64,000 bases of DNA, taken from Dehalogenimonas sp. W. GTDB taxonomy: Bacteria > Chloroflexota > Dehalococcoidia > Dehalococcoidales > Dehalococcoidaceae. The stretch spans positions 1,054,001 through 1,118,000 of the forward strand of contig NZ_CP146612.1 of the NCBI RefSeq assembly GCF_037094495.1, written 5' to 3'. Every line of letters starts with the position of its first letter. Within the stretch, counting starts at the first letter, position 1. Positions 1-64,000 of this stretch are shown here, one piece after another. The position numbers and the translations under genes are program-made. The notes under the pieces were generated by a model. It was not told the origin of the DNA. It was given only the letters and a program-made list of their open reading frames with translations, and made no database searches.

Positions 1-72
1 CCGGCCGCCGAGGCCATGGCAGGAGGAAAATATGTTGTTTATAGCTGTATACGATTCCAATATCCAGTATAA
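1..72 (+). CDS. 3' end of an unidentified gene (partial)
   Basis: Frame 1 is open from the window edge to a TAA stop and would encode 23 residues ending in ...YSCIRFQYPV. The piece is too short to assign to a family. A GGAGG-preceded ATG at position 32 opens a second 34-codon frame over the same bases, so even the frame is uncertain. Interspersed repeats begin soon after the stop. Confidence 0.25.
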   Translation, partial: PAAEAMAGGKYVVYSCIRFQYPV

Positions 73-109
73 ATCCGTATTGCCTAAATATCAACCGAAA
101 TCTGACTCG

Positions 110-510
110 GCGGCAGCCGGGGATCTAAAAAGCTGAAAGCTGACTGCTGACGGCTGACGGCTGACAGCCCCCCCCCTCGTCTTTGCGAGGCTCCGCCGAA
201 GCAATCCCGGTACTCTTATTTAAATATTGGAAATTTGTAGTATTGGTAGTATTTGCCTCGCCCGCCGGGTAACTAGGCTGATAGCTGAAGGCTGATGGCT
301 AATAGCTCGTCAGGTGTTGGTCATTGTGATTTTGGTATTTGAAATTGTTTTGGATTTAGAAATTAGAGATTAGATATTCCCGGCCAAAAGTTTCACCCAC
401 CCCGTCTTCGCGAGGCTCCGCCGAAGCAATCCCGGTACTCTTATTTAAATATTGGAAATTTGTAGTATTGGTAGTATTGGTAGTATTGGTAGTATTGGTA
501 GTATTTGCCA
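110..510. repeat. Interspersed repeat block
   Basis: Non-coding mosaic of short repeat families that recur through the first 24 kb. It holds stacked AGCTGA-type units (about 126-165 and 271-310), two copies of a unit built on GCGAGGCTCCGCCGAAGC (about 180 and 410) each continuing into the TTTAAATATTGG / GTAGTATTGGTAGTATT module, and an AT-rich GGATTTAGAAATTAGAG unit near 352. At 470-510 the GGTAGTATT 9-mer is tandemly repeated. No gene is supported here. Confidence 0.85.
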
Positions 511-519
511 TTCCGGCTC

Positions 520-548
520 TTGACACTTCCCCGTTTCCGTTGTATTGT
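520..548 (+). promoter_or_regulatory. Sigma70-type promoter, distal
   Basis: TTGACA (520-525) and TATTGT (543-548) are separated by 17 bp. It lies upstream of the first pilin gene and of a second, better promoter at 623. Two perfect palindromes follow immediately, which suggests regulated transcription (inference). Confidence 0.5.
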
Positions 549-550
549 AT

Positions 551-577
551 TAGAACATAGTTCTAGTACCATGGTAC
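551..577. promoter_or_regulatory. Two abutting perfect palindromes (operator-like)
   Basis: TAGAAC-ATA-GTTCTA (551-565) is followed without a gap by the 12-bp palindrome GTACCATGGTAC (566-577). Together they lie just downstream of the promoter at 520 and about 45 bp before the one at 623, where a repressor or activator could act. The binding protein is unknown. The first palindrome resembles the GAAC/GTTC half-sites of LexA boxes, but its 3-bp gap does not match the usual 4 bp. Confidence 0.4.
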
Positions 578-622
578 TGTGGTGTCAGAAATGTGAACCA
601 ATAGGGTCGTACTAAGATACTA

Positions 623-652
623 TTGACTATACTCAAACAGTAACACTATAAT
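623..652 (+). promoter_or_regulatory. Strong sigma70-type promoter of the first pilin gene
   Basis: TTGACT (623-628) and a perfect TATAAT (647-652) with an 18-bp spacer. Transcription would start near 659 and give a leader of about 67 nt before the pilin start codon. Confidence 0.75.
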
Positions 653-725
653 CATTTGTACTCTCTGGAAACAAAATATAAACATGGGAGTAAAGTCTGA
701 GGACTGAAAGGTGGTGACAAACAGA

Positions 726-1088
726 ATGAAGTTCCTAGAAAATCTAAAAATGAAAAAACTCCGCAAGGGCCAGAAAGGCTTCACCCTTATTGAGCTTTTG
801 GTGGTCATTGCCATCCTGGGCGTCATCGCCGCCGTGGCCGTGCCGAATATCATCAGCTTTATTGGGAGTGGTGAGACTGAGGCTGCCGCTGCTGAATTGC
901 ACAATGTAACAGTCGCAGTTACAGCGGCGTTAGTTGCAGGTGATGGCACTATTATCGGCTATTCTAACGTTGTAATTCCTGCAAAAACTACACCTGCCAA
1001 CGACCCTGGCACCTATCTATTAAGCACTACTCAGTGGAAGTATACAATCGGTACTACCGGTACGATTGCTCAAGGTGCCAAAGCTTAA
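726..1088 (+). CDS. Type IV pilin-like protein (class III signal peptide)
   Basis: Small protein of 120 residues with a prepilin signature: a basic leader ending in QKG, then FTLIELLVVIAILGVIAAV as the hydrophobic N-terminal helix, with cleavage expected after the Gly before FTLIE and Glu at mature position 5. The C-terminal part is short and Ala/Thr-rich, as in minor pilins or pseudopilins. ATG 726 is chosen because AAAGGTGGTGA (707-717) is a good ribosome-binding site eight bases upstream. An in-frame GTG at 711 lies inside that site. A second paralogue follows at 2503. The prepilin peptidase and assembly genes are not in the window, so whether it builds a filament or part of a secretion system is open. 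Confidence 0.88.
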   Translation: MKFLENLKMKKLRKGQKGFTLIELLVVIAILGVIAAVAVPNIISFIGSGETEAAAAELHNVTVAVTAALVAGDGTIIGYSNVVIPAKTTPANDPGTYLLSTTQWKYTIGTTGTIAQGAKA

Positions 1089-1112
1089 AGAATTTTTGTT
1101 CGTTCAAGCTCT

Positions 1113-1148
1113 AATACTGAGCCTCCCTTGGGAGGCTCAGTATTTTTG
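1113..1148 (+). terminator. Intrinsic terminator after the first pilin gene
   Basis: A perfect 14-bp stem (1113-1126 with 1131-1144) has loop CTTG and continues into a short T-run. It lies 25 bp after the pilin stop and separates it from the glycosyltransferase. Confidence 0.85.
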
Positions 1149-1183
1149 AATAAACACCAGTTAACCTTTAAGCTGACAGCATT

Positions 1184-2431
1184 GTGAAATCGATTTATTA
1201 TTTTTACGGTGGCCTGATGGTCCTAGTTGGGCTTTTTCTAGCCGCTCATTTTGCGGTTGTCGCTTCGCCGACGACTCCGTTCTTTGATGAAAAATACTAC
1301 ATAGTAGATGCCCGCCATATTATCGCAGGTGACGGCACCGACCGGATAGAACACCCACCCCTCGGTAAACTGATTATCAGCTCCGGCATCTTGATATTCG
1401 GTGATAATCCCTTCGGCTGGCGTATCATGCCGGTGCTGTTCGGTGCTGCCTCCATTGTCCTGCTGTATCTCATCTGCCGTCGCTTGAATCTGGGTGGGCG
1501 GGCGGCTTTCTTTGTCACCTTCCTATTTGCGCTGGAAAACCTGAGCTTTGTTCAGTCCGGTATCGCCATGCTGGACGTTTTCAGCGTTACCTTTATGCTG
1601 GCTTCTTTCTATCTCTATTTGCGGGGTAACTGGCTGTCCAGCGGTGTATTTATCGGGCTGGCCGGGCTGGCCGGGCTGGCCAAGCTAACCGGTTTCCTGG
1701 CTTTACCCATCATCGCCTTGCACTGGCTGCTTACCAACCGCCGAAAGGTTCGCCGTTTCGCCCTTTCCCTGGCCGCCGCCCCGGCGGCCTATCTGGCCGT
1801 TCTGCCGCTATTGGACTGGGTCATCTGGGGCAAGTTCATCAATCCGGTTACTGAAACCAAAACCATGCTGGACGTGTTAAGTGCTTCCACCTTCGCTAAT
1901 CTGCCGTCGGAGATGCTCAGCCGTCCCTGGGAGTGGCTGACGCAGATTGAACTTATCACCTATTGGCCGGAGCCGCACTATCTGGCCATGCTCAGTCCCA
2001 CATTACTGCTGCTCTGGCTTCCTGCCGCTATATATACCGTCGCTAAATTGAGGGATAAAGCCCCCTGGGCGTTATTCGCTGCCGTCTGGTTTGCCGGAAC
2101 GTACCTGTTATGGATACCGGCTACCCTGATTACCGACCGCATCAGTTACATCTTCTACCTCTATCCGGCAGTCCCGGCCATTGCCCTGTTCACCGGTTGC
2201 GCCTTGCTGGCTCTGGAGAGCCGTCTGCTGCGTGACCGGTTAGTCTGGCGGGTCAAGGTCGGGCGTTGGCTTATTACCGTGGTGGCCCTTATTCACCTGG
2301 GCTTGTTTATCTACCTGTCGCCCCTTCCTTACTGGGGCAAACTGGTGTTTGGTTTGGCGTTCTATGTTCTGCTGCGGTATTATCTGAACAGGGCTGACAA
2401 TGAACCGCTCAATACTGAGGTATTGACATAA
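1184..2431 (+). CDS. GT39-like membrane mannosyltransferase (PMT family)
   Basis: A 415-residue polytopic membrane protein resembling the dolichyl/polyprenyl-phosphate-mannose protein mannosyltransferase family. The family hallmark is visible: an acidic DE pair after the first membrane segment (Asp35-Glu36 in FFDEKYY) and EHPPLGK around residues 56-62, followed by about nine hydrophobic segments. Such enzymes transfer a sugar from a lipid-phosphate donor to secreted proteins on the outer face of the membrane. It sits between two pilin-like genes, so pilin glycosylation is an attractive but unproven role. The start is GTG with a weak ribosome-binding site. The promoter of the next gene overlaps its final codons. 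Confidence 0.8.
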   Translation: MKSIYYFYGGLMVLVGLFLAAHFAVVASPTTPFFDEKYYIVDARHIIAGDGTDRIEHPPLGKLIISSGILIFGDNPFGWRIMPVLFGAASIVLLYLICRRLNLGGRAAFFVTFLFALENLSFVQSGIAMLDVFSVTFMLASFYLYLRGNWLSSGVFIGLAGLAGLAKLTGFLALPIIALHWLLTNRRKVRRFALSLAAAPAAYLAVLPLLDWVIWGKFINPVTETKTMLDVLSASTFANLPSEMLSRPWEWLTQIELITYWPEPHYLAMLSPTLLLLWLPAAIYTVAKLRDKAPWALFAAVWFAGTYLLWIPATLITDRISYIFYLYPAVPAIALFTGCALLALESRLLRDRLVWRVKVGRWLITVVALIHLGLFIYLSPLPYWGKLVFGLAFYVLLRYYLNRADNEPLNTEVLT

Positions 2432-2450
2432 AAAATCATTCGGTTATAAT
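2423..2450 (+). promoter_or_regulatory. Consensus promoter overlapping the stop of the GT39 gene
   Basis: A perfect TTGACA (2423-2428) and a perfect TATAAT (2445-2450) have a 16-bp spacer. The -35 box is made of the last two codons of the glycosyltransferase, whose TAA follows at 2429. Two TAGAACA copies lie just downstream (2454 and 2464). It drives the second pilin gene. Confidence 0.85.
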
Positions 2451-2502
2451 AACTAGAACAAATTAGAACACCCCTGTATTTTGAGGGTCATGGAGGCGGT
2501 CT

Positions 2503-2880
2503 ATGAGTAAAGTTAGGCGACAGAGCGGATTCACCCTTATTGAAATACTGGTCGTTGTTGCTATTCTTGGTGTCATCGGTGCTTTCGCTATTCCTAATAT
2601 TCTTTCGTTTATGGGTAGAGGTGATGTCTCTGCCGCTAAAACCGAACAGCATAACCTCACCGTTGCCGCCAGTGCGGCGAAATATGCGGTTGAAAATGGG
2701 GAAGCCGCCAGTTTCGGCTTTGATGCCACTGCCAAAATTTGGGACCCCGACGCTGAAGGTCTGGACAAAGGTGACCCGGCTTATTACCTGGATAAGGTCA
2801 CTAAGTATCAGTGGGCGGTCAGCAGCACGGGTACTGTAACCCCCGGTTCCGCGGCTGACGGTAATCCCATCGGCAGCTAA
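2503..2880 (+). CDS. Type IV pilin-like protein, second copy
   Basis: A 125-residue prepilin-like protein. The leader MSKVRRQSG is followed by FTLIEILVVVAILGVIGAFA, again with Glu at mature position 5. The globular part is acidic and carries a YYLDKVTKYQWAV segment that parallels STTQWKYTI in the upstream copy, so the two are paralogues. The start has a GGAGG site ten bases upstream. It has its own near-consensus promoter, so it is probably well expressed independently of the glycosyltransferase. No terminator hairpin was found after it; a repeat block begins at once. Confidence 0.88.
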   Translation: MSKVRRQSGFTLIEILVVVAILGVIGAFAIPNILSFMGRGDVSAAKTEQHNLTVAASAAKYAVENGEAASFGFDATAKIWDPDAEGLDKGDPAYYLDKVTKYQWAVSSTGTVTPGSAADGNPIGS

Positions 2881-2894
2881 TGTGCCGCCACCCA

Positions 2895-3300
2895 CCCGTA
2901 GGGGCCGAACTCAGATCGGCCCGCCCGGTAAAAGCGCTGAAGGCCCCCCCTCGTCATTGCGAGCCTCCGGCGAAGCAATCTCGGTACTCTTATTCAAATA
3001 TTGGAAATTGGTAGTATTGCCCGTTACTGATTACTGTTCACTGTAAACTAAAAAGCTGAAAGCTGATCGCTGACAGCTCACCCCCCCCTCGTCATTGCGA
3101 GCCTCCGGCGAAGCAATCTCGGTACCCCGTTTTGGTCATTGTGATTTTAATATTGGGATTTGTTTGTTATTCGGTGCTTAGAGCTTGGGATTTCCGTAGG
3201 GGCGAGGCATGCCTCGCCCGCCCTGGTAAAAATCTGATAGCTGACTGCTGATAGCTGATGGCTCACGACCCCCCCCCGCCCGCCTTGCCCTCCGCCGTTC
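2895..3300. repeat. Interspersed repeat block
   Basis: Contains two GCGAGCCTCCGGCGAAGC units (about 2958 and 3098), a TTCAAATATTGG unit near 2993, AGCTGA stacks (about 3050-3080 and 3236-3263), an AT-rich GGTCATTGTGATTTT...TTTGTTTGTTATT unit (about 3133-3165) and one GGGGCGAGGCATGCCTCGCC palindrome near 3199. No coding sequence is supported. Confidence 0.85.
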
Positions 3301-3319
3301 ATCTTGCTAATCTTACGGC

Positions 3320-4633
3320 GTGAATCTTCACTTTTTCCGTAACACCCTCATCGGCCGGCATCCGTCGGTCACCGCTTTTATCATCGCCCATATTGCCATC
3401 TTCGCCTTCGTCTTTAACTCCGGTTTTTATGCCGACTATGTTATTGATGCCTTTGGCATTTTTCACCAATATGCCGCGGATATCCTGAACGGCCAGTTGC
3501 CGTACCGGGATTTTGCCGTGGAATACCCTCCCGTTGCCCTGTTGCTGATGGTTATCCCGGCGCTGTTTGGTGACGGGTATGCCTCTTTCTCCACCGCTTT
3601 TGTTGCCGGTATCATTTTTATTGATCTGCTGACGCTGGTCTTGCTGGCGGGCTTGTCCCGCCGCTTGGGGCTGACCGTCTGGAAGACGCTGGCGGTTTAC
3701 ACGCTAGCGCTGCTGGCCGTCGGGCCTATTGTCTCGCTCCGGTACGACCTGCCGGTGGCGGCTTTGACCCTTCTGGCTGTCTTTGCCCTCATCGTTGGCA
3801 GAAATAAAACCGCCTGGGTTGTCCTGGGGCTGGCGGTCATGGCCAAGCTCTATGCCGTGGTGCTGGTGCCGCTCTTTCTATTGTGGCACTGGCGCCGGGG
3901 GGAAAAGCGGGCGCTGGTACACGGCAGTCTGGCCTTCGGTATCACCCTGGCGGTATTGTCGGCGGTGCCGCTCGTGATCAGCGCCGGGGGCTACATTGAT
4001 TCCTTCCTCTATCATTCTGACCGGCCGATTCAGCTTGAATCCCTGTATGCCTCGGTCATGCTGGCCGGTGATCGCCTGGGCTGGTGGGTGGCGGATACCT
4101 TTTATTCCTTCGGCTCGGTTAATGTTGCTGCACCGGGTGCCGGTTTCTTCGCCTCGTATTACTGGCTGTTCGTCGGTGCCGGTTTACTGCTGGTCTATTG
4201 GCTGTTTGACCGCTTTCTGGTCAGAACCGAGGGTGTAAAGAACAAAAAAGGGGAGCGGGATAATGCGCGGGCACTGGGGCTGGTGGCTTTTTCCGCGGCG
4301 GCAATAACGGTGTTTATGGTGTTCAATAAAGTCCTGTCGCCGCAGTTCATCATCTGGCTGCTGCCGCTGGTTCCTCTGTTGTGGCGGGCCAGTCGGTTAT
4401 CCTGGGTGATATTGTTTGTTGTCGGCTGGCTGACGGCTTATGTCTATCCGCTCCATTACATTGAACTCCAGTTGGGCGAAGGGGCGGTCACCTGGGTGCT
4501 GCTGGCGCGGAATGTCCTGCTGGTTGGGCTGGTGTTTACGCTGGTGCGCGGCATCATGAAAATGAAATCATTGGATTACCATGGACCGATCCTCCAGCGG
4601 AATGGCAAAAAATTCGGTAAAAGTACCTATTGA
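3320..4633 (+). CDS. GT87-like (DUF2029) membrane mannosyltransferase
   Basis: A 437-residue protein with about ten hydrophobic segments and features of the polyprenol-phosphate-mannose-dependent GT87/DUF2029 family. Visible are YAD (residues 38-40) after the first helix, PYRDF followed by EYPP (68-71) in the first outer loop, and RYDLP near 141, then a long run of helices. Enzymes of this type extend mannose-containing surface glycans on the outer face of the membrane. The start is GTG, directly after a repeat block and without a clear ribosome-binding site. Together with the GT39-like enzyme at 1184 it suggests surface glycosylation in this neighbourhood, which is inference. Confidence 0.75.
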   Translation: MNLHFFRNTLIGRHPSVTAFIIAHIAIFAFVFNSGFYADYVIDAFGIFHQYAADILNGQLPYRDFAVEYPPVALLLMVIPALFGDGYASFSTAFVAGIIFIDLLTLVLLAGLSRRLGLTVWKTLAVYTLALLAVGPIVSLRYDLPVAALTLLAVFALIVGRNKTAWVVLGLAVMAKLYAVVLVPLFLLWHWRRGEKRALVHGSLAFGITLAVLSAVPLVISAGGYIDSFLYHSDRPIQLESLYASVMLAGDRLGWWVADTFYSFGSVNVAAPGAGFFASYYWLFVGAGLLLVYWLFDRFLVRTEGVKNKKGERDNARALGLVAFSAAAITVFMVFNKVLSPQFIIWLLPLVPLLWRASRLSWVILFVVGWLTAYVYPLHYIELQLGEGAVTWVLLARNVLLVGLVFTLVRGIMKMKSLDYHGPILQRNGKKFGKSTY

Positions 4634-4687
4634 CAAATCATGCCGGCAGTAATAGATTTATTAGTAATCAGGTCTGGGAGGTGACGT

Positions 4688-4981
4688 ATGCGTAAAACAT
4701 TCAGGCCGGTAATCTTGGTTCTGTGTCTGGCGCTGCTGCTGGTGATGGCCGTGGCGGTGCCTGTGGCAGCCGCTCCGGGTGGTGTTAAGGGGCCGCCGGA
4801 GAAAACCACAATCGTCGCGCCCACTGTCGGCGGTCCGGTTGACGGTGTCGTCAAAGCCCCGGTGGCTATGGTTCCGGACAAAAGCGCCCTGCCGCCTTTT
4901 GGTGGTGAATATCCCGGCGAAGGTGAGCCCAGTCTTCCCGGAACGGTCTTCTGGGATGAAGGGGATGACCTGGAGGTCTGA
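4688..4981 (+). CDS. Small secreted Pro-rich protein, unknown function
   Basis: A 97-residue protein with a clear signal peptide: MRKTF, a Leu/Val-rich core, then a VAAAP cleavage region near residue 29. The mature part is about 68 residues, rich in Pro and Gly and strongly acidic at the end (DEGDDLEV), with no cysteines. GGGAGGTGA lies seven bases before the ATG. It follows the GT87 gene by 54 bp and may share its transcript. No family was recognised. Confidence 0.7.
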   Translation: MRKTFRPVILVLCLALLLVMAVAVPVAAAPGGVKGPPEKTTIVAPTVGGPVDGVVKAPVAMVPDKSALPPFGGEYPGEGEPSLPGTVFWDEGDDLEV

Positions 4982-5028
4982 CGAAAAACCATAAATCGTG
5001 ACGGGTGGTAGCGTTTTAAGTGGCCTCG

Positions 5029-5466
5029 TCACCCTGCGGCTTGTTGCCGCTTCAGGTAATCCAAGATCTCCTGCGCCACTTTAATGTGCCATTCTTCTTC
5101 TTTGGCGATCTCCCGGAATTTAGGTTTCAATCCTTCCGGCAGCAGTCTGACTACCTCGCTATGCATCTGATGCGCCAGTTCTTCCCGCGCTTCCTGATCT
5201 TCAAACATCTTAACCAGGTCGCCGTCATCGGGGAAGGACTCAAAGTTCCATTCTGCCTTGCCGCCCAGTTTTTCAATGGACGCAGCTACCGTGTCGGCGT
5301 GTTTCACTGAGGCGGCGGACAGGTGCATGACCTTGTCCCTGATGACGGGATCCTTAAAGGCATTGGAGATGCGCGGCAGGTGGATGATGATGGAGTATTC
5401 CAGGTTGAGGGTGCGGTTCAGGAGCGTGATGACCTCACTGTAATCGGGCTGTGCCGTTTTACCCAT
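5029..5466 (-). CDS. Ferritin-like domain protein
   Basis: A 145-residue, mostly helical protein with the four-helix ferritin-like pattern of spaced Glu and His residues: NLEYSIIIHL in helix A, KHADTVAASI in helix B, EELAHQMHSEV in helix C and KEEEWHIKVAQE in helix D. This is the spacing expected for a di-iron or bacterioferritin-type site. Typical roles are iron storage or oxygen and peroxide handling, which would suit an anaerobe. The frame is open further upstream, but ATG 5466 is preferred because GGAGG lies six bases before it. It is flanked by repeats and is not in an obvious operon. Confidence 0.72.
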   Translation of the reverse strand: MGKTAQPDYSEVITLLNRTLNLEYSIIIHLPRISNAFKDPVIRDKVMHLSAASVKHADTVAASIEKLGGKAEWNFESFPDDGDLVKMFEDQEAREELAHQMHSEVVRLLPEGLKPKFREIAKEEEWHIKVAQEILDYLKRQQAAG

Positions 5467-5737
5467 CGGTGCCTCCGTCCAGCAGCTTTTTAAGTAGTCA
5501 GGCGTGATTATACTCCCGGTCATGCCCGTTGCCAAACGGCTGGCTGGCACCTTGCAGGCAGGGATGTAGCTTGTTGCTTAAAAGAGCAGCATCCGGCAGG
5601 ATTGCTTACCTTGAGGATTGGAGAAGAATCATAGAAAAAACTTGAGAGAGAACCACGGAGGAATCAACACCCTCGCGATGCTCGCTCTTCTTGATACAGT
5701 CTAATGCTATCATAAAATCAGAAGTTGTCAATCTCAC

Positions 5738-6035
5738 AAGAATAGCCTGCCAATCACGGTACTCTTATTCAAATATTTGAAATTGGTAGTATTTGTAGTA
5801 TTGGTAGTATTACATTCCCCCGGTACTCATAACTGTTTACCGCCTACTGATTACTGAAAACTGCCGGCTTTGGCGCTTGGAACCTGGAATTTCCGTAGGG
5901 GCGAGGCATGCCTCGCCCGCCCGGTTGGTCTGTCATCCTACGCGAAAGCGTGGGATCCACGTCCCTGGTTACTGTTTACTGCAAACTGTCTACTGTAAAC
6001 TAATCAGCTGAAAGCTGATTGCTGACGGCTGATAG
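5738..6035. repeat. Interspersed repeat block
   Basis: Contains an ACAAGAATAGCCTGCC unit (also seen near 16501, 18343 and 23336), the TTCAAATATTTG plus GTAGTATT module, a TTTACCGCCTACTGATTACTG unit, the GGGGCGAGGCATGCCTCGCC palindrome (about 5898), one GTCATCCTACGCGAAAGCG unit (about 5934) and terminal AGCTGA stacks. The bases between 5550 and 5738 are unique sequence in which I see no gene. Confidence 0.85.
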
Positions 6036-6039
6036 CTAA

Positions 6040-6396
6040 CTAACCCTCTTCCCCCACCCTGAACTCCGTTATCCGCCGCACCAGGTCATACGGCACCGGC
6101 TTGCCCAGCGGGAATTGCGCTGAGCCCTTAGCCTTTTTGTAGGGTGCCAGTTCCTTATCAAAGGCGGTGATGCCGGACGGGGTAGGGTACAGGCCGATGT
6201 GATGTTTGAAGGCGGCGAAGTGAATCAGGTTTTTCCCCTTCAGTTTGAAAGTGGGCATCTGATACCTGATGGCCTCAACGGCCTCCGGCGCGGCGGCGCT
6301 GATGGTGCGCCGCATTTCCTGAAGGATTACCTGCACCTCTTCAGGGAACCTGGCGATGTATTCGTCAATGGTTTGGGGTGGGTTTTTATTATCCAT
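6040..6396 (-). CDS. DUF1801 domain protein (YdhG-like)
   Basis: A 118-residue soluble protein matching the DUF1801 fold at full length: TIDEYIARFPEEV at the N-terminus, EAIRYQMPTFKLKGK in the middle and FAAFKHHIGLYP, then a C-terminal GSAQFPLGKPVP segment. Members have been linked to iron handling (YdhG/frataxin-like) but the molecular role is poorly defined. Its stop lies against the end of a repeat block. It is monocistronic as far as the sequence shows. Confidence 0.82.
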   Translation of the reverse strand: MDNKNPPQTIDEYIARFPEEVQVILQEMRRTISAAAPEAVEAIRYQMPTFKLKGKNLIHFAAFKHHIGLYPTPSGITAFDKELAPYKKAKGSAQFPLGKPVPYDLVRRITEFRVGEEG

Positions 6397-6559
6397 GACA
6401 GTATTCTAAGGCGATTTGGACTGAAAGCCAAGAACAAAGCTGTAAACACCGAAAGTTCCATAAGCACAACGTGTCGTCACCGGACTTTACGATCGCAAGT
6501 GTCCAGTACCCTCCACCTGACATTGATGTAAGGCGTCAGGGTTATTCACTCATGATTAT

Positions 6560-7954
6560 TTATGGAGGATCAATCCCCGGCAGGGAAACCAGGAATTCGG
6601 CACCGGTACCCGGCTTGCTTTTTGCCTCAATACTGCCTTGATGGGCCAGGACAATTTCTTTACTGATGGCTAACCCCAGTCCTACTCCGGTTCTTAGCCC
6701 GTTAATCTGATAGAAGCGGTCAAATACTCTTTCCAAATGATCCGGATGAATTCCCGGACCTTCATCAATGACTGAGGTTATTATTTTCTTGTCAGTGTTT
6801 CGGGCCTCTATCCTGACCTCGGAGAAAGAAGGGCTGTTTTTTACGGCATTATCCAGCAGATTATTGAAGACCTGTTCCAGCCGTTCCGCATCGCCCTGTA
6901 TCCATAGTCCGGATTCGGCTGTCAATTTCATGGTAATGGATTTATCAGCAGCCGCAATGCTTAACAGATCAATGGATTGCTGCAGGATTTCTGTCATGTC
7001 GCATTTACTAAACTGCATCTGAAACTGACCTGACTGAAGACGGGACAGATCCAGGAGTTCGTCAATCTGATGCCGCAGTCGGCGTGACTCATTGTTAATG
7101 ACCAGCGCGGCCTTGTTGCGGGTAGTGTCATCAGCCGCGGTGCCGTCAATCAGTGCCTGAGAAAATCCCTGAATGGCGGTCAGCGGGCTTTTAAGCTCGT
7201 GTGATATATCGGCTACAAAATGCTGTAGTTTTAGTTGGTAGGCCTCAACCTTATCGGCCATGCGGTCAAAACTCCGGGCCAGATTACCGATATCTCCGGG
7301 TTCCCTGGATTTGATCCGGTATTTGTAATCACCCCCGGCAATTGTGTCGGCGGCCAGAATTACCTCTTTGACTGGTCGTGAAACTGAGCGTGCCAGCAAC
7401 AGGGCCAGAATCAGGGATCCGGCCAGGGCGATGATGCCGGCCCAGAAAAAAGGTCGGATCAACCCTGACACAATAGCCCCGATTTTCGGTTGCGGTATTG
7501 CCACCACCAGTTGCTGGGCTTTGATGAGCTGTTGGGGCGCCTGTCCCAGGGGATAGGCGGCGTATAGAAAAGCCTCACCGCTGTCGGCCACAAATTCACC
7601 GGTCGTTGCCTGTGTAATGCCCTGAGGAAAAGAACCTTGAGCGACTGAAATCGGGCCTTGATCCGCCGGAGCGATCTGACGTAACACCGAGCCGGTTCTG
7701 CCGACAAAAAAGATAGTTACCTGATTGGTGTCTGCCTGCTCCTGCAGATTTTCCACTAATTCGGTGACCGTGGTGCCGCCCCTGACCAGGGAAACAATCT
7801 GGACGCTGATCGGTCTGGCCGTGTCCTGGAGGCTTTCCAAAGCCAACCGGTCGGCATATCCGCGAAGCAGTATCGTGCTGCCTAAAGCCGCCAGCGATAA
7901 GGTGACGATGACCGCCAGTGAATAGGTAAGGAACAATCTTAAACGGAGACTCAT
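6560..7954 (-). CDS. Membrane sensor histidine kinase
   Basis: A 464-residue class I sensor kinase: membrane segment at about 10-30, an extracytoplasmic sensor of about 135 residues with no recognised fold, a second membrane segment at about 168-190, HAMP to about 240, and HisKA with the H-box [13 protein letters not shown]. The HATPase domain shows the N-box LLDNAVKNS, a DEGPGIH G1 box and [10 protein letters not shown]. It autophosphorylates on the H-box His and passes the phosphate to the OmpR-type regulator encoded just upstream, whose stop overlaps its start by 4 bp (ATGA), indicating translational coupling. The signal is unknown. The secreted repeat protein at 8737 is a possible target or partner. 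Confidence 0.93.
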
Positions 7955-8631
7955 GGAATTTCCTTTACCGCTTTTACCTTGTAGCCGATACCGCGCAATG
8001 TCTCTATCTCAATGCCGGTATCTTCGAGTTTAGTCCGCAGATGATTGATATGAACATCCACGGTGCGGGTATCCCCATAATAATCATACCCCCATACTTT
8101 ATTGAGCAGCGTCTCCCGACTGAATACGACACCTGGCTGGCGGACAAGCGTCAGCAGGAGTGTGAACTCCTTGTGTCGTAAAGGAATAACCGTACTATCC
8201 GCTGTTACCTGGCGTCCGGCAATATCAATATCCAATCCGCCCAGCTTGATGACTTCGGGCGTTGCGCCCATATTACTGCGCCGGAGTAACGCCTTGACCC
8301 GGGCTAGCAGTTCATGAGGATTAAAGGGTTTGGTCAGGTAATCATCGGCGCCGGACTCCAGGCCAACGATCTTATCAATGTCCTCACGACGGGCGGAAAG
8401 CATAAGCACCGGTACCTGACTGAACCGGCGCAATCTTTTTAGAACCTCAAAGCCGTCAATATCAGGCAGCATGATGTCAAGTATTATCAGGCTGGGGCTG
8501 GCAAGGGTAATCTGATTAATTGCTTCAATTCCGCTGGCCGAACTGACTACCTTGTAGCCCTCCCGTTCCAGATAAAGTCTGGCCAGCTCCACAATATTGG
8601 GTTCATCGTCGATAATGAAAATCGTATCCAT
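7951..8631 (-). CDS. OmpR/PhoB-family response regulator
   Basis: A 226-residue regulator with a receiver domain (residues 4-115; acidic pocket Asp8-Asp9, phosphoacceptor Asp52 in [12 protein letters not shown], switch residues in MLSARRED and Lys in YLTKPF) and a C-terminal winged-helix DNA-binding domain ending in TLRGIGYKV. It is the partner of the kinase encoded next on the same strand. A TATAAT lies 13 bp upstream of the ATG on the minus strand, so the mRNA leader is probably very short. The -35 is poor, as expected for an activated or autoregulated promoter (inference). Confidence 0.93.
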
Positions 8632-8671
8632 AATCCACTTAGCATTATAACCGAGCCGAATTGATAAATGA

Positions 8672-8704
8672 ATACAGGCCGGATTTTATCTTGCCGGCCT
8701 GTAT
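8672..8704 (-). terminator. Hairpin after the repeat-protein gene
   Basis: An 11-bp perfect stem (8672-8682 with 8694-8704) has an 11-base loop and lies 32 bp beyond the stop of the 52-residue-repeat gene. The T-tract beyond it is weak, so it may work as a terminator or an RNA-stabilising hairpin. It also separates that gene from the regulator gene. Confidence 0.55.
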
Positions 8705-8736
8705 ATTGTACTCAAACCTAATAACCTACCTGATTT

Positions 8737-9351
8737 TCAGCCGGTACTAACCGGCGGCGTCCAGCCCGGATGGGCGTCATCCCAGGCTTTAAGGATCTGA
8801 TTGGCCTGTCCCTGGGTGATGCGGTCATTGTCGACGAGGCGGTCCTGCAGGGCGACCACGCGGTCGCGGTTCTCCATCTGGAGGATGCGGTCAGTAAGTC
8901 GTTCAATGAGGGGCTTCCAGTCCGGATGAGCGTCATCCCAGGCTTTGAGGATCTGATTGGCCTGTCCCTGGGTGATGCGGTCGTTGTCGACGAGGCGGTC
9001 CAGCAGGGCGACTACGCGGTCGCGGTTCTCCATCTGGAGGATGCGGTCAGTAAGTCGTTCAATGAGGGGCTTCCAGTCCGGATGAGCGTCATCCCAGGCT
9101 TTGAGGATCTGATTGGCCTGTCCCTGGGTGATGCGGTCGTTGTCGACCAGGCGGTCCAGCAAAGCGACCACGCGGTCGCGGTTCTCCATCTGGAGGATAC
9201 GCTCGGTGATTTGTTCCAGCGTTACCTCAACATTACTTGCTGCCCTTTCATTTGCCGGTGGCGCATCGGCGGCAAAGGTAGTGACTGCACCGAATGTCAG
9301 TGCCGCCAGAGCCAGTGTTAAGGCTACGAATCTGATAATGTGTTTGTTCAT
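8737..9351 (-). CDS. Secreted protein with three near-identical 52-residue repeats
   Basis: A 204-residue exported protein. A signal peptide runs from MNKHIIRF to a TFAADA cleavage region (about residue 28), followed by a short linker. Three units of 52 residues start at about residues 51, 103 and 155. Each unit contains RILQMENRDRVVALL, then DNDRITQGQANQIL and KAWDDAHPDWKP. The units are almost identical at DNA level too, so the duplication is recent or maintained by recombination. The ITQGQANQIL element resembles short helical modules in secreted Chloroflexi proteins of unknown function. ATG 9351 has GGAGG just upstream; an in-frame start seven codons earlier is less likely. It lies directly upstream of the two-component genes. 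Confidence 0.8.
   Translation of the reverse strand: MNKHIIRFVALTLALAALTFGAVTTFAADAPPANERAASNVEVTLEQITERILQMENRDRVVALLDRLVDNDRITQGQANQILKAWDDAHPDWKPLIERLTDRILQMENRDRVVALLDRLVDNDRITQGQANQILKAWDDAHPDWKPLIERLTDRILQMENRDRVVALQDRLVDNDRITQGQANQILKAWDDAHPGWTPPVSTG
8755..9201 (-). repeat. 156-bp in-frame tandem repeats (about 2.9 copies)
   Basis: Units at 9046-9201, 8890-9045 and a shortened one at about 8755-8889 differ at only a few bases. One visible difference is CTG in the third copy where the first two encode the second Leu of ALL differently (ALQ in unit three). The period is exactly 52 codons, so copy number can change without a frameshift. Confidence 0.9.
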
Positions 9352-9424
9352 AATCCCTCCTTCTGAGACCATGATAGCAACCAGATGTTATCGCAGTATT
9401 ATCCGAATGTAAAATGTTTGTAAA

Positions 9425-9590
9425 CTGCGGCAATCAGTCATCCTCAGCGCAAGCCGGGGATCAACAACGTAATGTCATCCTACGCGAAAGCGTGGGATCC
9501 ACGTTCTTGGTTCTTGATTACTGAAAACTGCTAACTGTTCACTGTAAACTAAAAAGCTGAAAGCTGGCCGCCGGGCCAGCTTTCAGCCGT
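9425..9590. repeat. Interspersed repeat block
   Basis: Two GTCATCCT-type units (about 9437 and 9474, the second with CGCGAAAGCGTGGGATCCACG), then the ACTGAAAACTGCTAACTGTTC unit and AGCTGA stacks. It fills most of the 325-bp gap between the repeat protein and the hybrid kinase. Confidence 0.8.
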
Positions 9591-9616
9591 GATCATGTCC
9601 CATCAACGGCAGATTG

Positions 9617-9633
9617 TACACACGGTGTATAAT
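9617..9633 (+). promoter_or_regulatory. -10 element with overlapping inverted repeat, hybrid kinase gene
   Basis: TACAC-ACG-GTGTA (9617-9629) runs into TATAAT (9628-9633). No good -35 box lies 16-18 bp upstream, so this promoter may need an activator or be repressed through the palindrome. The string GGTGTATAAT is shared with the molbindin promoter at 38867. Confidence 0.45.
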
Positions 9634-9676
9634 TACGTTGTGGCACTATTCAGGGCTTTTTAAATGAGGTTGAAAA

Positions 9677-12600
9677 TTGCCTGTGAAAATCTCAATTGTG
9701 ATAAAAGTGGTTACCCTGGTGGTGCTTTCTGTTTTTATACCTACTTCGGCCGTGGCATATCTCGGATCACACCAGACGTCAGAAATCGTCAAACAAGACA
9801 ATATTACTCATAATCAGAGTCGCTCTGAACTTATCGCTGATTACACTTCCAACTATTTTGCCACCATCAAAGCCCATTTGGTGGTTTTTGCCGGCCGCCC
9901 GGACATTATTGAAGCGGCTAATACGGGTAATTTCGCGCCGGTTCAGAAAGCAATAACCTCTTTTGCTGAAACGCAACACTCCCTGGAATCGGTGGGGATA
10001 TTTGATCCGGACGGTATCTTAAAAGTACACAGCATCGCCGCTACGTCCATGATCGGAGAGTCGTTCGCTGACAGAGATTGGTTTAACACTGTCGTCTCCA
10101 CGGGTATGCCTGATTTAAGTGCCCCTCTGGTTTCCCGTGTTACCGGGAATCCCATAAGTCCTTGTGGTGTTCCCATAATCAATGAATCCGGCGAATTAAT
10201 AGCCATACTCAGCGGCGATATTTCCCTCAATGGTCTCATACAGGCACTAAATCTGGATGGGTCGCCTACTCATCACTCAACAATAATAGACCTCAGATCG
10301 GGTATCGTTGCCGCTGACTCTGTTGAATCTCACCTCATGGTTTTATTTGAGAGTGAATACCAGGAAGCTGTAAACCTTATGAGAACCGGCGTAGCCGGAA
10401 ATATAGAAACGGTAATCCAGGGAAATCCATCAAGGTTGGTGAGCTTCACACCGTTACACGATCTTCCGCTGGGCGTGTTGGTCAGCACTCCGTTGTCGGC
10501 TATAGCGGAACAACTTTCGGTGCTGAATCGGCAGGCGGCGATGACCGCAGCCGTCACCGGTGGCATTGCTGCCTTGCTGGCGGCTTTTCTGGCATTTAAC
10601 TTTACCCGGCCGATACGCCGCCTTACCCGCTCGACACAGGAAATTGGCCGCGGGAATTTCAATACCCCGCTCAATATCCACAATTCTGATGAAATCGGCG
10701 TGTTGGCTACCGCGTTTCAAGATATGGCTGCACAATTACAAACTACGCTGGTGTCGCGTGACCAGCTTCAGGCCGAAATAGCTGAAAAACTGCTCACCGA
10801 GAAGAAATTATCGGCTGCTGCCGATGAATGGCGTTCAACCTTTGACTCCATCTCAGACATGGTGGCTATCGTTGATTCAAACCATAGAATAGGCAGAATT
10901 AACCAGGCTTTCGCCGACAAGCTCGGCAAATCCCCCCAGGAGCTTATCGGTAAACACTGTTATGAAGTAATACATAGCATGAATCAGCCTCACCCGATGT
11001 GCCCGCATGCCCGGACACTGGAAACCTTGAAAGTAGAATCCAGCGAGTATTTTGATACAAAATTGAAAATCTGGGTTGAAGCCGTTTCATCACCCGTCTT
11101 TGATGCCAAGCAGCAACTTATGGGTTCTGTTCACATCATCAAGGACATCTCGCAGCGGAAGCAGGCGGAACAAGAATTGAAAGAGATGTCTGTGCACCAG
11201 CAAACCATCCTTTCGGCGGTTCCCGATATTATCATGGAGGTTGATAACAACAAGGTCTATACCTGGGCTAATCAAGCCGGGTTGGACTTTTTTGGCGATG
11301 ATGTGGTCGGTAAGGACGCCTCATACTATTTTGAGGGGGAGCAGACCACCTATGACATCGTTCAGCCGGTTTTTGATGGTACTGAGAATAACGTGTATGT
11401 TGAAAGCTGGCAGCGGCGGCAAGACGGCCAGAAGCGCTTACTCGCCTGGTGGTGTCGGTCTTTGAAGGATAGCCATGGGAAAGTCATTGGCGGGCTTTCT
11501 GTCGCCACGGACATCACTGAACGCAAAGAATCGGAAATTAAGCTTCTAGAATCAAAAGAACAATTGAATAAAGCCCAGATGATCGCCCATTTGGGTAGCT
11601 GGGTGTGGCATATCCAGACAAACCAGTTGGAATGGTCGGACGAGATGTTCCGCATATTTGGCATTGAAAAGGACGGCTTTTCGGGAGATTTGCCGGATGT
11701 CATCGGCCGAGCCATCCATCCGGATGACCGCTCAGCAGTAGAAGCATCAAATCTGGCTGTTATCAGCGATAAAAAGCCGGTCCCCTTGGAATACCGGATA
11801 ATTCGGCCGGACGGCAATATTCGGACAGTTTGGGCTGAGGCCGGCGAACTGATACTCGGCGATGACGGCCAACCAGCGATTCTGTCGGGCATTGTCCAGG
11901 ATATTACCGATCAGAAACTGGCGGAAGCAGAGCAACGGCAACTCCAGGACAAGGCCGAGATGTCATCTCGCCTGGCGGCGGTAGGGGAAATGGCTGCCGG
12001 CATTGCCCATGAAATTAATAATCCATTAACGGGAGTTATTGGGTTTTCTGAACTGCTCTTGGAGCGTCCGGGCATCCCTGATGATATAAAAGAAGAATTG
12101 ACCATCATTAATGTCGGGTCTCAGCGGGTCAAAGAAATCGTCAGACGTATGCTGACTTTTGCCAGGCAGGCCAAACCGGTCAAAAGTGCGGTGTCTATTG
12201 AAGAACTATTGGAAATTACCCTGGAGCTTAGAAGTTACGTTTTAAAGACGGCTAATATAGAAGTGATCAGGGATTATGCTCCGGATTTGCCATGGGTTAT
12301 GGCAGATGCCGGTCAGTTGCAACAGGTGTTTTTAAATCTTATCGTCAATGCTGAGTATGCTATGAAAAAGGCTCATGATACAGGTGTATTGACCGTAAAG
12401 ACGGCGCATCCAGACGGTTACATCCGTATTTCAATAACAGACGACGGATCCGGGATGACCGATGAGGTAAAGAGCAAATTGTTCCAGCCGTTCTTTACAA
12501 CCAAAGAACCGGGAGAAGGTACCGGGTTAGGCCTGTCCTTGTCTTTGGGTATCATCAATGAGCATGGCGGTAGCATCAGAGTTGAAAGTAAGCCGGGCAC

Positions 12601-13063
12601 AGGGACAACATTCTTTATTGAATTACCGGTCACTCAATTGGACACAATTCCACAAGCCAAGCCTGAAAGCGTCCATAGTGAGCAGGTAATGAGAAAATCA
12701 CGGATTCTGGTCGTGGATGATGAGCCATCAGTGGGATCACTCATTAAAACAATATTGAATAGTCAGGGGCATGAAGTCGTGGTTTGTCAGGACCCACAGC
12801 AGGGTTTGGACAGACTGTCTGAAGGCACATTTGATTGTATTATCCTGGACATCCGGATGCCGGGAATGAGCGGCATTGAATTATACAACCTGATCAAACA
12901 ACGTTGGCAAACACTGGCTGACCGGGTGATGTTCGTGACGGGCGATACCTCAGATTTGGTAACCCGAGAGTATCTAAAAAGCCATGATATTCCTTATATT
13001 GTCAAGCCATTTGATCGAACAAATTTTCTTGATGCGGTTAATAAATTATTGTCACTGAAGTAA
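9677..13063 (+). CDS. Hybrid sensor kinase: dCACHE-HAMP-PAS x3-HisKA-HATPase-REC
   Basis: A 1128-residue multi-domain signalling protein. After a membrane segment (about 7-29) comes a double-CACHE-type extracellular sensor (about 40-285), a second membrane segment (293-312), HAMP, three PAS modules (about 385-500, 505-625, 640-755; the first has a CPH cysteine motif), HisKA with AAGIAHEINNPLTG, an ATPase domain (GTGLGLSLSLG) and a C-terminal receiver with LDIRMPGMSG and a Lys in YIVKPF. It senses an external small molecule and relays phosphate internally; with no DNA-binding domain it must act on another protein not encoded nearby. The start is TTG with GAGG eight bases upstream; GTG two codons later is the alternative. 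Confidence 0.9.
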   Translation: MPVKISIVIKVVTLVVLSVFIPTSAVAYLGSHQTSEIVKQDNITHNQSRSELIADYTSNYFATIKAHLVVFAGRPDIIEAANTGNFAPVQKAITSFAETQHSLESVGIFDPDGILKVHSIAATSMIGESFADRDWFNTVVSTGMPDLSAPLVSRVTGNPISPCGVPIINESGELIAILSGDISLNGLIQALNLDGSPTHHSTIIDLRSGIVAADSVESHLMVLFESEYQEAVNLMRTGVAGNIETVIQGNPSRLVSFTPLHDLPLGVLVSTPLSAIAEQLSVLNRQAAMTAAVTGGIAALLAAFLAFNFTRPIRRLTRSTQEIGRGNFNTPLNIHNSDEIGVLATAFQDMAAQLQTTLVSRDQLQAEIAEKLLTEKKLSAAADEWRSTFDSISDMVAIVDSNHRIGRINQAFADKLGKSPQELIGKHCYEVIHSMNQPHPMCPHARTLETLKVESSEYFDTKLKIWVEAVSSPVFDAKQQLMGSVHIIKDISQRKQAEQELKEMSVHQQTILSAVPDIIMEVDNNKVYTWANQAGLDFFGDDVVGKDASYYFEGEQTTYDIVQPVFDGTENNVYVESWQRRQDGQKRLLAWWCRSLKDSHGKVIGGLSVATDITERKESEIKLLESKEQLNKAQMIAHLGSWVWHIQTNQLEWSDEMFRIFGIEKDGFSGDLPDVIGRAIHPDDRSAVEASNLAVISDKKPVPLEYRIIRPDGNIRTVWAEAGELILGDDGQPAILSGIVQDITDQKLAEAEQRQLQDKAEMSSRLAAVGEMAAGIAHEINNPLTGVIGFSELLLERPGIPDDIKEELTIINVGSQRVKEIVRRMLTFARQAKPVKSAVSIEELLEITLELRSYVLKTANIEVIRDYAPDLPWVMADAGQLQQVFLNLIVNAEYAMKKAHDTGVLTVKTAHPDGYIRISITDDGSGMTDEVKSKLFQPFFTTKEPGEGTGLGLSLSLGIINEHGGSIRVESKPGTGTTFFIELPVTQLDTIPQAKPESVHSEQVMRKSRILVVDDEPSVGSLIKTILNSQGHEVVVCQDPQQGLDRLSEGTFDCIILDIRMPGMSGIELYNLIKQRWQTLADRVMFVTGDTSDLVTREYLKSHDIPYIVKPFDRTNFLDAVNKLLSLK

Positions 13064-13191
13064 CCCATCACCCCCGTCATCTTTCATCCTCGGCGCAAGC
13101 CGGGGGTTCGGCGATATACTCATCAATGGTGGCGGGTATTTTGTCTTCTGTCATACCGGAATTTAGCCCAATGCTTAGAGAAACAAAGTAC

Positions 13192-13485
13192 TCAGGGATG
13201 GGGTGTTATGGCGATGATGGTGATATGGTCTTTTTCGGGGCCGTAATACCAGAAAACCCGATAAGCCGCTGGAGTGTTATTTTCCGCGTAGGCCTCAAAG
13301 ACCTTCTCACCCTGTGGGCCTTTTAAACTGGTGAATTCATGTGTCTCCAGACTGGGATGGCGGGGGTTGGCAGCTAACAATTCAATAGCTTTTTTAACTG
13401 CTTTGTAGCGCTTATCTTGTGCGGGGTCTTTCTTCAGTCTAAGGTAGGTTTCTCTGGCTGGTGCTGTCCAGTATATTTCAAACAA
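13192..13485 (-). CDS. RelE/ParE-like toxin (putative)
   Basis: A 97-residue basic protein with a RelE/ParE-superfamily look: an N-terminal strand MFEIYWTAPARETYLRL, a helical stretch with several Lys, a central KGPQGEKVFEAYAE, and YRVFWYYGPEKDHITIIAITPHP as paired C-terminal strands. Toxins of this fold cut mRNA at the ribosome or inhibit gyrase. It follows an upstream small gene by 11 bp in the order antitoxin-toxin. Which subfamily it belongs to cannot be told from sequence alone. Confidence 0.6.
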   Translation of the reverse strand: MFEIYWTAPARETYLRLKKDPAQDKRYKAVKKAIELLAANPRHPSLETHEFTSLKGPQGEKVFEAYAENNTPAAYRVFWYYGPEKDHITIIAITPHP

Positions 13486-13496
13486 AACAGATGGCC

Positions 13497-13781
13497 TTAG
13501 AGTTCATCCGGATCAATTTTGATAATATCACCGGAAACGGCGGCTGCCAGACCTCGGCGGACGGCTGTTATGGCTTCATCGTCGGCATACAGCCAGGCTT
13601 CGGAAGCGGGGATATTGACTTGCGGATCAAGTACAATCTGACCCAAACGGTTAGCATAGATTCGGTAGGTGACGCCTGGCGGCAACTTGGTTTTCTTTAA
13701 CAACACCCGATGTTTGGCGTCTGGTTTAACACCCTCAGCTACTGGTTCAAATTGCGGATCCTTGATGATTTCAACTGTCAT
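13497..13781 (-). CDS. Putative antitoxin partner of the RelE-like protein
   Basis: A 94-residue acidic protein with no recognised DNA-binding motif: it starts MTVEIIKDPQ, has GVTYRIYANRLGQIVLDP in the middle and ends in GDIIKIDPDEL. Assignment rests only on position and size: upstream of and tightly spaced to a RelE-like gene on the same strand. ATG 13781 is preferred over an earlier TTG frame extension; the ribosome-binding site is weak. The segment upstream is a repeat block. Alternative: an unrelated small hypothetical protein. Confidence 0.45.
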   Translation of the reverse strand: MTVEIIKDPQFEPVAEGVKPDAKHRVLLKKTKLPPGVTYRIYANRLGQIVLDPQVNIPASEAWLYADDEAITAVRRGLAAAVSGDIIKIDPDEL

Positions 13782-13811
13782 ATCGGTTATTCTAACAATA
13801 GTGGGACACAA

Positions 13812-14190
13812 TTACAAGTAGGAAATACCCACAAACTGCAAATTGTTAACTGTAAACTCTTAAAACCGCCATTGCGAGGAGCGCAGCGACGCGGCAATCT
13901 AAAACCCACTTCCATTCTGTCGTCCTCGGCGCAAGCCGGGGATCCACGTTCCTGTTTACTGATAACTGTCAACTGTAAACTAAAAAGTTGAAAGCTGAAA
14001 GCTGACGGCTGATCGCTGACAGCTTCACCCATCGTCCTTGCGAGGCTACGCCGAAGCAATCTCGGTTCCCTCGTCAGCTGTCATCCTACGCGAAAGCGTG
14101 GGATCCACGTTCCTGGTTCTTGATTACTGAAAACTGCTAACTGTTCACTGTAAACTAAAAAGCTGAAAGCTGACAGCTCGCCAGCACATC
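13812..14190. repeat. Interspersed repeat block bordering the phage-like module
   Basis: Contains a TTGCGAGGAGCGCAGCGACG unit (about 13872), two GTCATCCT/CGTCCTCGG units (about 13920 and 14078), a GCGAGGCTACGCCGAAGC unit (about 14040), ACTG-rich units and AGCTGA stacks. Repeats stop about 40 bp before the promoter of the phage-like genes. Confidence 0.85.
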
Positions 14191-14228
14191 CATCCAAAAA
14201 TAAATCCCCAAAATGAGACATTTGCCTC

Positions 14229-14258
14229 TTGACAAATATAGAACAGTAATACTATACT
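14229..14258 (+). promoter_or_regulatory. Promoter of the phage-like module
   Basis: TTGACA (14229-14234) and TATACT (14253-14258) with an 18-bp spacer. Transcription would start near 14265, about 105 nt before the first gene. It is the best promoter seen in the phage-like region; the later genes lack comparable ones. Confidence 0.7.
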
Positions 14259-14369
14259 ATTAGCCGTTCCATCTAGAACTGGCACCACCTGCCAACAGCC
14301 GCGGTCGCGGCACAAAATATCACCGGGATTAAGACAGGCGGTTTTTTGTGGCTTACATAAAGAACTAAT

Positions 14370-14738
14370 GTGCTTGTAATAACCGGTACCGGGGAAATCC
14401 TGACTGACGAGAGGCTGATGAGAGACGAGACGCTTGCGGAAAACGAGTATGACCCGGATGACCTGCCCCCGGAATACATGACCTACCAGGATGAAGGCTG
14501 CGAGGAGGCTCCGGCCTGTCTGGAGTGCCCGCTCCCGCATTGTATCCATGACGGGCTGCTGTTGCGTCAGGATCAGGTGAAACAACGCCGCCTGGACATG
14601 GCCCTGAAACGCCTCGCCGGGGCCGGTGTCGCGGAGATTGCCGCGGAATACCATGTCACTCGCCGGACGGTCTCCCGCGCCATTGCTGATTACCAGCAGG
14701 GCCGTATCACTGCAACAGGAGGTGCCGCCGGTGAATGA
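14370..14738 (+). CDS. Small helix-turn-helix phage protein (possible small terminase or regulator)
   Basis: A 122-residue protein with an acidic N-terminal half, a Cys cluster (CEEAPACLECPLPHC, about residues 47-61) that could bind zinc or an Fe-S centre, and a C-terminal helix-turn-helix (GVAEIAAEYHVTRRTVSRAI, about 90-109). Position directly before the portal gene is where small terminase subunits usually lie, but no large terminase follows, so a regulator is equally possible. Its last 8 bp overlap the portal start. The start is GTG without a clear ribosome-binding site; ATG at 14418 is an alternative. Confidence 0.55.
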   Translation: MLVITGTGEILTDERLMRDETLAENEYDPDDLPPEYMTYQDEGCEEAPACLECPLPHCIHDGLLLRQDQVKQRRLDMALKRLAGAGVAEIAAEYHVTRRTVSRAIADYQQGRITATGGAAGE

Positions 14739-16020
14739 AAATCTGAATGCCGGATTCAATGTGGATGATGAGCGCCGCCGCCGCTACCGGGAAATGCTGG
14801 ATGTTTACCGTGGCCGCCAGTGGCCGGGGCGGGCAGCCGGGGAACGCCGCCTGACCTTTAACTACGCCGCGGCGGCGGTGGATAAACTGAGCGCCTATCT
14901 GATGAACGGGCTGGCGGTGCGGGTGGCCGAAAATACCCCCGCCGGGCAACAAGCCCAGAACTTGCTTAACCGCTGGAGCGCCGCTAACTGCCTGGACCGG
15001 CTGGACTATGAAACCGAGGTGGATACCGCGGTGCTTGGTGACGGCTGTTACCGTTTGGGCTGGGACGAAGTTACCCGGTCGGTGCGGGTCACCGCGCCGG
15101 ACGTGTGCGGCCTGGAGGTGGCTTTCGGGCTGGACGGCGTCACGCCGGAGATGGTGCGTGCCGGATACCGGCTGTCGGCTGAAGCCGCCGCCCGCGCCTG
15201 GGGCATCAAGGTCGCCTCAGCCGAGGTGGAAGTAACCGAAAGCTGGACTGCCTCCCACTTTGAAGTCAGCTCCGGCGGCCTGACCGCAGCGGCGGGCGAT
15301 AATCCCTACGGCTTTATCCCGTTCATCGTGTTCCCTAATCTGTCCCGGCCCAAGTCGCCCTGGGGCACTTCGGATCTGGAGCCGCTGATGGAGGCGCAGC
15401 GGGAGCTTAACCGGGCGGTCAGCCAACTCTCCCGGATTCTGGAACTGTCCGGCAATCCCATCGCCGTGCTGGAGAACGTGGAATCCTCTTCGTACATCGC
15501 CGTCTCGCCGGGGGCGGTCTGGCACCTGCCCGAAGAAGCCCGGGCTTACCTGCTGGATTTATTGCAGGGCGGCGGCGGCCAGCTTCACCTGAACTACATT
15601 GACCTGCTGTTCCGGGTGATGCATGACCTGGGCGAGGTGCCGCGGGCCGCCTTCGGCGGTCTGGGGCGGGATGTCTCCGGCGTGGCGCTGGAACTGGAAA
15701 TGCAGCCGCTGTTGCATCGGGTCTGGCGCAAGCGCCTCATCCGCACCGGGGTCTACCGGCGGCGGGCGGAAATGGCCCTAAAGCTCTATGCCCGGCACCT
15801 GGACCTGGAGCTGGATGAGGTCACGGTGGAGGTCAACTGGCCGCCGGTGCTGCCGCGGGATATTACCGCAATGGTGGCTAACGAGAAAACGCTGGTGGCC
15901 GCCGGCCTCCGCTCCCGCAAGGGCGCCATGACCGGCCTGGGCATCCCCGACCCGGAACAGGAATTCGCTGACTGGCTGGAAGAGGAGAAGGCCATAAAGA
16001 AACAGGAATCCCAAAGCTGA
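14731..16020 (+). CDS. Phage portal protein
   Basis: A 429-residue portal-like protein of the tailed-phage type. It would form the dodecameric ring at one capsid vertex. Visible are an early NYAAAAVDKLSAYLMNG segment, a region of mixed strands (about 130-215), the sequence GFIPFIVFPN, the ring helix stretch SDLEPLMEAQRELNRAVSQ, and a C-terminal helical part with EMQPLLHRVWRKRL. GTG 14731 has AGGAGGTG six bases upstream. It is followed not by a protease or scaffold gene but by 650 bp dominated by repeats, which is abnormal for an intact prophage. Confidence 0.8.
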   Translation: MNENLNAGFNVDDERRRRYREMLDVYRGRQWPGRAAGERRLTFNYAAAAVDKLSAYLMNGLAVRVAENTPAGQQAQNLLNRWSAANCLDRLDYETEVDTAVLGDGCYRLGWDEVTRSVRVTAPDVCGLEVAFGLDGVTPEMVRAGYRLSAEAAARAWGIKVASAEVEVTESWTASHFEVSSGGLTAAAGDNPYGFIPFIVFPNLSRPKSPWGTSDLEPLMEAQRELNRAVSQLSRILELSGNPIAVLENVESSSYIAVSPGAVWHLPEEARAYLLDLLQGGGGQLHLNYIDLLFRVMHDLGEVPRAAFGGLGRDVSGVALELEMQPLLHRVWRKRLIRTGVYRRRAEMALKLYARHLDLELDEVTVEVNWPPVLPRDITAMVANEKTLVAAGLRSRKGAMTGLGIPDPEQEFADWLEEEKAIKKQESQS

Positions 16021-16670
16021 TAGCTGAAAGCTGACTGCTGATGGCTCGTCCCTTCCCGTCATTGCGAGCCTCCGGCGAAGCAATCTCGGTACCCTTATTC
16101 AAATATTGGAAATTGGTAGTATTTGTAGTATTGGTAGTATTGCTCGTTACTGATTACTGTCTACTGTGAACTAAATAGCTGATAGCTGATAGCTGACTGC
16201 TGACAGCTCGTCCCTTCCCGTCATTGCGGGTGTAATTATCAAAAAGTGTTGCTGATATGTGAACCGAAATGCCTGTATTCATAGCTAATGTTGGCTTAAA
16301 ATGAGCTATTTTCCTGTTTTGATCTTCAAGCACTCGAAGATTTGTGTTGCCCATATCCGTGAAAAGATACCATGGGTGTTGCAGTATGAACGTAAACCCA
16401 AATGGTAAAACAGCCTCAGGTAAATAAATAACGAGCAGGACAGCAACACAAAATGACATTTATACCCATTGCGAGGCCGCCGGGGCGGCCGTGGCAATCT
16501 TACAAGAATAGCCTGAGAACGTATTTGTAGGGGCGAGGCATGCCTCGCCCGCCCGGTAAAAAGCTGATAGCTGAAAGCTGACTGCTGACAGCTCGTCACG
16601 TTTAGGATTTAGAAATTAGAGTTTAGATATTCGTAGCTGTTCGCTGACAGCTCAAACTGAAAGGAGTACC
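16021..16670. repeat. Interspersed repeats between portal and capsid genes
   Basis: AGCTGA stacks begin within the portal stop region and are followed by a GCGAGCCTCCGGCGAAGC unit, the TTCAAATATTGG/GTAGTATT module, ACTG units, a second TTGCGAGGCCGCC unit (about 16468), the ACAAGAATAGCC unit, the GGGGCGAGGCATGCCTCGCC palindrome (about 16531) and GGATTTAGAAATTAGAG (about 16603). About 230 bp (16230-16465) is unique. A weak minus-strand reading frame there (start 16459, hydrophobic N-terminus) could be a remnant gene but is not supported further. Confidence 0.8.
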
Positions 16671-16672
16671 AC

Positions 16673-17593
16673 ATGGCCTTAACCCTGTCCGAAGCATCAA
16701 AACTATCCAACGACCTGTTACTGGAGGGCGTGGTGGAAACCATGCTCAAAGACTCGCCGGTTCTGCGCCGCCTGCCGTTCATTGAAATTACCGGCAACGG
16801 CCTGACCTATAACCAGGAAAAAACCCTGCCCGATATCGCTTTCTACGATGTCGGCGAAGACTGGGCGGAAAGCACGCCCACCTTTGAACAGAAGACGGCG
16901 CACCTGAAAATAATGGGCGGCGACGCCGACCTGGATAACTTCCTGAAGACTACCCGCTCCAACTTTCAGGATCTTCAGGCCGCCATCATCCAGCAGAAAG
17001 CCAAGGCCCTCAAGGACAAATTTGAAGAGGTCTTCATCTACGGCGACGCCGCGGCCAATGCCCGCGAGTTTGACGGTCTGCGCGCCCTGTTAGGCACCGG
17101 GGCCGGCGGCGAACAGGTGCTGGCCGCCGGTTCTTCCGGGGCTGACCTGACGCTGGATATGCTGGACGAGCTGATTGACCTGGTGCGCGGCGGTAAGCCG
17201 GATATGCTCCTGATGAGCCGCCGCACCCGCCGCAAGGTTTCGGCGCTGGTGCGGGCTTCCGGCGGTGTGCTGGAAATGGACCGGGACGCTTACGGCAACT
17301 TTATTCAGTGCTGGAACGGCGTCCCCATCGGCGTCAATGACTGGATAAAGGATACCCACATCGTCGCCGGCGGCGTGGAAGCGGCGGTCACCGGCGGTGA
17401 CTGTTCCACCGTCTTCGCGGTACAGTTCGGTGAAGGGGCGCTGTCCGGCCTGTCCAGCCCGGGCTTGATTCAGGTTAAACACCTCGGCTCACTGGAAAAC
17501 AAGGACGCCGCCCGCACCCGCATCAAGTGGTACTGCTCGCTGGCGCTCTTCTCCGCCGTCAAAGCCGCCGCCCTGATCGGCATTACGGACTAG
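16673..17593 (+). CDS. Major capsid protein, HK97-like
   Basis: A 306-residue capsid-like protein: an N-terminal helical part (ALTLSEASKLSNDLLLEGVVE), TYNQEKTLPDIAFYDVGEDW as an extended loop, a long spine helix (NFQDLQAAIIQQKAKALKDK), VFIYGDAAANAREFDGL, and the strand-rich domain MLLMSRRTRRKVSALVRASG to IKWYCSLALFSAVKAAALIGI. The pattern of spine helix plus FIYGD/LLMSRRT motifs is typical of HK97-fold capsids in phages with no delta-domain. A TACCACATG start has AAAGGAG upstream. No maturation protease is encoded nearby. Confidence 0.8.
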   Translation: MALTLSEASKLSNDLLLEGVVETMLKDSPVLRRLPFIEITGNGLTYNQEKTLPDIAFYDVGEDWAESTPTFEQKTAHLKIMGGDADLDNFLKTTRSNFQDLQAAIIQQKAKALKDKFEEVFIYGDAAANAREFDGLRALLGTGAGGEQVLAAGSSGADLTLDMLDELIDLVRGGKPDMLLMSRRTRRKVSALVRASGGVLEMDRDAYGNFIQCWNGVPIGVNDWIKDTHIVAGGVEAAVTGGDCSTVFAVQFGEGALSGLSSPGLIQVKHLGSLENKDAARTRIKWYCSLALFSAVKAAALIGITD

Positions 17594-17599
17594 TCTGAT

Positions 17600-17760
17600 A
17601 GCCTGCAATGAAGGGTCCGTCATCCTCGGCGAAAGCCGGGGATCCAGGGAGCTGAAAGCTGATAGCTGATAGCTGACTGCGGACAGCTTCACCCATCGTC
17701 ATTGCGAGCCTCCGGCGAAGCAATCCCGGTACCCGTTTTGGTCATTTAGTATCTGAATTT
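17600..17760. repeat. Interspersed repeat block
   Basis: One GTCATCCTCGGCGAAAGCC unit, AGCTGA stacks, one GCGAGCCTCCGGCGAAGC unit, and the GGTCATTTAGTATCTGAATTT AT-rich unit. It separates the capsid gene from hicA. Confidence 0.8.
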
Positions 17761-17798
17761 ATTTGTTATTTGGAGCTTGGTATTTCCCCCATAGCGGG

Positions 17799-18044
17799 CT
17801 ATTTGAGGAGAACAAGTGCCAATTCTTCTTTATCCATACTAAGGTATGAGGCAACTTCAGTGAGAAGGGCGTTTAGAGTCCCGATTCTCAGCGGTTTGTG
17901 AAGGGGGATCGTGACATGATGTTCCTGACCGGTGTGATTGGAGGTCAGTCTCAGATGACTGCCGCTCTGACGGGTTATTGCGTAACCAAAGGTTTTTAGA
18001 AGATCAGCTAATTCGGCACCACTGGTATCTCTGGGGAGCCTCAA
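17799..18044 (-). CDS. hicA: HicA-family mRNA interferase toxin
   Basis: An 81-residue protein with the HicA double-stranded-RNA-binding-like fold. It has the start MRLPRDTSGAELADLLKTFG, the catalytic-region RQSGSHLRL with the conserved His, and HHVTIPLHKPLRIGTLNALL. HicA cleaves mRNA and is neutralised by HicB. The hicB gene lies directly upstream with a 4-bp overlap. The common order is hicA first; here hicB comes first, which also occurs. It is inserted between capsid and adaptor genes on the opposite strand. Confidence 0.85.
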   Translation of the reverse strand: MRLPRDTSGAELADLLKTFGYAITRQSGSHLRLTSNHTGQEHHVTIPLHKPLRIGTLNALLTEVASYLSMDKEELALVLLK

Positions 18045-18247
18045 GCCGGGATAACCTCTTCCCTTACCTGATGAAGTCTAATCATCGGTGGCGTGGTTTC
18101 ATCCCCGAAGTGGCATTTGGTGGCATCGCGTATCTGGTCTTTAAGCTGGTTGAAGTCATCCGCTTCGGTAAAGATGGCGTGACCCAAAGCACGGGCAGTG
18201 TAACCGCCCTCTGGGGCTTCTTCTACTAAAAAGATAATTTCATTCAT
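18041..18247 (-). CDS. hicB: HicB-like antitoxin (short form)
   Basis: A 68-residue partner of HicA with the partial RNase-H-like HicB core: IIFLVEEAPEGGYTARALG, FTEADDFNQLKDQIRDATK. It lacks the C-terminal ribbon-helix-helix or HTH found in long HicB proteins, so autoregulation through DNA binding is doubtful. ATG 18247 is chosen to match the conserved start MNEIIFLVEE; GTG three codons upstream is possible. A truncated second copy lies at 20582. Confidence 0.8.
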   Translation of the reverse strand: MNEIIFLVEEAPEGGYTARALGHAIFTEADDFNQLKDQIRDATKCHFGDETTPPMIRLHQVREEVIPA

Positions 18248-18289
18248 TCGTTTCACTATTTCAGATTAATCACTAAGGGCTTAATTGTC

Positions 18290-18715
18290 AAGGAAGATAG
18301 CTGACAGCTGAGGAAAATTAGTAGCGCTTGTGGCAATCTGGCAGGAACAGCCTGCCAACCCCGGTATCCGTTTTGAATATTGAAACTTGGACATCTGAAT
18401 TTGTTTGTTATTTGGTGCTTGGAGCCTGGAATTTCCGTAGGGGCGAGGCATGCCTCGCCCGCCCGGTTGGTCTGTCATCCTACGCGAAAGCGTGGGATCC
18501 ACGTCCCTGGTTACTGTTTACTGACAACTGTCAACTGTAAACTAAAAAGCTGATAGCTGAAAGCTGACAGCCGTCCCACCCCGCCCTTGCGAGCCTCCGG
18601 CGAAGCAATCCCGGTTCCCTTATTCCATTATTGGAGATTGGTAGTATTTGTAGTATTGGTAGTATTCCCCCGGTACTCTTACTGTCTACTGTGAACTGAA
18701 TACTGAAAACAAGGA
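18290..18715. repeat. Interspersed repeat block
   Basis: Begins right at the end of the hicB-linked duplicated segment with AGCTGA units, then GGAACAGCCTGCC, TTTGTTTGTTATTTGG, the GGGGCGAGGCATGCCTCGCC palindrome (about 18438), GTCATCCTACGCGAAAGCG (about 18474), ACTG units, GCGAGCCTCCGGCGAAGC (about 18589) and the GTAGTATT module (about 18640-18670). Confidence 0.85.
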
Positions 18716-18723
18716 ATAACAAT

Positions 18724-19320
18724 TTGACCTTAACTGAACTTCGCACCCTCGTCCGCACCGACCTCGCCGACACCAACGCCGCCGCATACCGCTGGGATGA
18801 CGCCGCCCTTGACCGTCACCTCAAGCGGGCGGGGGCGGAATACTCCCTGGCGGCACCGCGGCAAATGACCATGACCCTGAATACCGTCGCCGGCAGCCGG
18901 GAACTGGACATAACGGTACTCACCGGGCGGGTGAATATTGAATCGGTGGAATACCCGGCCGGACTGGAACCGCGGTCCATCCGCCGCTTCAGCACCTGGG
19001 CGGAACGGCTGACCGTTGAGGACGGTCCGGTGCCCGACGGCACTCCGATCAGGATCAACTTCGGTGTGCTGCACCTGCTGGATGACACCGGCACGACTAT
19101 CCCCGTCGCCCATTATGAGGTCGTGGCGACCGGCGCGGCAGCCTATGCCGCCATTGAATGGGCGGCCCATGCCGTGAACCGGGTTAACAGTGGCGATGAC
19201 GCCGCCGGCGGCTACTTCCGCTGGGGCTCGACCCGCCTGGCGGCTTTCCAATCCGCCCTGTGGCAACTGGGGCAGGGAAGGAGGCTGAAAACCGGAAAGC
19301 TTTTCCCGACTGGCAGCTAA
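18724..19320 (+). CDS. Phage head-tail adaptor-like protein
   Basis: A 198-residue protein that starts with TLTELRTLVRTDLADT and YRWDDAALDRHLKRA, a helical opening common in head-completion (gp6/gp4-type) adaptor proteins that bind under the portal. A strand-rich middle (RELDITVLTGRVNIESVEYP) and a helical end (YEVVATGAAAYAAIEWAAHA) follow. The start is TTG with AAGGA eight bases upstream. Assignment rests on the N-terminal pattern and on position after the capsid gene. Confidence 0.62.
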   Translation: MTLTELRTLVRTDLADTNAAAYRWDDAALDRHLKRAGAEYSLAAPRQMTMTLNTVAGSRELDITVLTGRVNIESVEYPAGLEPRSIRRFSTWAERLTVEDGPVPDGTPIRINFGVLHLLDDTGTTIPVAHYEVVATGAAAYAAIEWAAHAVNRVNSGDDAAGGYFRWGSTRLAAFQSALWQLGQGRRLKTGKLFPTGS

Positions 19321-19777
19321 TCTCGGTAGTCTTATTCAAATATTGGAAATTGGTAGTATTTGTAGTATTGGTAGTATTCCCCCGGTACTCTTACTGTCTA
19401 CTGTGAACTAAAAAGCTGATAGCTGAAAGCTGATAACTGATGGCTGACCGCTGCTTTTCCCGTCTTTGCGAGGAGCGCAGCGACGCGGCAATCTAACACC
19501 CATTTCCATTCTGTCATCCTACGCGAAAGCGTGGGATCCACGTTCCTGATTACTGATTACTGCCGACTGTCAACTGTAAACTAAAAAGCTGACGGCTGAA
19601 AGCTGACAGATCTCTCCCCATCGTCATTGCGAGCCTCCGGCGAAGCAATCTCGGTACCCAATAGGAGTTTGTCATCCTACGCTAAAGCGTGGGATCCACG
19701 TTCCTGGTTACTGAAAACTGCCAACTGTCTACTGTGAACTAAAAAGCTGAAAGCTGACTGCTGACAACTCGCCGGTT
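19321..19777. repeat. Interspersed repeat block
   Basis: TTCAAATATTGG/GTAGTATT module at the very start, AGCTGA stacks, TTTGCGAGGAGCGCAGCGACG, two GTCATCCTACGC units (19517 and 19674, the second with CTAAAGCG), ACTG units and GCGAGCCTCCGGCGAAGC (about 19630). No gene is supported. Confidence 0.85.
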
Positions 19778-20119
19778 TCAGGGCTTGGAGATCAGAATTT
19801 CCCGCGTAGCGGGGCTTGGCTGAGTCTTCCGATTATCGGGAGACTCCTTGGGAGTGAGCGTGAATTCCAGACCCAATGCCTCGGCCACTTTGATGAGCGT
19901 CTCAAGTCGGGCGTTGTTGTCACCGGCTTCTAAACGTGAAATGGCTGGCTGCCGTGTGCCAATGCGTCTGGCCAGTTCACGTTGGCTAATTTTGAGTTCA
20001 TTCCGGCGATGAATCAATTCTGTAATAAGTGCATATTTAGGCGCCAGCTCTTCGTAGGCTTTCCTAATGCCCGGTCGGTTAAGGAGTTCGGCTTCAAATT
20101 TATCGTAATCGGTATTCAT
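19778..20119 (-). CDS. XRE-family antitoxin (HigA-like)
   Basis: A 113-residue protein with a central helix-turn-helix of the Cro/CI type (ISQRELARRIGTRQPAISRLE, about residues 44-63) and an N-terminal helical part. A disordered tail ends in EILISKP. It follows the toxin gene by 51 bp, the order seen in higBA systems, where the antitoxin also represses the operon. Its final codons run to the edge of an AGCTGA repeat block, so the C-terminus may have been altered by the repeat. Confidence 0.8.
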   Translation of the reverse strand: MNTDYDKFEAELLNRPGIRKAYEELAPKYALITELIHRRNELKISQRELARRIGTRQPAISRLEAGDNNARLETLIKVAEALGLEFTLTPKESPDNRKTQPSPATREILISKP

Positions 20120-20170
20120 AATATATCCTTAATAGAATATATAACATATTCGTTATCACTGGTCAACCGG

Positions 20171-20518
20171 TCAGGACCAACGCTCTATATAATCGGCCAG
20201 CCGTTTTTCTGCTGTTTCAATGGCTTGTTCATTTAATTTATCGGTCTTTTTCAAAATACCATGCAGCAGGAGGAATTGTTTTTCGGGAATGGCACTGTAA
20301 AGGATGCGGAAATAATCAGATCCGTGGTGAATTCTCAATTCTCTGATTTTGGAATTGATCTTTTTAGAAATAGGCATTTCCAGTTGAATATTGAATAGCC
20401 GCAACAGTTTTAGATTATGAAGTATTTCCGCTATCGCACTGTCGGATTGGCAAAGAATGAAATCCTTTACCGGTTGGTTTCCATTCACATCGGTATAGAA
20501 AATAGGTGTCCATTCCAT
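20171..20518 (-). CDS. HigB/Gp49-like toxin
   Basis: A 115-residue protein of the phage-derived Gp49-like HigB (RelE superfamily) type. It has the start MEWTPIFYTDVNGNQPVKDF, a helical segment with LLRLFNIQL, then KINSKIRELRIHHGSDYFRILY and FLLLHGILKKTDKLNEQAI. The strand-Arg-Tyr-strand pattern followed by HGILKKT is diagnostic of this family. These toxins cleave mRNA. It is paired with the XRE gene downstream. Confidence 0.8.
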   Translation of the reverse strand: MEWTPIFYTDVNGNQPVKDFILCQSDSAIAEILHNLKLLRLFNIQLEMPISKKINSKIRELRIHHGSDYFRILYSAIPEKQFLLLHGILKKTDKLNEQAIETAEKRLADYIERWS

Positions 20519-20581
20519 AATGGGCGGGATTATAACATTTACGACTGCCAGGTAAAATAGCTGACGGCTTACGGCTGAAAG

Positions 20582-20734
20582 CTAAGTGACCCCAAAGTGG
20601 CATTTAGTGGCATCGCGTATCTGGTCTTTAAGCTGGCTGAAGTCATCCGCCTCAGTAAAGATGGCGTGACCCAGAGCACGGGCAGTGTAACCGCCCTCCG
20701 GAGCTTCTTCAACCAAAAAGATAATCTCATTCAT
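20582..20734 (-). pseudogene. hicB: Truncated duplicate of hicB
   Basis: About 190 bp (20590-20780) are closely similar to 18104-18296, that is hicB plus its upstream sequence. The copy encodes MNEIIFLVEEAPEGGYTA up to DATKCHFG and then runs into a repeat block, gaining the stop after three foreign codons. The last 20 residues of HicB and the whole of hicA are missing. Expression of a 50-residue fragment is possible but it is best read as a duplication remnant. Confidence 0.8.
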
Positions 20735-20775
20735 TCGTTTCACTATTTCAGATTAATCACTCAGGGCTTAATTGT

Positions 20776-21215
20776 CAAAGCTGAATGCTGACAGCTCGTC
20801 AGGTTTAGGATTCAGAAATTAGAGCCTGGAATTTCCGTAGGGGCAAGGCATGCCTCGCCCGCCCGGTAAAAGCTGATAGCTGAAAGCTGACGGCTGACAG
20901 CCCGCCAGTGAGATTAGGATTTTTCAGCGGAAAGCTGCACCCAGCGTCATTGATTTGTCGGCGGAACAATGATGTTTGCCTGTTTGCTAATCGTAAAGGA
21001 TGGAGTCGTTTCATTCGCTTTTCGCTCGTAAGACGAAAGACCTTTACTAACCCAGCCCTTGCATACTATCTTTGCGAGCCTCCGGCGAAGCAATCTCGGT
21101 ACCCAATAGGAGTTTGTCATCCTACGCGAAAGCGTGGGATCCACGTTCCTGGTTACTGATTACTGCCGACTGTCAACTGTAAACTAAAAAGCTGAAGGCT
21201 GATAGCTGAAAGCTC
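20776..21215. repeat. Interspersed repeat block with a unique remnant
   Basis: AGCTGA units, GGATTCAGAAATTAGAG, the GGGGCAAGGCATGCCTCGCC palindrome (about 20837), a unique stretch (about 20921-21065), GCGAGCCTCCGGCGAAGC (about 21075), GTCATCCTACGCGAAAGCG (21116) and ACTG units. The minus strand of the unique stretch has an open frame of about 37 codons ending PPTNQ and a stop; it looks like the 3' end of a lost gene. Confidence 0.75.
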
Positions 21216-21231
21216 GTCGAAAGGAAACAAA

Positions 21232-21471
21232 TTGAACCCATACAAACTTCTCTGGTCCCGCCTCGGCGGCCGCCCCTGGACCTACATCATCCGTGACCTG
21301 TGGCACCGCTTTGAATGGCTGTGGATCATCGGCCTGCTCTTAACCGGCTACTGGCTGGGGCACCGCGGCTATGACCACATGCTGGTGCTGCTGGTGGCCT
21401 TTAACCTGGGCTACGTCGCTGGCCACGTCTTCTGGGGCACCGAATATGTGCCCGGACAGCAGGGCGAATAA
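21232..21471 (+). CDS. Small two-helix membrane protein in the phage-like module
   Basis: A 79-residue protein with two hydrophobic segments (about residues 28-43 and 48-66) separated by HRGYDH. The N-terminal half is basic and aromatic (LWSRLGGRPWTYIIRDLWHRF). Size and topology would suit a holin, but nothing in the sequence proves that and no endolysin is present. It starts with TTG after AAGGAAAC. Its stop overlaps the next start (TAATG), so the two are translationally coupled. Confidence 0.5.
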   Translation: MNPYKLLWSRLGGRPWTYIIRDLWHRFEWLWIIGLLLTGYWLGHRGYDHMLVLLVAFNLGYVAGHVFWGTEYVPGQQGE

Positions 21472-23210
21472 TGCGCCCGTTGTCCGCAACCCTCGCCGCC
21501 GCCCAGCGTGCGCCGTCGCGCGAGCCGCATCTCAGGGCCGTTATCACCCGCCGTCGGCTGGAGTGGCAATCCATATATGCCGGGTCGGAAACTGATTACC
21601 GGCACGCCGCGGTCTTTACCACCGGCGGCAGCCTGATCAGCGCCCGCATCACTCCGCCCGCTGATTCCGGCCGGCTCTACCGCCGGCGTACTGCCGCGCC
21701 GGGCTTTGACGCCGATTTCAGCCAGTGGGTCAATACCGGTCAGTCGGGTGCGGTCAACGTCGCCGCGGCTGCCGGTGTCGCCGAGGCCTCTATCCTGTGG
21801 CTGGGCACCGACCGTGGCATCCGCCGCATTACCAGCGCTGACGACGGCTTAACCTGGAGCAGCAGTCCGGAGCTGATTGACTATGCCCCCACCACTGCCG
21901 TGGGCGGTCTGACAGCGGTTTACGACGCCGACGACAATCTGACCGTCTTCTTCACCGACCAGACCACCCTGTACGTCAAGCCGCGTCTTGGAGATATCTG
22001 GCAGCCGCGCCTGCCCTGGGATAAGGCCACCGGTGTCCTGACCGGCTTGTCCGGTGTGTATGATGCCGGGTTTCGCCTGGCGCTGACCGGCCGGACGGCA
22101 GGTGGTGATTACCGGCTGTGGACGCTGACTTATGCCGGCGGTCTCTGGGGCGAGCTATTTGAAATCGCTGCTTCCCCCGTGGGCGAAGGCTATGAGTTTC
22201 GTAACGCCTCGCTGGCCGGGCCGGACAGCCGCCGCTGCGCCTGGGTAGAACAAAAATTCAGCGGGGAGGAACCTTACCACCGCGTCTACCTGACCGCCGG
22301 GGTGCCGGGCGCGCCGTTTGACGCGGGGCTGTGGACGGCACCGGAATCGCTGCCGATGACCGCCGAATATGGTTTCACCATTCTCCAGCGGGAAAACGCG
22401 GTGTGGCTGGTTTCGGCCGACCAGGTATGGCGGGCGGTGATTGATCCTGCCGGTCTTGATGTCTCCGCAGACATCAAATCGGCGGTGCTGGCCCTTCAGC
22501 CATTTACCGGCCGTTTGCAGTTGGCGCTGGATAACGCCGCCGGCAGGTACGATGCCCCGGCCTTCGGCATCGGCGACACCCTGGCGTTCAGTCCGGGTTA
22601 CATAACATCTGCCGGTGCCGAGGTCAGCAGCGGGCTGACTTTCACCATTGCCGCTGTGGAACTCCGCCGCGCGCCGGGTGAAGCCCTGCTGGCCATTACC
22701 GCCGAAGACAACTGGGCGGCCCTTAGTAACTGGCAAACCAGGAATCAATTGCGCTGGAACGCCGGCCATAATATCCGGGATATCCTGGCGTGGCTCCTGG
22801 GGCAGGTAGGGATCAGGCTGGAGGTGCTGTCCGCCTCGGCGGCGGTCACCGGGCAGTATCCGGACTTTATGATTAACCCCGGCGGCGACGGCCTGGCCGC
22901 CGTTAAACGCCTGCTATCCGGGGTGCCGGACCGGCTGTTTATAGAGGGTGATACCGCGTTTCTGCTGAACCCGGAACCCGGCGCTCCGGCGGTTTATGAA
23001 TACGGCACTGAACACACTATCTTCCGCCGCCGCCTGGCGGCGGGCGGCAGCACGCGCGGTGAAATCACCGTACCACCCAACTGCCCCCAGCAGTTATTTG
23101 ACACAGTAATCGTAGACGGTACCGCTTACCGGGTAACCGGAATCAATCTGGACTACCGCGCAGATAAAGGAAAATACATTATGGTCTTGCAGTTATCTGA
23201 GGACGGCTAA
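21471..23210 (+). CDS. Phage tail-like protein with propeller-type N-terminal part
   Basis: A 579-residue protein. The first half (about 60-330) has repeating strand motifs with Asp-box-like turns (SADDGLTWSSS, DADDNLTVFF), suggesting a beta-propeller as in tail fibres or receptor-binding proteins. The second half (about 340-579) contains NIRDILAWLLGQVGIRLE and a C-terminal strand region (VDGTAYRVTGINLDY) reminiscent of tail hub or baseplate proteins. It is the largest gene of the module and would be the host-contact or tail-tip component. No tape measure or tail tube gene accompanies it. Confidence 0.55.
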   Translation: MRPLSATLAAAQRAPSREPHLRAVITRRRLEWQSIYAGSETDYRHAAVFTTGGSLISARITPPADSGRLYRRRTAAPGFDADFSQWVNTGQSGAVNVAAAAGVAEASILWLGTDRGIRRITSADDGLTWSSSPELIDYAPTTAVGGLTAVYDADDNLTVFFTDQTTLYVKPRLGDIWQPRLPWDKATGVLTGLSGVYDAGFRLALTGRTAGGDYRLWTLTYAGGLWGELFEIAASPVGEGYEFRNASLAGPDSRRCAWVEQKFSGEEPYHRVYLTAGVPGAPFDAGLWTAPESLPMTAEYGFTILQRENAVWLVSADQVWRAVIDPAGLDVSADIKSAVLALQPFTGRLQLALDNAAGRYDAPAFGIGDTLAFSPGYITSAGAEVSSGLTFTIAAVELRRAPGEALLAITAEDNWAALSNWQTRNQLRWNAGHNIRDILAWLLGQVGIRLEVLSASAAVTGQYPDFMINPGGDGLAAVKRLLSGVPDRLFIEGDTAFLLNPEPGAPAVYEYGTEHTIFRRRLAAGGSTRGEITVPPNCPQQLFDTVIVDGTAYRVTGINLDYRADKGKYIMVLQLSEDG

Positions 23211-23725
23211 TCACCTTCGCCACCCTTGACGAAGCAGTCTCGCTATTCTCATTCAAATATTGGAAATTGGTAGTATTGGTAGTATTTGTAGTATTTTACC
23301 GTCTTTGCGAGGAGCGCAGCGACGCGGCAATCTTACAAGAACAGCCTGCCATCCTCGGTACTCGTTTTGAATTTATAAACTTGGACATTTGAATTTGTTT
23401 GTTATTTGGTGCTTGGAGCTTGGGATTTCCCGCACAGCGGGCCTGTCATCCTCGGCGAAAGCCGGGGATCCACATCCCTGGTTACTGAAAACTGCCAACT
23501 GTCTACTGTGAACAAAATAGCTGATAGCTCGTCCCCGCCGCGTCATTGCGAGCCGCAGCGAAGCAATCTCGGTTCCTGTTTTGGTCCTTTAATATTTGAA
23601 TTTAGATATTAGAATTTCCGTAGGGGCGAGGCATGCCTCGCCCGCCCGGTAAAAGCTGAAAGCTGAATGCTGAATGCTGAAAGCTCGTCAGGTTTAGGAT
23701 TTAGAAATTTGATATTAGGATTTGC
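23211..23725. repeat. Interspersed repeat block
   Basis: TTCAAATATTGG/GTAGTATT module (23250-23295), TTTGCGAGGAGCGCAGCGACG, ACAAGAACAGCC, TTTGTTTGTTATTTGG, GTCATCCTCGGCGAAAGCC (about 23446), ACTG unit, TTGCGAGCCGCAGCGAAGC (about 23545), the GGGGCGAGGCATGCCTCGCC palindrome (about 23624), AGCTGA stacks and GGATTTAGAAATTTGAT (about 23696). This is the last large repeat block; none occurs to the right apart from a fragment at 28.56-28.6 kb. Confidence 0.85.
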
Positions 23726-23728
23726 CTC

Positions 23729-23935
23729 ATGATCTCCCAAGCCCAACTAATAACCTTCAACCCCGCAACCTATACCGCCGTCATCAAACCGGAAGGCTCT
23801 GCCCAGTCTTATCTTGAGGGCGTCACCGTGGCAAAAAACATCCCCGCCGCCGAAATGATCCCGGGCCGCAGTCTGGCCGTTCTGTTCTTTGACCGCTACC
23901 GGGCCGCCGAGGCCGTCATCATCGCCGTGTGGTAG
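23729..23935 (+). CDS. Small phage-like structural protein
   Basis: A 68-residue protein, probably all strands: AQLITFNPATYTAVIKPEGS, GVTVAKNIPAAEMIPGRSLA and VLFFDRYRAAEAVIIAVW. The pattern (strand, GVxVAxNIPAAEM, GR.LAVLFFD) is of the kind I would expect of a small OB-like tail or stopper protein. ATG follows a repeat-derived AT-rich unit. It ends the phage-like module; the assignment is by context and size. Confidence 0.5.
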   Translation: MISQAQLITFNPATYTAVIKPEGSAQSYLEGVTVAKNIPAAEMIPGRSLAVLFFDRYRAAEAVIIAVW

Positions 23936-23945
23936 CCTTCAGACG

Positions 23946-24191
23946 TTACGAAACCGGCGGCGCGGTGGCCTCCAGATTGCGGCGGCAGCGCAGGCACAGC
24001 ATGCGGCAGTTGTGCATATCCAGCGGGGCATCGGGATTGATGGGGTAGTAATGCGCCTCGGTGTAGCGCCAGAAATAGACCTTACAGCGGTCGTTGGGGT
24101 GTTCCTTGCAATCGGCGGTGCATTCGCAATGCGCCCCGGCGTTCTGGTAGGCGTGCAGCTTCACTGCATCGGAAAATTCATAGTCAGCCAT
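23946..24191 (-). CDS. Cys-rich HNH-like small protein
   Basis: An 81-residue protein with zinc-site spacing. CECTADC near residue 22, then TEAHYYPINPD where HNH nucleases have their catalytic His, and MHNCRMLCLRCRRN at the end. Only one His of the usual HNH set is clear, so it may be a degenerate or non-catalytic relative. GGAAGGTGG lies before tandem ATG codons; the second is used. It converges on the phage-like module's last gene with a 10-bp gap and may belong to it. Confidence 0.5.
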   Translation of the reverse strand: MADYEFSDAVKLHAYQNAGAHCECTADCKEHPNDRCKVYFWRYTEAHYYPINPDAPLDMHNCRMLCLRCRRNLEATAPPVS

Positions 24192-24249
24192 CATCCACCT
24201 TCCTAAGGAGGATTATAGACTCCGTCGGGCTTAAGTCAAGATAAATTTA

Positions 24250-24278
24250 TTGACAGCCCGCTGGGCCACTCCTACAAT
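24250..24278 (+). promoter_or_regulatory. Promoter giving a probably leaderless mRNA
   Basis: TTGACA (24250-24255), a 17-bp spacer and TACAAT (24273-24278). The ATG of the next gene begins six bases after the -10 box, exactly where transcription should start. Confidence 0.75.
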
Positions 24279-24284
24279 GGCCGT

Positions 24285-24701
24285 ATGGATGAACAACAGG
24301 AAGAAGCAAAAACGGGTCAGGGCAAACCGGTACTCATCGCCGCGCTGGTGTGCGACGTGGCGGTCAAGGACCCGACCAGCGGTAAAATATCGCTCATCGG
24401 CATCTTTGACCGGGTTCATGTCAATAAGTTTCCCGCCAAGCGGCCGGTGTCGCTCTACGCCAAGCTGACTGAGGCTGAAGGCGAATATGAATTCCAGGCC
24501 CGGTACGTCTATGCCGGCACTGGAGAAAAGCTGGCCGAGGCCAAAGGTAAATTTAATTCAAAAGACAAGCTGGGTACGGTGGAACTGAATCTGCAATTCC
24601 CGCCGCTGCCGATAACCGCCGCCGGCCGCTACGACTTCCAGATCTGGGTCAACGGTGCTTTCCTGGGCCAGACCTTTATTGACGCCGCCGAGATGGGGTG
24701 A
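24285..24701 (+). CDS. DUF6941-type conserved protein
   Basis: A 138-residue protein with a hydrophilic N-terminal arm and a strand-rich domain: VLIAALVCDVAVKDPTSGKISLIGIFDRVHV, KFPAKRPVSLYAKLTEAEGEYEF and GRYDFQIWVNGAFLGQ. It matches a family of unknown function found in Chloroflexi and other bacteria. There is no ribosome-binding site because the mRNA appears to begin at the start codon. It is monocistronic and converges on proS. Confidence 0.7.
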   Translation: MDEQQEEAKTGQGKPVLIAALVCDVAVKDPTSGKISLIGIFDRVHVNKFPAKRPVSLYAKLTEAEGEYEFQARYVYAGTGEKLAEAKGKFNSKDKLGTVELNLQFPPLPITAAGRYDFQIWVNGAFLGQTFIDAAEMG

Positions 24702-24727
24702 CGTTATGTGTCACGACCCACTGTAAC

Positions 24728-24750
24728 CCGGTATTGAAATTCAATACCGG
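24728..24750. terminator. Bidirectional hairpin between convergent genes
   Basis: A 10-bp perfect stem (24728-24737 with 24741-24750) with loop AAT lies midway between the ends of the DUF6941 gene and proS. It lacks long T-runs on both sides, so termination efficiency is uncertain. Confidence 0.5.
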
Positions 24751-24788
24751 ACTGATAAATCTTTAATTGATAGCCGGTTGAACGGACT

Positions 24789-26486
24789 TTATTGCGCTGT
24801 CATCGCGGCTTTTACCGCCGCCATTACACCTTCAACCGACACCAGCTCAAACGCCTTCTCACTGCGCCGCTTAACCTCCACGCCGCCCTTGTCCAGAGAG
24901 CGGGGGCTGATGGTCAGCCGCAGCGGCATGCCCAGCAGGTCGGCGTCGTTGAACTTGACCCCGGGTGATTCCGCCCGGTCATCATACAGCACCTCAATAC
25001 CTGAAGCGGTCAGGTCGGCGTACAGCTTTTCCGCCTGGGCTTTGACCGCTTCATTGTCCAGTCCCAGTCCCACCAGATGCACCTGGTAGGGGGCGATGGG
25101 CAGCGGCCAGATGATGCCCTTGTCGTCGTGGTTCTGCTCTATGGCGGCCGCCAGCAGCCGCCCGACGCCGATACCATAGCAGCCCATGATGCAGGGTTTC
25201 TGGTTGCCCTCGGCATCGGTATAGACGGCGCCGAAGGTTTCCGCCAGGAAGGTACCCAGCTTGAAGACGTGTCCCACCTCAATGCCGCGGGTGGCGTCCA
25301 GCGTGCCGCCGCAGCGGGCACAGGTCTTACCGACGGCCGCCGAGGCGATATCAGCGGTCTTGTATGGGGTGAAATCCCGGCCCAGGTTGAGGTTTCGCAT
25401 ATGCCGGCCGGTGACGTTAGCTCCGCCGACATAGTTATAGCCTTCAACCACCGAATCGTCCGCGATTACCTTGCCGGAGAAGCCGACCGGTGAGGCTGAA
25501 CCGGCTACCAGACCGGCGGCTTTAACTTCCTCAGCCACGGCCAGCCGCAGGTCGGCGGCCTTGAGTGTGTTTTTGAGCTTGACTTCGTTAATCTCCAGGT
25601 CGCCGCGGACGACGGCGATGATAAACTCGCCGTCGGCAACGTAAAAGACGCATTTGAGCATCTGGGCCTCGGCCATCCCCAGGAAGGCGGCTACGTCTTC
25701 AATGGCTTCCTTGCCGGGCGTGGCGACCTCTTCGGTCGGCCGGGCTTCCTCAGTCGCCACGCTGCCTTTGTTGAAGACGGCTTTTTCCTTATTAGCGGCG
25801 TAGCCGCAGCCGGAGCAGAAGATGACCTCGTCCTCACCGGACTCGGCCAGCACCATGAACTCGTGCGAGGCCTTGCCGCCGATAGCCCCGGAATCGGCCT
25901 CAATGGCCATGGCCTTCAGGCCGCAACGCCGGTAGATATTTTTGTAGGCTTGCACCATTAACTGATAGCTGACCTCCAGGCCGGCCTCATCGGCGTCAAA
26001 GGAGTACATATCTTTCATGATGAACTCGCGAACCCGTATCAGGCCGCCACGGGGGCGGGGCTCGTCGCGCAGCTTGGTCTGAATCTGGTACAGCCGCTGC
26101 GGCAGGTCGCGGTAGGATTGGATGTAATGGGAAGCCAGGTCGGTGACCACCTCTTCATGGGTGGGCCCCAGAGCCAGCGTCCGTTCCTTGCGGTCTTCCA
26201 GCCGGAACAGGTTGTCCCCGAAGGCAGCACCGCGGCCGGATTTCTCCCACAGCTCAATCGGCTGGAGCACCGGCATGGCAATCTCCTGACTGCCGGCGGC
26301 GTCCATCTCATCACGGATGATGTCCATGATCTTGCGCACCGAGCGCCATGCCAGCGGCATGTAGGTATAGACCCCGGCGGTCAACTGGTTGATCATACCG
26401 GCGCGCAGCAGCAGCCGGTGGCTGACGGTCTCCGCCTCGCCGGGAATCTCACGCTGGGTCTTGCCGAAAAGCAGGGAAAGTCTCAT
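24789..26486 (-). CDS. proS: Prolyl-tRNA synthetase
   Basis: A 565-residue class II synthetase of the bacterial type with an inserted editing domain. Motifs: an N-terminal MRLSLLFGKTQREIPGEAE, motif 1 region MPLAWRSVRKIMDIIRDEMD, motif 2 LYQIQTKLRDEPRPRGGLIRVREF, the insertion with CSGCGYAANKEKA and CARCGG cysteines, motif 3 GCYGIGVGRLLAAAIEQ, and a C-terminal anticodon-binding domain. It charges tRNA-Pro in the cytoplasm. It lies last in the ispG-side cluster, its start overlapping the preceding stop by one base. Confidence 0.97.
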   Translation of the reverse strand: MRLSLLFGKTQREIPGEAETVSHRLLLRAGMINQLTAGVYTYMPLAWRSVRKIMDIIRDEMDAAGSQEIAMPVLQPIELWEKSGRGAAFGDNLFRLEDRKERTLALGPTHEEVVTDLASHYIQSYRDLPQRLYQIQTKLRDEPRPRGGLIRVREFIMKDMYSFDADEAGLEVSYQLMVQAYKNIYRRCGLKAMAIEADSGAIGGKASHEFMVLAESGEDEVIFCSGCGYAANKEKAVFNKGSVATEEARPTEEVATPGKEAIEDVAAFLGMAEAQMLKCVFYVADGEFIIAVVRGDLEINEVKLKNTLKAADLRLAVAEEVKAAGLVAGSASPVGFSGKVIADDSVVEGYNYVGGANVTGRHMRNLNLGRDFTPYKTADIASAAVGKTCARCGGTLDATRGIEVGHVFKLGTFLAETFGAVYTDAEGNQKPCIMGCYGIGVGRLLAAAIEQNHDDKGIIWPLPIAPYQVHLVGLGLDNEAVKAQAEKLYADLTASGIEVLYDDRAESPGVKFNDADLLGMPLRLTISPRSLDKGGVEVKRRSEKAFELVSVEGVMAAVKAAMTAQ

Positions 26487-27061
26487 TAATTACCTCTGTT
26501 TTTTTCTTGGAAACGTATTTCCTCAATGGTGCGCGGTTTCAGCTCCGGTTGCTGCAGGTGTTCCACCAGCTCTACCTTTTCTTCGCCCCAGCTGAACCAG
26601 ATGGGGATACCGCGGTGTTTGAAATGGCTGAGTGAGCGGCGGGTAAAATCCTCAAAATCATCGCAGAAAAATCCCCGGCGCTCGGTTTCCTGCCGCAGGT
26701 AGGGCAGCAGCCGGTACCAGCAGCGGATGGCGGTGGGGCCGCCCAGCGTCTCAATGGCCAGGTTCTCGTTAATCTCCCGGTTGCGGGTGACCGCGCCCAG
26801 CAGGTTAAACCAGTCCACCAGGTGGTCAATACGCACCCGCTGGTAGTCAGCCAGGGTATTCCAGGCGTCATGTTTCACCCCGTAGATGCTGCGGATGACC
26901 GCTTTGAAATCGTCGCTGCGGAAATCCCGGAAAAAATCCAGCGCCAGTTTGGCGTCATCGCGGCGCCGGAACTGGAGATACTTGTTGATGGCAAAGAAAA
27001 ACCCGATGGCCAGAATAATAACGGAGATGGCGCTCAGTGCCTGCCAGAAAGTTGCGTCCAT
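26486..27061 (-). CDS. Single-pass membrane protein, DUF4760-like
   Basis: A 191-residue protein with one N-terminal membrane segment (about 8-26) followed by a helical cytoplasmic domain containing RDFRSDDFKAVIRSIYG, VDWFNLLGAVTRNREI and FEDFTRRSLSHF. The pattern resembles DUF4760-type proteins, whose function is not known. It is encoded between ispG and proS with short gaps, so it is probably co-transcribed with them. Confidence 0.6.
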   Translation of the reverse strand: MDATFWQALSAISVIILAIGFFFAINKYLQFRRRDDAKLALDFFRDFRSDDFKAVIRSIYGVKHDAWNTLADYQRVRIDHLVDWFNLLGAVTRNREINENLAIETLGGPTAIRCWYRLLPYLRQETERRGFFCDDFEDFTRRSLSHFKHRGIPIWFSWGEEKVELVEHLQQPELKPRTIEEIRFQEKNRGN

Positions 27062-27092
27062 GATGCCCTCCAGACTGTTGGGTGGCTATATT

Positions 27093-28145
27093 CTAGAAGT
27101 TTTCAACTTCTTTTAAAAGCGCGCTCAGAAATTCGGCTTCGGTTACTACCCGAACCTTCTCGCCGCGGCGGAACAGGATGCCCTGGCCTTTACCGCAGGC
27201 GATGCCGACATCGGCGTCGGCCGCTTCGCCGGGGCCGTTGACCGCACAGCCCATGACGGCTACCTTGATGGGCTTGGTAACGGTCTCCAGCGCTGCGGCC
27301 ACCTGCTCTGCCAGACTGACGATGTTCACCTCAGTCCGGCCGCAGGAGGGGCAGCTGACCAGCACCGGGCCGTGCTGCCGGAGATCAAGGCTTTTCAATA
27401 TCTCATACCCGGCGCGGACTTCTTCCACGGGCGGCGCCGACAGCGACACCCGGATGGTATCGCCGATGCCCTCGGCCAGCAGCGTGCCGATACCGACGGC
27501 GGACCGGATAATGCCGGTGCGGGCGGTACCGGCTTCGGTCATGCCCAGGTGCAGCGGGTAGGGTACCAGGGCGGCGATTAACCTGTAAGCCGCCACTGTC
27601 TCCGGCACGTCAAAGGCCTTGAGGGAAATCTTAATCAGGTCAAAATCCAGGCTTTCCAGCAGTCTGACCTGAGCAAGTGCGGAGTCCACCATCCGCCGGT
27701 GCAGCGGCTGGTCCGGTTCAAATTCAGGCGGTAATGAGCCGCCGTTGACGCCGATGCGGATTGGTACCTGCCGTTCTTTGGCTGCCAGCACCACCTGCTT
27801 CACCCGGTCGTTATCGCCGATGTTGCCGGGGTTGATGCGCAGGCCGTCTACTCCGGCAGCAATGGCGGTCAGCGCCAGCCGGTAGTCAAAGTGGATATCA
27901 GCGATAACCGGGATGGGGCTTTGCCGCTTGATGTCGCGCAGTGCCTCGGCAGCCGCGGCATCCGGCACGCCGCAACGGATGATCTCGCATCCGGCGTCAG
28001 CCAGTTGCCGAATCTGGGCGACGGTGTCGGCCACATCACGGGTGTCGGTCTTGGTCATGGACTGGACGGTAACCGCCGCCCCTCCCCCGACGGTCACCCC
28101 GCCGATGGTGATGGCGTTGCTTTCCCGGCCTTTTATCAGAGTCAT
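27093..28145 (-). CDS. ispG: 4-hydroxy-3-methylbut-2-enyl diphosphate synthase
   Basis: A 350-residue GcpE/IspG enzyme of the MEP isoprenoid pathway. It reductively converts methylerythritol cyclodiphosphate to HMBPP using a 4Fe-4S centre. The barrel begins with ITIGGVTVGGGAAVTVQSMT, and the Fe-S cysteines are visible in SCPSCGRTEVN and MGCAVNGPGEA, with the conserved Glu in the latter. The dxr gene of the same pathway lies two genes upstream. Between them are rseP and a small four-helix-bundle gene. Confidence 0.97.
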   Translation of the reverse strand: MTLIKGRESNAITIGGVTVGGGAAVTVQSMTKTDTRDVADTVAQIRQLADAGCEIIRCGVPDAAAAEALRDIKRQSPIPVIADIHFDYRLALTAIAAGVDGLRINPGNIGDNDRVKQVVLAAKERQVPIRIGVNGGSLPPEFEPDQPLHRRMVDSALAQVRLLESLDFDLIKISLKAFDVPETVAAYRLIAALVPYPLHLGMTEAGTARTGIIRSAVGIGTLLAEGIGDTIRVSLSAPPVEEVRAGYEILKSLDLRQHGPVLVSCPSCGRTEVNIVSLAEQVAAALETVTKPIKVAVMGCAVNGPGEAADADVGIACGKGQGILFRRGEKVRVVTEAEFLSALLKEVENF

Positions 28146-28181
28146 AACAAGTAAATCCTGCTGATTTCTAATCTCAAATTA

Positions 28182-28583
28182 TTATTTTGGAGGGCTGATT
28201 CTGGTATGGTTGATGATCGTGCTGATAATTGCGGTTATTTCATGGCCTTCCTGGATTATCGGTCCCATTTTATGAGCCAGATTATCATTGGTATCGCCGA
28301 TCAATCTTAACCAGAAAGTGGTTTCTTTGGCCTCTTTCCTGACTATTGAGTAACAGTGAATAAAATCCTTTTTGGTCAGGCTTCCATCGGCCTCCTGGTC
28401 ATTAGCTCCGATAGACGTGACGCACCTTAATAGCTGATTACTTATTATGGCATTAGAAGTTGTCTTTGGCAGTGTATCTACGAGTTTAATCGTTCGTAGT
28501 ATGAACTGGTATATCCTTTCATGAATATCATAAGTTGGTTTGTCAGTTATTGAATTATTGGTAGTATTTGTGGCATTTGACAT
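28182..28583 (-). CDS. Four-helix bundle protein (23S rRNA intervening-sequence protein family)
   Basis: A 133-residue helical protein of the type found in 23S rRNA insertions and as single genes elsewhere. Core motifs: ERIYQFILRTIKLVDTLP, NQLLRCVTSIGANDQEADG, KKDFIHCYSIVRKEAKETTFWLRL (partly quoted here across positions 68-91) and a final helix with GHEITAIISTIIN. The function of the family is unknown. The first ten codons (MSNATNTTNN) are read from the antisense of the GTAGTATT repeat module, so the start region was supplied by a repeat. It sits between rseP and ispG, an unusual place, and is flanked by repeat-like bases only at its start. Confidence 0.8.
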   Translation of the reverse strand: MSNATNTTNNSITDKPTYDIHERIYQFILRTIKLVDTLPKTTSNAIISNQLLRCVTSIGANDQEADGSLTKKDFIHCYSIVRKEAKETTFWLRLIGDTNDNLAHKMGPIIQEGHEITAIISTIINHTRISPPK

Positions 28584-28592
28584 TGGTAGTAT

Positions 28593-29639
28593 TTACCCGT
28601 TGCCCACGATTCTCATTATATCGTTAAACGTAACCAGGATGATGAGCGAAATCAGGAAGGCGAACCCGATAAAGTGGATTTTGCCTTCCGTTTGCGGGTC
28701 AATCCGCTTGCCGCGGCGCGCCCACTCCACCACCACGAAGGCGATGCGGCCGCCGTCCAGCGCCGGAATCGGCAACAGGTTCAGGATAGCCAAATTAAGT
28801 GACAGCAGCGCGGTGAATTCCAGCAACGGCGACAGTCCGGCCCGTGCAACGTCACCGACAATGGTGGCGATACCCACCGGCCCGGCCACCCCGCCCTCGG
28901 CGGTGCCGGCAATCATGGACAGAATACTGTTCTTGAATAGCACCAGCAGGTCAACGCTTTCATTGAAACCCCGGCCAATAGCCTGGAAGAACGGTACGCT
29001 TTCCCGTTCAATCACCACGTCTTTGGTGGTAGTTTGCAGGCCGACCGCGCCCTGGTCAGCCGGCGGTTCCCAGCGCGGGGTGACCGTCACTATTGAAGTA
29101 GTGCCGTCGGCATGGCGAATAACCATCTCCGAGGCTTCACCCAGGTTCATGAAGATGACGCGGCCCAGAACGGCGTTGTTGTCCAGTTCCCGGCCGGCGA
29201 AGCTGATTACCGTATCTCCCGCCACAATGCCCGCCGCCGCGGCGGGTGAATCCGGGGCGACCTCTACCACCTCAATGGCGCCCCGGGCGACATCGTGAGG
29301 GATAAGAAAGGCCCCGGTCAGCAGGATGAGCGGCAGCAGGGCGTTGATGACAGCCCCGGAAGCCAGTACCGTTATCCGCTTGGCGTGGCTTTTGGATGCC
29401 AGTGAGTCCGGCGCTTCGGGGTCTTCCTCACCGGACAGCTTGACGAAGCCGCCCAGCGGCAGCAGGTTGACGGAGTATTCGGTCTCACCCCGTTTGACGG
29501 CGAAGAGGCGCGGCGGGTAACCGACGCCGAATTCGTTGACCTTGACCCCGAACGCCTTGGCGGTGAAAAAGTGCCCCGCCTCGTGGGCCAGCACCAGGAC
29601 ACCCAGCACCAGGATGAAAGCTAATAATGTGAACAGCAA
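28593..29639 (-). CDS. rseP: Site-2 protease, RseP/M50B family
   Basis: A 348-residue intramembrane zinc metalloprotease. HEAGH at about residues 19-23 gives two zinc ligands and the catalytic Glu, a PDZ domain follows around 105-195 (PAAAAGIVAGDTVISF), and the C-terminal NLLPIPALDGGR provides the third ligand, Asp. These enzymes cut membrane-bound anti-sigma factors or signal peptides. The gene begins directly after the dxr stop; the dxr-rseP order is widely conserved. Confidence 0.93.
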   Translation of the reverse strand: MLFTLLAFILVLGVLVLAHEAGHFFTAKAFGVKVNEFGVGYPPRLFAVKRGETEYSVNLLPLGGFVKLSGEEDPEAPDSLASKSHAKRITVLASGAVINALLPLILLTGAFLIPHDVARGAIEVVEVAPDSPAAAAGIVAGDTVISFAGRELDNNAVLGRVIFMNLGEASEMVIRHADGTTSIVTVTPRWEPPADQGAVGLQTTTKDVVIERESVPFFQAIGRGFNESVDLLVLFKNSILSMIAGTAEGGVAGPVGIATIVGDVARAGLSPLLEFTALLSLNLAILNLLPIPALDGGRIAFVVVEWARRGKRIDPQTEGKIHFIGFAFLISLIILVTFNDIMRIVGNG

Positions 29640-30767
29640 TTAAAGACTCCTTGTCAGCTCGGTAACTTTTTGCCGCGCCCAGTGTTCCGCTGCGGCTATA
29701 CTATCTAACGACGGGGTTCCCGTCGGGTTATGTTCCTCAAGAGACTGTTGGATCAGGCGGGCGATATCCCCGAACCCTATCCGTCCGGCCAGGAACCGGT
29801 TGACCGCTTCTTCACCGGCAGCGGCCAGCACTGCCGGGTAGGTATTACCTTTTTTACCGGCTTCAATAGCCAGTTTCAGGCAGGGAAAGCGTTGGTAATC
29901 CGGCGGGGCGAAATCCAGCTGACTGATTTTTGACCAGTCAGCCCGCGGCAGATTATCGTTACCCCAGCGCTCCGGATAAGAAAAGGCGTATTGGATGGGC
30001 AGGCGCATATCCGGCGGCGAAAGCTGGGCCTTGATGGCGCCATCGGCGAACTCTACCATGGAATGCACGATGCTTTGCGGGTGGATGACCACCTCAATAC
30101 GGTCGTAATCCAGTCCGTACAGCCGGTGAGCTTCAATGACTTCCAGTCCCTTGTTGAGTAGGGTGGCGGAGTCAATGGTCACTTTCCGGCCCATTTTCCA
30201 GGAAGGGTGAGCCAGCGCCTGTTCCGGAGTTACCGCCGCAATCTGGTCCAAAGTGAAGGTGCGGAACGGGCCGCCGGAGGCGGTCAGGAGCAGTTTCTCC
30301 GGCGGCGACGTCTCGCCCACCAGACACTGCCAGATGGCTGAATGTTCGGAATCCACCGGGCGAATCTGAGCGCCGTACTTTTTGGCTTCCGCCATGATCA
30401 GGTCGCCGGCGGCCACCAGGCATTCTTTATTGGACAAGGCGATGATTTTGCCGGCCCGGGCTGCCGCCAGTGCCGGGGCTAAACCGGCGCCGCCCGGCAG
30501 TGCGATGACGACAATATCTATAACAGGGTGTGCTGCCATTTCTACCGGTGACAGGCATTTCAGGTTGCCGGGTTGGAAGTCTGGGTTGAGACAGGAAACA
30601 TATTCCGGTTTAAATTCGGACACCTGCTGCTGGAACTCCGGCAGGTTGTTCCCGGCGGCCATGGCTTTTACTCGCAGTCGGTCGGGAAACTGCCTGATAA
30701 CGTCAAGTGTTTGCCGTCCGATACTGCCGGTGCTGCCCAGAACAGCCAGATTAAGCGGAGAATTCAT
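29640..30767 (-). CDS. dxr: 1-deoxy-D-xylulose 5-phosphate reductoisomerase
   Basis: A 375-residue enzyme of the MEP pathway that converts DXP to MEP with NADPH and a divalent metal. Visible are the nucleotide-binding start LAVLGSTGSIGRQTLDVI, ALSNKECLVAAG, the metal and substrate site PVDSEHSAIWQCL, TASGGPF, and SWKMGRKVTIDSATLLNKGLE around the second Glu ligand (quoted in part; residues 191-211). In related genomes it follows cdsA; here a three-gene segment with rdhA lies between them. Confidence 0.97.
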   Translation of the reverse strand: MNSPLNLAVLGSTGSIGRQTLDVIRQFPDRLRVKAMAAGNNLPEFQQQVSEFKPEYVSCLNPDFQPGNLKCLSPVEMAAHPVIDIVVIALPGGAGLAPALAAARAGKIIALSNKECLVAAGDLIMAEAKKYGAQIRPVDSEHSAIWQCLVGETSPPEKLLLTASGGPFRTFTLDQIAAVTPEQALAHPSWKMGRKVTIDSATLLNKGLEVIEAHRLYGLDYDRIEVVIHPQSIVHSMVEFADGAIKAQLSPPDMRLPIQYAFSYPERWGNDNLPRADWSKISQLDFAPPDYQRFPCLKLAIEAGKKGNTYPAVLAAAGEEAVNRFLAGRIGFGDIARLIQQSLEEHNPTGTPSLDSIAAAEHWARQKVTELTRSL

Positions 30768-30835
30768 TACATAATAGTACCGTAAAAGGGGGTTCCGGGG
30801 CTAATCGGAAGAAGGGGAGATGTACCGGAAAGGCC

Positions 30836-31249
30836 TTAGTTTTGAAGGTTAGGACATCGTGACTTTAGTTCAGCCAGAAAAGACTCGCGGTTTGCCGGAG
30901 ATATATAAGTCGTGCCGGAAAAGTAGTGCTTGCCATGCCGGATTTCAATCATATCGCTGGATAAGGCCATTGAAGAAGCCAGGCTTTTGAAGGGCTTCGC
31001 TGAAGTGATGCGCCCATAAGGAATACGTTCAAAGAACGGCCCCATCCGTGCCAGCAGGTATCTGTCATGGAATTCGTAATAAGTCCCGAACCAGACCCAC
31101 AGTATTAAGGCGATACCCAGCAGACTTGCCGGCACAATAAACGCCCGCATTTCGGAAGGACTGATAACCACTGACACGCTTAGAATAGCCACCACTCCCC
31201 AGAGCAGAACGCTGAATCCGGTACTTTTACCTGATGGGTAGCGCATCAT
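30836..31249 (-). CDS. Two-helix membrane protein with bacterial PH-like domain
   Basis: A 137-residue protein with two adjacent membrane segments (about 12-31 and 36-53), then a small strand-rich domain with YYEFHDRYLLARMGPF, IPYGRITSAKPFKS and HYFSGTTYISPANRESF. The arrangement matches bPH_4-type proteins. Function is unknown. It follows the cysteine-cluster gene by 16 bp and is probably co-transcribed with it. It is part of the segment that separates dxr from cdsA. It is not RdhB: the size, helix count and extra domain differ. Confidence 0.6.
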   Translation of the reverse strand: MMRYPSGKSTGFSVLLWGVVAILSVSVVISPSEMRAFIVPASLLGIALILWVWFGTYYEFHDRYLLARMGPFFERIPYGRITSAKPFKSLASSMALSSDMIEIRHGKHYFSGTTYISPANRESFLAELKSRCPNLQN

Positions 31250-31265
31250 CTGAAAGTTCCTTTTG

Positions 31266-31964
31266 TTAAAATGGTGATTTGGCCTTGGCCTTCATGTAAG
31301 CCAGATCGTCCGGATGGATGGTTCTGGATTCATAATTGGCTCGTATCAGATCCAGATCTTTCAGGTCAAAGCGCGGTTTGCCGGCCAGCCGACATTTTTC
31401 CAGATGAGCGTAGAAATCCTGCATGAACAGGTTGACGGTGACATAAAACTCCCGGGCGGCGGGACAGTGCATCAGCAGGCCTATGCCTTCTTCGTCACCG
31501 GTATCCGGATTACGGGTGATGTTGAACGGGAATAGCCGGCAACCGAAAGGCCGCATCTTGTAACGGGTACATTTACTGCCGCTCAAGGCAGGGCAGGGGT
31601 ATTTCAAGTAGGTCTTGCCGGCCCGTTTTTCCAGCCGGTAATAGCTTTTAAGCGTCAAGATTTCGTCCCGGGATAATACTACGCCGCGGTCCCAATGCCT
31701 TTCGTTCGGCCGGCAGCACTGACCGCACTGCTGGCATTTCAGGAAACTGGACACCAGGTATAGAGGCAGGAAAGACATCAACGACCATTCCGCCGGGCTG
31801 GCGGTCTGGCGATTGAAAGCCGGCAGATTAACCCCGATGATACGGCTGGTGCCGTGTTCTGCCAGCGCCCGGTCCCATCGGTCTTCCAGAATTTCGCGGG
31901 TCAGTAGTTCCGGTTCGCCCGCCGGGCTACCTGCGCCGGCAGACGGGTTATCGTTCGTATCCAT
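31266..31964 (-). CDS. YkgJ-type cysteine-cluster protein
   Basis: A 232-residue protein of the zinc/iron-chelating YkgJ-like family. The cluster CQQCGQCCRPN (about residues 77-87) is followed by CPALSGSKCTRYKMRPFGCRL, here split by a few residues at about 124-144, giving the family's C-x2-C-x2-CC...C...C...C pattern. A metal or Fe-S centre is likely, but no activity is established. It lies downstream of rdhA on the same strand behind a strong hairpin. Whether it serves RdhA maturation is a guess from position. Confidence 0.75.
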   Translation of the reverse strand: MDTNDNPSAGAGSPAGEPELLTREILEDRWDRALAEHGTSRIIGVNLPAFNRQTASPAEWSLMSFLPLYLVSSFLKCQQCGQCCRPNERHWDRGVVLSRDEILTLKSYYRLEKRAGKTYLKYPCPALSGSKCTRYKMRPFGCRLFPFNITRNPDTGDEEGIGLLMHCPAAREFYVTVNLFMQDFYAHLEKCRLAGKPRFDLKDLDLIRANYESRTIHPDDLAYMKAKAKSPF

Positions 31965-32010
31965 GATGGTATTTTACCATTCAAGTCCGTCAGGGGGCTA
32001 CTGGAGACGA

Positions 32011-32040
32011 ACGAACGGCGGGCATTTGCCCGCCGTTCGT
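32011..32040 (-). terminator. Strong hairpin after rdhA
   Basis: A perfect 13-bp GC-rich stem (32011-32023 with 32028-32040) with a 4-base loop lies 20 bp beyond the rdhA stop. No T-run follows, so it may protect the rdhA mRNA 3' end or attenuate read-through into the next gene. Confidence 0.65.
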
Positions 32041-32060
32041 ATCATAACCGGGTTTGTAAA

Positions 32061-33425
32061 CTAGTGGGGATAGTAACCCGTGTGGGTCAGGAAACCGAAT
32101 TCCGGCCCGACGGTGCCCCAGAACTGATCAACATAATTATCTCTGGAATGCGCGTCTACACCGCCGCGGTTCTGGCCGTAACCCATGAAGTCGTCCATAT
32201 TGCGGAAGAAGCCGTTGAATAACGGCGTGGTTGAAGAGACACTCTTGATAACGGTGTGGATCATGCCGCCATCGTTGAGGATGGAAGTGAATGGGCAGTT
32301 GGCCAGACAGACGCCGCAGTAACCCGGTGCCCAGTTGGACTTGTAGGTGTTGCACTTGGGGTAAAGGAAGTCGTAATGTTTGATACCGGTCACCAGATAG
32401 GGCTGGCCGACCTCCCATGACGGCTCATCCGCGAAGGAGATAGCCTGGGGGACGCAGGTGTCGGCGCACTTCTTGCAGGTCTTGCAGAAGCGGGAGATAC
32501 CGGCGTCAATGGGTGGTGTGGGCGCCAGGTCAAAGTCGGTCAGGAATGAGTCTGAACGTCGCAGGACGTTGCCGTGCTGCGGCATGATGCAGTTGATGCC
32601 GGTGCGGGAGATTTCGCCGATACCGGACAGCAATGTGTTGACCCCGGCGCCGCAGGAGAGGTTGTTGACCTTATAGCCCATGTTCTTGACGAACTGCTGA
32701 GTCTGGGCCATGGCGTTGGTGGATAGGATATAGCCGTAGGGGTTGGTAACCATGCCGGGGGCAGTGCGCATGGCTAGTTGCGGATGACGAACAGCCAGCA
32801 CGAATGCATTCCGTGTATCGGTAGGCAGGTTCAGTTCAGCCCACATGGCCCTTTCAGTCTTGCTATTGAGTTCCCAGACACCCTGAGAGATAGAGCCGAA
32901 GAAACGGGAGGCGACGCGCATCATATGCAGGTTCTCTTCCGGAGTGCCCTGCCACTTGGCAACACCCAGGTCATCCGGCCCAAGGCCGGTATAGCCGGAG
33001 CGGGCGCCGTTGTTTATTGAAGCAGTTGCGTTTTTCAAGCCTTGGTCGCGCAGTGTCATACCTGCAACCTTTTCCTGGGCCCATTTCTTGTTGAGTTCGG
33101 CGGTATCGCGGGTGCCGTACATTCCGTCAACCATGGCGTACATTTCCTGAACACCGTTGTCCCATTCGGCGGATTTGCCGGCGCCGAATTTACCGGAGCG
33201 GTCAAACCGGGTGAGAACGTCCCAGTCAATTTCCATGGTGGGGTTTTCAAAATCGCGGTCCTTGACCCACCAGGGTTTTTTCCATTCTGTGGTGGACGCG
33301 GCCATAACCTCGTCCAGGTCGTGGAACTGGGGGGCGACCAGTCCGGCGGCGCCGAGGGTGGCGCCGGTCAGGCCGAGACCTTTCATGAAGTCGCGGCGTG
33401 ATATTGTGGCATGAAATCTAGGCAT
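32061..33425 (-). CDS. rdhA: Reductive dehalogenase catalytic subunit
   Basis: A complete 454-residue RdhA. A Tat signal (SRRDFMKGLG at residues 9-18) precedes a hydrophobic stretch with cleavage near residue 42. The corrinoid-binding dehalogenase domain is followed by two 4Fe-4S motifs: Cys314, 317, 320, 324 (CKTCKKCADTCVP) and Cys358, 370, 373, 377 (CGVCLANCPF). The enzyme removes halogens from organic compounds as terminal electron acceptors on the outer face of the membrane. No rdhB anchor gene is adjacent, as is common for Dehalogenimonas rdhA genes. GAGGAG lies nine bases before the ATG. It has its own promoter, a 16-bp palindrome at the -35 and a leader of about 170 nt, so it is probably inducible. 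The substrate cannot be told from sequence. Confidence 0.96.
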   Translation of the reverse strand: MPRFHATISRRDFMKGLGLTGATLGAAGLVAPQFHDLDEVMAASTTEWKKPWWVKDRDFENPTMEIDWDVLTRFDRSGKFGAGKSAEWDNGVQEMYAMVDGMYGTRDTAELNKKWAQEKVAGMTLRDQGLKNATASINNGARSGYTGLGPDDLGVAKWQGTPEENLHMMRVASRFFGSISQGVWELNSKTERAMWAELNLPTDTRNAFVLAVRHPQLAMRTAPGMVTNPYGYILSTNAMAQTQQFVKNMGYKVNNLSCGAGVNTLLSGIGEISRTGINCIMPQHGNVLRRSDSFLTDFDLAPTPPIDAGISRFCKTCKKCADTCVPQAISFADEPSWEVGQPYLVTGIKHYDFLYPKCNTYKSNWAPGYCGVCLANCPFTSILNDGGMIHTVIKSVSSTTPLFNGFFRNMDDFMGYGQNRGGVDAHSRDNYVDQFWGTVGPEFGFLTHTGYYPH

Positions 33426-33443
33426 AAAATATACTCCTCACTA

Positions 33444-33524
33444 TTAATGATTTGGGTTTGAAATTTGGTTTGCGGTCTTTGCCGCGGTCATCCGGTCTCT
33501 CCCGAAGGTCCCTGGTGAAGACAA
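33444..33524 (-). other. Possible short open frame in the rdhA leader
   Basis: AAAGGAGG (33527-33534) is a strong ribosome-binding site inside the rdhA 5' leader. It is followed two bases later by TTG and 26 open codons, ending in TAA with TAG and TGA directly after and then the rdhA ribosome-binding site. The spacing to TTG is short, and an in-frame ATG at 33491 lacks a site of its own. It may be a leader peptide or just a ribosome standby site. Confidence 0.25.
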
Positions 33525-33600
33525 TACCTCCTTTGCTGTGTCTGGCTGGTAATGTGGCGACATAAACATAGCGGTAACAAATAGTCACCAAGCCGCAAAT

Positions 33601-33629
33601 ATTATGCGGCTGAGGCGTTGTGAAGTCAA
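33601..33629 (-). promoter_or_regulatory. rdhA promoter
   Basis: On the minus strand TTGACT (33629-33624) and CATAAT (33606-33601) are separated by 17 bp. Transcription would start near 33594. The -35 box directly abuts a 16-bp palindrome. Confidence 0.7.
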
Positions 33630-33645
33630 TACGCCATTTGGCGTA
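33630..33645. promoter_or_regulatory. Palindromic operator next to the rdhA -35 box
   Basis: TACGCCA-TT-TGGCGTA reads as a 7-2-7 perfect inverted repeat and touches the -35 hexamer. This is the usual place for a dimeric activator, or for a repressor that blocks sigma-factor contact. MarR-type and two-component regulators are known to control rdh genes in Dehalococcoidia; which one acts here is unknown, and no such regulator gene is adjacent. Confidence 0.65.
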
Positions 33646-33748
33646 TATATAATAAGAATTAAGTTACCGAAAAGTGAATAATAAGAATACCAGGCAGCCG
33701 GCATCAACCAAATCAGGTTGGAATAGCTGTCGTACCAAGGGTATTATC

Positions 33749-34540
33749 TTATTGGATGAAGATGATAACGTAATAATAGACCAGCACGGCGGCGAAGACC
33801 ACCGAGTCCATCCGATCCATAAAACCGCCGTGGCCGGGGATACTGTTGCCGGAGTCCTTGATGGCCATGTTGCGTTTGAACAACGATTCTACCAGATCGC
33901 CAGCCTGACCGACCGCGCTGGCCGCCAGGCCGAGCAGTCCGAGTTCCAAATAGCTGGCCGGCAGGTCAAACACCGCTTTGAGAATTAAGGCCATGATGAC
34001 GGCACATACAGCACCACCGACCGCACCCTCCCAGCTTTTGTTCGGGCTGATGGACGGCGCCATTTTGTGTTTGCCAAAGACCCGGCCGATGAAGTAGGCA
34101 AATGTATCTGAAGCGGCGGTTACACCCAGGGCAAAGAAAACCCATTCCCTGCCGCCGTCCAGCCCGCGCAGCGCGACAATAAATGACAACAGCCAGCCGA
34201 TATAGATGACCCCGGCCAGCGTCCAGGCCCAGCGGATGAATGCTTGCGAACGGTCGCCGGGTTTAAGCAGGTAAAGTAAAGACCCGGCGACGAAAGCGGC
34301 TAATAACGGTTCCAGGCCGTTGTCAAAATGCGGGCTGATAATAAATAGCACGGTGCCCACAGTGCCGATGACCGCAAACGGTTTGGCTTTGGTCAGGCCG
34401 ACAACCTGATTAAATTCGCGGAGGGCCATCACGCCCCAGAAGATGACTCCGGCTGTCAGCCAGGGCAGGGGTTCGTCAAGCCAGATCAGCGCCAGCGCCA
34501 GCAGCGCCAGGACACAGCCGGAAATAACCCGTTTCTTCAT
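33749..34540 (-). CDS. cdsA: Phosphatidate cytidylyltransferase
   Basis: A 263-residue polytopic enzyme that makes CDP-diacylglycerol from phosphatidate and CTP for phospholipid synthesis. It has about seven hydrophobic segments, SPNKSWEGAVGG in the middle, and the C-terminal signature KRNMAIKDSGNSIPGHGG followed by MDRMDS, with the conserved Asp residues. The start overlaps the uppS stop by 4 bp. In the usual order dxr comes next; here rdhA does. Confidence 0.95.
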   Translation of the reverse strand: MKKRVISGCVLALLALALIWLDEPLPWLTAGVIFWGVMALREFNQVVGLTKAKPFAVIGTVGTVLFIISPHFDNGLEPLLAAFVAGSLLYLLKPGDRSQAFIRWAWTLAGVIYIGWLLSFIVALRGLDGGREWVFFALGVTAASDTFAYFIGRVFGKHKMAPSISPNKSWEGAVGGAVCAVIMALILKAVFDLPASYLELGLLGLAASAVGQAGDLVESLFKRNMAIKDSGNSIPGHGGFMDRMDSVVFAAVLVYYYVIIFIQ

Positions 34541-35256
34541 TGCGGTTGCAGCCCCCCGAAACGCCGCTGCCGTCCGGCGTAATCGGTCAGCGCTTTTTCT
34601 ATTTCCTGGTCATTGAAGTCCGGCCACAGAGTATCGGTGAAATACAGCTCGGCATATGCCGATTGCCATAACAGAAAATTGGACAGGCGCTGTTCGCCCC
34701 CGGTGCGGATGACCAGGTCCACGTCCGGCATGCCGGCGGAATCCAGCAGACGGCCGAATGTTGTCTCATCCAGGTCATCGGGTTTGATGCCTTGCCGGAT
34801 AGCCTTACGGCCGGCTTCAATAATTTCGGTTCGGCCGCCGTAGTCAAAGGCAAAACCAGCCACCGCCCCGGTATTTTGGTGGGTTTTTTCCACTACCCGG
34901 TTGATACCGTGTTTCAAGCCCGGGGGTAATCGGTCCAGCCGTCCGAGGTGGCGGATAACCACGTTGTGTTCATCTAGTTTCCGGGTGGTTTCCTCCAGCG
35001 CCTCTGCCAGGAGCTTTAGTAGACCGCTGACTTCTGCGGCCGGCCTTTTCCAGTTTTCGGTGGAAAAGCTGAATAAGGTGATATAGGCGACCCCGGCGTC
35101 GGTCAGATAATTGATGACCTCCGGGATATTTTTTAAGCCGGCCTGATGGCCTGCCAGCCGCTCAAGGCCTTTATTAACCGCCCAACGGCCGTTGCCGTCC
35201 ATGATAATGGCCACATGGCGGGGCGGGGTAAAAGACCGGTTGCTGTTTTGGTTCAT
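34537..35256 (-). CDS. uppS: Isoprenyl transferase (undecaprenyl diphosphate synthase family)
   Basis: A 239-residue cis-prenyltransferase. The signature HVAIIMDGNGRWA holds the catalytic Asp, and LFSFSTENWKRP, plus the C-terminal DLVIRTGGEQRLSNFLLWQ (residues 195-213, quoted in full at 19), complete the family motifs. It extends farnesyl diphosphate to long-chain polyprenyl diphosphate, the lipid carrier for surface glycans and S-layer sugars; isoprenoid precursors come from ispG/dxr nearby. It is the first gene of the uppS-cdsA unit. Confidence 0.95.
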   Translation of the reverse strand: MNQNSNRSFTPPRHVAIIMDGNGRWAVNKGLERLAGHQAGLKNIPEVINYLTDAGVAYITLFSFSTENWKRPAAEVSGLLKLLAEALEETTRKLDEHNVVIRHLGRLDRLPPGLKHGINRVVEKTHQNTGAVAGFAFDYGGRTEIIEAGRKAIRQGIKPDDLDETTFGRLLDSAGMPDVDLVIRTGGEQRLSNFLLWQSAYAELYFTDTLWPDFNDQEIEKALTDYAGRQRRFGGLQPQ

Positions 35257-35267
35257 TATATGCAGCT

Positions 35268-35296
35268 ATTTTAGGCTTATTGGGCGGTTGGGGCAA
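35268..35296 (-). promoter_or_regulatory. Promoter of uppS-cdsA
   Basis: On the minus strand TTGCCC (35296-35291) and TAAAAT (35273-35268) are 17 bp apart, just upstream of the uppS start. It is divergent from the ribosomal-protein promoter at 35321. Confidence 0.55.
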
Positions 35297-35320
35297 GGCT
35301 TCGCCCCGCTGTCCCTCCAC

Positions 35321-35349
35321 TTGCATGGAAATATCCGGATTGATATAAT
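35321..35349 (+). promoter_or_regulatory. Promoter of rplU-rpmA-rpmE
   Basis: TTGCAT (35321-35326), a 17-bp spacer and an extended -10 TGATATAAT (TATAAT 35344-35349). Transcription starts near 35356, leaving a leader of about 23 nt. Confidence 0.75.
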
Positions 35350-35378
35350 GGCAAGTTGTTTAATTCTGGAGGTGTGTC

Positions 35379-35699
35379 ATTTACGCAATAGTTGAATCTG
35401 GTGGTAAGCAGTATAAGGTAACTGAAGGTCAGGTCTTTGATGTTGACCGCCTTGATGTTGAGGCCGGCGGTACCGTTGAATTTGAAAGAGTTTTACTTTT
35501 TTCTGACGGTGAAGCCATCACCACCGGTAAACCTACGGTTGAAGGTGCCAAAGTGGTTGCCAAAGCTGAAGGTAACGGTATGGGGGAGAAGGTTCGCGGT
35601 CTGCGTTACAAGAACAAGACCCGGGCGCATACCCGCACCGGCGGTAGGGCTCTTTTTACCCGGCTCAAGGTTGAGAGTATCGTCGCCCCGGCGAAGTAA
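35379..35699 (+). CDS. rplU: 50S ribosomal protein L21, ATT start codon
   Basis: A 106-residue L21 protein that binds 23S rRNA in the large subunit. The reading frame begins YAIVESGGKQYKVTEGQ, the normal start of L21 after Met, and ends in ESIVAPAK. The only possible initiation codon is ATT at 35379: GGAGG lies six bases upstream, the in-frame codons before it are GTC, TGT, AGG, TGG, TTC and a stop TAA, and no ATG, GTG or TTG exists in frame before conserved residues. Automatic gene callers will miss or truncate it. rpmA follows after 17 bp. Confidence 0.92.
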   Translation: MYAIVESGGKQYKVTEGQVFDVDRLDVEAGGTVEFERVLLFSDGEAITTGKPTVEGAKVVAKAEGNGMGEKVRGLRYKNKTRAHTRTGGRALFTRLKVESIVAPAK

Positions 35700-35716
35700 T
35701 TAAGGAGAATTTTTAA

Positions 35717-35971
35717 ATGGCTCATAAAAAAGGCGGCGGTTCAAGCCGTAATGGTAGAGATTCAAAACCCAAGATGCTGGGCGTTAAGCGCTATGCCGGT
35801 GAAAAAGTTTTGGCCGGTACCATTCTGGTCCGCCAGCGCGGCACCCCGATTAAACCCGGCGAAAACGTCGGTGTCGGTCGGGATCACACTCTGTTTGCTT
35901 TAGCTGACGGTGTGGTGGCCTACAAACCTACCAGCAATAACAGGAGGATGGCCAGCGTTCAGACTGGTTAA
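35717..35971 (+). CDS. rpmA: 50S ribosomal protein L27
   Basis: An 84-residue L27 with the classical start [20 protein letters not shown], and [20 protein letters not shown], then [20 protein letters not shown]. Its N-terminal arm reaches the peptidyl-transferase centre. There is no N-terminal extension of the kind that needs cleavage in some Firmicutes. AAGGAG lies upstream of the ATG. Confidence 0.97.
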
Positions 35972-35977
35972 CTGATT

Positions 35978-36187
35978 ATGAAAGAAAAACTGCATCCCAA
36001 ATATTTCCCGGAAGCCAAGGTGACCTGCTCTTGCGGCAACGCTTTTACTCTCGGTTCCACCAAGCCGGAGATCAAAGTAGAGCTTTGCAACAAGTGTCAT
36101 CCGTTTTATACCGGTGAGCGCCGCATGGTGGATACTGCCGGTCGCGTTGATCGTTTCAAACAGCGCTACGGCCTCAAGGATAAGTAA
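35978..36187 (+). CDS. rpmE: 50S ribosomal protein L31, zinc-binding type
   Basis: A 69-residue L31 with MKEKLHPKYFPEAKVTCSCG and ELCNKCHPFYTGERRMVDTA. The CxC and CxxC pairs make it the Cys-containing (zinc) form, as opposed to the zinc-free paralogue expressed under zinc limitation. It begins six bases after the rpmA stop, so reinitiation or coupling is likely. It is the last gene of the operon and is followed by a terminator. Confidence 0.96.
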   Translation: MKEKLHPKYFPEAKVTCSCGNAFTLGSTKPEIKVELCNKCHPFYTGERRMVDTAGRVDRFKQRYGLKDK

Positions 36188-36208
36188 ATAATCCCTTTAC
36201 GGGTCAAT

Positions 36209-36241
36209 AAAAAAGGGGCGGTTTTAAGCCGCCCCTTTTTG
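36209..36241 (+). terminator. Intrinsic terminator after rpmE
   Basis: GGGGCGG (36215-36221) pairs with CCGCCCC (36229-36235), flanked by A-run and T-run so the stem extends by A-T pairs. Six T residues follow. Confidence 0.9.
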
Positions 36242-36288
36242 TTATCAGTTATTCTTCTTTGTTAGGGTGTTTTAAGTTTAGGTAAATT

Positions 36289-37236
36289 ATGGCACAAAAA
36301 TTTTATTACGGCGGCCAGGCGATTATTGAAGGCGTAATGATTCGCGGCCGGAAATCCCTGGTTTCTGCGGTGCGTCGCCCCAAGGGTGACATTGTCGTAG
36401 AGTCCAGGCGGCTCCCTAAAATATATACCGGCAAATTGCGGCAGCTGCCGTTTGTGCGGGGGATTGTTGTCCTGTTGGAGGCGATGGTGCTGGGCATTCA
36501 GGCGCTGATGCATTCTGCTGACGTTGCGCTGGAAGAAGAATCTGAAGAAATTTCGCCCTGGATGATGTGGGGACTGGTCGGGGTATCAACCGTGGTCTCA
36601 ATCGCCATTTTCTTTTTAACACCGTTGTTTGTCACCCGGATATTTGACCAATGGCTGGAATCGGCTATTCTATTTAATATCGTTGAAGGCTTGATCAGGT
36701 TGCTGTTATTCGTCATTTATTTGAAACTTATCGGACGGATGGCCGATATTCGCCGGGTATTTGCCTATCATGGCGCTGAACATCAGACAATCAATGCCTT
36801 TGAGCACGGGGTTAAGCTGGAGCCAACGCTGGTGCGAGATTTCTCCACCGCCCATACTCGTTGCGGTACCAGCTTTCTGCTGGCGGTGATGGTTATCGCC
36901 ATTGCTGTTTTCAGCCTTCTGGGTAAGCCGGAGCTCTGGCTGATGGTGTCTTCCCGAATCTTATTGTTGCCGGTTATTGCCGCTTTGAGCTATGAGTTCA
37001 CCCGTTTTGCGGCGGGTCATGGCGGTAACGCTGTGGTGCGCTTCCTGACGCGGCCCGGGATGTGGCTACAGTCCATGACCACCCGCCAGCCGGAACTGGC
37101 TCAATTGGAGGTCGGCATTGCGGCTCTGAAACGTGCTTTGGTTGATGACGATCCAGCTCTGGCCGCAGAACTTTATCCAACCCCTGTTGAGACAGCAGCG
37201 GATGATGCACCGCAAGGGGACGAACCGTTGACTTGA
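36289..37236 (+). CDS. DUF1385 (YqhQ-like) membrane protein
   Basis: A 315-residue protein starting with YYGGQAIIEGVMIRG, the family hallmark, then a short soluble part, about four to five membrane segments, and FAYHGAEHQTINAFEHG with His and Glu residues that look like metal ligands, plus AHTRCGTSF. Length fits the family, to which no reaction has been assigned. In many Firmicutes and Chloroflexi it lies next to rpmE and prfA; here it follows rpmE but prfA is absent. Confidence 0.88.
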   Translation: MAQKFYYGGQAIIEGVMIRGRKSLVSAVRRPKGDIVVESRRLPKIYTGKLRQLPFVRGIVVLLEAMVLGIQALMHSADVALEEESEEISPWMMWGLVGVSTVVSIAIFFLTPLFVTRIFDQWLESAILFNIVEGLIRLLLFVIYLKLIGRMADIRRVFAYHGAEHQTINAFEHGVKLEPTLVRDFSTAHTRCGTSFLLAVMVIAIAVFSLLGKPELWLMVSSRILLLPVIAALSYEFTRFAAGHGGNAVVRFLTRPGMWLQSMTTRQPELAQLEVGIAALKRALVDDDPALAAELYPTPVETAADDAPQGDEPLT

Positions 37237-37259
37237 AGGGCATCACCTTGCCGCCTAAA

Positions 37260-37289
37260 TTGTCATAAATACTATGAAAATAGTAGAAT
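37260..37289 (+). promoter_or_regulatory. pdxS promoter
   Basis: TTGTCA (37260-37265), an 18-bp spacer and TAGAAT (37284-37289), 41 bp before the pdxS start. Confidence 0.55.
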
Positions 37290-37330
37290 TATAGCTTACC
37301 AAAACTAACCGATAAAGAAGGGCCATAGAT

Positions 37331-38224
37331 ATGGAAAAAGAAATTACTACCGGAACATTTAAAGTAAAAAGCGGCCTGGCGCAAATGCTTAAGGGTGGGG
37401 TCATTATGGATGTGACTACCCCGGAGCAAGCCAGGATAGCCGAAGACGCCGGTGCTTGTGCCGTAATGGCTTTGGAGCGCGTACCCTCTGATATCCGGGC
37501 GGCCGGCGGGGTCGCCCGCATGGCTGACCCCACCATCATTAAACAAATTATGGAAGCGGTCACCATTCCGGTCATGGCCAAGTGCCGTATCGGTCATTTT
37601 GTGGAGGCCCGGGTGCTGGAGTCCATGGGTGTGGATTTCATAGATGAATCCGAAGTACTGACTCCGGCCGACGAATCGTTCCATGTGTGGAAAAAAGACT
37701 TTACGGTGCCGTTTGTTTGCGGTTGTCGCGAACTTGGAGAGGCATTACGCCGTATCGGCGAAGGTGCCGCTATGATTCGTACCAAGGGTGAACCGGGCAC
37801 CGGCAACGTAGTTGAAGCTGTCCGCCATATGCGCGCGGTCCAGGCTGGAATTCGGCGAGTGGTAGCGGCACCGCCTGAGGAGCTGACGGCGCTGGCCAAG
37901 GAGCTTAATGCACCATTTGAATTAGTTCAGCAGTTGCATCAAACCGGCAAGCTGCCGGTCGTGAACTTTGCCGCCGGCGGTATTGCAACCCCGGCTGATG
38001 CAGCGCTTATGATGCAACTCGGAGCTGAGGGTGTTTTTGTCGGCTCCGGTATTTTTAAATCGGCGGACCCGTCCAAGCGTGCCAAAGCCGTGGTTAAAGC
38101 CACTACTCACTATCAGGATGCGGCTATCATCGCCGAAGTTTCAGAAAACCTGGGTGAGGCGATGCACGGTTTGGAAATCGGCCAGATACCTGTCGACCAG
38201 CTGATGGCCAAAAGGGGCTGGTAG
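37331..38224 (+). CDS. pdxS: Pyridoxal 5'-phosphate synthase lyase subunit
   Basis: A 297-residue (beta/alpha)8 enzyme that makes PLP from ribose 5-phosphate, glyceraldehyde 3-phosphate and ammonia. Visible are [20 protein letters not shown] with the substrate Asp and Lys region, [17 protein letters not shown] with the key Lys, [12 protein letters not shown], and [19 protein letters not shown]. It normally receives ammonia from PdxT, usually encoded next to it; pdxT is not in this window. It is one of the most conserved proteins here. Confidence 0.97.
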
Positions 38225-38244
38225 GCCGTTCCTTCCCCCATTCG

Positions 38245-38273
38245 TTGACAGCTATTAGTATTTGGTTTAGAAT
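38245..38273 (+). promoter_or_regulatory. Promoter of the structured RNA
   Basis: A perfect TTGACA (38245-38250), 17-bp spacer and TAGAAT (38268-38273), starting 20 bp after the pdxS stop. Transcription would begin near 38280, at the first hairpin of the structured RNA. Confidence 0.8.
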
Positions 38274-38279
38274 CTACTA

Positions 38280-38476
38280 ACTTCCGCCGGAAAGGCGGCA
38301 ACTCTTCGAGTTGCGGTAACCTACCGCGCAAGTCATGGTTCCGTGACCGGTGAACCGAAAGGTTCCAAGGGTACAGGTGGAAACGCCGGTGCCTCCCGTA
38401 TTTGGAAAGGAGAGCCGATGAAAAGAATCTATTCGTGTGTGGAGATGCCTATTTCGTAGGTGTCTCCTTTTGTTTT
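38280..38476 (+). ncRNA. Unidentified structured RNA, about 195 nt
   Basis: From the predicted start to a terminator the RNA folds on inspection into six consecutive hairpins: 38284-38298 (5-bp), 38299-38313 (CAACTC/GAGTTG), 38314-38326 (CGGTA/TACCG), 38332-38347 (6-bp), 38352-38365 (GAACC-GAAA-GGTTC) and 38370-38393 (with an inner GGTG-GAAA-CGCC). Two carry GNRA tetraloops. A 13-codon reading frame (ATG 38418, with GGAAAGGAG five bases upstream) overlaps the terminator. The pattern suggests a riboswitch or a free-standing regulatory RNA. I could not match it to a riboswitch class I know. Confidence 0.65.
38441..38476 (+). terminator. Intrinsic terminator of the structured RNA
   Basis: An 11-bp stem (38441-38451 with 38457-38467, two G-U pairs), loop TTTCG, then TTTTGTTTT. 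It contains the end of the 13-codon reading frame, so translation could influence its folding. Confidence 0.85.
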
Positions 38477-38519
38477 CATTGGTTTCATTTGAGACCTTTC
38501 CTGATATGCCGGAGAGTTG

Positions 38520-38650
38520 CCTCTGTGCGGCGCAAGAAATAATGCGCGGAGGTTTATTTCAGGGAGCGGAACAGGGCGATTGCAGACGGTTACCGCAAGT
38601 CTCCCGATTATGCCGAGTACCCTCCCGGCGGACATCGGTTGTAGCAGAGG
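38520..38650. other. Second structured, non-coding stretch
   Basis: About 130 bp bounded by CCTCTG (38520-38525) and CAGAGG (38645-38650), which pair. Inside are further nested arms, among them GGGAG/CTCCC around GCGGAAC/GTT-A-CCGC (38563-38611) and CCGA/TCGG (about 38619-38638). No reading frame looks real on either strand. It may be an RNA domain on either strand, and on the minus strand TTGAAT-16-GATAAT (near 38707-38735) could promote it. The rest of the 38480-38858 gap shows nothing I can name. Confidence 0.35.
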
Positions 38651-38858
38651 TAATCAGCTGCCAACACTGACTTGTCAGGTTGGGAATTTAACTTGTTTAC
38701 AGTCAATTATCAGCAGGGAACTCTATTATTCAAGGCACCGGCATGCCTCGGGATAAGTAAGACATCAGGATTTCTGCTGGAGCAAATTCACGCTCGTTCC
38801 GCTCCCCACTCTTCAGCCCTCTGGAATAACAATTTCAATCGCAGCCGGTTCAAAATCA

Positions 38859-38876
38859 TATACTATGGTGTATAAT
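38859..38876 (+). promoter_or_regulatory. Molbindin promoter -10 with inverted repeat
   Basis: TATAAT (38871-38876) overlaps TATAC-TATGGT-GTATA (38859-38874). The -35 is poor. The gene product binds molybdate or tungstate, and ModE-type regulators bind TATA-rich inverted repeats, so oxyanion-dependent control is possible but inferred. Confidence 0.45.
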
Positions 38877-38908
38877 AGTGACATATGAAACTTGGCGGGA
38901 GGATTATT

Positions 38909-39115
38909 ATGATCAGCGCTCGAAATCAATTCAAAGGCACGATTAAAAACGTTAAATTAGGCACGGTGATGGCTGAAGTCGTTGTTGAAGCCGGCGGGAT
39001 GGAAATTGTCAGTTTAATTTCCCTCGCTTCCGTTGAATCAATGAATCTCAAAGTCGGTGATACGGTAACTACCATTATCAAATCAACCGAAGTAATGGTT
39101 GCTAAGGAACTTTAA
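38909..39115 (+). CDS. Molbindin (TOBE-domain molybdate/tungstate-binding protein)
   Basis: A 68-residue single TOBE/Mop domain: ISARNQFKGTIKNVKLGTVM, VVVEAGGMEIVSLISLASVE, LKVGDTVTTIIKSTEVMVAK. The length and motifs match molbindins, cytoplasmic oligomers that store molybdate or tungstate. The start at 38909 has GGGAGG six bases upstream; an in-frame ATG at 38885 lies before that site. Molybdopterin enzymes need this metal, and one such enzyme ends at the right edge of the window. Confidence 0.9.
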   Translation: MISARNQFKGTIKNVKLGTVMAEVVVEAGGMEIVSLISLASVESMNLKVGDTVTTIIKSTEVMVAKEL

Positions 39116-39144
39116 CGTCGGCGGTTTTGATTATGGTGGCTGGC

Positions 39145-40704
39145 TTAAGCTGCTGCCGTTGTGGTGCGCCTCGGGTGATAATTGATAAATAACGCCGCCG
39201 CCGCTCCGGCGATGCAAACCCACATGGCTACCGTCATGGCGGAACTTAACGCCAGAGAGAACTGCTCCGTCATCACCTGACTGATCAGCGTTTTTAAAAA
39301 TTCCGGAGCGTCCGAGGTGACCGCTCCAGCCATTCCGCCTTCGCTCACGCCCTTCAAAATGGCGTCCTTGGCCGTTTGCGGCATAAAAGGGATACCTTCA
39401 AAAAAGATCCTCAGGTTGTTGACCATGTTGAATTGAAGCACTGCCCCCAGCACGGTAATCCCCAGCGTGGCACCAACCTGGCGCATGGTGGTCAGAATCC
39501 CGGAAGCCGTTCCGGAACGGGCCAGCGGAGCGGAGGCCATTACCACCGATGAGAGGGGGGCCATGACCAAACCCAAACCCAAACCGGCTAATCCCAGCGG
39601 CCAGGCCATCATTGCGGCGGGGACCTCCGGGTTTATTTGCGCCAACAGTGAGAAGGCCAGTGCCACCATTACCATGCCGGCAGACATCAGAAAACGCATC
39701 TGCAGGCGGTCTGCCAATCGTCCGGCCACCGGCGAAATAATCATTAAGGCTAATGATAGCGGTAGCACCACCAGCCCAGCATCCATCGGGGAGAAATCCC
39801 TGATCGCCTGAAGATACATCACTGAAAGAAATATCAAGCCTACCAGGCAGAACATAACAATTAATCCCAGAATGTTGCCAGCGGTAAAGGAGATGTTGCG
39901 GAAAAACACCAGGGGTATCAGGGGTGTGCGGGCTTTCGCTTCAATTACCAAAAATGCCGCCGCCGCGATGATGCCGGCACCGAATAATCCCAGCGTCACT
40001 ACCGAAGTCCACCCCAGTGCTTGCCCCTCAATCAGTGCAAAGCTAATGGCACCTAATGCGATGGTGGCGGCGATGATACCCGGAAAATCAATCCTCCGAG
40101 TGGCGTTGGGGTCACATGATTCGGGTACTATTTTAAACGCAGCCACCAGTGCCGCGATACCCAGCGGGATATTTATCAGAAACACCCATTGCCAACCCAG
40201 TGTCCCCACCAGCAGGCCGCCGATGATCGGGCCCAGTGCGGCCGCCGCGCCAGCCGAGGCTCCCCAGATGCCCATGGCCAGGCCCCGCTGACCGCTTTGA
40301 AAGGTAATGTTCAGGATAGAGAGGGTCGCCGGCATCATAGCCGCACCGCCGGCTGCCTGGGCTATCCGTCCGGCTATCAACCAGCCGATATTTGGCGCCA
40401 GACCGCACAGGAGGGAAGAAACGGTGAATACCAGCAGGCCGCCGGTGAAAAGCCGTTTGCGGCCAAAAATATCCCCCAGCCGGCCCATGGTAATCAACAG
40501 TATTGCGAATACCAGCACATAGGCGTTGAGCACCCACTCGGCGTCCGCCAGTGAGGCCGGCAGTCGTTCCATGATGTCCGGCAGGGCGATGTTCACAATG
40601 GTGACATCCAGGTTTATCATGAACAGCGCTGCTGAAAGTACCGCCAGCACCAGCCATTTACTATATTGGGCTGGTGTGGTGCCGGTGGATTTCAGGTTCA
40701 TCAT
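39145..40704 (-). CDS. MFS drug exporter, DHA2 (EmrB/QacA) family
   Basis: A 519-residue transporter with 14 predicted membrane helices. Motif D1 appears as FMINLDVTIVNIALPDI, motif A as GRLGDIFGRKRLF, and motif C as GASAGAAAALGPIIGGLLVG. Members expel drugs, dyes or metabolites using proton motive force. It is encoded alone, divergent from yebC, with no adjacent TetR/MarR regulator, so substrate and control are unknown. Confidence 0.9.
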   Translation of the reverse strand: MMNLKSTGTTPAQYSKWLVLAVLSAALFMINLDVTIVNIALPDIMERLPASLADAEWVLNAYVLVFAILLITMGRLGDIFGRKRLFTGGLLVFTVSSLLCGLAPNIGWLIAGRIAQAAGGAAMMPATLSILNITFQSGQRGLAMGIWGASAGAAAALGPIIGGLLVGTLGWQWVFLINIPLGIAALVAAFKIVPESCDPNATRRIDFPGIIAATIALGAISFALIEGQALGWTSVVTLGLFGAGIIAAAAFLVIEAKARTPLIPLVFFRNISFTAGNILGLIVMFCLVGLIFLSVMYLQAIRDFSPMDAGLVVLPLSLALMIISPVAGRLADRLQMRFLMSAGMVMVALAFSLLAQINPEVPAAMMAWPLGLAGLGLGLVMAPLSSVVMASAPLARSGTASGILTTMRQVGATLGITVLGAVLQFNMVNNLRIFFEGIPFMPQTAKDAILKGVSEGGMAGAVTSDAPEFLKTLISQVMTEQFSLALSSAMTVAMWVCIAGAAAALFINYHPRRTTTAAA

Positions 40705-40773
40705 GGAAGTCCAATTCTATAGGGGCTTCCCCAGACTGTCAAAACGTTCCAGCTTCTCGGTTTCAGTTTAAAA

Positions 40774-40782
40774 TGTTAGAAT
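40774..40782 (+). promoter_or_regulatory. Extended -10 promoter of yebC-ruvC
   Basis: TGTTAGAAT (40774-40782) gives a TGn-extended -10 about 35 bp before the yebC start. The -35 region is poor, which extended -10 promoters tolerate. Confidence 0.45.
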
Positions 40783-40817
40783 AGCGGACGTAGAAAACAA
40801 CCCGCGAGGAGTAAGCT

Positions 40818-41570
40818 ATGTCTGGACATTCAAAATGGGCTACCATAAAACACCAGAAAGGCGCGGCTGATGCCAAGCGCGGGCAACTCTTCACCAAACT
40901 CTCCCGCGAAATCATCCTGGCCTCCAAAGAAGGCGGGCCGGACCCTGATATGAATGCCAGACTGCGTCTGGCGGTTCAAAAAGCCAAAGACGCGCGCATG
41001 CCCTCCGACAATATTGACCGGGCGATTAAAAAAGGCAGTGGACAGCTTGAGGGCGAAACCTTATTGGAACTCACCCTGGAGGGCTACGGACCGGGTGGTG
41101 TGGCGGTGCTGGTTCACGCGGTATCAGACAACCGTAACCGGGCTATTCAGGAAGTGCGTCATCTTTTTACCAAGAGCGGCGGCGCCATGGGCGAAGCCGG
41201 CTGTGTCGCCTGGATTTTTGATTCCAAAGGCACCATAACTGTTCCGGCTGCCGGACAGGATATTGATGAATTGACCCTTGAAGTCATTGATGCCGGGGCT
41301 GAAGACGTTAAACCCGATGAAGAATATTTAGAAATTATTACCGCACCTGATCAGTTGGAAGCCGTCCGGCAGGCGATTGAGGCTAAAGGCCTGACCATTG
41401 AAAATTCCGGCCTGGACATGCAGCCGAAAACCCAGATAGAGTTGGACGATGATACTGCCATGCAGGTGCTCAAGCTATTGACAGCCATGGAAGAATTGGA
41501 TGACGTGCAAAATGTCTATTCCAACGCTGATTTCTCTCCCGAGGCCCTGGAAAAGTTTCAGGCTGCCTAG
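40818..41570 (+). CDS. YebC/PmpR family protein
   Basis: A 250-residue protein matching the full YebC/TACO1 length: start SGHSKWATIKHQKGAADAKR, then RLAVQKAKDARMPSDNIDRA, YGPGGVAVLVHAVSDNRNR, and the acidic C-terminal domain. Family members act as transcription regulators or help ribosomes through proline stretches. The stop is followed directly by the ruvC ATG, the classical yebC-ruvC pair. GAGGAG lies upstream. Confidence 0.96.
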   Translation: MSGHSKWATIKHQKGAADAKRGQLFTKLSREIILASKEGGPDPDMNARLRLAVQKAKDARMPSDNIDRAIKKGSGQLEGETLLELTLEGYGPGGVAVLVHAVSDNRNRAIQEVRHLFTKSGGAMGEAGCVAWIFDSKGTITVPAAGQDIDELTLEVIDAGAEDVKPDEEYLEIITAPDQLEAVRQAIEAKGLTIENSGLDMQPKTQIELDDDTAMQVLKLLTAMEELDDVQNVYSNADFSPEALEKFQAA

Positions 41571-42071
41571 ATGAGGGTTTTGGGCGTTGACCCCGGCACC
41601 CTGCGTCTTGGTTTCGGTGTCGTTGACGCCGAAGGGGCCTCGGTGGTCTATGTCTCCAGCGGAACGGTGAAGTGCTCTGATAAGCTGCCGGTGCCGGAGC
41701 GCCTGAAACTGCTCTATGCTGAACTGGAAAAAGTCATTCGCTTGCACAAGCCTGATTGTGCCGCCGTGGAGAGTCCGTTTTTTTCAGTAAACGCCCGCTC
41801 TGCACTGGCAATCGGCAAAGCTCAGACAGTGGCCATTCTGGCTGCGGTCAATGCCGGTCTGGAGGTTTTTGAATACCCCCCGGCTTTAATTAAATCACAT
41901 ATTGCCGGTTTCGGCGCCTCAACCAAGGACCAGGTTACAAGCATGGTGATGCTGCAGTTGCGGTTGACCGAACCCCTCTCCTCACCGGATGCCGCCGATG
42001 CTCTCGCCTGTGCCTTGTGCCACATCCAGGAAGCCCGCAGGACAGCGGTCATTCGCGCTTCTCAGGCTTGA
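41571..42071 (+). CDS. ruvC: Holliday junction resolvase RuvC
   Basis: A 166-residue endonuclease resolving Holliday junctions in recombination. The catalytic acids are visible: Asp7 in VLGVDPGT, Glu in AAVESPFFSVNARSALA, and two Asp in SPDAADALACALCH. It begins one base after yebC. ruvA and ruvB, which often follow, are not here; a converging small gene comes next. Confidence 0.96.
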   Translation: MRVLGVDPGTLRLGFGVVDAEGASVVYVSSGTVKCSDKLPVPERLKLLYAELEKVIRLHKPDCAAVESPFFSVNARSALAIGKAQTVAILAAVNAGLEVFEYPPALIKSHIAGFGASTKDQVTSMVMLQLRLTEPLSSPDAADALACALCHIQEARRTAVIRASQA

Positions 42072-42099
42072 TTTAAGCCGGGCTGCCAAGGTAGCGAGC

Positions 42100-42291
42100 C
42101 TACTTGCCGGACCATCGGGAAGTTACAAGCCGGTAACCCAGATGGATAAAGGCCAAACCCACGATGGCTACCACCATTTGAAGAGCCATGTTTTCAGCGG
42201 CAAAGGCAACGTATTCTGTTTCCAGAACCACGTTAATCAGGATCACAATCCCTATTATGCCTGAGACTATTCCAACCGGTATTTTCCACAT
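42100..42291 (-). CDS. Small two-helix membrane protein
   Basis: A 63-residue protein: helix one about residues 5-23 (VGIVSGIIGIVILINVVL), a short polar loop with ETEY, helix two about 35-55, and a basic tail RLVTSRWSGK. It converges with ruvC. No family is recognised; the composition and clean hydrophobic pattern support a real gene but not a function. Confidence 0.45.
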   Translation of the reverse strand: MWKIPVGIVSGIIGIVILINVVLETEYVAFAAENMALQMVVAIVGLAFIHLGYRLVTSRWSGK

Positions 42292-42326
42292 TATCAGCCC
42301 CCTGTAATTCCGGAATCGGGCAATCC

Positions 42327-44081
42327 TTAAACTGTCACCAATACCGGCAACACCATCGGTCGCCGCCGGGTTTTTTCGTAATAGTATTTTGCCAGCAGGT
42401 CCCTTACCTTGTTGGAAATAACGGCCGAATCAGCAACGTATTGGGTCTCCGTATCAAACATCTTTACCACCAGATCCCGGCTGGATTCAATGAGCGCCTT
42501 GCCGGTGTCCGGATCAACAAAACCCCGCGAGACGATATCCGGCCGGACGACCAGGTGTCCGGATTCAGCGTCAAGGGTGACGATGGCTACCACGATGCCG
42601 TCCTGAGCCAGCATTTTACGGTTCCTCAGCACTACGCCATTAATATCACCAACGGAAATACCGTCAACATAAACGTTGCTTGCCGGGGCGTGGCCGACTA
42701 TTTTACCGCCCTGCGGGCTTAATTCAAGTATGTCTCCATCTTCAAGGGTGAAAATATTTTCTTTGGCAACCCCCATCTGTTCTGCCAACTGGGAATGCAG
42801 TTTCAGATGACGGTATTCACCGTGCACCGGTACGAAGTACTGAGGCCGGATGAGGCTCTGGAGCAGTCTTAATTCTTCCTGAGAGGCATGACCATGCACA
42901 TGGACCTTGGCCACCCGGTCATAAAAGACCTGGGCTCCCAGCTTGAACAGGCTGTCAATCGTTTTGGAAACAACTGATTCGTTACCAGGTATGGGCGAGG
43001 CGGAAATGATAATGGTATCATCCTTTTTGATCTGCACCTCACGATGTTCCCCGTTGGCAATCCGCACCAGGGCAGATGTTGGTTCACCCTGAGATCCGGT
43101 GGTGATCAAGGCCACGCGGTTGGGCGGTAACCGGTTCATTTCAGAGAGTTCGCCGATAAGTCCATCAGGGGCTTTCAGATAACCCAGCCTGAGGGCCATT
43201 TTAACGATTTCACTCATACTCCGGCCGGCAATGAATATGCGGCGGTTGTACTTGACCGCAGCGTCCATCACCTGTTGAATACGGGCGACCAGCGAGGCGA
43301 AAGTAGTGACAATTACCCGGCCCGGAGCGTTGGACATGACTGCGGAAATGGTCTCGCCGACTACTTTTTCCGATGGGGTGTAGCCCGGAATTTCCACATG
43401 AGTGGAGTCCGCCAGTAACAACAGAACGCCTTCGGAACCTATCTGGGCCAGACGGGACAGGTCGCATGTTTTACCGTCTACCGGAGTATAGTCCAGTTTG
43501 AAATCCCCGGAGTGTACGATGGTGCCGACGGGAGTTCGGATTATCAGTCCGGCCGCATCTGGAATGGAATGGCACATGGCGACGAATTCAACGCTGAAAA
43601 CGCCGAGCTTGATGACATCGCCGGCTTTGGTTTCATGCACCTTGTTGCTGGCATGAACCCGGGCTTCCTTGAGCTTAACGGTAATCAGTCCGTGAGGCAG
43701 CGGCGCACAATAAATCGGGGCGTCCAGTTGAGGCAGGATGTAGGGCAGCGCCCCGATATGGTCCTCGTGACCGTGGGTGATGACGATACCCCTGATCTTG
43801 TCCTTGCGTTCCAACAGGTAGCTGATGTCCGGAATGACCAGGTCAATTCCGGGCATATCTTCCTCAGGGAACATCAAACCGCAGTCAATGATCATGATGT
43901 CATCACCATATTCAATGACCATCATGTTCTTGCCGATTTCACCCAAACCGCCCAGCGGGATTAAGCGCAAACGGTTAGCTTTTCGGCCTGTGGTGGCTGG
44001 TGACTGACTAGAAGTTGAAGAGGTCAAGCTGCCGGACGGCTGGTTCCGCCGCCCGGTTCTGGGTGGGTTCTGGTTTTTCAC
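42327..44081 (-). CDS. rnj: Ribonuclease J
   Basis: A 584-residue metallo-beta-lactamase/beta-CASP ribonuclease that degrades and matures RNA. LRLIPLGGLGEIGKNMMVIE starts the core, HGHEDHIGALPY is the metal motif, then LADSTHVEIPGYT, the beta-CASP ASPIPGNE and VHGHASQEEL. It carries an N-terminal extension of about 37 Ser/Thr/Pro-rich residues. The GTG start lies 74 bp inside the upstream uracil-DNA glycosylase gene; no better start is visible because the core motif begins soon after. Confidence 0.92.
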   Translation of the reverse strand: MKNQNPPRTGRRNQPSGSLTSSTSSQSPATTGRKANRLRLIPLGGLGEIGKNMMVIEYGDDIMIIDCGLMFPEEDMPGIDLVIPDISYLLERKDKIRGIVITHGHEDHIGALPYILPQLDAPIYCAPLPHGLITVKLKEARVHASNKVHETKAGDVIKLGVFSVEFVAMCHSIPDAAGLIIRTPVGTIVHSGDFKLDYTPVDGKTCDLSRLAQIGSEGVLLLLADSTHVEIPGYTPSEKVVGETISAVMSNAPGRVIVTTFASLVARIQQVMDAAVKYNRRIFIAGRSMSEIVKMALRLGYLKAPDGLIGELSEMNRLPPNRVALITTGSQGEPTSALVRIANGEHREVQIKKDDTIIISASPIPGNESVVSKTIDSLFKLGAQVFYDRVAKVHVHGHASQEELRLLQSLIRPQYFVPVHGEYRHLKLHSQLAEQMGVAKENIFTLEDGDILELSPQGGKIVGHAPASNVYVDGISVGDINGVVLRNRKMLAQDGIVVAIVTLDAESGHLVVRPDIVSRGFVDPDTGKALIESSRDLVVKMFDTETQYVADSAVISNKVRDLLAKYYYEKTRRRPMVLPVLVTV

Positions 44082-44646
44082 TTTGTTTTAATTCCTTAAT
44101 TATTATTGGTAATTTGGCTATATCAGCCAATATGGTGGTTCTCAGGTTGCCCTGGTGCAGGGCGGCAGCCGGGTGATACATGGCGAAGCAAATCAAATCG
44201 CCTTGTTTTTCCCACTGGCCGTGAATCCGGCTGATGGCTTTACCGGGGAAAAACCGGTTCATGGAGTATCGGCCGAGAGTGACGATAACCTTAGGTTTAA
44301 TTATCTCCAATTGCCGGTCCAACCACGGTTTGCAGGCTTCTATTTCCTCCGGCAACGGGTCGCGGTTGCCCGGCGGCCGGCTCTTGATGATGTTGGTGAT
44401 AAACACATCTTCCCGTTTAAGACCGATTGATTCAATCAATGTGGTCAGGAATTTACCGGCGGCGCCGCAAAAAGGCCGGCCGGTATTGTCCTCATTGAAT
44501 CCCGGGGCTTCGCCGATAAACATTATCTCTGCCTCCGGATTGCCCTCACCCGGCACGGCACAATTTCGCGTCCCGGCCAAAGCGCATCGCTGACAGCCTT
44601 GGATTTCCCGGGCAAGATTATCAAGCAGGCTGGATTGGTCGGTCAT
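44008..44646 (-). CDS. Uracil-DNA glycosylase, Fe-S type (family 4/5)
   Basis: A 212-residue repair enzyme removing uracil from DNA. Motif A is GEAPGFNEDNTGRPFCGAAG, the C-terminal motif MYHPAAALHQGN, and Fe-S cysteines CQRC (about residues 18-21) with CKPW further on. Length and motifs fit family 4. The C-terminal tail (EPAVRQLDLFNF) overlaps the start of the RNase J gene by 74 bp. Confidence 0.92.
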   Translation of the reverse strand: MTDQSSLLDNLAREIQGCQRCALAGTRNCAVPGEGNPEAEIMFIGEAPGFNEDNTGRPFCGAAGKFLTTLIESIGLKREDVFITNIIKSRPPGNRDPLPEEIEACKPWLDRQLEIIKPKVIVTLGRYSMNRFFPGKAISRIHGQWEKQGDLICFAMYHPAAALHQGNLRTTILADIAKLPIIIKELKQSEKPEPTQNRAAEPAVRQLDLFNF

Positions 44647-44878
44647 GGTTAATTATCTTCTTGAATGCGTTGCCTTTCAGGCATATTAACACCCGTGCCC
44701 GTTTGAGTCAATCGGCGGTACCTTTCCGTCAGCTTTTTAAAGACTCAGTTCAGCAGGCTTATAATATAGGATAACTCAGCTGTCTCCTTTTTTATGATAT
44801 GGTAGAATACATAATTAGTGTTCCAACGTTATACATAGTGAAGTCAGCCCCTTCCGGGAAAAAAAGAGGTTTTTATAA

Positions 44879-47800
44879 ATGTTCAAGAAATTATTTGGCG
44901 GCATGGCGGATTCCAACGAAAAGGAAATCAAGAAACTGGGGCCGCTGGTTGAAGCAGTTAACCGGCTTGAGCCGGAATACCATCAACTGACCGATGATGC
45001 CTTGAAGGCCAAAACCGCTGAGTTTAAAGCCATGATTCAGGCTGAGTATGCTGACCTGGCGCAGGATATTGAAGTATTAAGAAGCCAGTTGGCAGTTACT
45101 GTCGGCCCCAACGAGCGCAATAAAATTAAAGATAAGATTCTCACCCTGGAGAATGCCTGTTTTGAAGCCGTCATGCCCCAGGCCTTTGCCGCTGTGCGGG
45201 AAGCCGCCCGGCGCACTTTGGGTCTGCGTCATTATGACGTTCAACTTATCGGGGGTGCGGTGCTGCATGGAGGTAAAATCGCTGAGATGAAGACTGGTGA
45301 AGGTAAAACGCTGGTGGCCACGTTGTCGCTGTATCTTAATTCCTTGCTGGGCAAGGGCGCTCATCTGGTCACTCAGAATGATTATCTGGCCCGCCGTGAC
45401 GCCTACTGGATGGGTCCGGTTTATCACGCCCTGGGCGTCACCGTGGCATCAATCTATCCCATGCAGACGCCGGATGAGCACCAGCCGTCACGCCTTTATG
45501 ACCCCACGTATAACTCCGGCAAGGACAATGATCCCTGGCTGCACTATCGACCGGTCAAGCGTCAGGAAGCCTATGCTGCCGACATCACTTACGGCACCTC
45601 GGCGGAGTTCGGCTTTGATTATTTACGGGATAATATGGTGATGGATCTCACCGGTGTCGTCCAGCGCCCGGAGGGTCCGTATTTCGCCATTGTGGATGAA
45701 GTGGATAACCTGTTGATTGATGAGGCGCGTACGCCGCTGATTATCAGTGCCCCGGATGTTGAAGCCGGTAAATTGTACGAATCGTTTGCCAAACTGGTGA
45801 CCCGGTTACGTTCCGGAGAAGATTATGAGCCCAAGCAGAAAGAACGCCAGGCCGAATTGACCGAAGAAGGCTGGATTAAGTTTGAGAATCTGGTTAAACG
45901 TGAGGGACTGCTGAAAGCCGAGAGTGTTTATGACCCCCAGAATGCGCCGCTGATCCGGCACCTGCGTAATGCGCTTGCCGCCAAAGAGTTTTATCAGCGT
46001 GACCGGCAATATGTGGTGGACCGCGATCCCGACGGTGGTGTCGGCATCGTAATTGTTGATGAATTTACCGGCCGCAAGATGGTCGGACGCCGTTATTCGG
46101 AAGGTTTGCATCAGGCGATTGAAGCTAAAGAAGGGGTGAAAATCCGGCAGGAAACCAAAACCTACGCCTCCATCACTATCCAGAACTACTTTCGGATGTA
46201 TGACAAGCTCTGCGGCATGACCGGTACCGCTCTGACTGAGGCCGAAGAATTTTCCCGCATTTATAACTTGGAAGTCGTGGCGGTGCCCACCCATCGGCCC
46301 ATTATCCGCGATGATCATACTGATTATATCTACAAGGATCTGGCCTCCAAGTTCAAAGCGGTGGTGCGTGAAGTAGAAGAAACCCGTGCCGCCGGCCGGC
46401 CGGTGCTGCTGGGTACGGTATCCATTGAGAACTCCGACCTTATCTCCGACATGCTCAAACGCAAGGGGATTGCCCATGAAGTCCTGAATGCCAAGAAACA
46501 TGAACGGGAGGCGGCTATCGTTGCCGAGGCGGGCAAACCCAGTGCCGTCACCGTGGCCACCAACATGGCCGGCCGCGGCGTGGACATCATTCTGGGCGGC
46601 AAGCTGGAGGGTTATGAACCCCTGGCTGACCTGAAGGAACATCTGGCCGATGAAATCGCCAAAGTGCCGCAGGTCCGGGAAAAACTGGCCGCATTTGAAG
46701 CAGGAATCGCCAAAAACGAAGCGGAAATTGTTCAAATCCAAGGGCAAATCAACACCAAACGCCTGGAGCTTATCCAGGAGATAAAAGCCGATCCTGAAGC
46801 GGCGGAACACAGTGGCCGGCTCGCTGAAATTGCCGCCCTTGAAACCCAGCTTGCAGATATTGCCGGGAAATACCTGGCTGACTACAGCGCTCAGGTAGCC
46901 GTCCTGGCCGGAGAACTGCCGGAAAGCCCGAAAAAACTGGAGTGCAGTATTGATACCGGGCTTTGCCGGAAAGTCATTGACAAGGAAGGCAAACACTTTA
47001 AGGATTGGCTGCAATACTATATTGCCGTCGTCAAGGCCGGCGGCCTGCACGTCATAGGAACGGAGCGCCATGAGGCTCGCCGCATTGACAACCAGCTCCG
47101 GGGCCGCGCCGGCCGCCAGGGTGATCCCGGTTCGTCCCGTTTCTTCGTTTCCCTGGAAGATGACATCATGCGTCGTTTCGGCGGCGATATGGTTCGGGGA
47201 TTGATGGAGCGTTTTGGTTTTGATGAAAATACCCCCATTGAAAATAAAATGATTTCCAACTCCATTGAAAACTCTCAGAAGCGGGTGGAAGGCTACAATT
47301 TTGATATTCGCAAGAACCTGGTGGAGTATGACGACGTGGTTAACAAACACCGCGAGATTATCTACGGGGAACGTCACAAGATACTGGCCGGGGCGGATCT
47401 CAAGTCCAATATCTTGAACATGGTTCACCAGGAAATTGACGATATTGTGGCGAGCCGCCTGTCCGGGCTGGATTATCAGGACTGGGACATTGACGGACTG
47501 ACGGCTGATTTGGGAGGCGTTATGCCCCAGCCCGAAGGCTTCACGGCGGACGTCATCGCCCGGATGTCTGCTGAAGAAGTCGCCGATTTTCTTAAGGCCG
47601 GTGCTACTGCTTTGTATGACAAGAAGGAGCAGGAACTTACCGCGCCTGTCATGAGGCAAATAGAGCGTCATTTGATGCTCCGGGTTATGGACGGGTTGTG
47701 GATAGAGCATTTGACCTACGTTGAACATCTCCGCTTGGAAGCTGGTTGGCAAACGCTCAGGCAGATAAAAGCGGTAGATGCGTATAAAAATCAGGGTTTT

Positions 47801-48100
47801 GCTGCTTTTCAGGACCTGCTGGACGGTATCAGACATGATGTGGTGCACACCATATTTAAGGTTCAGGTCGTCAAACAGGGTCCGGGCACAGCGATGCCGG
47901 CCGGTGCTCAAGCCAAACAAGCACCGCTGGCTGCGGCCGTTTCAGCATCGGCCGCGGCGGTTTCGTCTCCCATGCAGGCGGTGGCTGCGCCTCAGAACGT
48001 TACTCGGGCAGTTAAAGATGCTGAAGGTCATAAGGTTGGCCGCAACGATGATTGCCCTTGTGGTTCCGGGAAAAAATTTAAGAAATGCTGCGGCGCCTGA
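44879..48100 (+). CDS. secA: Preprotein translocase ATPase SecA
   Basis: A 1073-residue SecA, longer than the usual 840-900. It has Walker A (MKTGEGKTLVA), Walker B (IVDEVDNLLIDEARTPLI), the nucleotide domain 2 motifs (NMAGRGVDI, QLRGRAGRQGDPG) and the C-terminal zinc motif CPCGSGKKFKKCCG that binds SecB or ribosomes. The extra length is mainly an insertion of about 140 residues (about 575-718), rich in Ala, Glu and Lys and probably coiled-coil, inside nucleotide domain 2. SecA drives export through SecYEG. GAGG lies ten bases before the ATG. Confidence 0.97.
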   Translation: MFKKLFGGMADSNEKEIKKLGPLVEAVNRLEPEYHQLTDDALKAKTAEFKAMIQAEYADLAQDIEVLRSQLAVTVGPNERNKIKDKILTLENACFEAVMPQAFAAVREAARRTLGLRHYDVQLIGGAVLHGGKIAEMKTGEGKTLVATLSLYLNSLLGKGAHLVTQNDYLARRDAYWMGPVYHALGVTVASIYPMQTPDEHQPSRLYDPTYNSGKDNDPWLHYRPVKRQEAYAADITYGTSAEFGFDYLRDNMVMDLTGVVQRPEGPYFAIVDEVDNLLIDEARTPLIISAPDVEAGKLYESFAKLVTRLRSGEDYEPKQKERQAELTEEGWIKFENLVKREGLLKAESVYDPQNAPLIRHLRNALAAKEFYQRDRQYVVDRDPDGGVGIVIVDEFTGRKMVGRRYSEGLHQAIEAKEGVKIRQETKTYASITIQNYFRMYDKLCGMTGTALTEAEEFSRIYNLEVVAVPTHRPIIRDDHTDYIYKDLASKFKAVVREVEETRAAGRPVLLGTVSIENSDLISDMLKRKGIAHEVLNAKKHEREAAIVAEAGKPSAVTVATNMAGRGVDIILGGKLEGYEPLADLKEHLADEIAKVPQVREKLAAFEAGIAKNEAEIVQIQGQINTKRLELIQEIKADPEAAEHSGRLAEIAALETQLADIAGKYLADYSAQVAVLAGELPESPKKLECSIDTGLCRKVIDKEGKHFKDWLQYYIAVVKAGGLHVIGTERHEARRIDNQLRGRAGRQGDPGSSRFFVSLEDDIMRRFGGDMVRGLMERFGFDENTPIENKMISNSIENSQKRVEGYNFDIRKNLVEYDDVVNKHREIIYGERHKILAGADLKSNILNMVHQEIDDIVASRLSGLDYQDWDIDGLTADLGGVMPQPEGFTADVIARMSAEEVADFLKAGATALYDKKEQELTAPVMRQIERHLMLRVMDGLWIEHLTYVEHLRLEAGWQTLRQIKAVDAYKNQGFAAFQDLLDGIRHDVVHTIFKVQVVKQGPGTAMPAGAQAKQAPLAAAVSASAAAVSSPMQAVAAPQNVTRAVKDAEGHKVGRNDDCPCGSGKKFKKCCGA

Positions 48101-48178
48101 TCTGTACGCCGGATTTGAAGGGTCGGCCACACTTTCGGTCGGCCGGCAGCGTTATCAGCGGCCGGAGAAATTAGCGTC

Positions 48179-48892
48179 ATGACCAGGGAAACTGAGCAGA
48201 AAACTGAAATTACCCCGAGCGCGGCGGCGGCCGTCAACCGGTTGCGGGCAGCGATTGAAGGCGGGCAGCACTGGTACCCGGCGATACTTGAGGCGGCCGG
48301 TTACTGGCCGGAGGGCGACGAGAGTTTTGACGGCCGGGTGTACCGATATCTCATCGCCGGTGAGGCCTTTGATTTGCTGTTGCTGGCGGAGCGGGTCTCC
48401 GGTGCAGTGCCTGATCTGATTCCGGAAGCAGAGCAGGTTGACCTGTTGTTTAATTCCCAGCCGCCGATGGATTTAACCGCGGCGGAGATGCGCCGCCTGA
48501 TGGGGCCGACTCGTTACCAACAGCACCTTAACTATTTTTACGGTGTCACCGTGGAGGAGGCGTTGATTCTGGCGACTCAGGATGAAATCAGGAAAGAAGA
48601 ACGCTCCCTGGTGATTAAGGGCTACGATACCATTGACGAGAGCTTTTTAAGATTGTATGAAAACTCCCGTCCGGAACTGCTTAAACTGTTTCGCCGGGAA
48701 CGCGGGGAGCGTCCTAACCGCTCCCTGAAACTGTCTGAAATGCGGGAGTTTACCTACTGGCTATTCAAATTTCGCCTGAGGCGGACCGATAAAGCGCGGG
48801 TAGCTTCGGACACCAAAAAGGCGTTAGCCCGGCTGAAAAGATTTCCCGGTAAAAAAGCTGATTTCGGCTTGGGGGCGCTGCTGGGAGTTTAG
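48179..48892 (+). CDS. Conserved protein of unknown function after secA
   Basis: A 237-residue soluble, largely helical, acidic protein: ITPSAAAAVNRLRAAIEGG, HWYPAILEAAGYWPEGDE, YRYLIAGEAFDLLLLAERV, and a basic end with RLKRFPGKKADFGLG. I do not recognise a family. It follows secA by 78 bp on the same strand and may be co-transcribed with it. No signal peptide or membrane segment is visible. Confidence 0.6.
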   Translation: MTRETEQKTEITPSAAAAVNRLRAAIEGGQHWYPAILEAAGYWPEGDESFDGRVYRYLIAGEAFDLLLLAERVSGAVPDLIPEAEQVDLLFNSQPPMDLTAAEMRRLMGPTRYQQHLNYFYGVTVEEALILATQDEIRKEERSLVIKGYDTIDESFLRLYENSRPELLKLFRRERGERPNRSLKLSEMREFTYWLFKFRLRRTDKARVASDTKKALARLKRFPGKKADFGLGALLGV

Positions 48893-48919
48893 CAGATTGC
48901 TTCCGGCGATGGTGTCGGG

Positions 48920-50107
48920 TCAGCGTTTCAGTGCCGGCGGTTGCGTCCGGTCAAGCTGTGCCAGAATGATGCCGGTGATACCCAGGGCACCGATCAGGAT
49001 ACTGAACAGCAGGAAGGGGCGGATAGCGCTTTCCACCAGTCCGGGCAACCATAGATGAACCGCAGTCGGTACGCTTCCGAAATCGGTATTGATACCAATG
49101 GCGGCGTTGGTGGCCATAACAGTCACAAAACCAACCAATCCGGTGATAAACAAGGTCAAACCGGTGTAGAAATACCATTTACGGCGTTCCCGCAGCACCA
49201 GGTATGCCGCGCTGGCCAAAGCGGCAATTGCGACCAGCAGGCCAAGAAAACCGAAACGGTAATAATTGACATAATCTTTAATTTGCGCCAGATCCACTTG
49301 TAACTCCATCAGAGCCTGGTTGATGGCTTCCGGAGTGCCTTCAAAGGCGGCCGAATCAATTTCAATCACCGCGGGCAGACCGGCAGTTAATTCATAAAAA
49401 AAGAAATCATTGAAGGCCATCTGTCGTTGCAATGGCGTCAGGTTGCTGACCTCCGGCGGCGGGAAACGGTTATAGACGTCAAACAACGTCTGGTACATCA
49501 CCGCTAGCGGCTCCCCCAGGTCAATGGCAATAGTCAGCGTATCGCGCTGTCCCAGCAAATATTCCTGTAACGGCGTCACTACCTCCCGGAGTGTAGTCTT
49601 GAACCAGCCGTCCAGTTTGACGGTGGCATCGTCAATATAGTCGGTCAGGTAGGAAAATACCGGATTAATCTGGTCGCTGATGTTACGCTGAACCATTTCT
49701 TCGGTCAGGTCAGCCCAGTCAATACGGTCAGCCAGGGAATACAGTAATTCCGGATCCAAAATAGTTTCGCCCAGAGCAACCGGCAGCTCAAGAGTATCGG
49801 TGCGGCCGAGCAGGTAATCGTAGAAGCGGTTAACGGCTTCGGCGACCGCCTCTTTTAACTCGACAGAATATTCCGGAAGTTCTGTTTGCAGAAAATCATG
49901 AACTGCCTGTGGGGTTTCACGAAAGGAGCCGCTGGCGAGCACTTCTTCCCGAACTACATCAGCAACATCAAGTTTCTGTATCTGACCGTTGATAAAACCG
50001 GGGTTCAGCACGGTAAAATTGGCGTTGATGCTGAGACCCAGTATCAGCACCAATAAAAACAACAAAAAGGCCATGACCCCCAGGCCGATGCCTCTGAAAA
50101 ATACCAT
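48920..50107 (-). CDS. Membrane protein with large external domain, internal repeat
   Basis: A 395-residue protein with an N-terminal membrane anchor (about 8-28), an external helical domain (about 35-285), and three C-terminal membrane segments (about 287-306, 314-334, 362-384). Within the external part two stretches match each other: YLLGRTDTLELPVALGE (about 98) and YLLGQRDTLTIAIDLGE (about 184), so the domain arose by duplication. No family is recognised. It follows pabC by 54 bp in the same direction and could be the last member of the aromatic operon. Confidence 0.6.
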   Translation of the reverse strand: MVFFRGIGLGVMAFLLFLLVLILGLSINANFTVLNPGFINGQIQKLDVADVVREEVLASGSFRETPQAVHDFLQTELPEYSVELKEAVAEAVNRFYDYLLGRTDTLELPVALGETILDPELLYSLADRIDWADLTEEMVQRNISDQINPVFSYLTDYIDDATVKLDGWFKTTLREVVTPLQEYLLGQRDTLTIAIDLGEPLAVMYQTLFDVYNRFPPPEVSNLTPLQRQMAFNDFFFYELTAGLPAVIEIDSAAFEGTPEAINQALMELQVDLAQIKDYVNYYRFGFLGLLVAIAALASAAYLVLRERRKWYFYTGLTLFITGLVGFVTVMATNAAIGINTDFGSVPTAVHLWLPGLVESAIRPFLLFSILIGALGITGIILAQLDRTQPPALKR

Positions 50108-50161
50108 GTTACTCCAGATATGCTGCTAATTCCAAGACTAATTATCACGGCTGATAAGTGT

Positions 50162-50992
50162 TTAAGTCAAGCTGGCGCTCACTGTTGAACGGTATGCCCG
50201 ATGTAATTCAGCGGTAATCGTCCCGGCCCTGCCGTTGGTGACCACTGTCCCGCCGATAGACGTAAGAGGCATCACTTCAATCAGGCTGGAGGTAATGAAC
50301 ACCTCATCGGCGTTGGTGAGGTCTTCAAGGGTTATCCGCCCTTCAATCGTCCGGATACCCAGTGTACGGGCTATTTCCAGTATCGTGACACGGGTGATTC
50401 CCGGCAGAATACCGGCTTCCGGGTCAGGGGTACGCAGCACTCTGTCTTTGACCAGAAAAATATTACCCCGATTGGTTTCCGCAACCTCGCCGTTCTCATT
50501 GAGCAGTATCGCTTCGTCGGCGCCTTGACGGTTTGCCTCAGCCGCCGCCAGGGTGTTTTCAATCTGATTAAGTGTTTTGTAGCGGTATATCGGTGACTTG
50601 GAATAGCGGCGGATGGCGACGACGGTTGCCCTCAGTCCGTTTTGGTAGTCTGCTTCCGAAGGTGGCTGATAGGTCTCAACGGTGACTGATACTGTCATCC
50701 GGCCGCCATAGCCGGCGGTAATCACCGGCCGGACCCTGGCGGTGGTCAGCCCTGACGCCTGGAGCGTCTGGCCGACGGCGTTTTTGACTGTGGTCATATC
50801 AACTGCAATCCTTAAATAGGCGGCGCCGGCCTGCATTCTCTCCAGATGGCTTTCCAGCCGGAATACCCGGCCGTTGTAACCACGCAAAGTCTCAAACACT
50901 CCGTAACCCTGGCGAAAGCCGGCGTCGTTGATGCCCACGGTGGCCTCACTTAAAGGCGAGATTATACCGTTGGTCCAGGCTGCATCCGGCAT
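50162..50992 (-). CDS. pabC: Aminodeoxychorismate lyase (class IV aminotransferase fold)
   Basis: A 276-residue PLP enzyme of fold type IV. Motifs: VGINDAGFRQGYGVFETLRG, the catalytic-Lys region SPIYRYKTLNQIENTLAA, EAILLNENGEVAETNRGNIF, LPGITRVTILEIA. Branched-chain or D-amino-acid aminotransferases share this fold, but the position behind pabB and pabA (31-bp overlap) strongly favours aminodeoxychorismate lyase, giving p-aminobenzoate for folate. It completes the pab set. Confidence 0.82.
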   Translation of the reverse strand: MPDAAWTNGIISPLSEATVGINDAGFRQGYGVFETLRGYNGRVFRLESHLERMQAGAAYLRIAVDMTTVKNAVGQTLQASGLTTARVRPVITAGYGGRMTVSVTVETYQPPSEADYQNGLRATVVAIRRYSKSPIYRYKTLNQIENTLAAAEANRQGADEAILLNENGEVAETNRGNIFLVKDRVLRTPDPEAGILPGITRVTILEIARTLGIRTIEGRITLEDLTNADEVFITSSLIEVMPLTSIGGTVVTNGRAGTITAELHRAYRSTVSASLT

Positions 50993-51588
50993 GCAGTTAA
51001 CTCCCTCCGTATTGCTTTGGTTACGGTTAAAAAATTATACAATAAGTCATGACCGACCACAGTCATGACGGATTCCGGGTGAAACTGGACACCCTCAACC
51101 GCAAAATTCTTATGACGGATTCCCATGACCGTATCACCCGATACGGCACTGATTTCTAATGCCTCCGGTAAATTGCCCCGGTCAACTGCCAGTGAATGAT
51201 AACGCCCGGCTTCAAATGGATCAGGCAAGCCGGCGAATATCGTCTGGCGGTCGTGATAAACCGGAGAACTCTTGCCGTGCGTCGGCGGTGATGCCTTGAT
51301 GATGTGGCCGCCGTAAACCGCCCCGATACACTGATGCCCCAGGCAGACACCCAGAATTGGGATCCGACCGGCGAAGCTCTTGATGACTGCATTGGATATT
51401 CCGGCCGTGTCCGGGGTGCCGGGGCCGGGGGAGATGATCAGATGTCCGGGGTTAAGGTCGCGGATTTCCCTGAGGGTTATCGCATCGTTTCTAAAGACCC
51501 GGGGGGTATAGCCTAATTCACCGACATATTGTGCCAGGTTGTAGACAAAGGAATCGTAATTATCAATGATGACCACAGACTTATTCAT
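50962..51588 (-). CDS. pabA: Glutamine amidotransferase of aminodeoxychorismate synthase
   Basis: A 208-residue class I amidotransferase subunit: VVIIDNYDSFVYNLAQYVGE, ISPGPGTPDTAG, the nucleophile Cys in LGVCLGHQCIG, and VQFHPES with the catalytic His and Glu. It supplies ammonia to PabB and may serve anthranilate synthase as well, as in Bacillus, since the family is amphibolic. The frame is open 26 codons further, but ATG 51588, overlapping the pabB end by 8 bp, fits the family start. Confidence 0.88.
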   Translation of the reverse strand: MNKSVVIIDNYDSFVYNLAQYVGELGYTPRVFRNDAITLREIRDLNPGHLIISPGPGTPDTAGISNAVIKSFAGRIPILGVCLGHQCIGAVYGGHIIKASPPTHGKSSPVYHDRQTIFAGLPDPFEAGRYHSLAVDRGNLPEALEISAVSGDTVMGIRHKNFAVEGVQFHPESVMTVVGHDLLYNFLTVTKAIRRELTACRMQPGPTV

Positions 51589-53002
51589 CGGACGCCCCCA
51601 GCGCCTGGAACATTGCCCAGGCCTTGTGCCGCGTTTCCTGGTATTCTGTTTCGGGGTCGGAGTCATAGGTCACCGCCCCGCCTGTTTGAAAAAACGCCTG
51701 ATTTTTCCTGGTGACGATGGTTCGAATGGCGATATTCAAGTCCATATCGCCGTTGAATCCCAGGTAACCGATGGCCCCGGTATATATACCGCGGCGGTGT
51801 GGTTCCAATTCCTCAATTATCTCCATGGCTCTTACCTTGGGGGCACCGGTGATAGAGCCGCCGGGGAAAGCGGCTTTCAACAGGCTGATACCATTTTGGT
51901 CTGCCCGCAGACGGCCGGTAACCGAGGAGGTCAGATGAAACACTGATGGGAAGGTTTCCAGCACCGCCAGGTCGGTAACGCTCACTGAACCGTAACAACA
52001 GACCCGGCCCAGGTCATTGCGCTCTAGGTCCACGATCATCATATTTTCAGCCCGGTCCTTTTCACTGGCCAGAAGTTCGGCAGAGATTATGGCGTCTTCC
52101 GCTGCGTTTTCGCCGCGCCGGCGTGTGCCTTTGATGGGGCGGGTTTCAACAGTATTGCCGCTGAGTTTAATGAAGCGTTCCGGTGAACTGGAGACTACAC
52201 TGAATCCGCCGCCGTCCAGATAGGTAGCAAACGGGGCTGGATTGATCCGCCGCAGGCGCTGGTATAACTCTGCCGGCGGGATTTTCAGTTCAACAGTAAA
52301 ACGTTGTGACAGGTTTACCTCAAATATGTCGCCGGAGATGATGTAATCACGAGCCCGGGCCACGGTAGCGAGGTAGTCCTCATAGCTGAAGTTGCTTTCA
52401 ATTCGGGGGATTGCCGGAACGGATAGGTTGGTGCTGCAGGGAGTAATGACGCTGCTGATGCGCCGTTTGAATTCTGCCGCACGCTCCCGCGCCGCCTGAG
52501 TCCGTCCGGCTTCATCTGTTTCCGGGAAGCCGTTGCTGATAATGTAGCCGCGCTGCTCTCGGTGGTCGTAGGCGTAGACTAAGTCATATAAGCCGAAGCG
52601 GCATTCCGGGAGTTTAAGGTCGTTTACTGTCCGGCGGGGAATTTTTTCCAGCTGCCGTCCAGCGTCATAACCAAAATAGCCCACTGCCCCGCTGCAAAAC
52701 GGCACCGGACTGTCCGGTGCCTCCAGAGCGAACGTTTTAAGCACTCGGCCGATCTCGTCAAAGGGATTACCCTGACGATGTTCTATCAATTGATTGTTGC
52801 GGGATACGGATATTCGCCGTCCCCGGCTGGTGATAAGTGCGAAAGGCCGGCTGCCGATGAAGGAATACCGGCTTTGCCGGTCACTGGTCAGGGCGCTGTC
52901 CAGATAAAAGACACCGGGATCGCCGCTCAGTATCTGAAAAATATCTGCAGGGTCAATGCCGGGATTCCATTCTTCAATCAGCGGCTGTCGTCGTTGGGTC
53001 AT
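51581..53002 (-). CDS. pabB: Aminodeoxychorismate synthase component I
   Basis: A 473-residue chorismate-utilising enzyme. The motif RPIKGTRRRGENAAEDA has Lys where anthranilate synthases have Ala (PIAGT), the residue that forms the covalent intermediate in PabB. This separates it from TrpE. Also visible are NPAPFATYLDGGGFSVVSSSPE (in two parts), ENMMIVDLERNDLGRVC and PGGSITGAPKVRAMEIIEEL. GGAAGGG lies five bases before ATG 53002. No trp genes are adjacent, in line with a folate role. Confidence 0.9.
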   Translation of the reverse strand: MTQRRQPLIEEWNPGIDPADIFQILSGDPGVFYLDSALTSDRQSRYSFIGSRPFALITSRGRRISVSRNNQLIEHRQGNPFDEIGRVLKTFALEAPDSPVPFCSGAVGYFGYDAGRQLEKIPRRTVNDLKLPECRFGLYDLVYAYDHREQRGYIISNGFPETDEAGRTQAARERAAEFKRRISSVITPCSTNLSVPAIPRIESNFSYEDYLATVARARDYIISGDIFEVNLSQRFTVELKIPPAELYQRLRRINPAPFATYLDGGGFSVVSSSPERFIKLSGNTVETRPIKGTRRRGENAAEDAIISAELLASEKDRAENMMIVDLERNDLGRVCCYGSVSVTDLAVLETFPSVFHLTSSVTGRLRADQNGISLLKAAFPGGSITGAPKVRAMEIIEELEPHRRGIYTGAIGYLGFNGDMDLNIAIRTIVTRKNQAFFQTGGAVTYDSDPETEYQETRHKAWAMFQALGASDE

Positions 53003-53021
53003 GGCTGCCCTTCCAGCGGCG

Positions 53022-53900
53022 TCATTCCCGGCGGCGGTTGGCCAGATGATAGAGTTTCTGGTAAGAGGCCCCAAAGTCCGGATTGGCCGCTTCCAAGGTG
53101 TTTTTTAAGTTGCTCATGCGGTTGATAAAATCTTCCCGGCGCCCGTCCCGGACCAGACCTGCCCATTCGACCGCCTTTTCCCCGAAGAGTATTTCCATTT
53201 CGGGCAAGGCCGGCAGATTAAGTTGTAGCGAAGCATACAATGCCGGGTCTTCCGACAGGACGCTCTCCACCAGTGTTAACAGCGCTTTATAGGTGATACC
53301 GCCGGCATCACTCATTTCGGTCAGTTTATCCAGGCTGACCAGCGCGTCAGCGGTTACAATGGCGATAAAATGGGCCAGTCCCAGCGATATGGACATCAGC
53401 CGGTCGTGTTCTTCAGGTGAAGTGATGCGCACTCGGGCTCCGCGGGTGGTCAACCACTCGTCTACCTTAACAGCCAGTAGCTGTTCTTTGTCGTTGGTGG
53501 GGGTCAGGATGATATTCTGGCCGTTCAGGCTTTCGGCGCCGGGCCCGAACACCGGATGAACTCCCAGTGTTTGTGTCTGTCCTAAACTGCGTTGCATCGC
53601 CGCCACCGGCATGACCTTGACCGAGGTCAGGTCAAAGACCATTTGACCGGCGTGCACATGCGGCGCCAGCTCGCCGCAGACCGTTTCAAAGCTGTCCACC
53701 GGCACTGAGATAATGATAATGTCGGCCATGGCCGCGCTGTCTAGCCGGTCGGTCGCCGCCACGCCGATTTCCACCGCAGCGGCCGCCAGTTTGTCCTTAT
53801 CACGGCCGATAATGCTGACGCGGTGCCCCTGATTTTTCAGCAGCCGGGCAAACCAAGCCCCCATTTTGCCGTAACCACCGACTATCGTGATGTTTTTCAA
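53022..53900 (-). CDS. tyrA: Prephenate dehydrogenase
   Basis: A 292-residue enzyme with an NAD-binding start ITIVGGYGKMGAWFARLLKN, then DIIIISVPVDSFETV, VFDLTSVKV, LGVHPVFGPG and HDRLMSISLGLAHF, the standard TyrA_TyrA/PDH pattern. It converts prephenate to 4-hydroxyphenylpyruvate for tyrosine. There is no ACT domain at its C-terminus, so feedback control by Tyr would have to come through another route, such as the operon attenuator. TTG 53900, one base after the pheA stop, gives the expected start; an ATG 16 codons earlier would overlap pheA. Confidence 0.88.
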   Translation of the reverse strand: MKNITIVGGYGKMGAWFARLLKNQGHRVSIIGRDKDKLAAAAVEIGVAATDRLDSAAMADIIIISVPVDSFETVCGELAPHVHAGQMVFDLTSVKVMPVAAMQRSLGQTQTLGVHPVFGPGAESLNGQNIILTPTNDKEQLLAVKVDEWLTTRGARVRITSPEEHDRLMSISLGLAHFIAIVTADALVSLDKLTEMSDAGGITYKALLTLVESVLSEDPALYASLQLNLPALPEMEILFGEKAVEWAGLVRDGRREDFINRMSNLKNTLEAANPDFGASYQKLYHLANRRRE

Positions 53901-53901
53901 A

Positions 53902-54969
53902 TTATCGGGCCCTCGGATATGATCCCAGAATCTTAATGAAGAGAACATGGTCTTCCAGCGCCGGCAGGGCGGTCAGAAAACTGGCATCCTGCCGATGCCC
54001 CTCAAAATCAAGATAGAAGTTGTATTCCCAGGCTTTTTTGCGGGTCGGGCGGCTTTCAATTTTAGTCAGGTTTATCTTATGTTCTGCCAGCACCCTTAGG
54101 AATTCATACAGCGCCCCAGGACGGTGCTTGACGGCGAAGACCACTGAAGTTTTATCATCGCCGGAGGGTGGGGCGTCCTTGCGTCCGATGGCGAAGAAAC
54201 GGGTAAAGTTGTTGGGGTTGTCCTGGATATCCCGCGCCAGGATTTTCATACCGTAAATGGCCGCGGCGCGTTCGCTGGCGATAGCGGCGCCATCGGCGAT
54301 ATTCTGTTCTTTTATCATTTTAACCGAACCGGCTGTATCGTAAGAGGGCATGAGTTCAAAATTCAGTTGACGTAAGAAATTACCGCACTGCCCCAGTGCC
54401 TGCGGGTGCGAATAGATCCGGCGCACCGAGTCCAGTGTTGCGCCGGGGTTGCCGATCAGGCAGTGGTTGACCCGCAGATGCAGCTCGCCGGAAACCATCA
54501 GACTGGATTCCAGCATCAGGTCATAGGAACGGGAAATACTGCCTTCAATAGAGTTTTCCATGGGGATGATGCCGAATTGCACCCCGCCGCCTTCAACTTC
54601 CCGGAATACGTTCTCCAGTGTTTCGCAAGCCTTGACTGAGGCCCGGGAGCCGAAATACTGAAAAGCCGCCTGCTCGGAGTAAGCCCCCGGTTCCCCCTGA
54701 AAGGCAACACTGCGTGACTGCCTTTGCCGGGCCAGTTTGATAATAGACTGATATAATTCCACCACTTCATCGGCGGTCATGCCTCCGGCGGCACCGACCC
54801 CGGTCACATGTTCAATGACCAGCCTCTCCCGTCCCAGGTCCTGAGGCGGGACTTCGCCGGCGGCCTTTTCCCGGCCAATGGCTTCGGCGATGGACAAGCG
54901 TTCGGCCAGCAGTTTAACGATCCCGTCGTCCAGTTCATCAACCCGGCGACGCAGTTCTTCAAGGCTCAT
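53902..54969 (-). CDS. pheA: Chorismate mutase / prephenate dehydratase
   Basis: A 355-residue bifunctional P-protein: an AroQ-type mutase helix bundle (residues 1-85; [19 protein letters not shown]), a dehydratase domain from [20 protein letters not shown] with [12 protein letters not shown], and a C-terminal ACT domain with [20 protein letters not shown] and [17 protein letters not shown]. It makes prephenate and then phenylpyruvate, with Phe feedback on the ACT domain. ATG 54969 overlaps the aroC stop by 4 bp and has AAGGA upstream. Confidence 0.95.
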
Positions 54970-56063
54970 TTGATAATCCTTCCAATAAATCCGCCGCGCA
55001 GGGCCAGATCGGCCAGCACCACCGCGGTCATTGATTCGGCGACCACTGCCGCCCGGGGTACTATACATGTATCATGGCGGCCGCCGACTTTAAGCGTTGC
55101 CTCTTCACCGCTGGTCAGGTCAACGGTACGCTGCTCCTTGGCGATGGAGGGGGTAGCCTTAACCGCCAGGCGGGCAATCAGCGGCATGCCGTTGCTGATA
55201 CCGCCGAGAATGCCCCCGGCATTATTGCCGGCAGTCCTGACCCGGCCGTCCACCATCGCAAACGGGTCGTTGCCGTCTGAGCCGCTCATCCGGGCAACCT
55301 CAGCCCCGGCCCCGAATTCCACAGCCTTGACCGCCGGGATGGCAAAATAGGCCTTCGCCAGACATCCCTCCAGTGTGTCAAAGACCGGTTCACCCAGGCC
55401 GACCGGTAAGCCGGTCGCCCAGGCTTCAATGACGCCGCCGACGGAATCACCGGCGCGCCCGGCGGTTTTAATGGCGTCTATCATCCGGGTTGCCGCTGCG
55501 ACATCGGCGCAACTGACCTCATTTTCAGCCATGATTCGGCGGATTTCACTAACATCGTCGGGCGGATCAGCCTTGATACCGCCGATTTCCACCACATGAG
55601 CCACGGTTTCAATACCGATGGTAGCCAGTAGTTTTTTAGCCACGGCTCCCGCCATGACAAAACCGGCGGTAATCCGGCCGGAGAAGCGGCCGGAGCCGCG
55701 CCAGTCGTGAAAACCGCCGTATTTTTCCCAGGCGGTAAAGTCGGCGTGTCCCGGTCGGATAAGCTTGATTACTTTTTCATATTCGGAAGAATCAATATTT
55801 CGGTTCCAGATAGACATCATGATCGGCGCTCCGGTCGTCCGTCCGTTAAAAATGCCGGAGAATATCTCCACCCGGTCTTCTTCCTTGCGCGCCGTCGCCA
55901 GCGGCCGGTTGCGGCCGCTTTTGCGTTTGTCAGCTTCCTGTTGGATATCTTCAACGGTTAGCGGCAGTCCGGCCGGACAGCCGTCAACGACGATGCCGAT
56001 GCAGTCACCGTGACTTTCGCCGAAGCTGGTAATGCGGAAAATTTCGCCCAGGGAATTATTCAC
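54966..56063 (-). CDS. aroC: Chorismate synthase
   Basis: A 365-residue FMN-dependent enzyme for the last common step, removing phosphate from EPSP. Signatures: [30 protein letters not shown]-type region [40 protein letters not shown] and the C-terminal [13 protein letters not shown]. It overlaps aroA by 8 bp upstream and pheA by 4 bp downstream. Confidence 0.97.
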
Positions 56064-57312
56064 TCAGAATCACCTTTCCTCCGGCCTGCTGAAAATCCTG
56101 CCAAAAGCCGGGATAGGTTTTATTAACACATTCTGCCCCTTCAATGACACTATCCCCGCAGACCGTTGCCAGCATGGCAAAGGCCATGGCGATACGGTGG
56201 TCATCAAAACTGTCAATGACCGCACCGTGCGGCCGGCCGCCGGTTATCAGGAGCCGGTCATTGTCCTCAGTAACGGCAATGCCCATACGTTTTAGATTTT
56301 CGGCCACCGCTCTTACCCGATCTGATTCCTTTATTCTGGCCCGGCCCAGCCCGGTCAGGATGCTGACGCCATTCGCCGCCGCGGTTAAGCAGGCAATGGT
56401 GGGTAGCAGGTCAATGGCCTCGTCAAGGTTAACCGTTAAGGCTTTTAAAGGTGTCGGCGCAACGTTGATTACCTTATTGCCTGTCGTTACTCCGGCCTCC
56501 AGCCGTTCAAGGCAGTTTAACATGAAACGGTCGGCCTGAAAACTATCAGGATTCAGCCCGGAGACGCTTATCGGACCGGCAAGGGCGCCCAGTCCCAGGA
56601 AATATGATGCCCCGGACCAGTCGCCTTCCACCGTATAATCGGCCGGTTGATAAGTTTGCGGAAGGACGCTGAATGCCGTCATGGCAGCGTCATGTTCTAC
56701 CTTAACGCCGAAATATTCCAGGTATTCAATGGTCATCCGCAGGTAATCCCTGGACCGGGCCGGGGTCGTCAGGTTGATCTTCAGGCCTTGGACAAACCGC
56801 GGCGCCGCAATCAGCAAACCGGAAATAAACTGGGAACTGACGTCGCCCGGCAGCGATACCACCCCGGCTTTGATCCGGTCGCCGGGAACCAGCAGATAAT
56901 CCAGCCCCTGTTCCGCCGTTATGCCCAGTTGTTTTAAAATAGCCGGCAGCAGGGTCATCGGCCGCCGCGCCAGACCGGGGGCAAAGGTGATTCGGCTGCG
57001 GCCGTCAAGCGTGGCGCACAGGGGTGCCAGGAAGCGCAGGGTCGCCGCAGACTGCCGGCAGTTGAGGGGCTGCGGTGACGCTTGCAGCCGGCCGCCGGTT
57101 ATTATCCAGACTCCAGGTTGCCGTTCAATGCCGGCGCCGAGTTGTTCCAGTACTTCCGCGGCTGCTTCGGTGTCGTCGGATATCAGCGGATTGATGATCC
57201 GGCTGGTGCCGGCGGCCAGAGCCGCAGCGAACAACGCCCGGATGGTATAGCTCTTGGACGGCGGGGCGTGGATGGTGCCCGCAACGGTGCTTTTACTGAT
57301 TCGGGCTTTCAT
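56056..57312 (-). CDS. aroA: EPSP synthase
   Basis: A 418-residue enzyme joining shikimate 3-phosphate and [57 protein letters not shown], and [20 protein letters not shown] with the catalytic Asp are visible, as is the late [13 protein letters not shown]. The start overlaps aroK by 20 bp. The loop GNAGTA-type glyphosate-sensitive motif is replaced here by a [10 protein letters not shown] sequence, closer to class II-like variants. Confidence 0.94.
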
Positions 57313-57823
57313 TAATATCCAGTTTCCTGATTATTTCATCAATAACGGCGGCGAAGGGCCGGTTGCCGGTGCGGACGGTAATATCCGCAGCCGCTTCGTA
57401 CAGCGGTCGTCGGGTCGCTTCCAATTCCCTGATAAACTGTTCCCGGTCCGGCCGGTCCAGCAACGGACGCTTGCGGCTGAACGCCAGCCTGTCGTTGAGG
57501 GCGGCGGTGCCGGTCTGGAGGTAGACGACTGTTGCGGCCGACTTCAACCGTTCAATATTTCCCGGCCTGGCCACCACGCCGCCGCCGCAGGCGATAACGG
57601 AGTTCTCCGCGATATCGCTCACAGACGTAATCACCGCTGTTTCAAGGTCGCGGAATTCGGTTTCGCCGCCGGACTTGAAGATATTGACGATACTCATCCC
57701 GGCCTGCTGTTCAATCAGATGGTCTGTTTCAATAAAATTCCGTCCCAGTCGGCGCGCCAGCCGTTTGCCCACGGTGGATTTACCGGAACCCATAAAGCCG
57801 ATCAACGCAATATTGCTTTTCAT
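57293..57823 (-). CDS. aroK: Shikimate kinase
   Basis: A 176-residue P-loop kinase. Walker A is GFMGSGKSTVGKRL, the substrate site FIETDHLIEQQAG has the conserved Asp, then GGETEFRDLE and ACGGGVVARP. ATG 57823 overlaps the aroE stop by 4 bp; the longer open frame upstream is non-conserved. Confidence 0.95.
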   Translation of the reverse strand: MKSNIALIGFMGSGKSTVGKRLARRLGRNFIETDHLIEQQAGMSIVNIFKSGGETEFRDLETAVITSVSDIAENSVIACGGGVVARPGNIERLKSAATVVYLQTGTAALNDRLAFSRKRPLLDRPDREQFIRELEATRRPLYEAAADITVRTGNRPFAAVIDEIIRKLDINESPNQ

Positions 57824-58650
57824 ACCAATGCCGCTTCGGCCGCCTGCAGCATTACTGCCAGCGGTGCCGGTTGCCCGGTCCATAGTTCAAATGAGAGCGC
57901 CCCCTGAGCTGCCAGCATCTCCAGACCGCCGATGACGGCGCAACCGGCCGCCTCGGCCTCCCGCATTAAACAGGTGCGGCGGGGACGATAAACGGTGTCA
58001 AACACGGTCAGATCCGGCCTCAGCCATTCTTGCGGCAAGGGCGTAGCCGCCTCCTCCGGACTCAATCCGACACTGGTGGCGTTGACGACCAGTACCGCGC
58101 CTTCAAGAGCCTGCCGATAACCTTCAGCGGACGTTTCAAATGCCCGCGTTCCGGTTTCAGCAGCCAGGGCTCTTGCCGTGCTGAAAGTGCGGTTGATGAC
58201 CGCTACTTCGGCACCGGCGTCCTTCAGGGCAAAAACAACCGCTCTGGCCGCTCCACCGGCGCCCAGAACAACCGCCTGTCTGCCTTCAGGTTCAAAACCG
58301 CTTTTTCTGAGGGCGGCCAGAAATCCCGGCGCATCGGTGTTGTAACCGGTCAGCTTCCCGTTCTGATTGACGATGGTATTGACAGCCCCGATACGCTGCG
58401 CGGCGGCGTCCACTGCATCAAGGAGCGACATCACTGCTGTTTTGTGGGGTATAGTAATGTTGGCCCCCCGCAGGTTGGCCCCCCGCAGGCTGCTGACGGC
58501 GGCCGCCAGATGGTCGGTCGTTACTCTTAAAGCCTCGTAGGTGTAAGGGAGTTGTCGCTCGCGAAAGGCGGCGTTGTGCATCGCCGGCGAAACTGAATGC
58601 GCCACCGGGTCGCCGATCAGAACCACCAATTTGGTATCCGCTGTCATCAT
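57820..58650 (-). CDS. aroE: Shikimate dehydrogenase (NADP)
   Basis: A 276-residue enzyme reducing 3-dehydroshikimate. VVLIGDPVAHSVSPAMHNAA holds the substrate-binding Ser pair, GANITIPHKTAVMSLLD the catalytic Lys, VLGAGGAARAVVFAL the NADP loop, and NATSVGLSP follows. The NRTFSTA segment after the loop fits NADP use. Its start overlaps the aroD stop. Confidence 0.96.
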   Translation of the reverse strand: MMTADTKLVVLIGDPVAHSVSPAMHNAAFRERQLPYTYEALRVTTDHLAAAVSSLRGANLRGANITIPHKTAVMSLLDAVDAAAQRIGAVNTIVNQNGKLTGYNTDAPGFLAALRKSGFEPEGRQAVVLGAGGAARAVVFALKDAGAEVAVINRTFSTARALAAETGTRAFETSAEGYRQALEGAVLVVNATSVGLSPEEAATPLPQEWLRPDLTVFDTVYRPRRTCLMREAEAAGCAVIGGLEMLAAQGALSFELWTGQPAPLAVMLQAAEAALV

Positions 58651-59300
58651 GGTTTTAATAAACGGTAGATTTCCGCCAGTTGTGCTGCGGTCAGTTGGCC
58701 CGGTGCCGATTCGCGGCCGGATTCCAGCGCCGCATAGGTGAATTCCGCCCCGGCCAGCGGTGCCAGCACCCGGCTGAGCAGCCCTGCTTCCCCCATACCG
58801 AAGACGGTCAGCCGGCAGCCCTGGAATTCCTGATAAAGCCGTAGCAGGTTAAGGTTGTCCTCAATGCCGTGAGCCGTACTCACCAGCTTACAGATATCAG
58901 CCCCGGCAGCGATGGCTTGGCCGATAATGCCTTTAAGTTCTGCGGGCGGCGGGGTTAATTCAAAATTATGGTACGAAATCAAACAGCGGGTTTTCTTTTT
59001 TACCAGTTCCGCCATCTTTTTCAGATTTGGCGTGGCCAGCTCCAGATCAATGATGGCGGCGCCCAGATTCAGCGCCTTCAGCAGTTCTTCCTTGCGCTGA
59101 GCTTCACTGCCCTGCCAGGCGCCGCCCTCAGTTGCCAGCCGGTTGCAGGCCAGCCAGGGTTTGTTAAGGTGACGCACCACCTCCGGCCAGGCCTCGCCGA
59201 TGAGGTCTATTCTGACTTCAAAAAGGTCGGTCGCCGGCGCGGCGGCGGCAATGGCTGCCGTATCGGCCCGGGTGATGACGGTACAGACAACCGGTTTCAT
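58647..59300 (-). CDS. aroD: 3-dehydroquinate dehydratase, type I
   Basis: A 217-residue class I enzyme using a Schiff-base Lys. FEVRIDLIGEAWPEVV, RCLISYHNFELTPP with the His, and AAGADICKLVSTAHGIEDNL with the Lys are visible. Many bacteria have the unrelated type II (AroQ); the type I form here is noteworthy only as a choice. It abuts aroB, sharing one base. Confidence 0.94.
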   Translation of the reverse strand: MKPVVCTVITRADTAAIAAAAPATDLFEVRIDLIGEAWPEVVRHLNKPWLACNRLATEGGAWQGSEAQRKEELLKALNLGAAIIDLELATPNLKKMAELVKKKTRCLISYHNFELTPPPAELKGIIGQAIAAGADICKLVSTAHGIEDNLNLLRLYQEFQGCRLTVFGMGEAGLLSRVLAPLAGAEFTYAALESGRESAPGQLTAAQLAEIYRLLKP

Positions 59301-60376
59301 CAGCGTAATACCTCGGCAATGATCTCCGGGTTGACATCAGTGCGGGCGGTTACGGTACCGATACCGGTCGGCAGGATGAATTTCAGTTTGCCGTTATCTA
59401 TTTTTTTGTCGTGAAGCATGGCCCGCATTAAAGCCGGGCTGGCATTTTTGGCAACCATGGACACCGGCAGACCGGCGGCCATGATAACCTTTAAAATACG
59501 TTCCAGATCATTCCCGCTGAGCATGCCCAGCCGATAGGCCATCCGGGAGGCAGCCGCCATGCCTATCGCAACTGCTGTGCCGTGGCCGACCTTGAAATTG
59601 GACACGCTTTCCACGGCATGGCCGAAGGTATGCCCGAAATTCAGGATGTGCCGCAGTCCCCGGTCACCTTCGTCCTGTTCCACCACGTTTACCTTCACCT
59701 CGGCAGCCCGGTGTACGGCGTAGGTCAGGGTTTTGACATCCCGATTCAGCAGTACCGGCATGTTGGCTTCCAGAAAGGCAAACAGCACCGGGTCGTGGAT
59801 TACCGCACTTTTGATGACCTCAGCCATCCCATTGCGGATTTCCTTGAGCGGCAAGGTCAACAGGGTAGTGGTATCACTGGCCACCAGGCGCGGCTGATAG
59901 AAGGCCCCGGCCATATTTTTCAACCGGCCCACGTTCACCGCCACCTTGCCGCCGATACCGGAGTCCACCTGGGCCAGCAGCGTTGTCGGTATCTGCACAA
60001 ACGGCACGCCGCGCTGATATGTAGCGGCCACGAAACCGGTCAGGTCGCCGATGACACCGCCGCCCAGCGCCAGAATCGGCGTGGTGCGTTCCACCTTTCG
60101 GCGCGCCAGGCTTTCATAGAGCTTACCGGCGGTGGTCAGGGATTTACTGGCTTCGCCGTCCGGTACAGTGATCACCTCCGGTTCAAATCCGGAACTTGTC
60201 AGGGTTTCGGTCAATCCCGCGGCATAAAGCCGCCCCACCGTCGGATTGGTAATCACCACCACCCGGCCGCTGCTGTTCCGTTCGGCCAGCAAATCGCCTG
60301 TTTGCCCCAGCACTCCCTCGCCGATACAGACGGGGTAAGATCGTTCCTTGAGATTAACGTGTATCTGGTAAGTCAT
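59300..60376 (-). CDS. aroB: 3-dehydroquinate synthase
   Basis: A 358-residue NAD- and metal-dependent enzyme that cyclises DAHP. Visible: PTPILALGGGVIGDLTGFVA in the form TPILALGGGVIGDLTGF, YQRGVPFVQIPTTLLAQVDS, GGKVAVNVGRLKNMAGAFYQ, and metal-site residues in RHILNFGHTFGHAVESV. Four bases separate its start from the aroF stop. Confidence 0.97.
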   Translation of the reverse strand: MTYQIHVNLKERSYPVCIGEGVLGQTGDLLAERNSSGRVVVITNPTVGRLYAAGLTETLTSSGFEPEVITVPDGEASKSLTTAGKLYESLARRKVERTTPILALGGGVIGDLTGFVAATYQRGVPFVQIPTTLLAQVDSGIGGKVAVNVGRLKNMAGAFYQPRLVASDTTTLLTLPLKEIRNGMAEVIKSAVIHDPVLFAFLEANMPVLLNRDVKTLTYAVHRAAEVKVNVVEQDEGDRGLRHILNFGHTFGHAVESVSNFKVGHGTAVAIGMAAASRMAYRLGMLSGNDLERILKVIMAAGLPVSMVAKNASPALMRAMLHDKKIDNGKLKFILPTGIGTVTARTDVNPEIIAEVLR

Positions 60377-60380
60377 AGCC

Positions 60381-61430
60381 TTATTTTACGGTAATCTGAC
60401 GTATCTGTCTTGCCAATCCGATGATTTCCTTAAGTTCAGCCGGGCTGATCATCTGGGAGGCATCGCACAGCGCTTCTTCCGGTCGGTCATGCACTTCAAT
60501 CATCAGCCCGGAGGCTCCGGCAGCCATGGCTGCCAGGCTCATCGGCCTGATCAGGTCGCGCCGGCCGGTAGCGTGGCTGGGGTCAACAATGATAGGCAGG
60601 AATGTTTCCTTCTGCACCACCGGGACCGCCGACAGGTCCAATTGGTAGCGGGTGTAATTTTTGCCCTTGCCCACCGGCACGATACCGCGTTCACACAGAA
60701 TGATGTCTTTGTTGCCCTCGGCGGCGATATATTCGGCGAAGGACAGGAATTCTTCAATTGAGGCGCCGAAATGCCGTTTGAAGATAATGGGCAATTTTGT
60801 CCGGGCCGCGGTTTGCAGCAAATCCTGGTCGTACATGTTGCGGGAGCCGATCTGGATAATATCTACATACTGGCTGACCAGAGCCGCCTGGGCCTCGCCG
60901 CGCACCTCGGTCACTACCGGCATGCCGAATTTTTCACCGGCCTCTTTGAGCCAGGTCAGCGCCTCAATAGCGCCGGCTTCCCCGGAGGCACCCAGTCCCT
61001 GGAAGGAATGCACGCTGGAGCGGGGTTTGAAGACGCCGCCCCTCAGAATATGGGCGCCGGCTTCTTTCGCCTGTTCGGCAATCCGGAACAGCGCATCCCG
61101 GTCTTCTACGGCGCAGGGCCCGGCGATAATTACCGGCTCATCGCCGCCCAGTTCCACGTTGCCGATTTTGACGATGTGGGTCCTGGTCTCGCCGTAGGCA
61201 TTGGAATACTCCCGGTTTATCAATTTGTAGGGCGCTTCAATCATTCTGGCCTCCTTCACTCCCGGTAAGGCTGCCAGATGGGCAAAATCAACCTGCCGCT
61301 CATCGCCGACCAATCCGATGACCGTCAGGTGCTGTCCGTGCGACACGTCGGTGCGCAGGCCGACCTTGGTCACCTCGTCAATGACGTGCTGGAGTTGTTC
61401 CGGGCTGGCATCCTTTTTCATGATAATCAT
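60381..61430 (-). CDS. aroF: DAHP synthase, type I beta with N-terminal regulatory domain
   Basis: A 349-residue first enzyme of the pathway, condensing PEP and erythrose 4-phosphate. An N-terminal ferredoxin-like domain (about 1-70), as in Thermotoga-type enzymes that are feedback-inhibited through it, precedes the KDO8P/DAHP barrel with IIAGPCAVEDRDALF, LRGGVFKPRSSVHSFQG, FKRHFGASIEEF and VDPSHATGRRDLI. It is the first gene of the operon and is preceded by an attenuator. ATG 61430 is used; three codons later is a second ATG. Confidence 0.95.
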   Translation of the reverse strand: MIIMKKDASPEQLQHVIDEVTKVGLRTDVSHGQHLTVIGLVGDERQVDFAHLAALPGVKEARMIEAPYKLINREYSNAYGETRTHIVKIGNVELGGDEPVIIAGPCAVEDRDALFRIAEQAKEAGAHILRGGVFKPRSSVHSFQGLGASGEAGAIEALTWLKEAGEKFGMPVVTEVRGEAQAALVSQYVDIIQIGSRNMYDQDLLQTAARTKLPIIFKRHFGASIEEFLSFAEYIAAEGNKDIILCERGIVPVGKGKNYTRYQLDLSAVPVVQKETFLPIIVDPSHATGRRDLIRPMSLAAMAAGASGLMIEVHDRPEEALCDASQMISPAELKEIIGLARQIRQITVK

Positions 61431-61464
61431 TTCCTGTTCTCCTTTTTCGTTATCCTCGTAAACT

Positions 61465-61490
61465 AAAAAATCCTCCCGTTTGGGAGGATT
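61465..61490 (-). terminator. Attenuator terminator of the aromatic operon
   Basis: On the minus strand AATCCTCCC-AAAC-GGGAGGATT forms a perfect 9-bp stem followed by TTTT. It lies 35 bp before aroF. GGGAGGTTT at 61548-61540 within the leader peptide codons can pair with the left arm and compete with it. Confidence 0.92.
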
Positions 61491-61524
61491 TACTGCCTGA
61501 ATGCTTCTTATGTTTTAGGTGCTG

Positions 61525-61608
61525 TTACGCAGAAACGCCAAACCTCCCTGTTGTGCCCTTGGGGCACCAGGTAAAGTAATAATAGGCGTAAAAGCTTTGT
61601 GCGACCAT
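61525..61608 (-). CDS. Aromatic leader peptide of the aro operon
   Basis: A 27-residue peptide whose residues 6-14 read FYAYYYFTW: two Phe, four Tyr, one Trp in nine positions, with another Phe at 23. Such runs are the hallmark of amino-acid-sensing leader peptides in trp, phe and his operons of other bacteria. The sensing codons are followed at once by a hairpin (GTGCCC/GGGCAC, 61553-61567), then by the antiterminator arm, stop codon and terminator. Ribosome stalling on scarce charged tRNA would free the antiterminator and switch on the operon. The mRNA appears to start at or one to three bases before the ATG, so translation is probably leaderless. Confidence 0.88.
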   Translation of the reverse strand: MVAQSFYAYYYFTWCPKGTTGRFGVSA

Positions 61609-61616
61609 TTGAATGA

Positions 61617-61645
61617 AGAATAACACGAGGCGGGCAGGGTGTCAA
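61617..61645 (-). promoter_or_regulatory. Promoter of the aromatic operon
   Basis: On the minus strand TTGACA (61645-61640), 17-bp spacer and TATTCT (61622-61617). The leader-peptide ATG begins eight bases beyond the -10 box. Confidence 0.85.
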
Positions 61646-61708
61646 GGCAGGGTTGTCGTTGCCATTCTCCAGGCTGGGTATATTAGAATGAAAGTTAAAT
61701 AAAATCTA

Positions 61709-61737
61709 TTGACAATGGCTTGTATTGTTCCTATGAT
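61709..61737 (+). promoter_or_regulatory. Promoter of the DUF3068 gene
   Basis: TTGACA (61709-61714), 17-bp spacer and TATGAT (61732-61737). The start would be near 61744, about 53 nt before the start codon. Confidence 0.75.
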
Positions 61738-61796
61738 GATTATCATTAACATAATTGAACAGATATTCAATCTGTTCAAAAAAGAAAGGGGTCCAA

Positions 61797-62636
61797 ATGC
61801 GGCGTATACTGGTGTCTCTTGGCGCTGTCCTGCTCGTCTTTGCCTTGGTCTGGTTGTATCTCATTTTTCCCGGCATGGCCAAACTCCCGGCTGATTATGA
61901 AAAGGTGTATCGGTTTGAAGGAACGGTTCAGGTTTTTAATCCGGCAACCGGGACCCTGGTGCCGATCAATACCAAAATGGATCGGACTCTGAACGCAACA
62001 GAGGTCAACGACAATGATGCCCTGATTCTGCAACAGGTCATTAAGTTCACCGAATCTACTTCAGGCGTGCCTTTGTCGGCGATTAATCCGGCTTTAGCTG
62101 CCCTGGACTCTACTGAAACCTACGCGGTGGATCGCACCACTCGCGCCAATGTCGCCGGCGGCGACAAGTCTCGCAGCGGTCAGTTCACCTTCCCGGCTGA
62201 TACCCAGCAGGAAACCTATCAATTCTGGTCGGCGACCACTGGTAGCTCCCTGCCTGCGACATTCGTCGGTGAAGAGACAATTAATGGCGTTAAAGTCTAT
62301 GTTTTCAAAATTGACAGCAAGGGGAATGCTTATCCCAACGCTGCCAACGGTGCCCCTCAAACCGTGGACGTAGCCACCACCATCAAGGTTGAGCCGGTCA
62401 GCGGAACTCCGGTGTACACTACGTCCAAAACCACTATTATCATGCAGGCCGGGGCGACCACCTTCATCCCGGTGCTGATCAACGAAAGCACCTTTACTCA
62501 GGCAACTGTTGACGAAGCCGCGGACGAAGCCGCTTCCAACCGCAGTCTGATTCTGTGGGCCAGTGTCTACGGTTTCTGGGCAGCCATCGGGCTGGGCGTT
62601 ATTCTGGTTCTGATCGGTTTCCTAAAGAAGTCCTGA
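61797..62636 (+). CDS. DUF3068 (PorA-like) membrane-anchored protein
   Basis: A 279-residue protein with an N-terminal membrane segment (about 5-23), a large Thr/Ala-rich external domain and a C-terminal membrane segment (about 252-273). Sequences such as LPADYEKVYRFEGTVQVFNP, DSTETYAVDRTTRANVAGGD and QFTFPADTQQETYQFW match the DUF3068 architecture, best known from Actinobacteria. Its function is unknown. ATG 61797 has AAAGGGG six bases upstream. A terminator separates it from the heliorhodopsin gene, so the two are not simply one operon. Confidence 0.8.
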   Translation: MRRILVSLGAVLLVFALVWLYLIFPGMAKLPADYEKVYRFEGTVQVFNPATGTLVPINTKMDRTLNATEVNDNDALILQQVIKFTESTSGVPLSAINPALAALDSTETYAVDRTTRANVAGGDKSRSGQFTFPADTQQETYQFWSATTGSSLPATFVGEETINGVKVYVFKIDSKGNAYPNAANGAPQTVDVATTIKVEPVSGTPVYTTSKTTIIMQAGATTFIPVLINESTFTQATVDEAADEAASNRSLILWASVYGFWAAIGLGVILVLIGFLKKS

Positions 62637-62666
62637 AAATCGTTTAGTCAATCAGAAATAGAATGT

Positions 62667-62698
62667 ACGGGGGTTCTCTTCGGAGAGCCCCCGTTTTT
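62667..62698 (+). terminator. Intrinsic terminator after the DUF3068 gene
   Basis: ACGGGGG (62667-62673) pairs with CCCCCGT (62688-62694), with a two-base bulge and an inner CTCT/AGAG stem closed by a TCGG loop. Five T residues end it. Confidence 0.88.
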
Positions 62699-62715
62699 AT
62701 TAGCCAAAAATTGTA

Positions 62716-62743
62716 ATGACTTTTACGAAAAACCGGATATAAT
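62716..62743 (+). promoter_or_regulatory. Heliorhodopsin promoter
   Basis: A perfect TATAAT (62738-62743) with ATGACT (62716-62721) 16 bp upstream. The -35 matches the consensus at four of six bases. Confidence 0.5.
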
Positions 62744-62773
62744 TATTGTATATTAAGGGCGGGAGGGGACAGA

Positions 62774-63544
62774 ATGGAACACGACCTGAAGTACCGTAAA
62801 CTGCGTACCTGGAACCTTATTATGGGTGGGCTCCACCTGATTCAGGCGGCGGTGATATTTGCCCTCAGTCGGGACTTCACCATGCCGGTAACCAGTGCTT
62901 TTCTTAATTTTGATCAAGCCACTCAGTCTTTGAAACCGGTGACGGACACGGTTTTTAACCTGCCCTTCGGCGGGGGCGTGGCTTTGTTTCTGCTTATTTC
63001 GTCAATCGCCCATTTCACTATTGCCTCGCCAAAAGTATTCCCCTGGTATGCCAGGAACCTGTCCAGAGGCATCAATTACGCCCGGTGGTTTGAGTATTCA
63101 CTCAGCGCTTCGGTAATGGTGGTGCTGATAGCCTTATTAAGCGGTTTGTCCGATATCGCCGCCTTGTTGAGCGTCTTTACCCTGACCGCGGTGATGAACC
63201 TGTGCGGCCTGTTGATGGAAGTGCGTAATCAGACTACTGCCAAAACTGATTGGGCGCCTTTCTGGGTGGGGTCACTGGCCGGGATAATTCCGTGGCTCGC
63301 CATCGCCTTCTATTTCTTCGGTTCCATTGCCACTGCCGATGGTGCCGTGCCGACTTTTGTCTATTTCATTCTGCCGATACTCTTTGTCTTTTTTAACCTT
63401 TTTGCCATCAATATGTGGCTGCAATACAAAAAAGTTGGCCGCTGGGCGGATTACCTTTACGGTGAGCGGGTTTATATTCTGCTGAGTCTGCTGGCTAAGT
63501 CAGCGCTGGCCTGGCAGGTGTTTGCCGGGACGCTGCGGCCTTAA
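62774..63544 (+). CDS. Heliorhodopsin
   Basis: A 256-residue seven-helix protein matching heliorhodopsins in length and motifs. TM3 has ARWFEYSLSAS with Glu107, the equivalent of the Schiff-base counterion Glu107 of heliorhodopsin 48C12. TM7 has LAKSALAWQVFAGTLRP with Lys242 in place of the retinal Lys241. His21 and His80 match conserved histidines of the family's polar pocket. Heliorhodopsins bind retinal, have inverted topology and do not pump ions; proposed roles are signalling or enzyme regulation. GGGAGGGG lies upstream of the ATG. The stop overlaps the convergent acpS stop by 4 bp. No carotenoid or retinal synthesis gene is in the window. Confidence 0.95.
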   Translation: MEHDLKYRKLRTWNLIMGGLHLIQAAVIFALSRDFTMPVTSAFLNFDQATQSLKPVTDTVFNLPFGGGVALFLLISSIAHFTIASPKVFPWYARNLSRGINYARWFEYSLSASVMVVLIALLSGLSDIAALLSVFTLTAVMNLCGLLMEVRNQTTAKTDWAPFWVGSLAGIIPWLAIAFYFFGSIATADGAVPTFVYFILPILFVFFNLFAINMWLQYKKVGRWADYLYGERVYILLSLLAKSALAWQVFAGTLRP

Positions 63545-63900
63545 ACAATGCCCGATACCACCGCCGCGGCGTAATCTCGGCTGTGGGAGAGACTGACGGC
63601 CAGGTCGGTGATGCCTAATTCCAGGGCTCGCGACCTGGCCCGCCCATATAAAGTTATTGCCGGTCGGCCGCCGGGTTCGGCGGTGACTTCAATATCACGA
63701 TAAATTAGTTCGTTCACTCCCAGCGCCTTGACCGCTGCCTCCTTGGCGGCGAAACGAGCTGCCAGTGACGGTAGTTTTCCGCGGTAAAGCCTGAGTTCCT
63801 CGGCAGTATAAACCCGGCCAAGGAAACTGTCTCCCCAGCGGCCGACAGCCTGTTCAATGCGGCTGATTTCTATAATGTCCACGCCCAAATATTGCTTCAT
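63541..63900 (-). CDS. acpS: Holo-acyl-carrier-protein synthase
   Basis: A 119-residue phosphopantetheinyl transferase: GVDIIEISRIEQAVGRWG with the metal-binding Asp, then LAARFAAKEAAVKALG with the Glu and Lys, and a C-terminal LAVSLSHSRDYAAAVV. It moves phosphopantetheine from CoA to acyl carrier protein. The start overlaps the stop of the preceding oxidoreductase gene by 4 bp, so the two are coupled. Confidence 0.95.
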   Translation of the reverse strand: MKQYLGVDIIEISRIEQAVGRWGDSFLGRVYTAEELRLYRGKLPSLAARFAAKEAAVKALGVNELIYRDIEVTAEPGGRPAITLYGRARSRALELGITDLAVSLSHSRDYAAAVVSGIV

Positions 63901-64000
63901 GACTTAATCACCTTTATCAGTTTGACCGCCGCCACTTTGTATTCCGGGATCCCGGCCACCGGGTCGGCTGCCGGAGAGGTCAGGATATTGGTGGCGGTTT
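63897..64000 (-). CDS. C-terminal end of a molybdopterin oxidoreductase (partial)
   Basis: The last 33 codons of a gene entering from the right edge: TATNILTSPAADPVAGIPEY, then KVAAVKLIKVIKS and stop. The pattern T-N...DP..GIPEYKV.AV is the usual tail of formate-dehydrogenase-like molybdopterin oxidoreductases, where it lies in the dinucleotide-binding domain. Which enzyme it is cannot be told from this piece. Confidence 0.7.
   Translation of the reverse strand, partial: TATNILTSPAADPVAGIPEYKVAAVKLIKVIKS

Follow-up and report, generated by a model that had tools for sequence, protein, structure and literature searches.

The leader upstream of aroF in the window, by which we mean the whole 64-kb stretch of Dehalogenimonas DNA analysed, is very probably a classical ribosome-mediated transcription attenuator of the aro-phe-tyr operon. 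This reading, already put forward in the original prediction, is strongly backed by conservation, by covariation and by state-by-state folding. In the proposed mechanism, transcription would start at the leader AUG or slightly upstream of it, and a ribosome would set out to translate the leader peptide. When charged tRNA-Tyr or tRNA-Phe is scarce, this ribosome would stall in the FYAYYYF(TW) run, where it would cover region 1 of the RNA and free region 2 (GGGAGG). The free region 2 could then pair with the nascent CCUCCC of region 3, so that no terminator would form and the aro-phe-tyr operon would be transcribed. With the tRNAs charged, the ribosome would reach the stop codon and cover part of region 2, leaving regions 3 and 4 to form the terminator. 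If the leader is not translated, region 1 would pair with region 2 and the terminator would form again. The parts of the leader and the genes that it serves are as follows.

61617 to 61645, minus strand: sigma-70-type promoter TTGACA-17-TATTCT, from which leader and operon are transcribed (10 of 12 matches in a promoter scan), with the -35 box TTGACA at 61645-61640, a 17-nt spacer and the -10 box TATTCT at 61622-61617
61525 to 61608, minus strand: leader peptide ORF, 27 codons (MVAQSFYAYYYFTWCPKGTTGRFGVSA) plus TAA, with the ATG at 61608 and the TAA at 61527-61525
61567 to 61593, minus strand: sensing codons F-Y-A-Y-Y-Y-F-T-W, whose 3' part (UUUACCUG) doubles as region 1
61553 to 61567, minus strand: hairpin GTGCCC-CAA-GGGCAC between the sensing codons and region 2, the upper part of the 1:2 (protector) stem
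61540 to 61548, minus strand: region 2, GGGAGGTTT, the antiterminator 5' arm, within the leader ORF (codons G-R-F)
61482 to 61491, minus strand: region 3, AAATCCTCCC, the terminator left arm and at the same time the antiterminator 3' arm
61463 to 61477, minus strand: region 4, GGGAGGATTT, with the T tract, completing the intrinsic terminator (hairpin -15.1 kcal/mol)
60381 to 61430, minus strand: aroF, DAHP synthase type I-beta with a ferredoxin-like N-terminal domain (Pfam PF00793, PF18152; NCBIfam NF006421)
53022 to 60376, minus strand: aroB-aroD-aroE-aroK-aroA-aroC-pheA(CM-PDT-ACT)-tyrA, the conserved remainder of the nine-gene operon
50162 to 53074, minus strand: pabB-like, pabA-like and class-IV aminotransferase (pabC-like) genes, a lineage-specific operon tail

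The promoter, the 27-codon peptide with FYAYYYFTW, the hairpin, GGGAGGTTT and the perfect terminator had all been predicted, and all are found in their places on the minus strand. The hairpin said to follow directly on the sensing codons is indeed present, but it belongs to a longer region 1:2 stem. The perfect intrinsic terminator, AAATCCTCCC-AAAC-GGGAGGATTT at 61491-61468 (minus strand), is followed by T's (61491-61463 with the T tract) and ends 38 nt ahead of aroF, whose ATG lies at 61430. The leader fold beats 200 of 200 dinucleotide shuffles (z -3.84). Within the window the leader is the sole ATG ORF of 8-44 codons with at least seven aromatic residues in nine codons, and five Markov-shuffled windows contain no ORF with even six or more. 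The leader thus contains a short ORF that could be translated and in which codons for the amino acids produced by the operon are clustered. A chance aromatic ORF is ruled out by this window control together with the conservation described below.

The class Dehalococcoidia was searched for the aroF protein in 393 genomes, and the orthologs form a distinct group at about 59% identity or above. Among 53 orthologous aroF loci with an intact upstream region, 51 carry a clear aromatic leader ORF and one a weak one (L016); the remaining aroF (L053), which is the second copy within its genome, lacks a leader. Orthologs with a missing or degenerate leader are therefore few. A second, partly overlapping named set (Dehalococcoidia, Dehalococcoidales and Chloroflexi MAGs) agrees, with the leader in most loci. 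In the merged sets, leader and terminator occur in 118 of 120 loci tested: comparison of the aroF upstream regions identifies the orthologous leader ORF in 118 loci, and an intrinsic terminator lies between the leader ORF and the first structural gene in 118 of the 120. The merged leaders represent 93 distinct peptides, 68 sequence clusters and at least 19 family-level groups. The -35 box TTGACA (in one case TTGACG) is found in 90 of the 93 distinct relatives.

The leader is not a companion of just any DAHP synthase gene. This possibility is ruled out by 16 aroF paralogs of 42-46% identity, which have no leader save for L062, a doubtful case in which a TTG-start ORF passes the strict aromatic filter. 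The leader is likewise absent from the archaeal aroF relatives, the nearest ones outside the class (52-60% identity), and this aroF type is confined to Dehalococcoidia in a phylum-wide sample of 400 genomes. Compared across Dehalococcoidia, both the peptide and the alternative pairing are kept in relatives, as originally predicted.

The mutually exclusive 2:3 antiterminator pairing is kept by covariation across the 68 clusters. Spacer lengths vary, so re-pairing permutations were used instead of a per-column covariation table by alignment. The duplex of region 2 with its own region 3 has -14.49 kcal/mol, compared with -12.93 kcal/mol when region 3 is exchanged between clusters, and none of 20,000 permutations reaches the own value. 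Terminator-loop position +1 and the base 5' of region 2 are T-A in 30 cases and C-G in 12, while position +2 and the region 2 flank are T-A in 24 and C-G in 19. At these two positions 62-63% of the own pairs are Watson-Crick against 41-44% after permutation. The observed fraction is reached by 2 of 10,000 permutations at position +1 and by 0 of 10,000 at position +2. As the loci are related by descent, all these permutation counts are strong but not strict probabilities. Since these bases of the loop are unpaired in the terminator, their covariation backs the antiterminator specifically. Joint changes of region 2, left arm and right arm are also seen in some relatives, with TGAGAGG/CCTCTCA/AGAGGG on the one hand and TGGGAGG/CCTCCCA/GGAGGG on the other. 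Where region 3 of a relative reads CCTCTC, its region 2 reads GAGAGG and its region 4 AGAGGG; relatives with CCCCCC versions have G-runs (GGGGGG) on both sides.

The folds of the window leader change with the position of the ribosome. When no ribosome is present, UUUACCUG, which belongs to the sensing codons, forms the 1:2 stem with CAGGGAGGUU (-17.5 kcal/mol). A ribosome whose A site is at Tyr-11 or Trp-14 keeps region 2 available for pairing with region 3, and one that has reached the stop codon gives the terminator. When a ribosome is placed at the last aromatic codon as if stalled, 61 of 68 clusters fold into the antiterminator (shuffled segments would give 35.9), and in the other 7 the minimum-energy fold of the stalled state lacks it; with the ribosome placed at the stop codon, all 68 form the terminator. 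In 44 of the 68, region 2 pairs with region 1 when no ribosome is present, as it does in the window. In 45 of the 68 clusters a hairpin separates the sensing codons from region 2, and 34 of these reach p of 0.05 or below. Its probable role is to bring region 1 to region 2, and it may in addition pause the polymerase. The median distance from the last aromatic codon to the start of region 2 is 19 nt, and that from the end of region 2 to the stop codon is 8 nt. With this geometry a stall in the run would free region 2 and a ribosome at the stop would mask it. The exception is the family-level group f32, where some 20-26 nt separate the end of region 2 from the stop, so that a ribosome there would not cover it. 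In the window fold the terminator becomes more stable than the 2:3 pairing as soon as region 4 has been transcribed, so antitermination has to be a kinetic effect, which is also the case in other attenuators.

Two other explanations of the same elements have to be weighed. The terminator could be constitutive, or controlled by another ligand or a protein, with the aromatic ORF merely incidental. The strength of the bare terminator speaks for this. However, the ORF, its aromatic run and the competing pairing are all kept in 68 diverged clusters, and the site offers no riboswitch or T-box at the Rfam gathering score, so that we regard an incidental ORF as extremely improbable. This negative result covers an Rfam search of the whole window and a low-threshold scan of the leader. 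No covariance-model match to the T-box (RF00230) lies upstream of aroF within the window, and the Phe_leader model RF01859 scores 33.8 bits at the leader, below its gathering score of 55, with the match falling mostly on the terminator. Alternatively, the leader peptide itself might act, by nascent-chain stalling or in trans, instead of serving as a codon-counting sensor. The peTrpL peptide of Sinorhizobium, described in PMC7298713 as a leader peptide acting in trans, would be a precedent, and within the genus a recognisable C-terminal part (GT.GR.GV.A) is kept. Beyond the genus, however, the C-terminus diverges in step with the RNA pairing (GR, GG, CAWG and GSGL all encode G-runs) and is not kept as a peptide, which makes an active peptide highly unlikely.

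Tyrosine and phenylalanine are the likely signals for the attenuator. Tyr occurs in 93 of 93 distinct peptides (mean 4.1) and Phe in 92 of 93 (mean 2.6), whereas Trp has a mean of 1.0 and lies within the sensing run in just 40 of 68 clusters. Across the leaders the Tyr codons are mixed (220 TAT, 163 TAC) but the amino acid is retained, a sign that selection acts on the peptide. The original prediction had Phe, Tyr and Trp sensed at once. Its Phe and Tyr part is supported by these counts, but an equal share for Trp is not, given the 40 of 68 clusters and the separate T-box of trpE. This T-box (RF00230, 100.4 bits) lies upstream of trpE in the same genome (L159 2776-3057; G000:C1:1367775-1368056), where a Trp leader peptide was looked for and none was found. 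In its alignment UGG adjoins the conserved GAA of the specifier loop, and we read it as specific for Trp. T-boxes number three in each of 11 family genomes.

It is nevertheless conceivable that the same attenuator senses Phe, Tyr and Trp together as an OR gate. TGG ends the sensing run in the window, FTWC is kept in 8 of 8 genus genomes checked, F, Y and W are all present in 75 of 93 distinct peptides, and a stall at W14 still frees region 2 in the fold. On the other hand, the run contains W in only 40 of 68 clusters, sister-genus leaders have no W in it (NYYYFTK), and W codons outside the run often encode the G-rich region 2 itself (CAWG, CAWE). The window TGG sits in the 1:2 stem. RNA structure can therefore account for W, and with trpE under its own T-box we consider a three-amino-acid gate rather unlikely. 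Somewhat more credible, though still tentative and short of an even chance, is a broader reading in which one leader peptide would serve as a Tyr/Phe OR gate (with Trp in part of the class) for the nine-gene pathway. It would have been kept across most Dehalococcoidia with this aroF, its start shifting between leaderless and Shine-Dalgarno-led while the RNA switch was kept, and would share the work with the trpE T-box, which would handle tryptophan.

The two modes of start are suggested by the distance from the -10 box to the ATG, which is bimodal among the leaders: 5-12 nt in 33 and 14-47 nt in 57. In the short-distance group 30 of 33 have no Shine-Dalgarno match, while in the long-distance group 51 of 57 have a match of at least 3 nt (about 32 expected). 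Orthologous switches thus seem to use either start mode, and the start looks leaderless in about a third of the leaders and Shine-Dalgarno-led in the rest. The window leader belongs to the short-distance group, with its ATG 8 nt past the -10 box TATTCT and no Shine-Dalgarno sequence, and is probably translated from a leaderless mRNA. Leaderless and Shine-Dalgarno-led starts around the same switch are a natural experiment on the timing of translation start relative to the polymerase in attenuation.

The conserved unit downstream consists of the nine genes aroF-B-D-E-K-A-C-pheA-tyrA. The 12-gene operon originally described does exist here, but its pabB-, pabA- and pabC-like tail is lineage-specific and occurs in 2 of 8 genus genomes, this one and one other. 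The absence of an ACT domain from TyrA, which had been taken to give transcriptional control more weight, is confirmed in that Pfam matches none there. PheA does have an ACT domain, and AroF has the ferredoxin-like domain that mediates feedback inhibition in Thermotoga. Transcriptional control is therefore not the sole control. A second DAHP synthase, about 41% identical, is located directly downstream of 23S-5S rRNA genes and has no aromatic leader (L160, G000:C1:1019000-1023600). The nearest aroF relatives outside Dehalococcoidia being archaeal (L141, L142, L147-L151; 52-60% identity), their sequences suggest gene transfer between archaea and Dehalococcoidia.

A comparison with known attenuators shows that the closest case is aroR-aroF of C. 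glutamicum, whose leader was first noted in PMC4046766. There a Phe-Tyr-Phe leader precedes aroF and is reported to respond to Phe limitation but not to Tyr (Neshat et al. 2014, as summarized in PMC11802643). Both systems have an aromatic leader peptide before a DAHP synthase aroF operon and, very probably in the present case, use ribosome-mediated attenuation, while the C. glutamicum one belongs to another phylum and has a shorter sensing run. The Dehalogenimonas run is dominated by Tyr, and its operon covers all of the chorismate pathway together with pheA and tyrA. In E. coli, pheL-pheA and trpL-trp (Rfam RF01859, RF00513) likewise have alternative 1:2, 2:3 and 3:4 pairings, of which 1:2 is tentative for the present leader, and product codons inside region 1, but they are single-amino-acid sensors on terminal branches. 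The putative leaderless start has a precedent in C. glutamicum ilvBNC, where a leader peptide is made without a ribosome binding site (Morbach et al. 2000, as cited in PMC4046766); that system concerns branched-chain amino acids and has no related sequence. The trpE T-box of the same genome also senses tRNA charging for aromatic biosynthesis, but it binds the tRNA directly and has no leader peptide. In a survey of Actinobacteria, operons for Phe or Tyr were reported to have no conserved RNA element (PMC1262725).

The mechanism is thus already known from E. coli pheL and C. glutamicum aroR, and what is new is a deeply conserved case in Chloroflexota. In the open-access papers searched, no relevant work on attenuation in Dehalococcoides or Chloroflexi and no earlier report was found. 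The leader extends classical attenuation to this phylum, and comparison between relatives supports its alternative pairing. Organohalide-respiring Dehalococcoidia are hard to grow and little is known of their gene regulation; the leader offers a concrete and testable handle on how they control the synthesis of aromatic amino acids.

Several other elements were observed in the window. Divergent from the attenuator, a PorA-like gene (61755-62633) adjoins a heliorhodopsin gene at 62774-63541 (plus strand; Pfam PF18761, E 6.5e-101). The PorA-like gene has a promoter TTGACA-17-TATGAT at 61709-61737 (plus strand), and just downstream of it a perfect 10-bp inverted repeat, TTGAACAGAT-tgaat-ATCTGTTCAA at 61755-61779, looks like an operator. 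A molybdenum cofactor riboswitch (RF01055, 70.7 bits) is found at 38292-38428 (plus strand). At 441-572 (minus strand), a short ORF with tandem YYQ repeats (KYYQYYQYYQYYQYYK) is a short in-frame DNA repeat.
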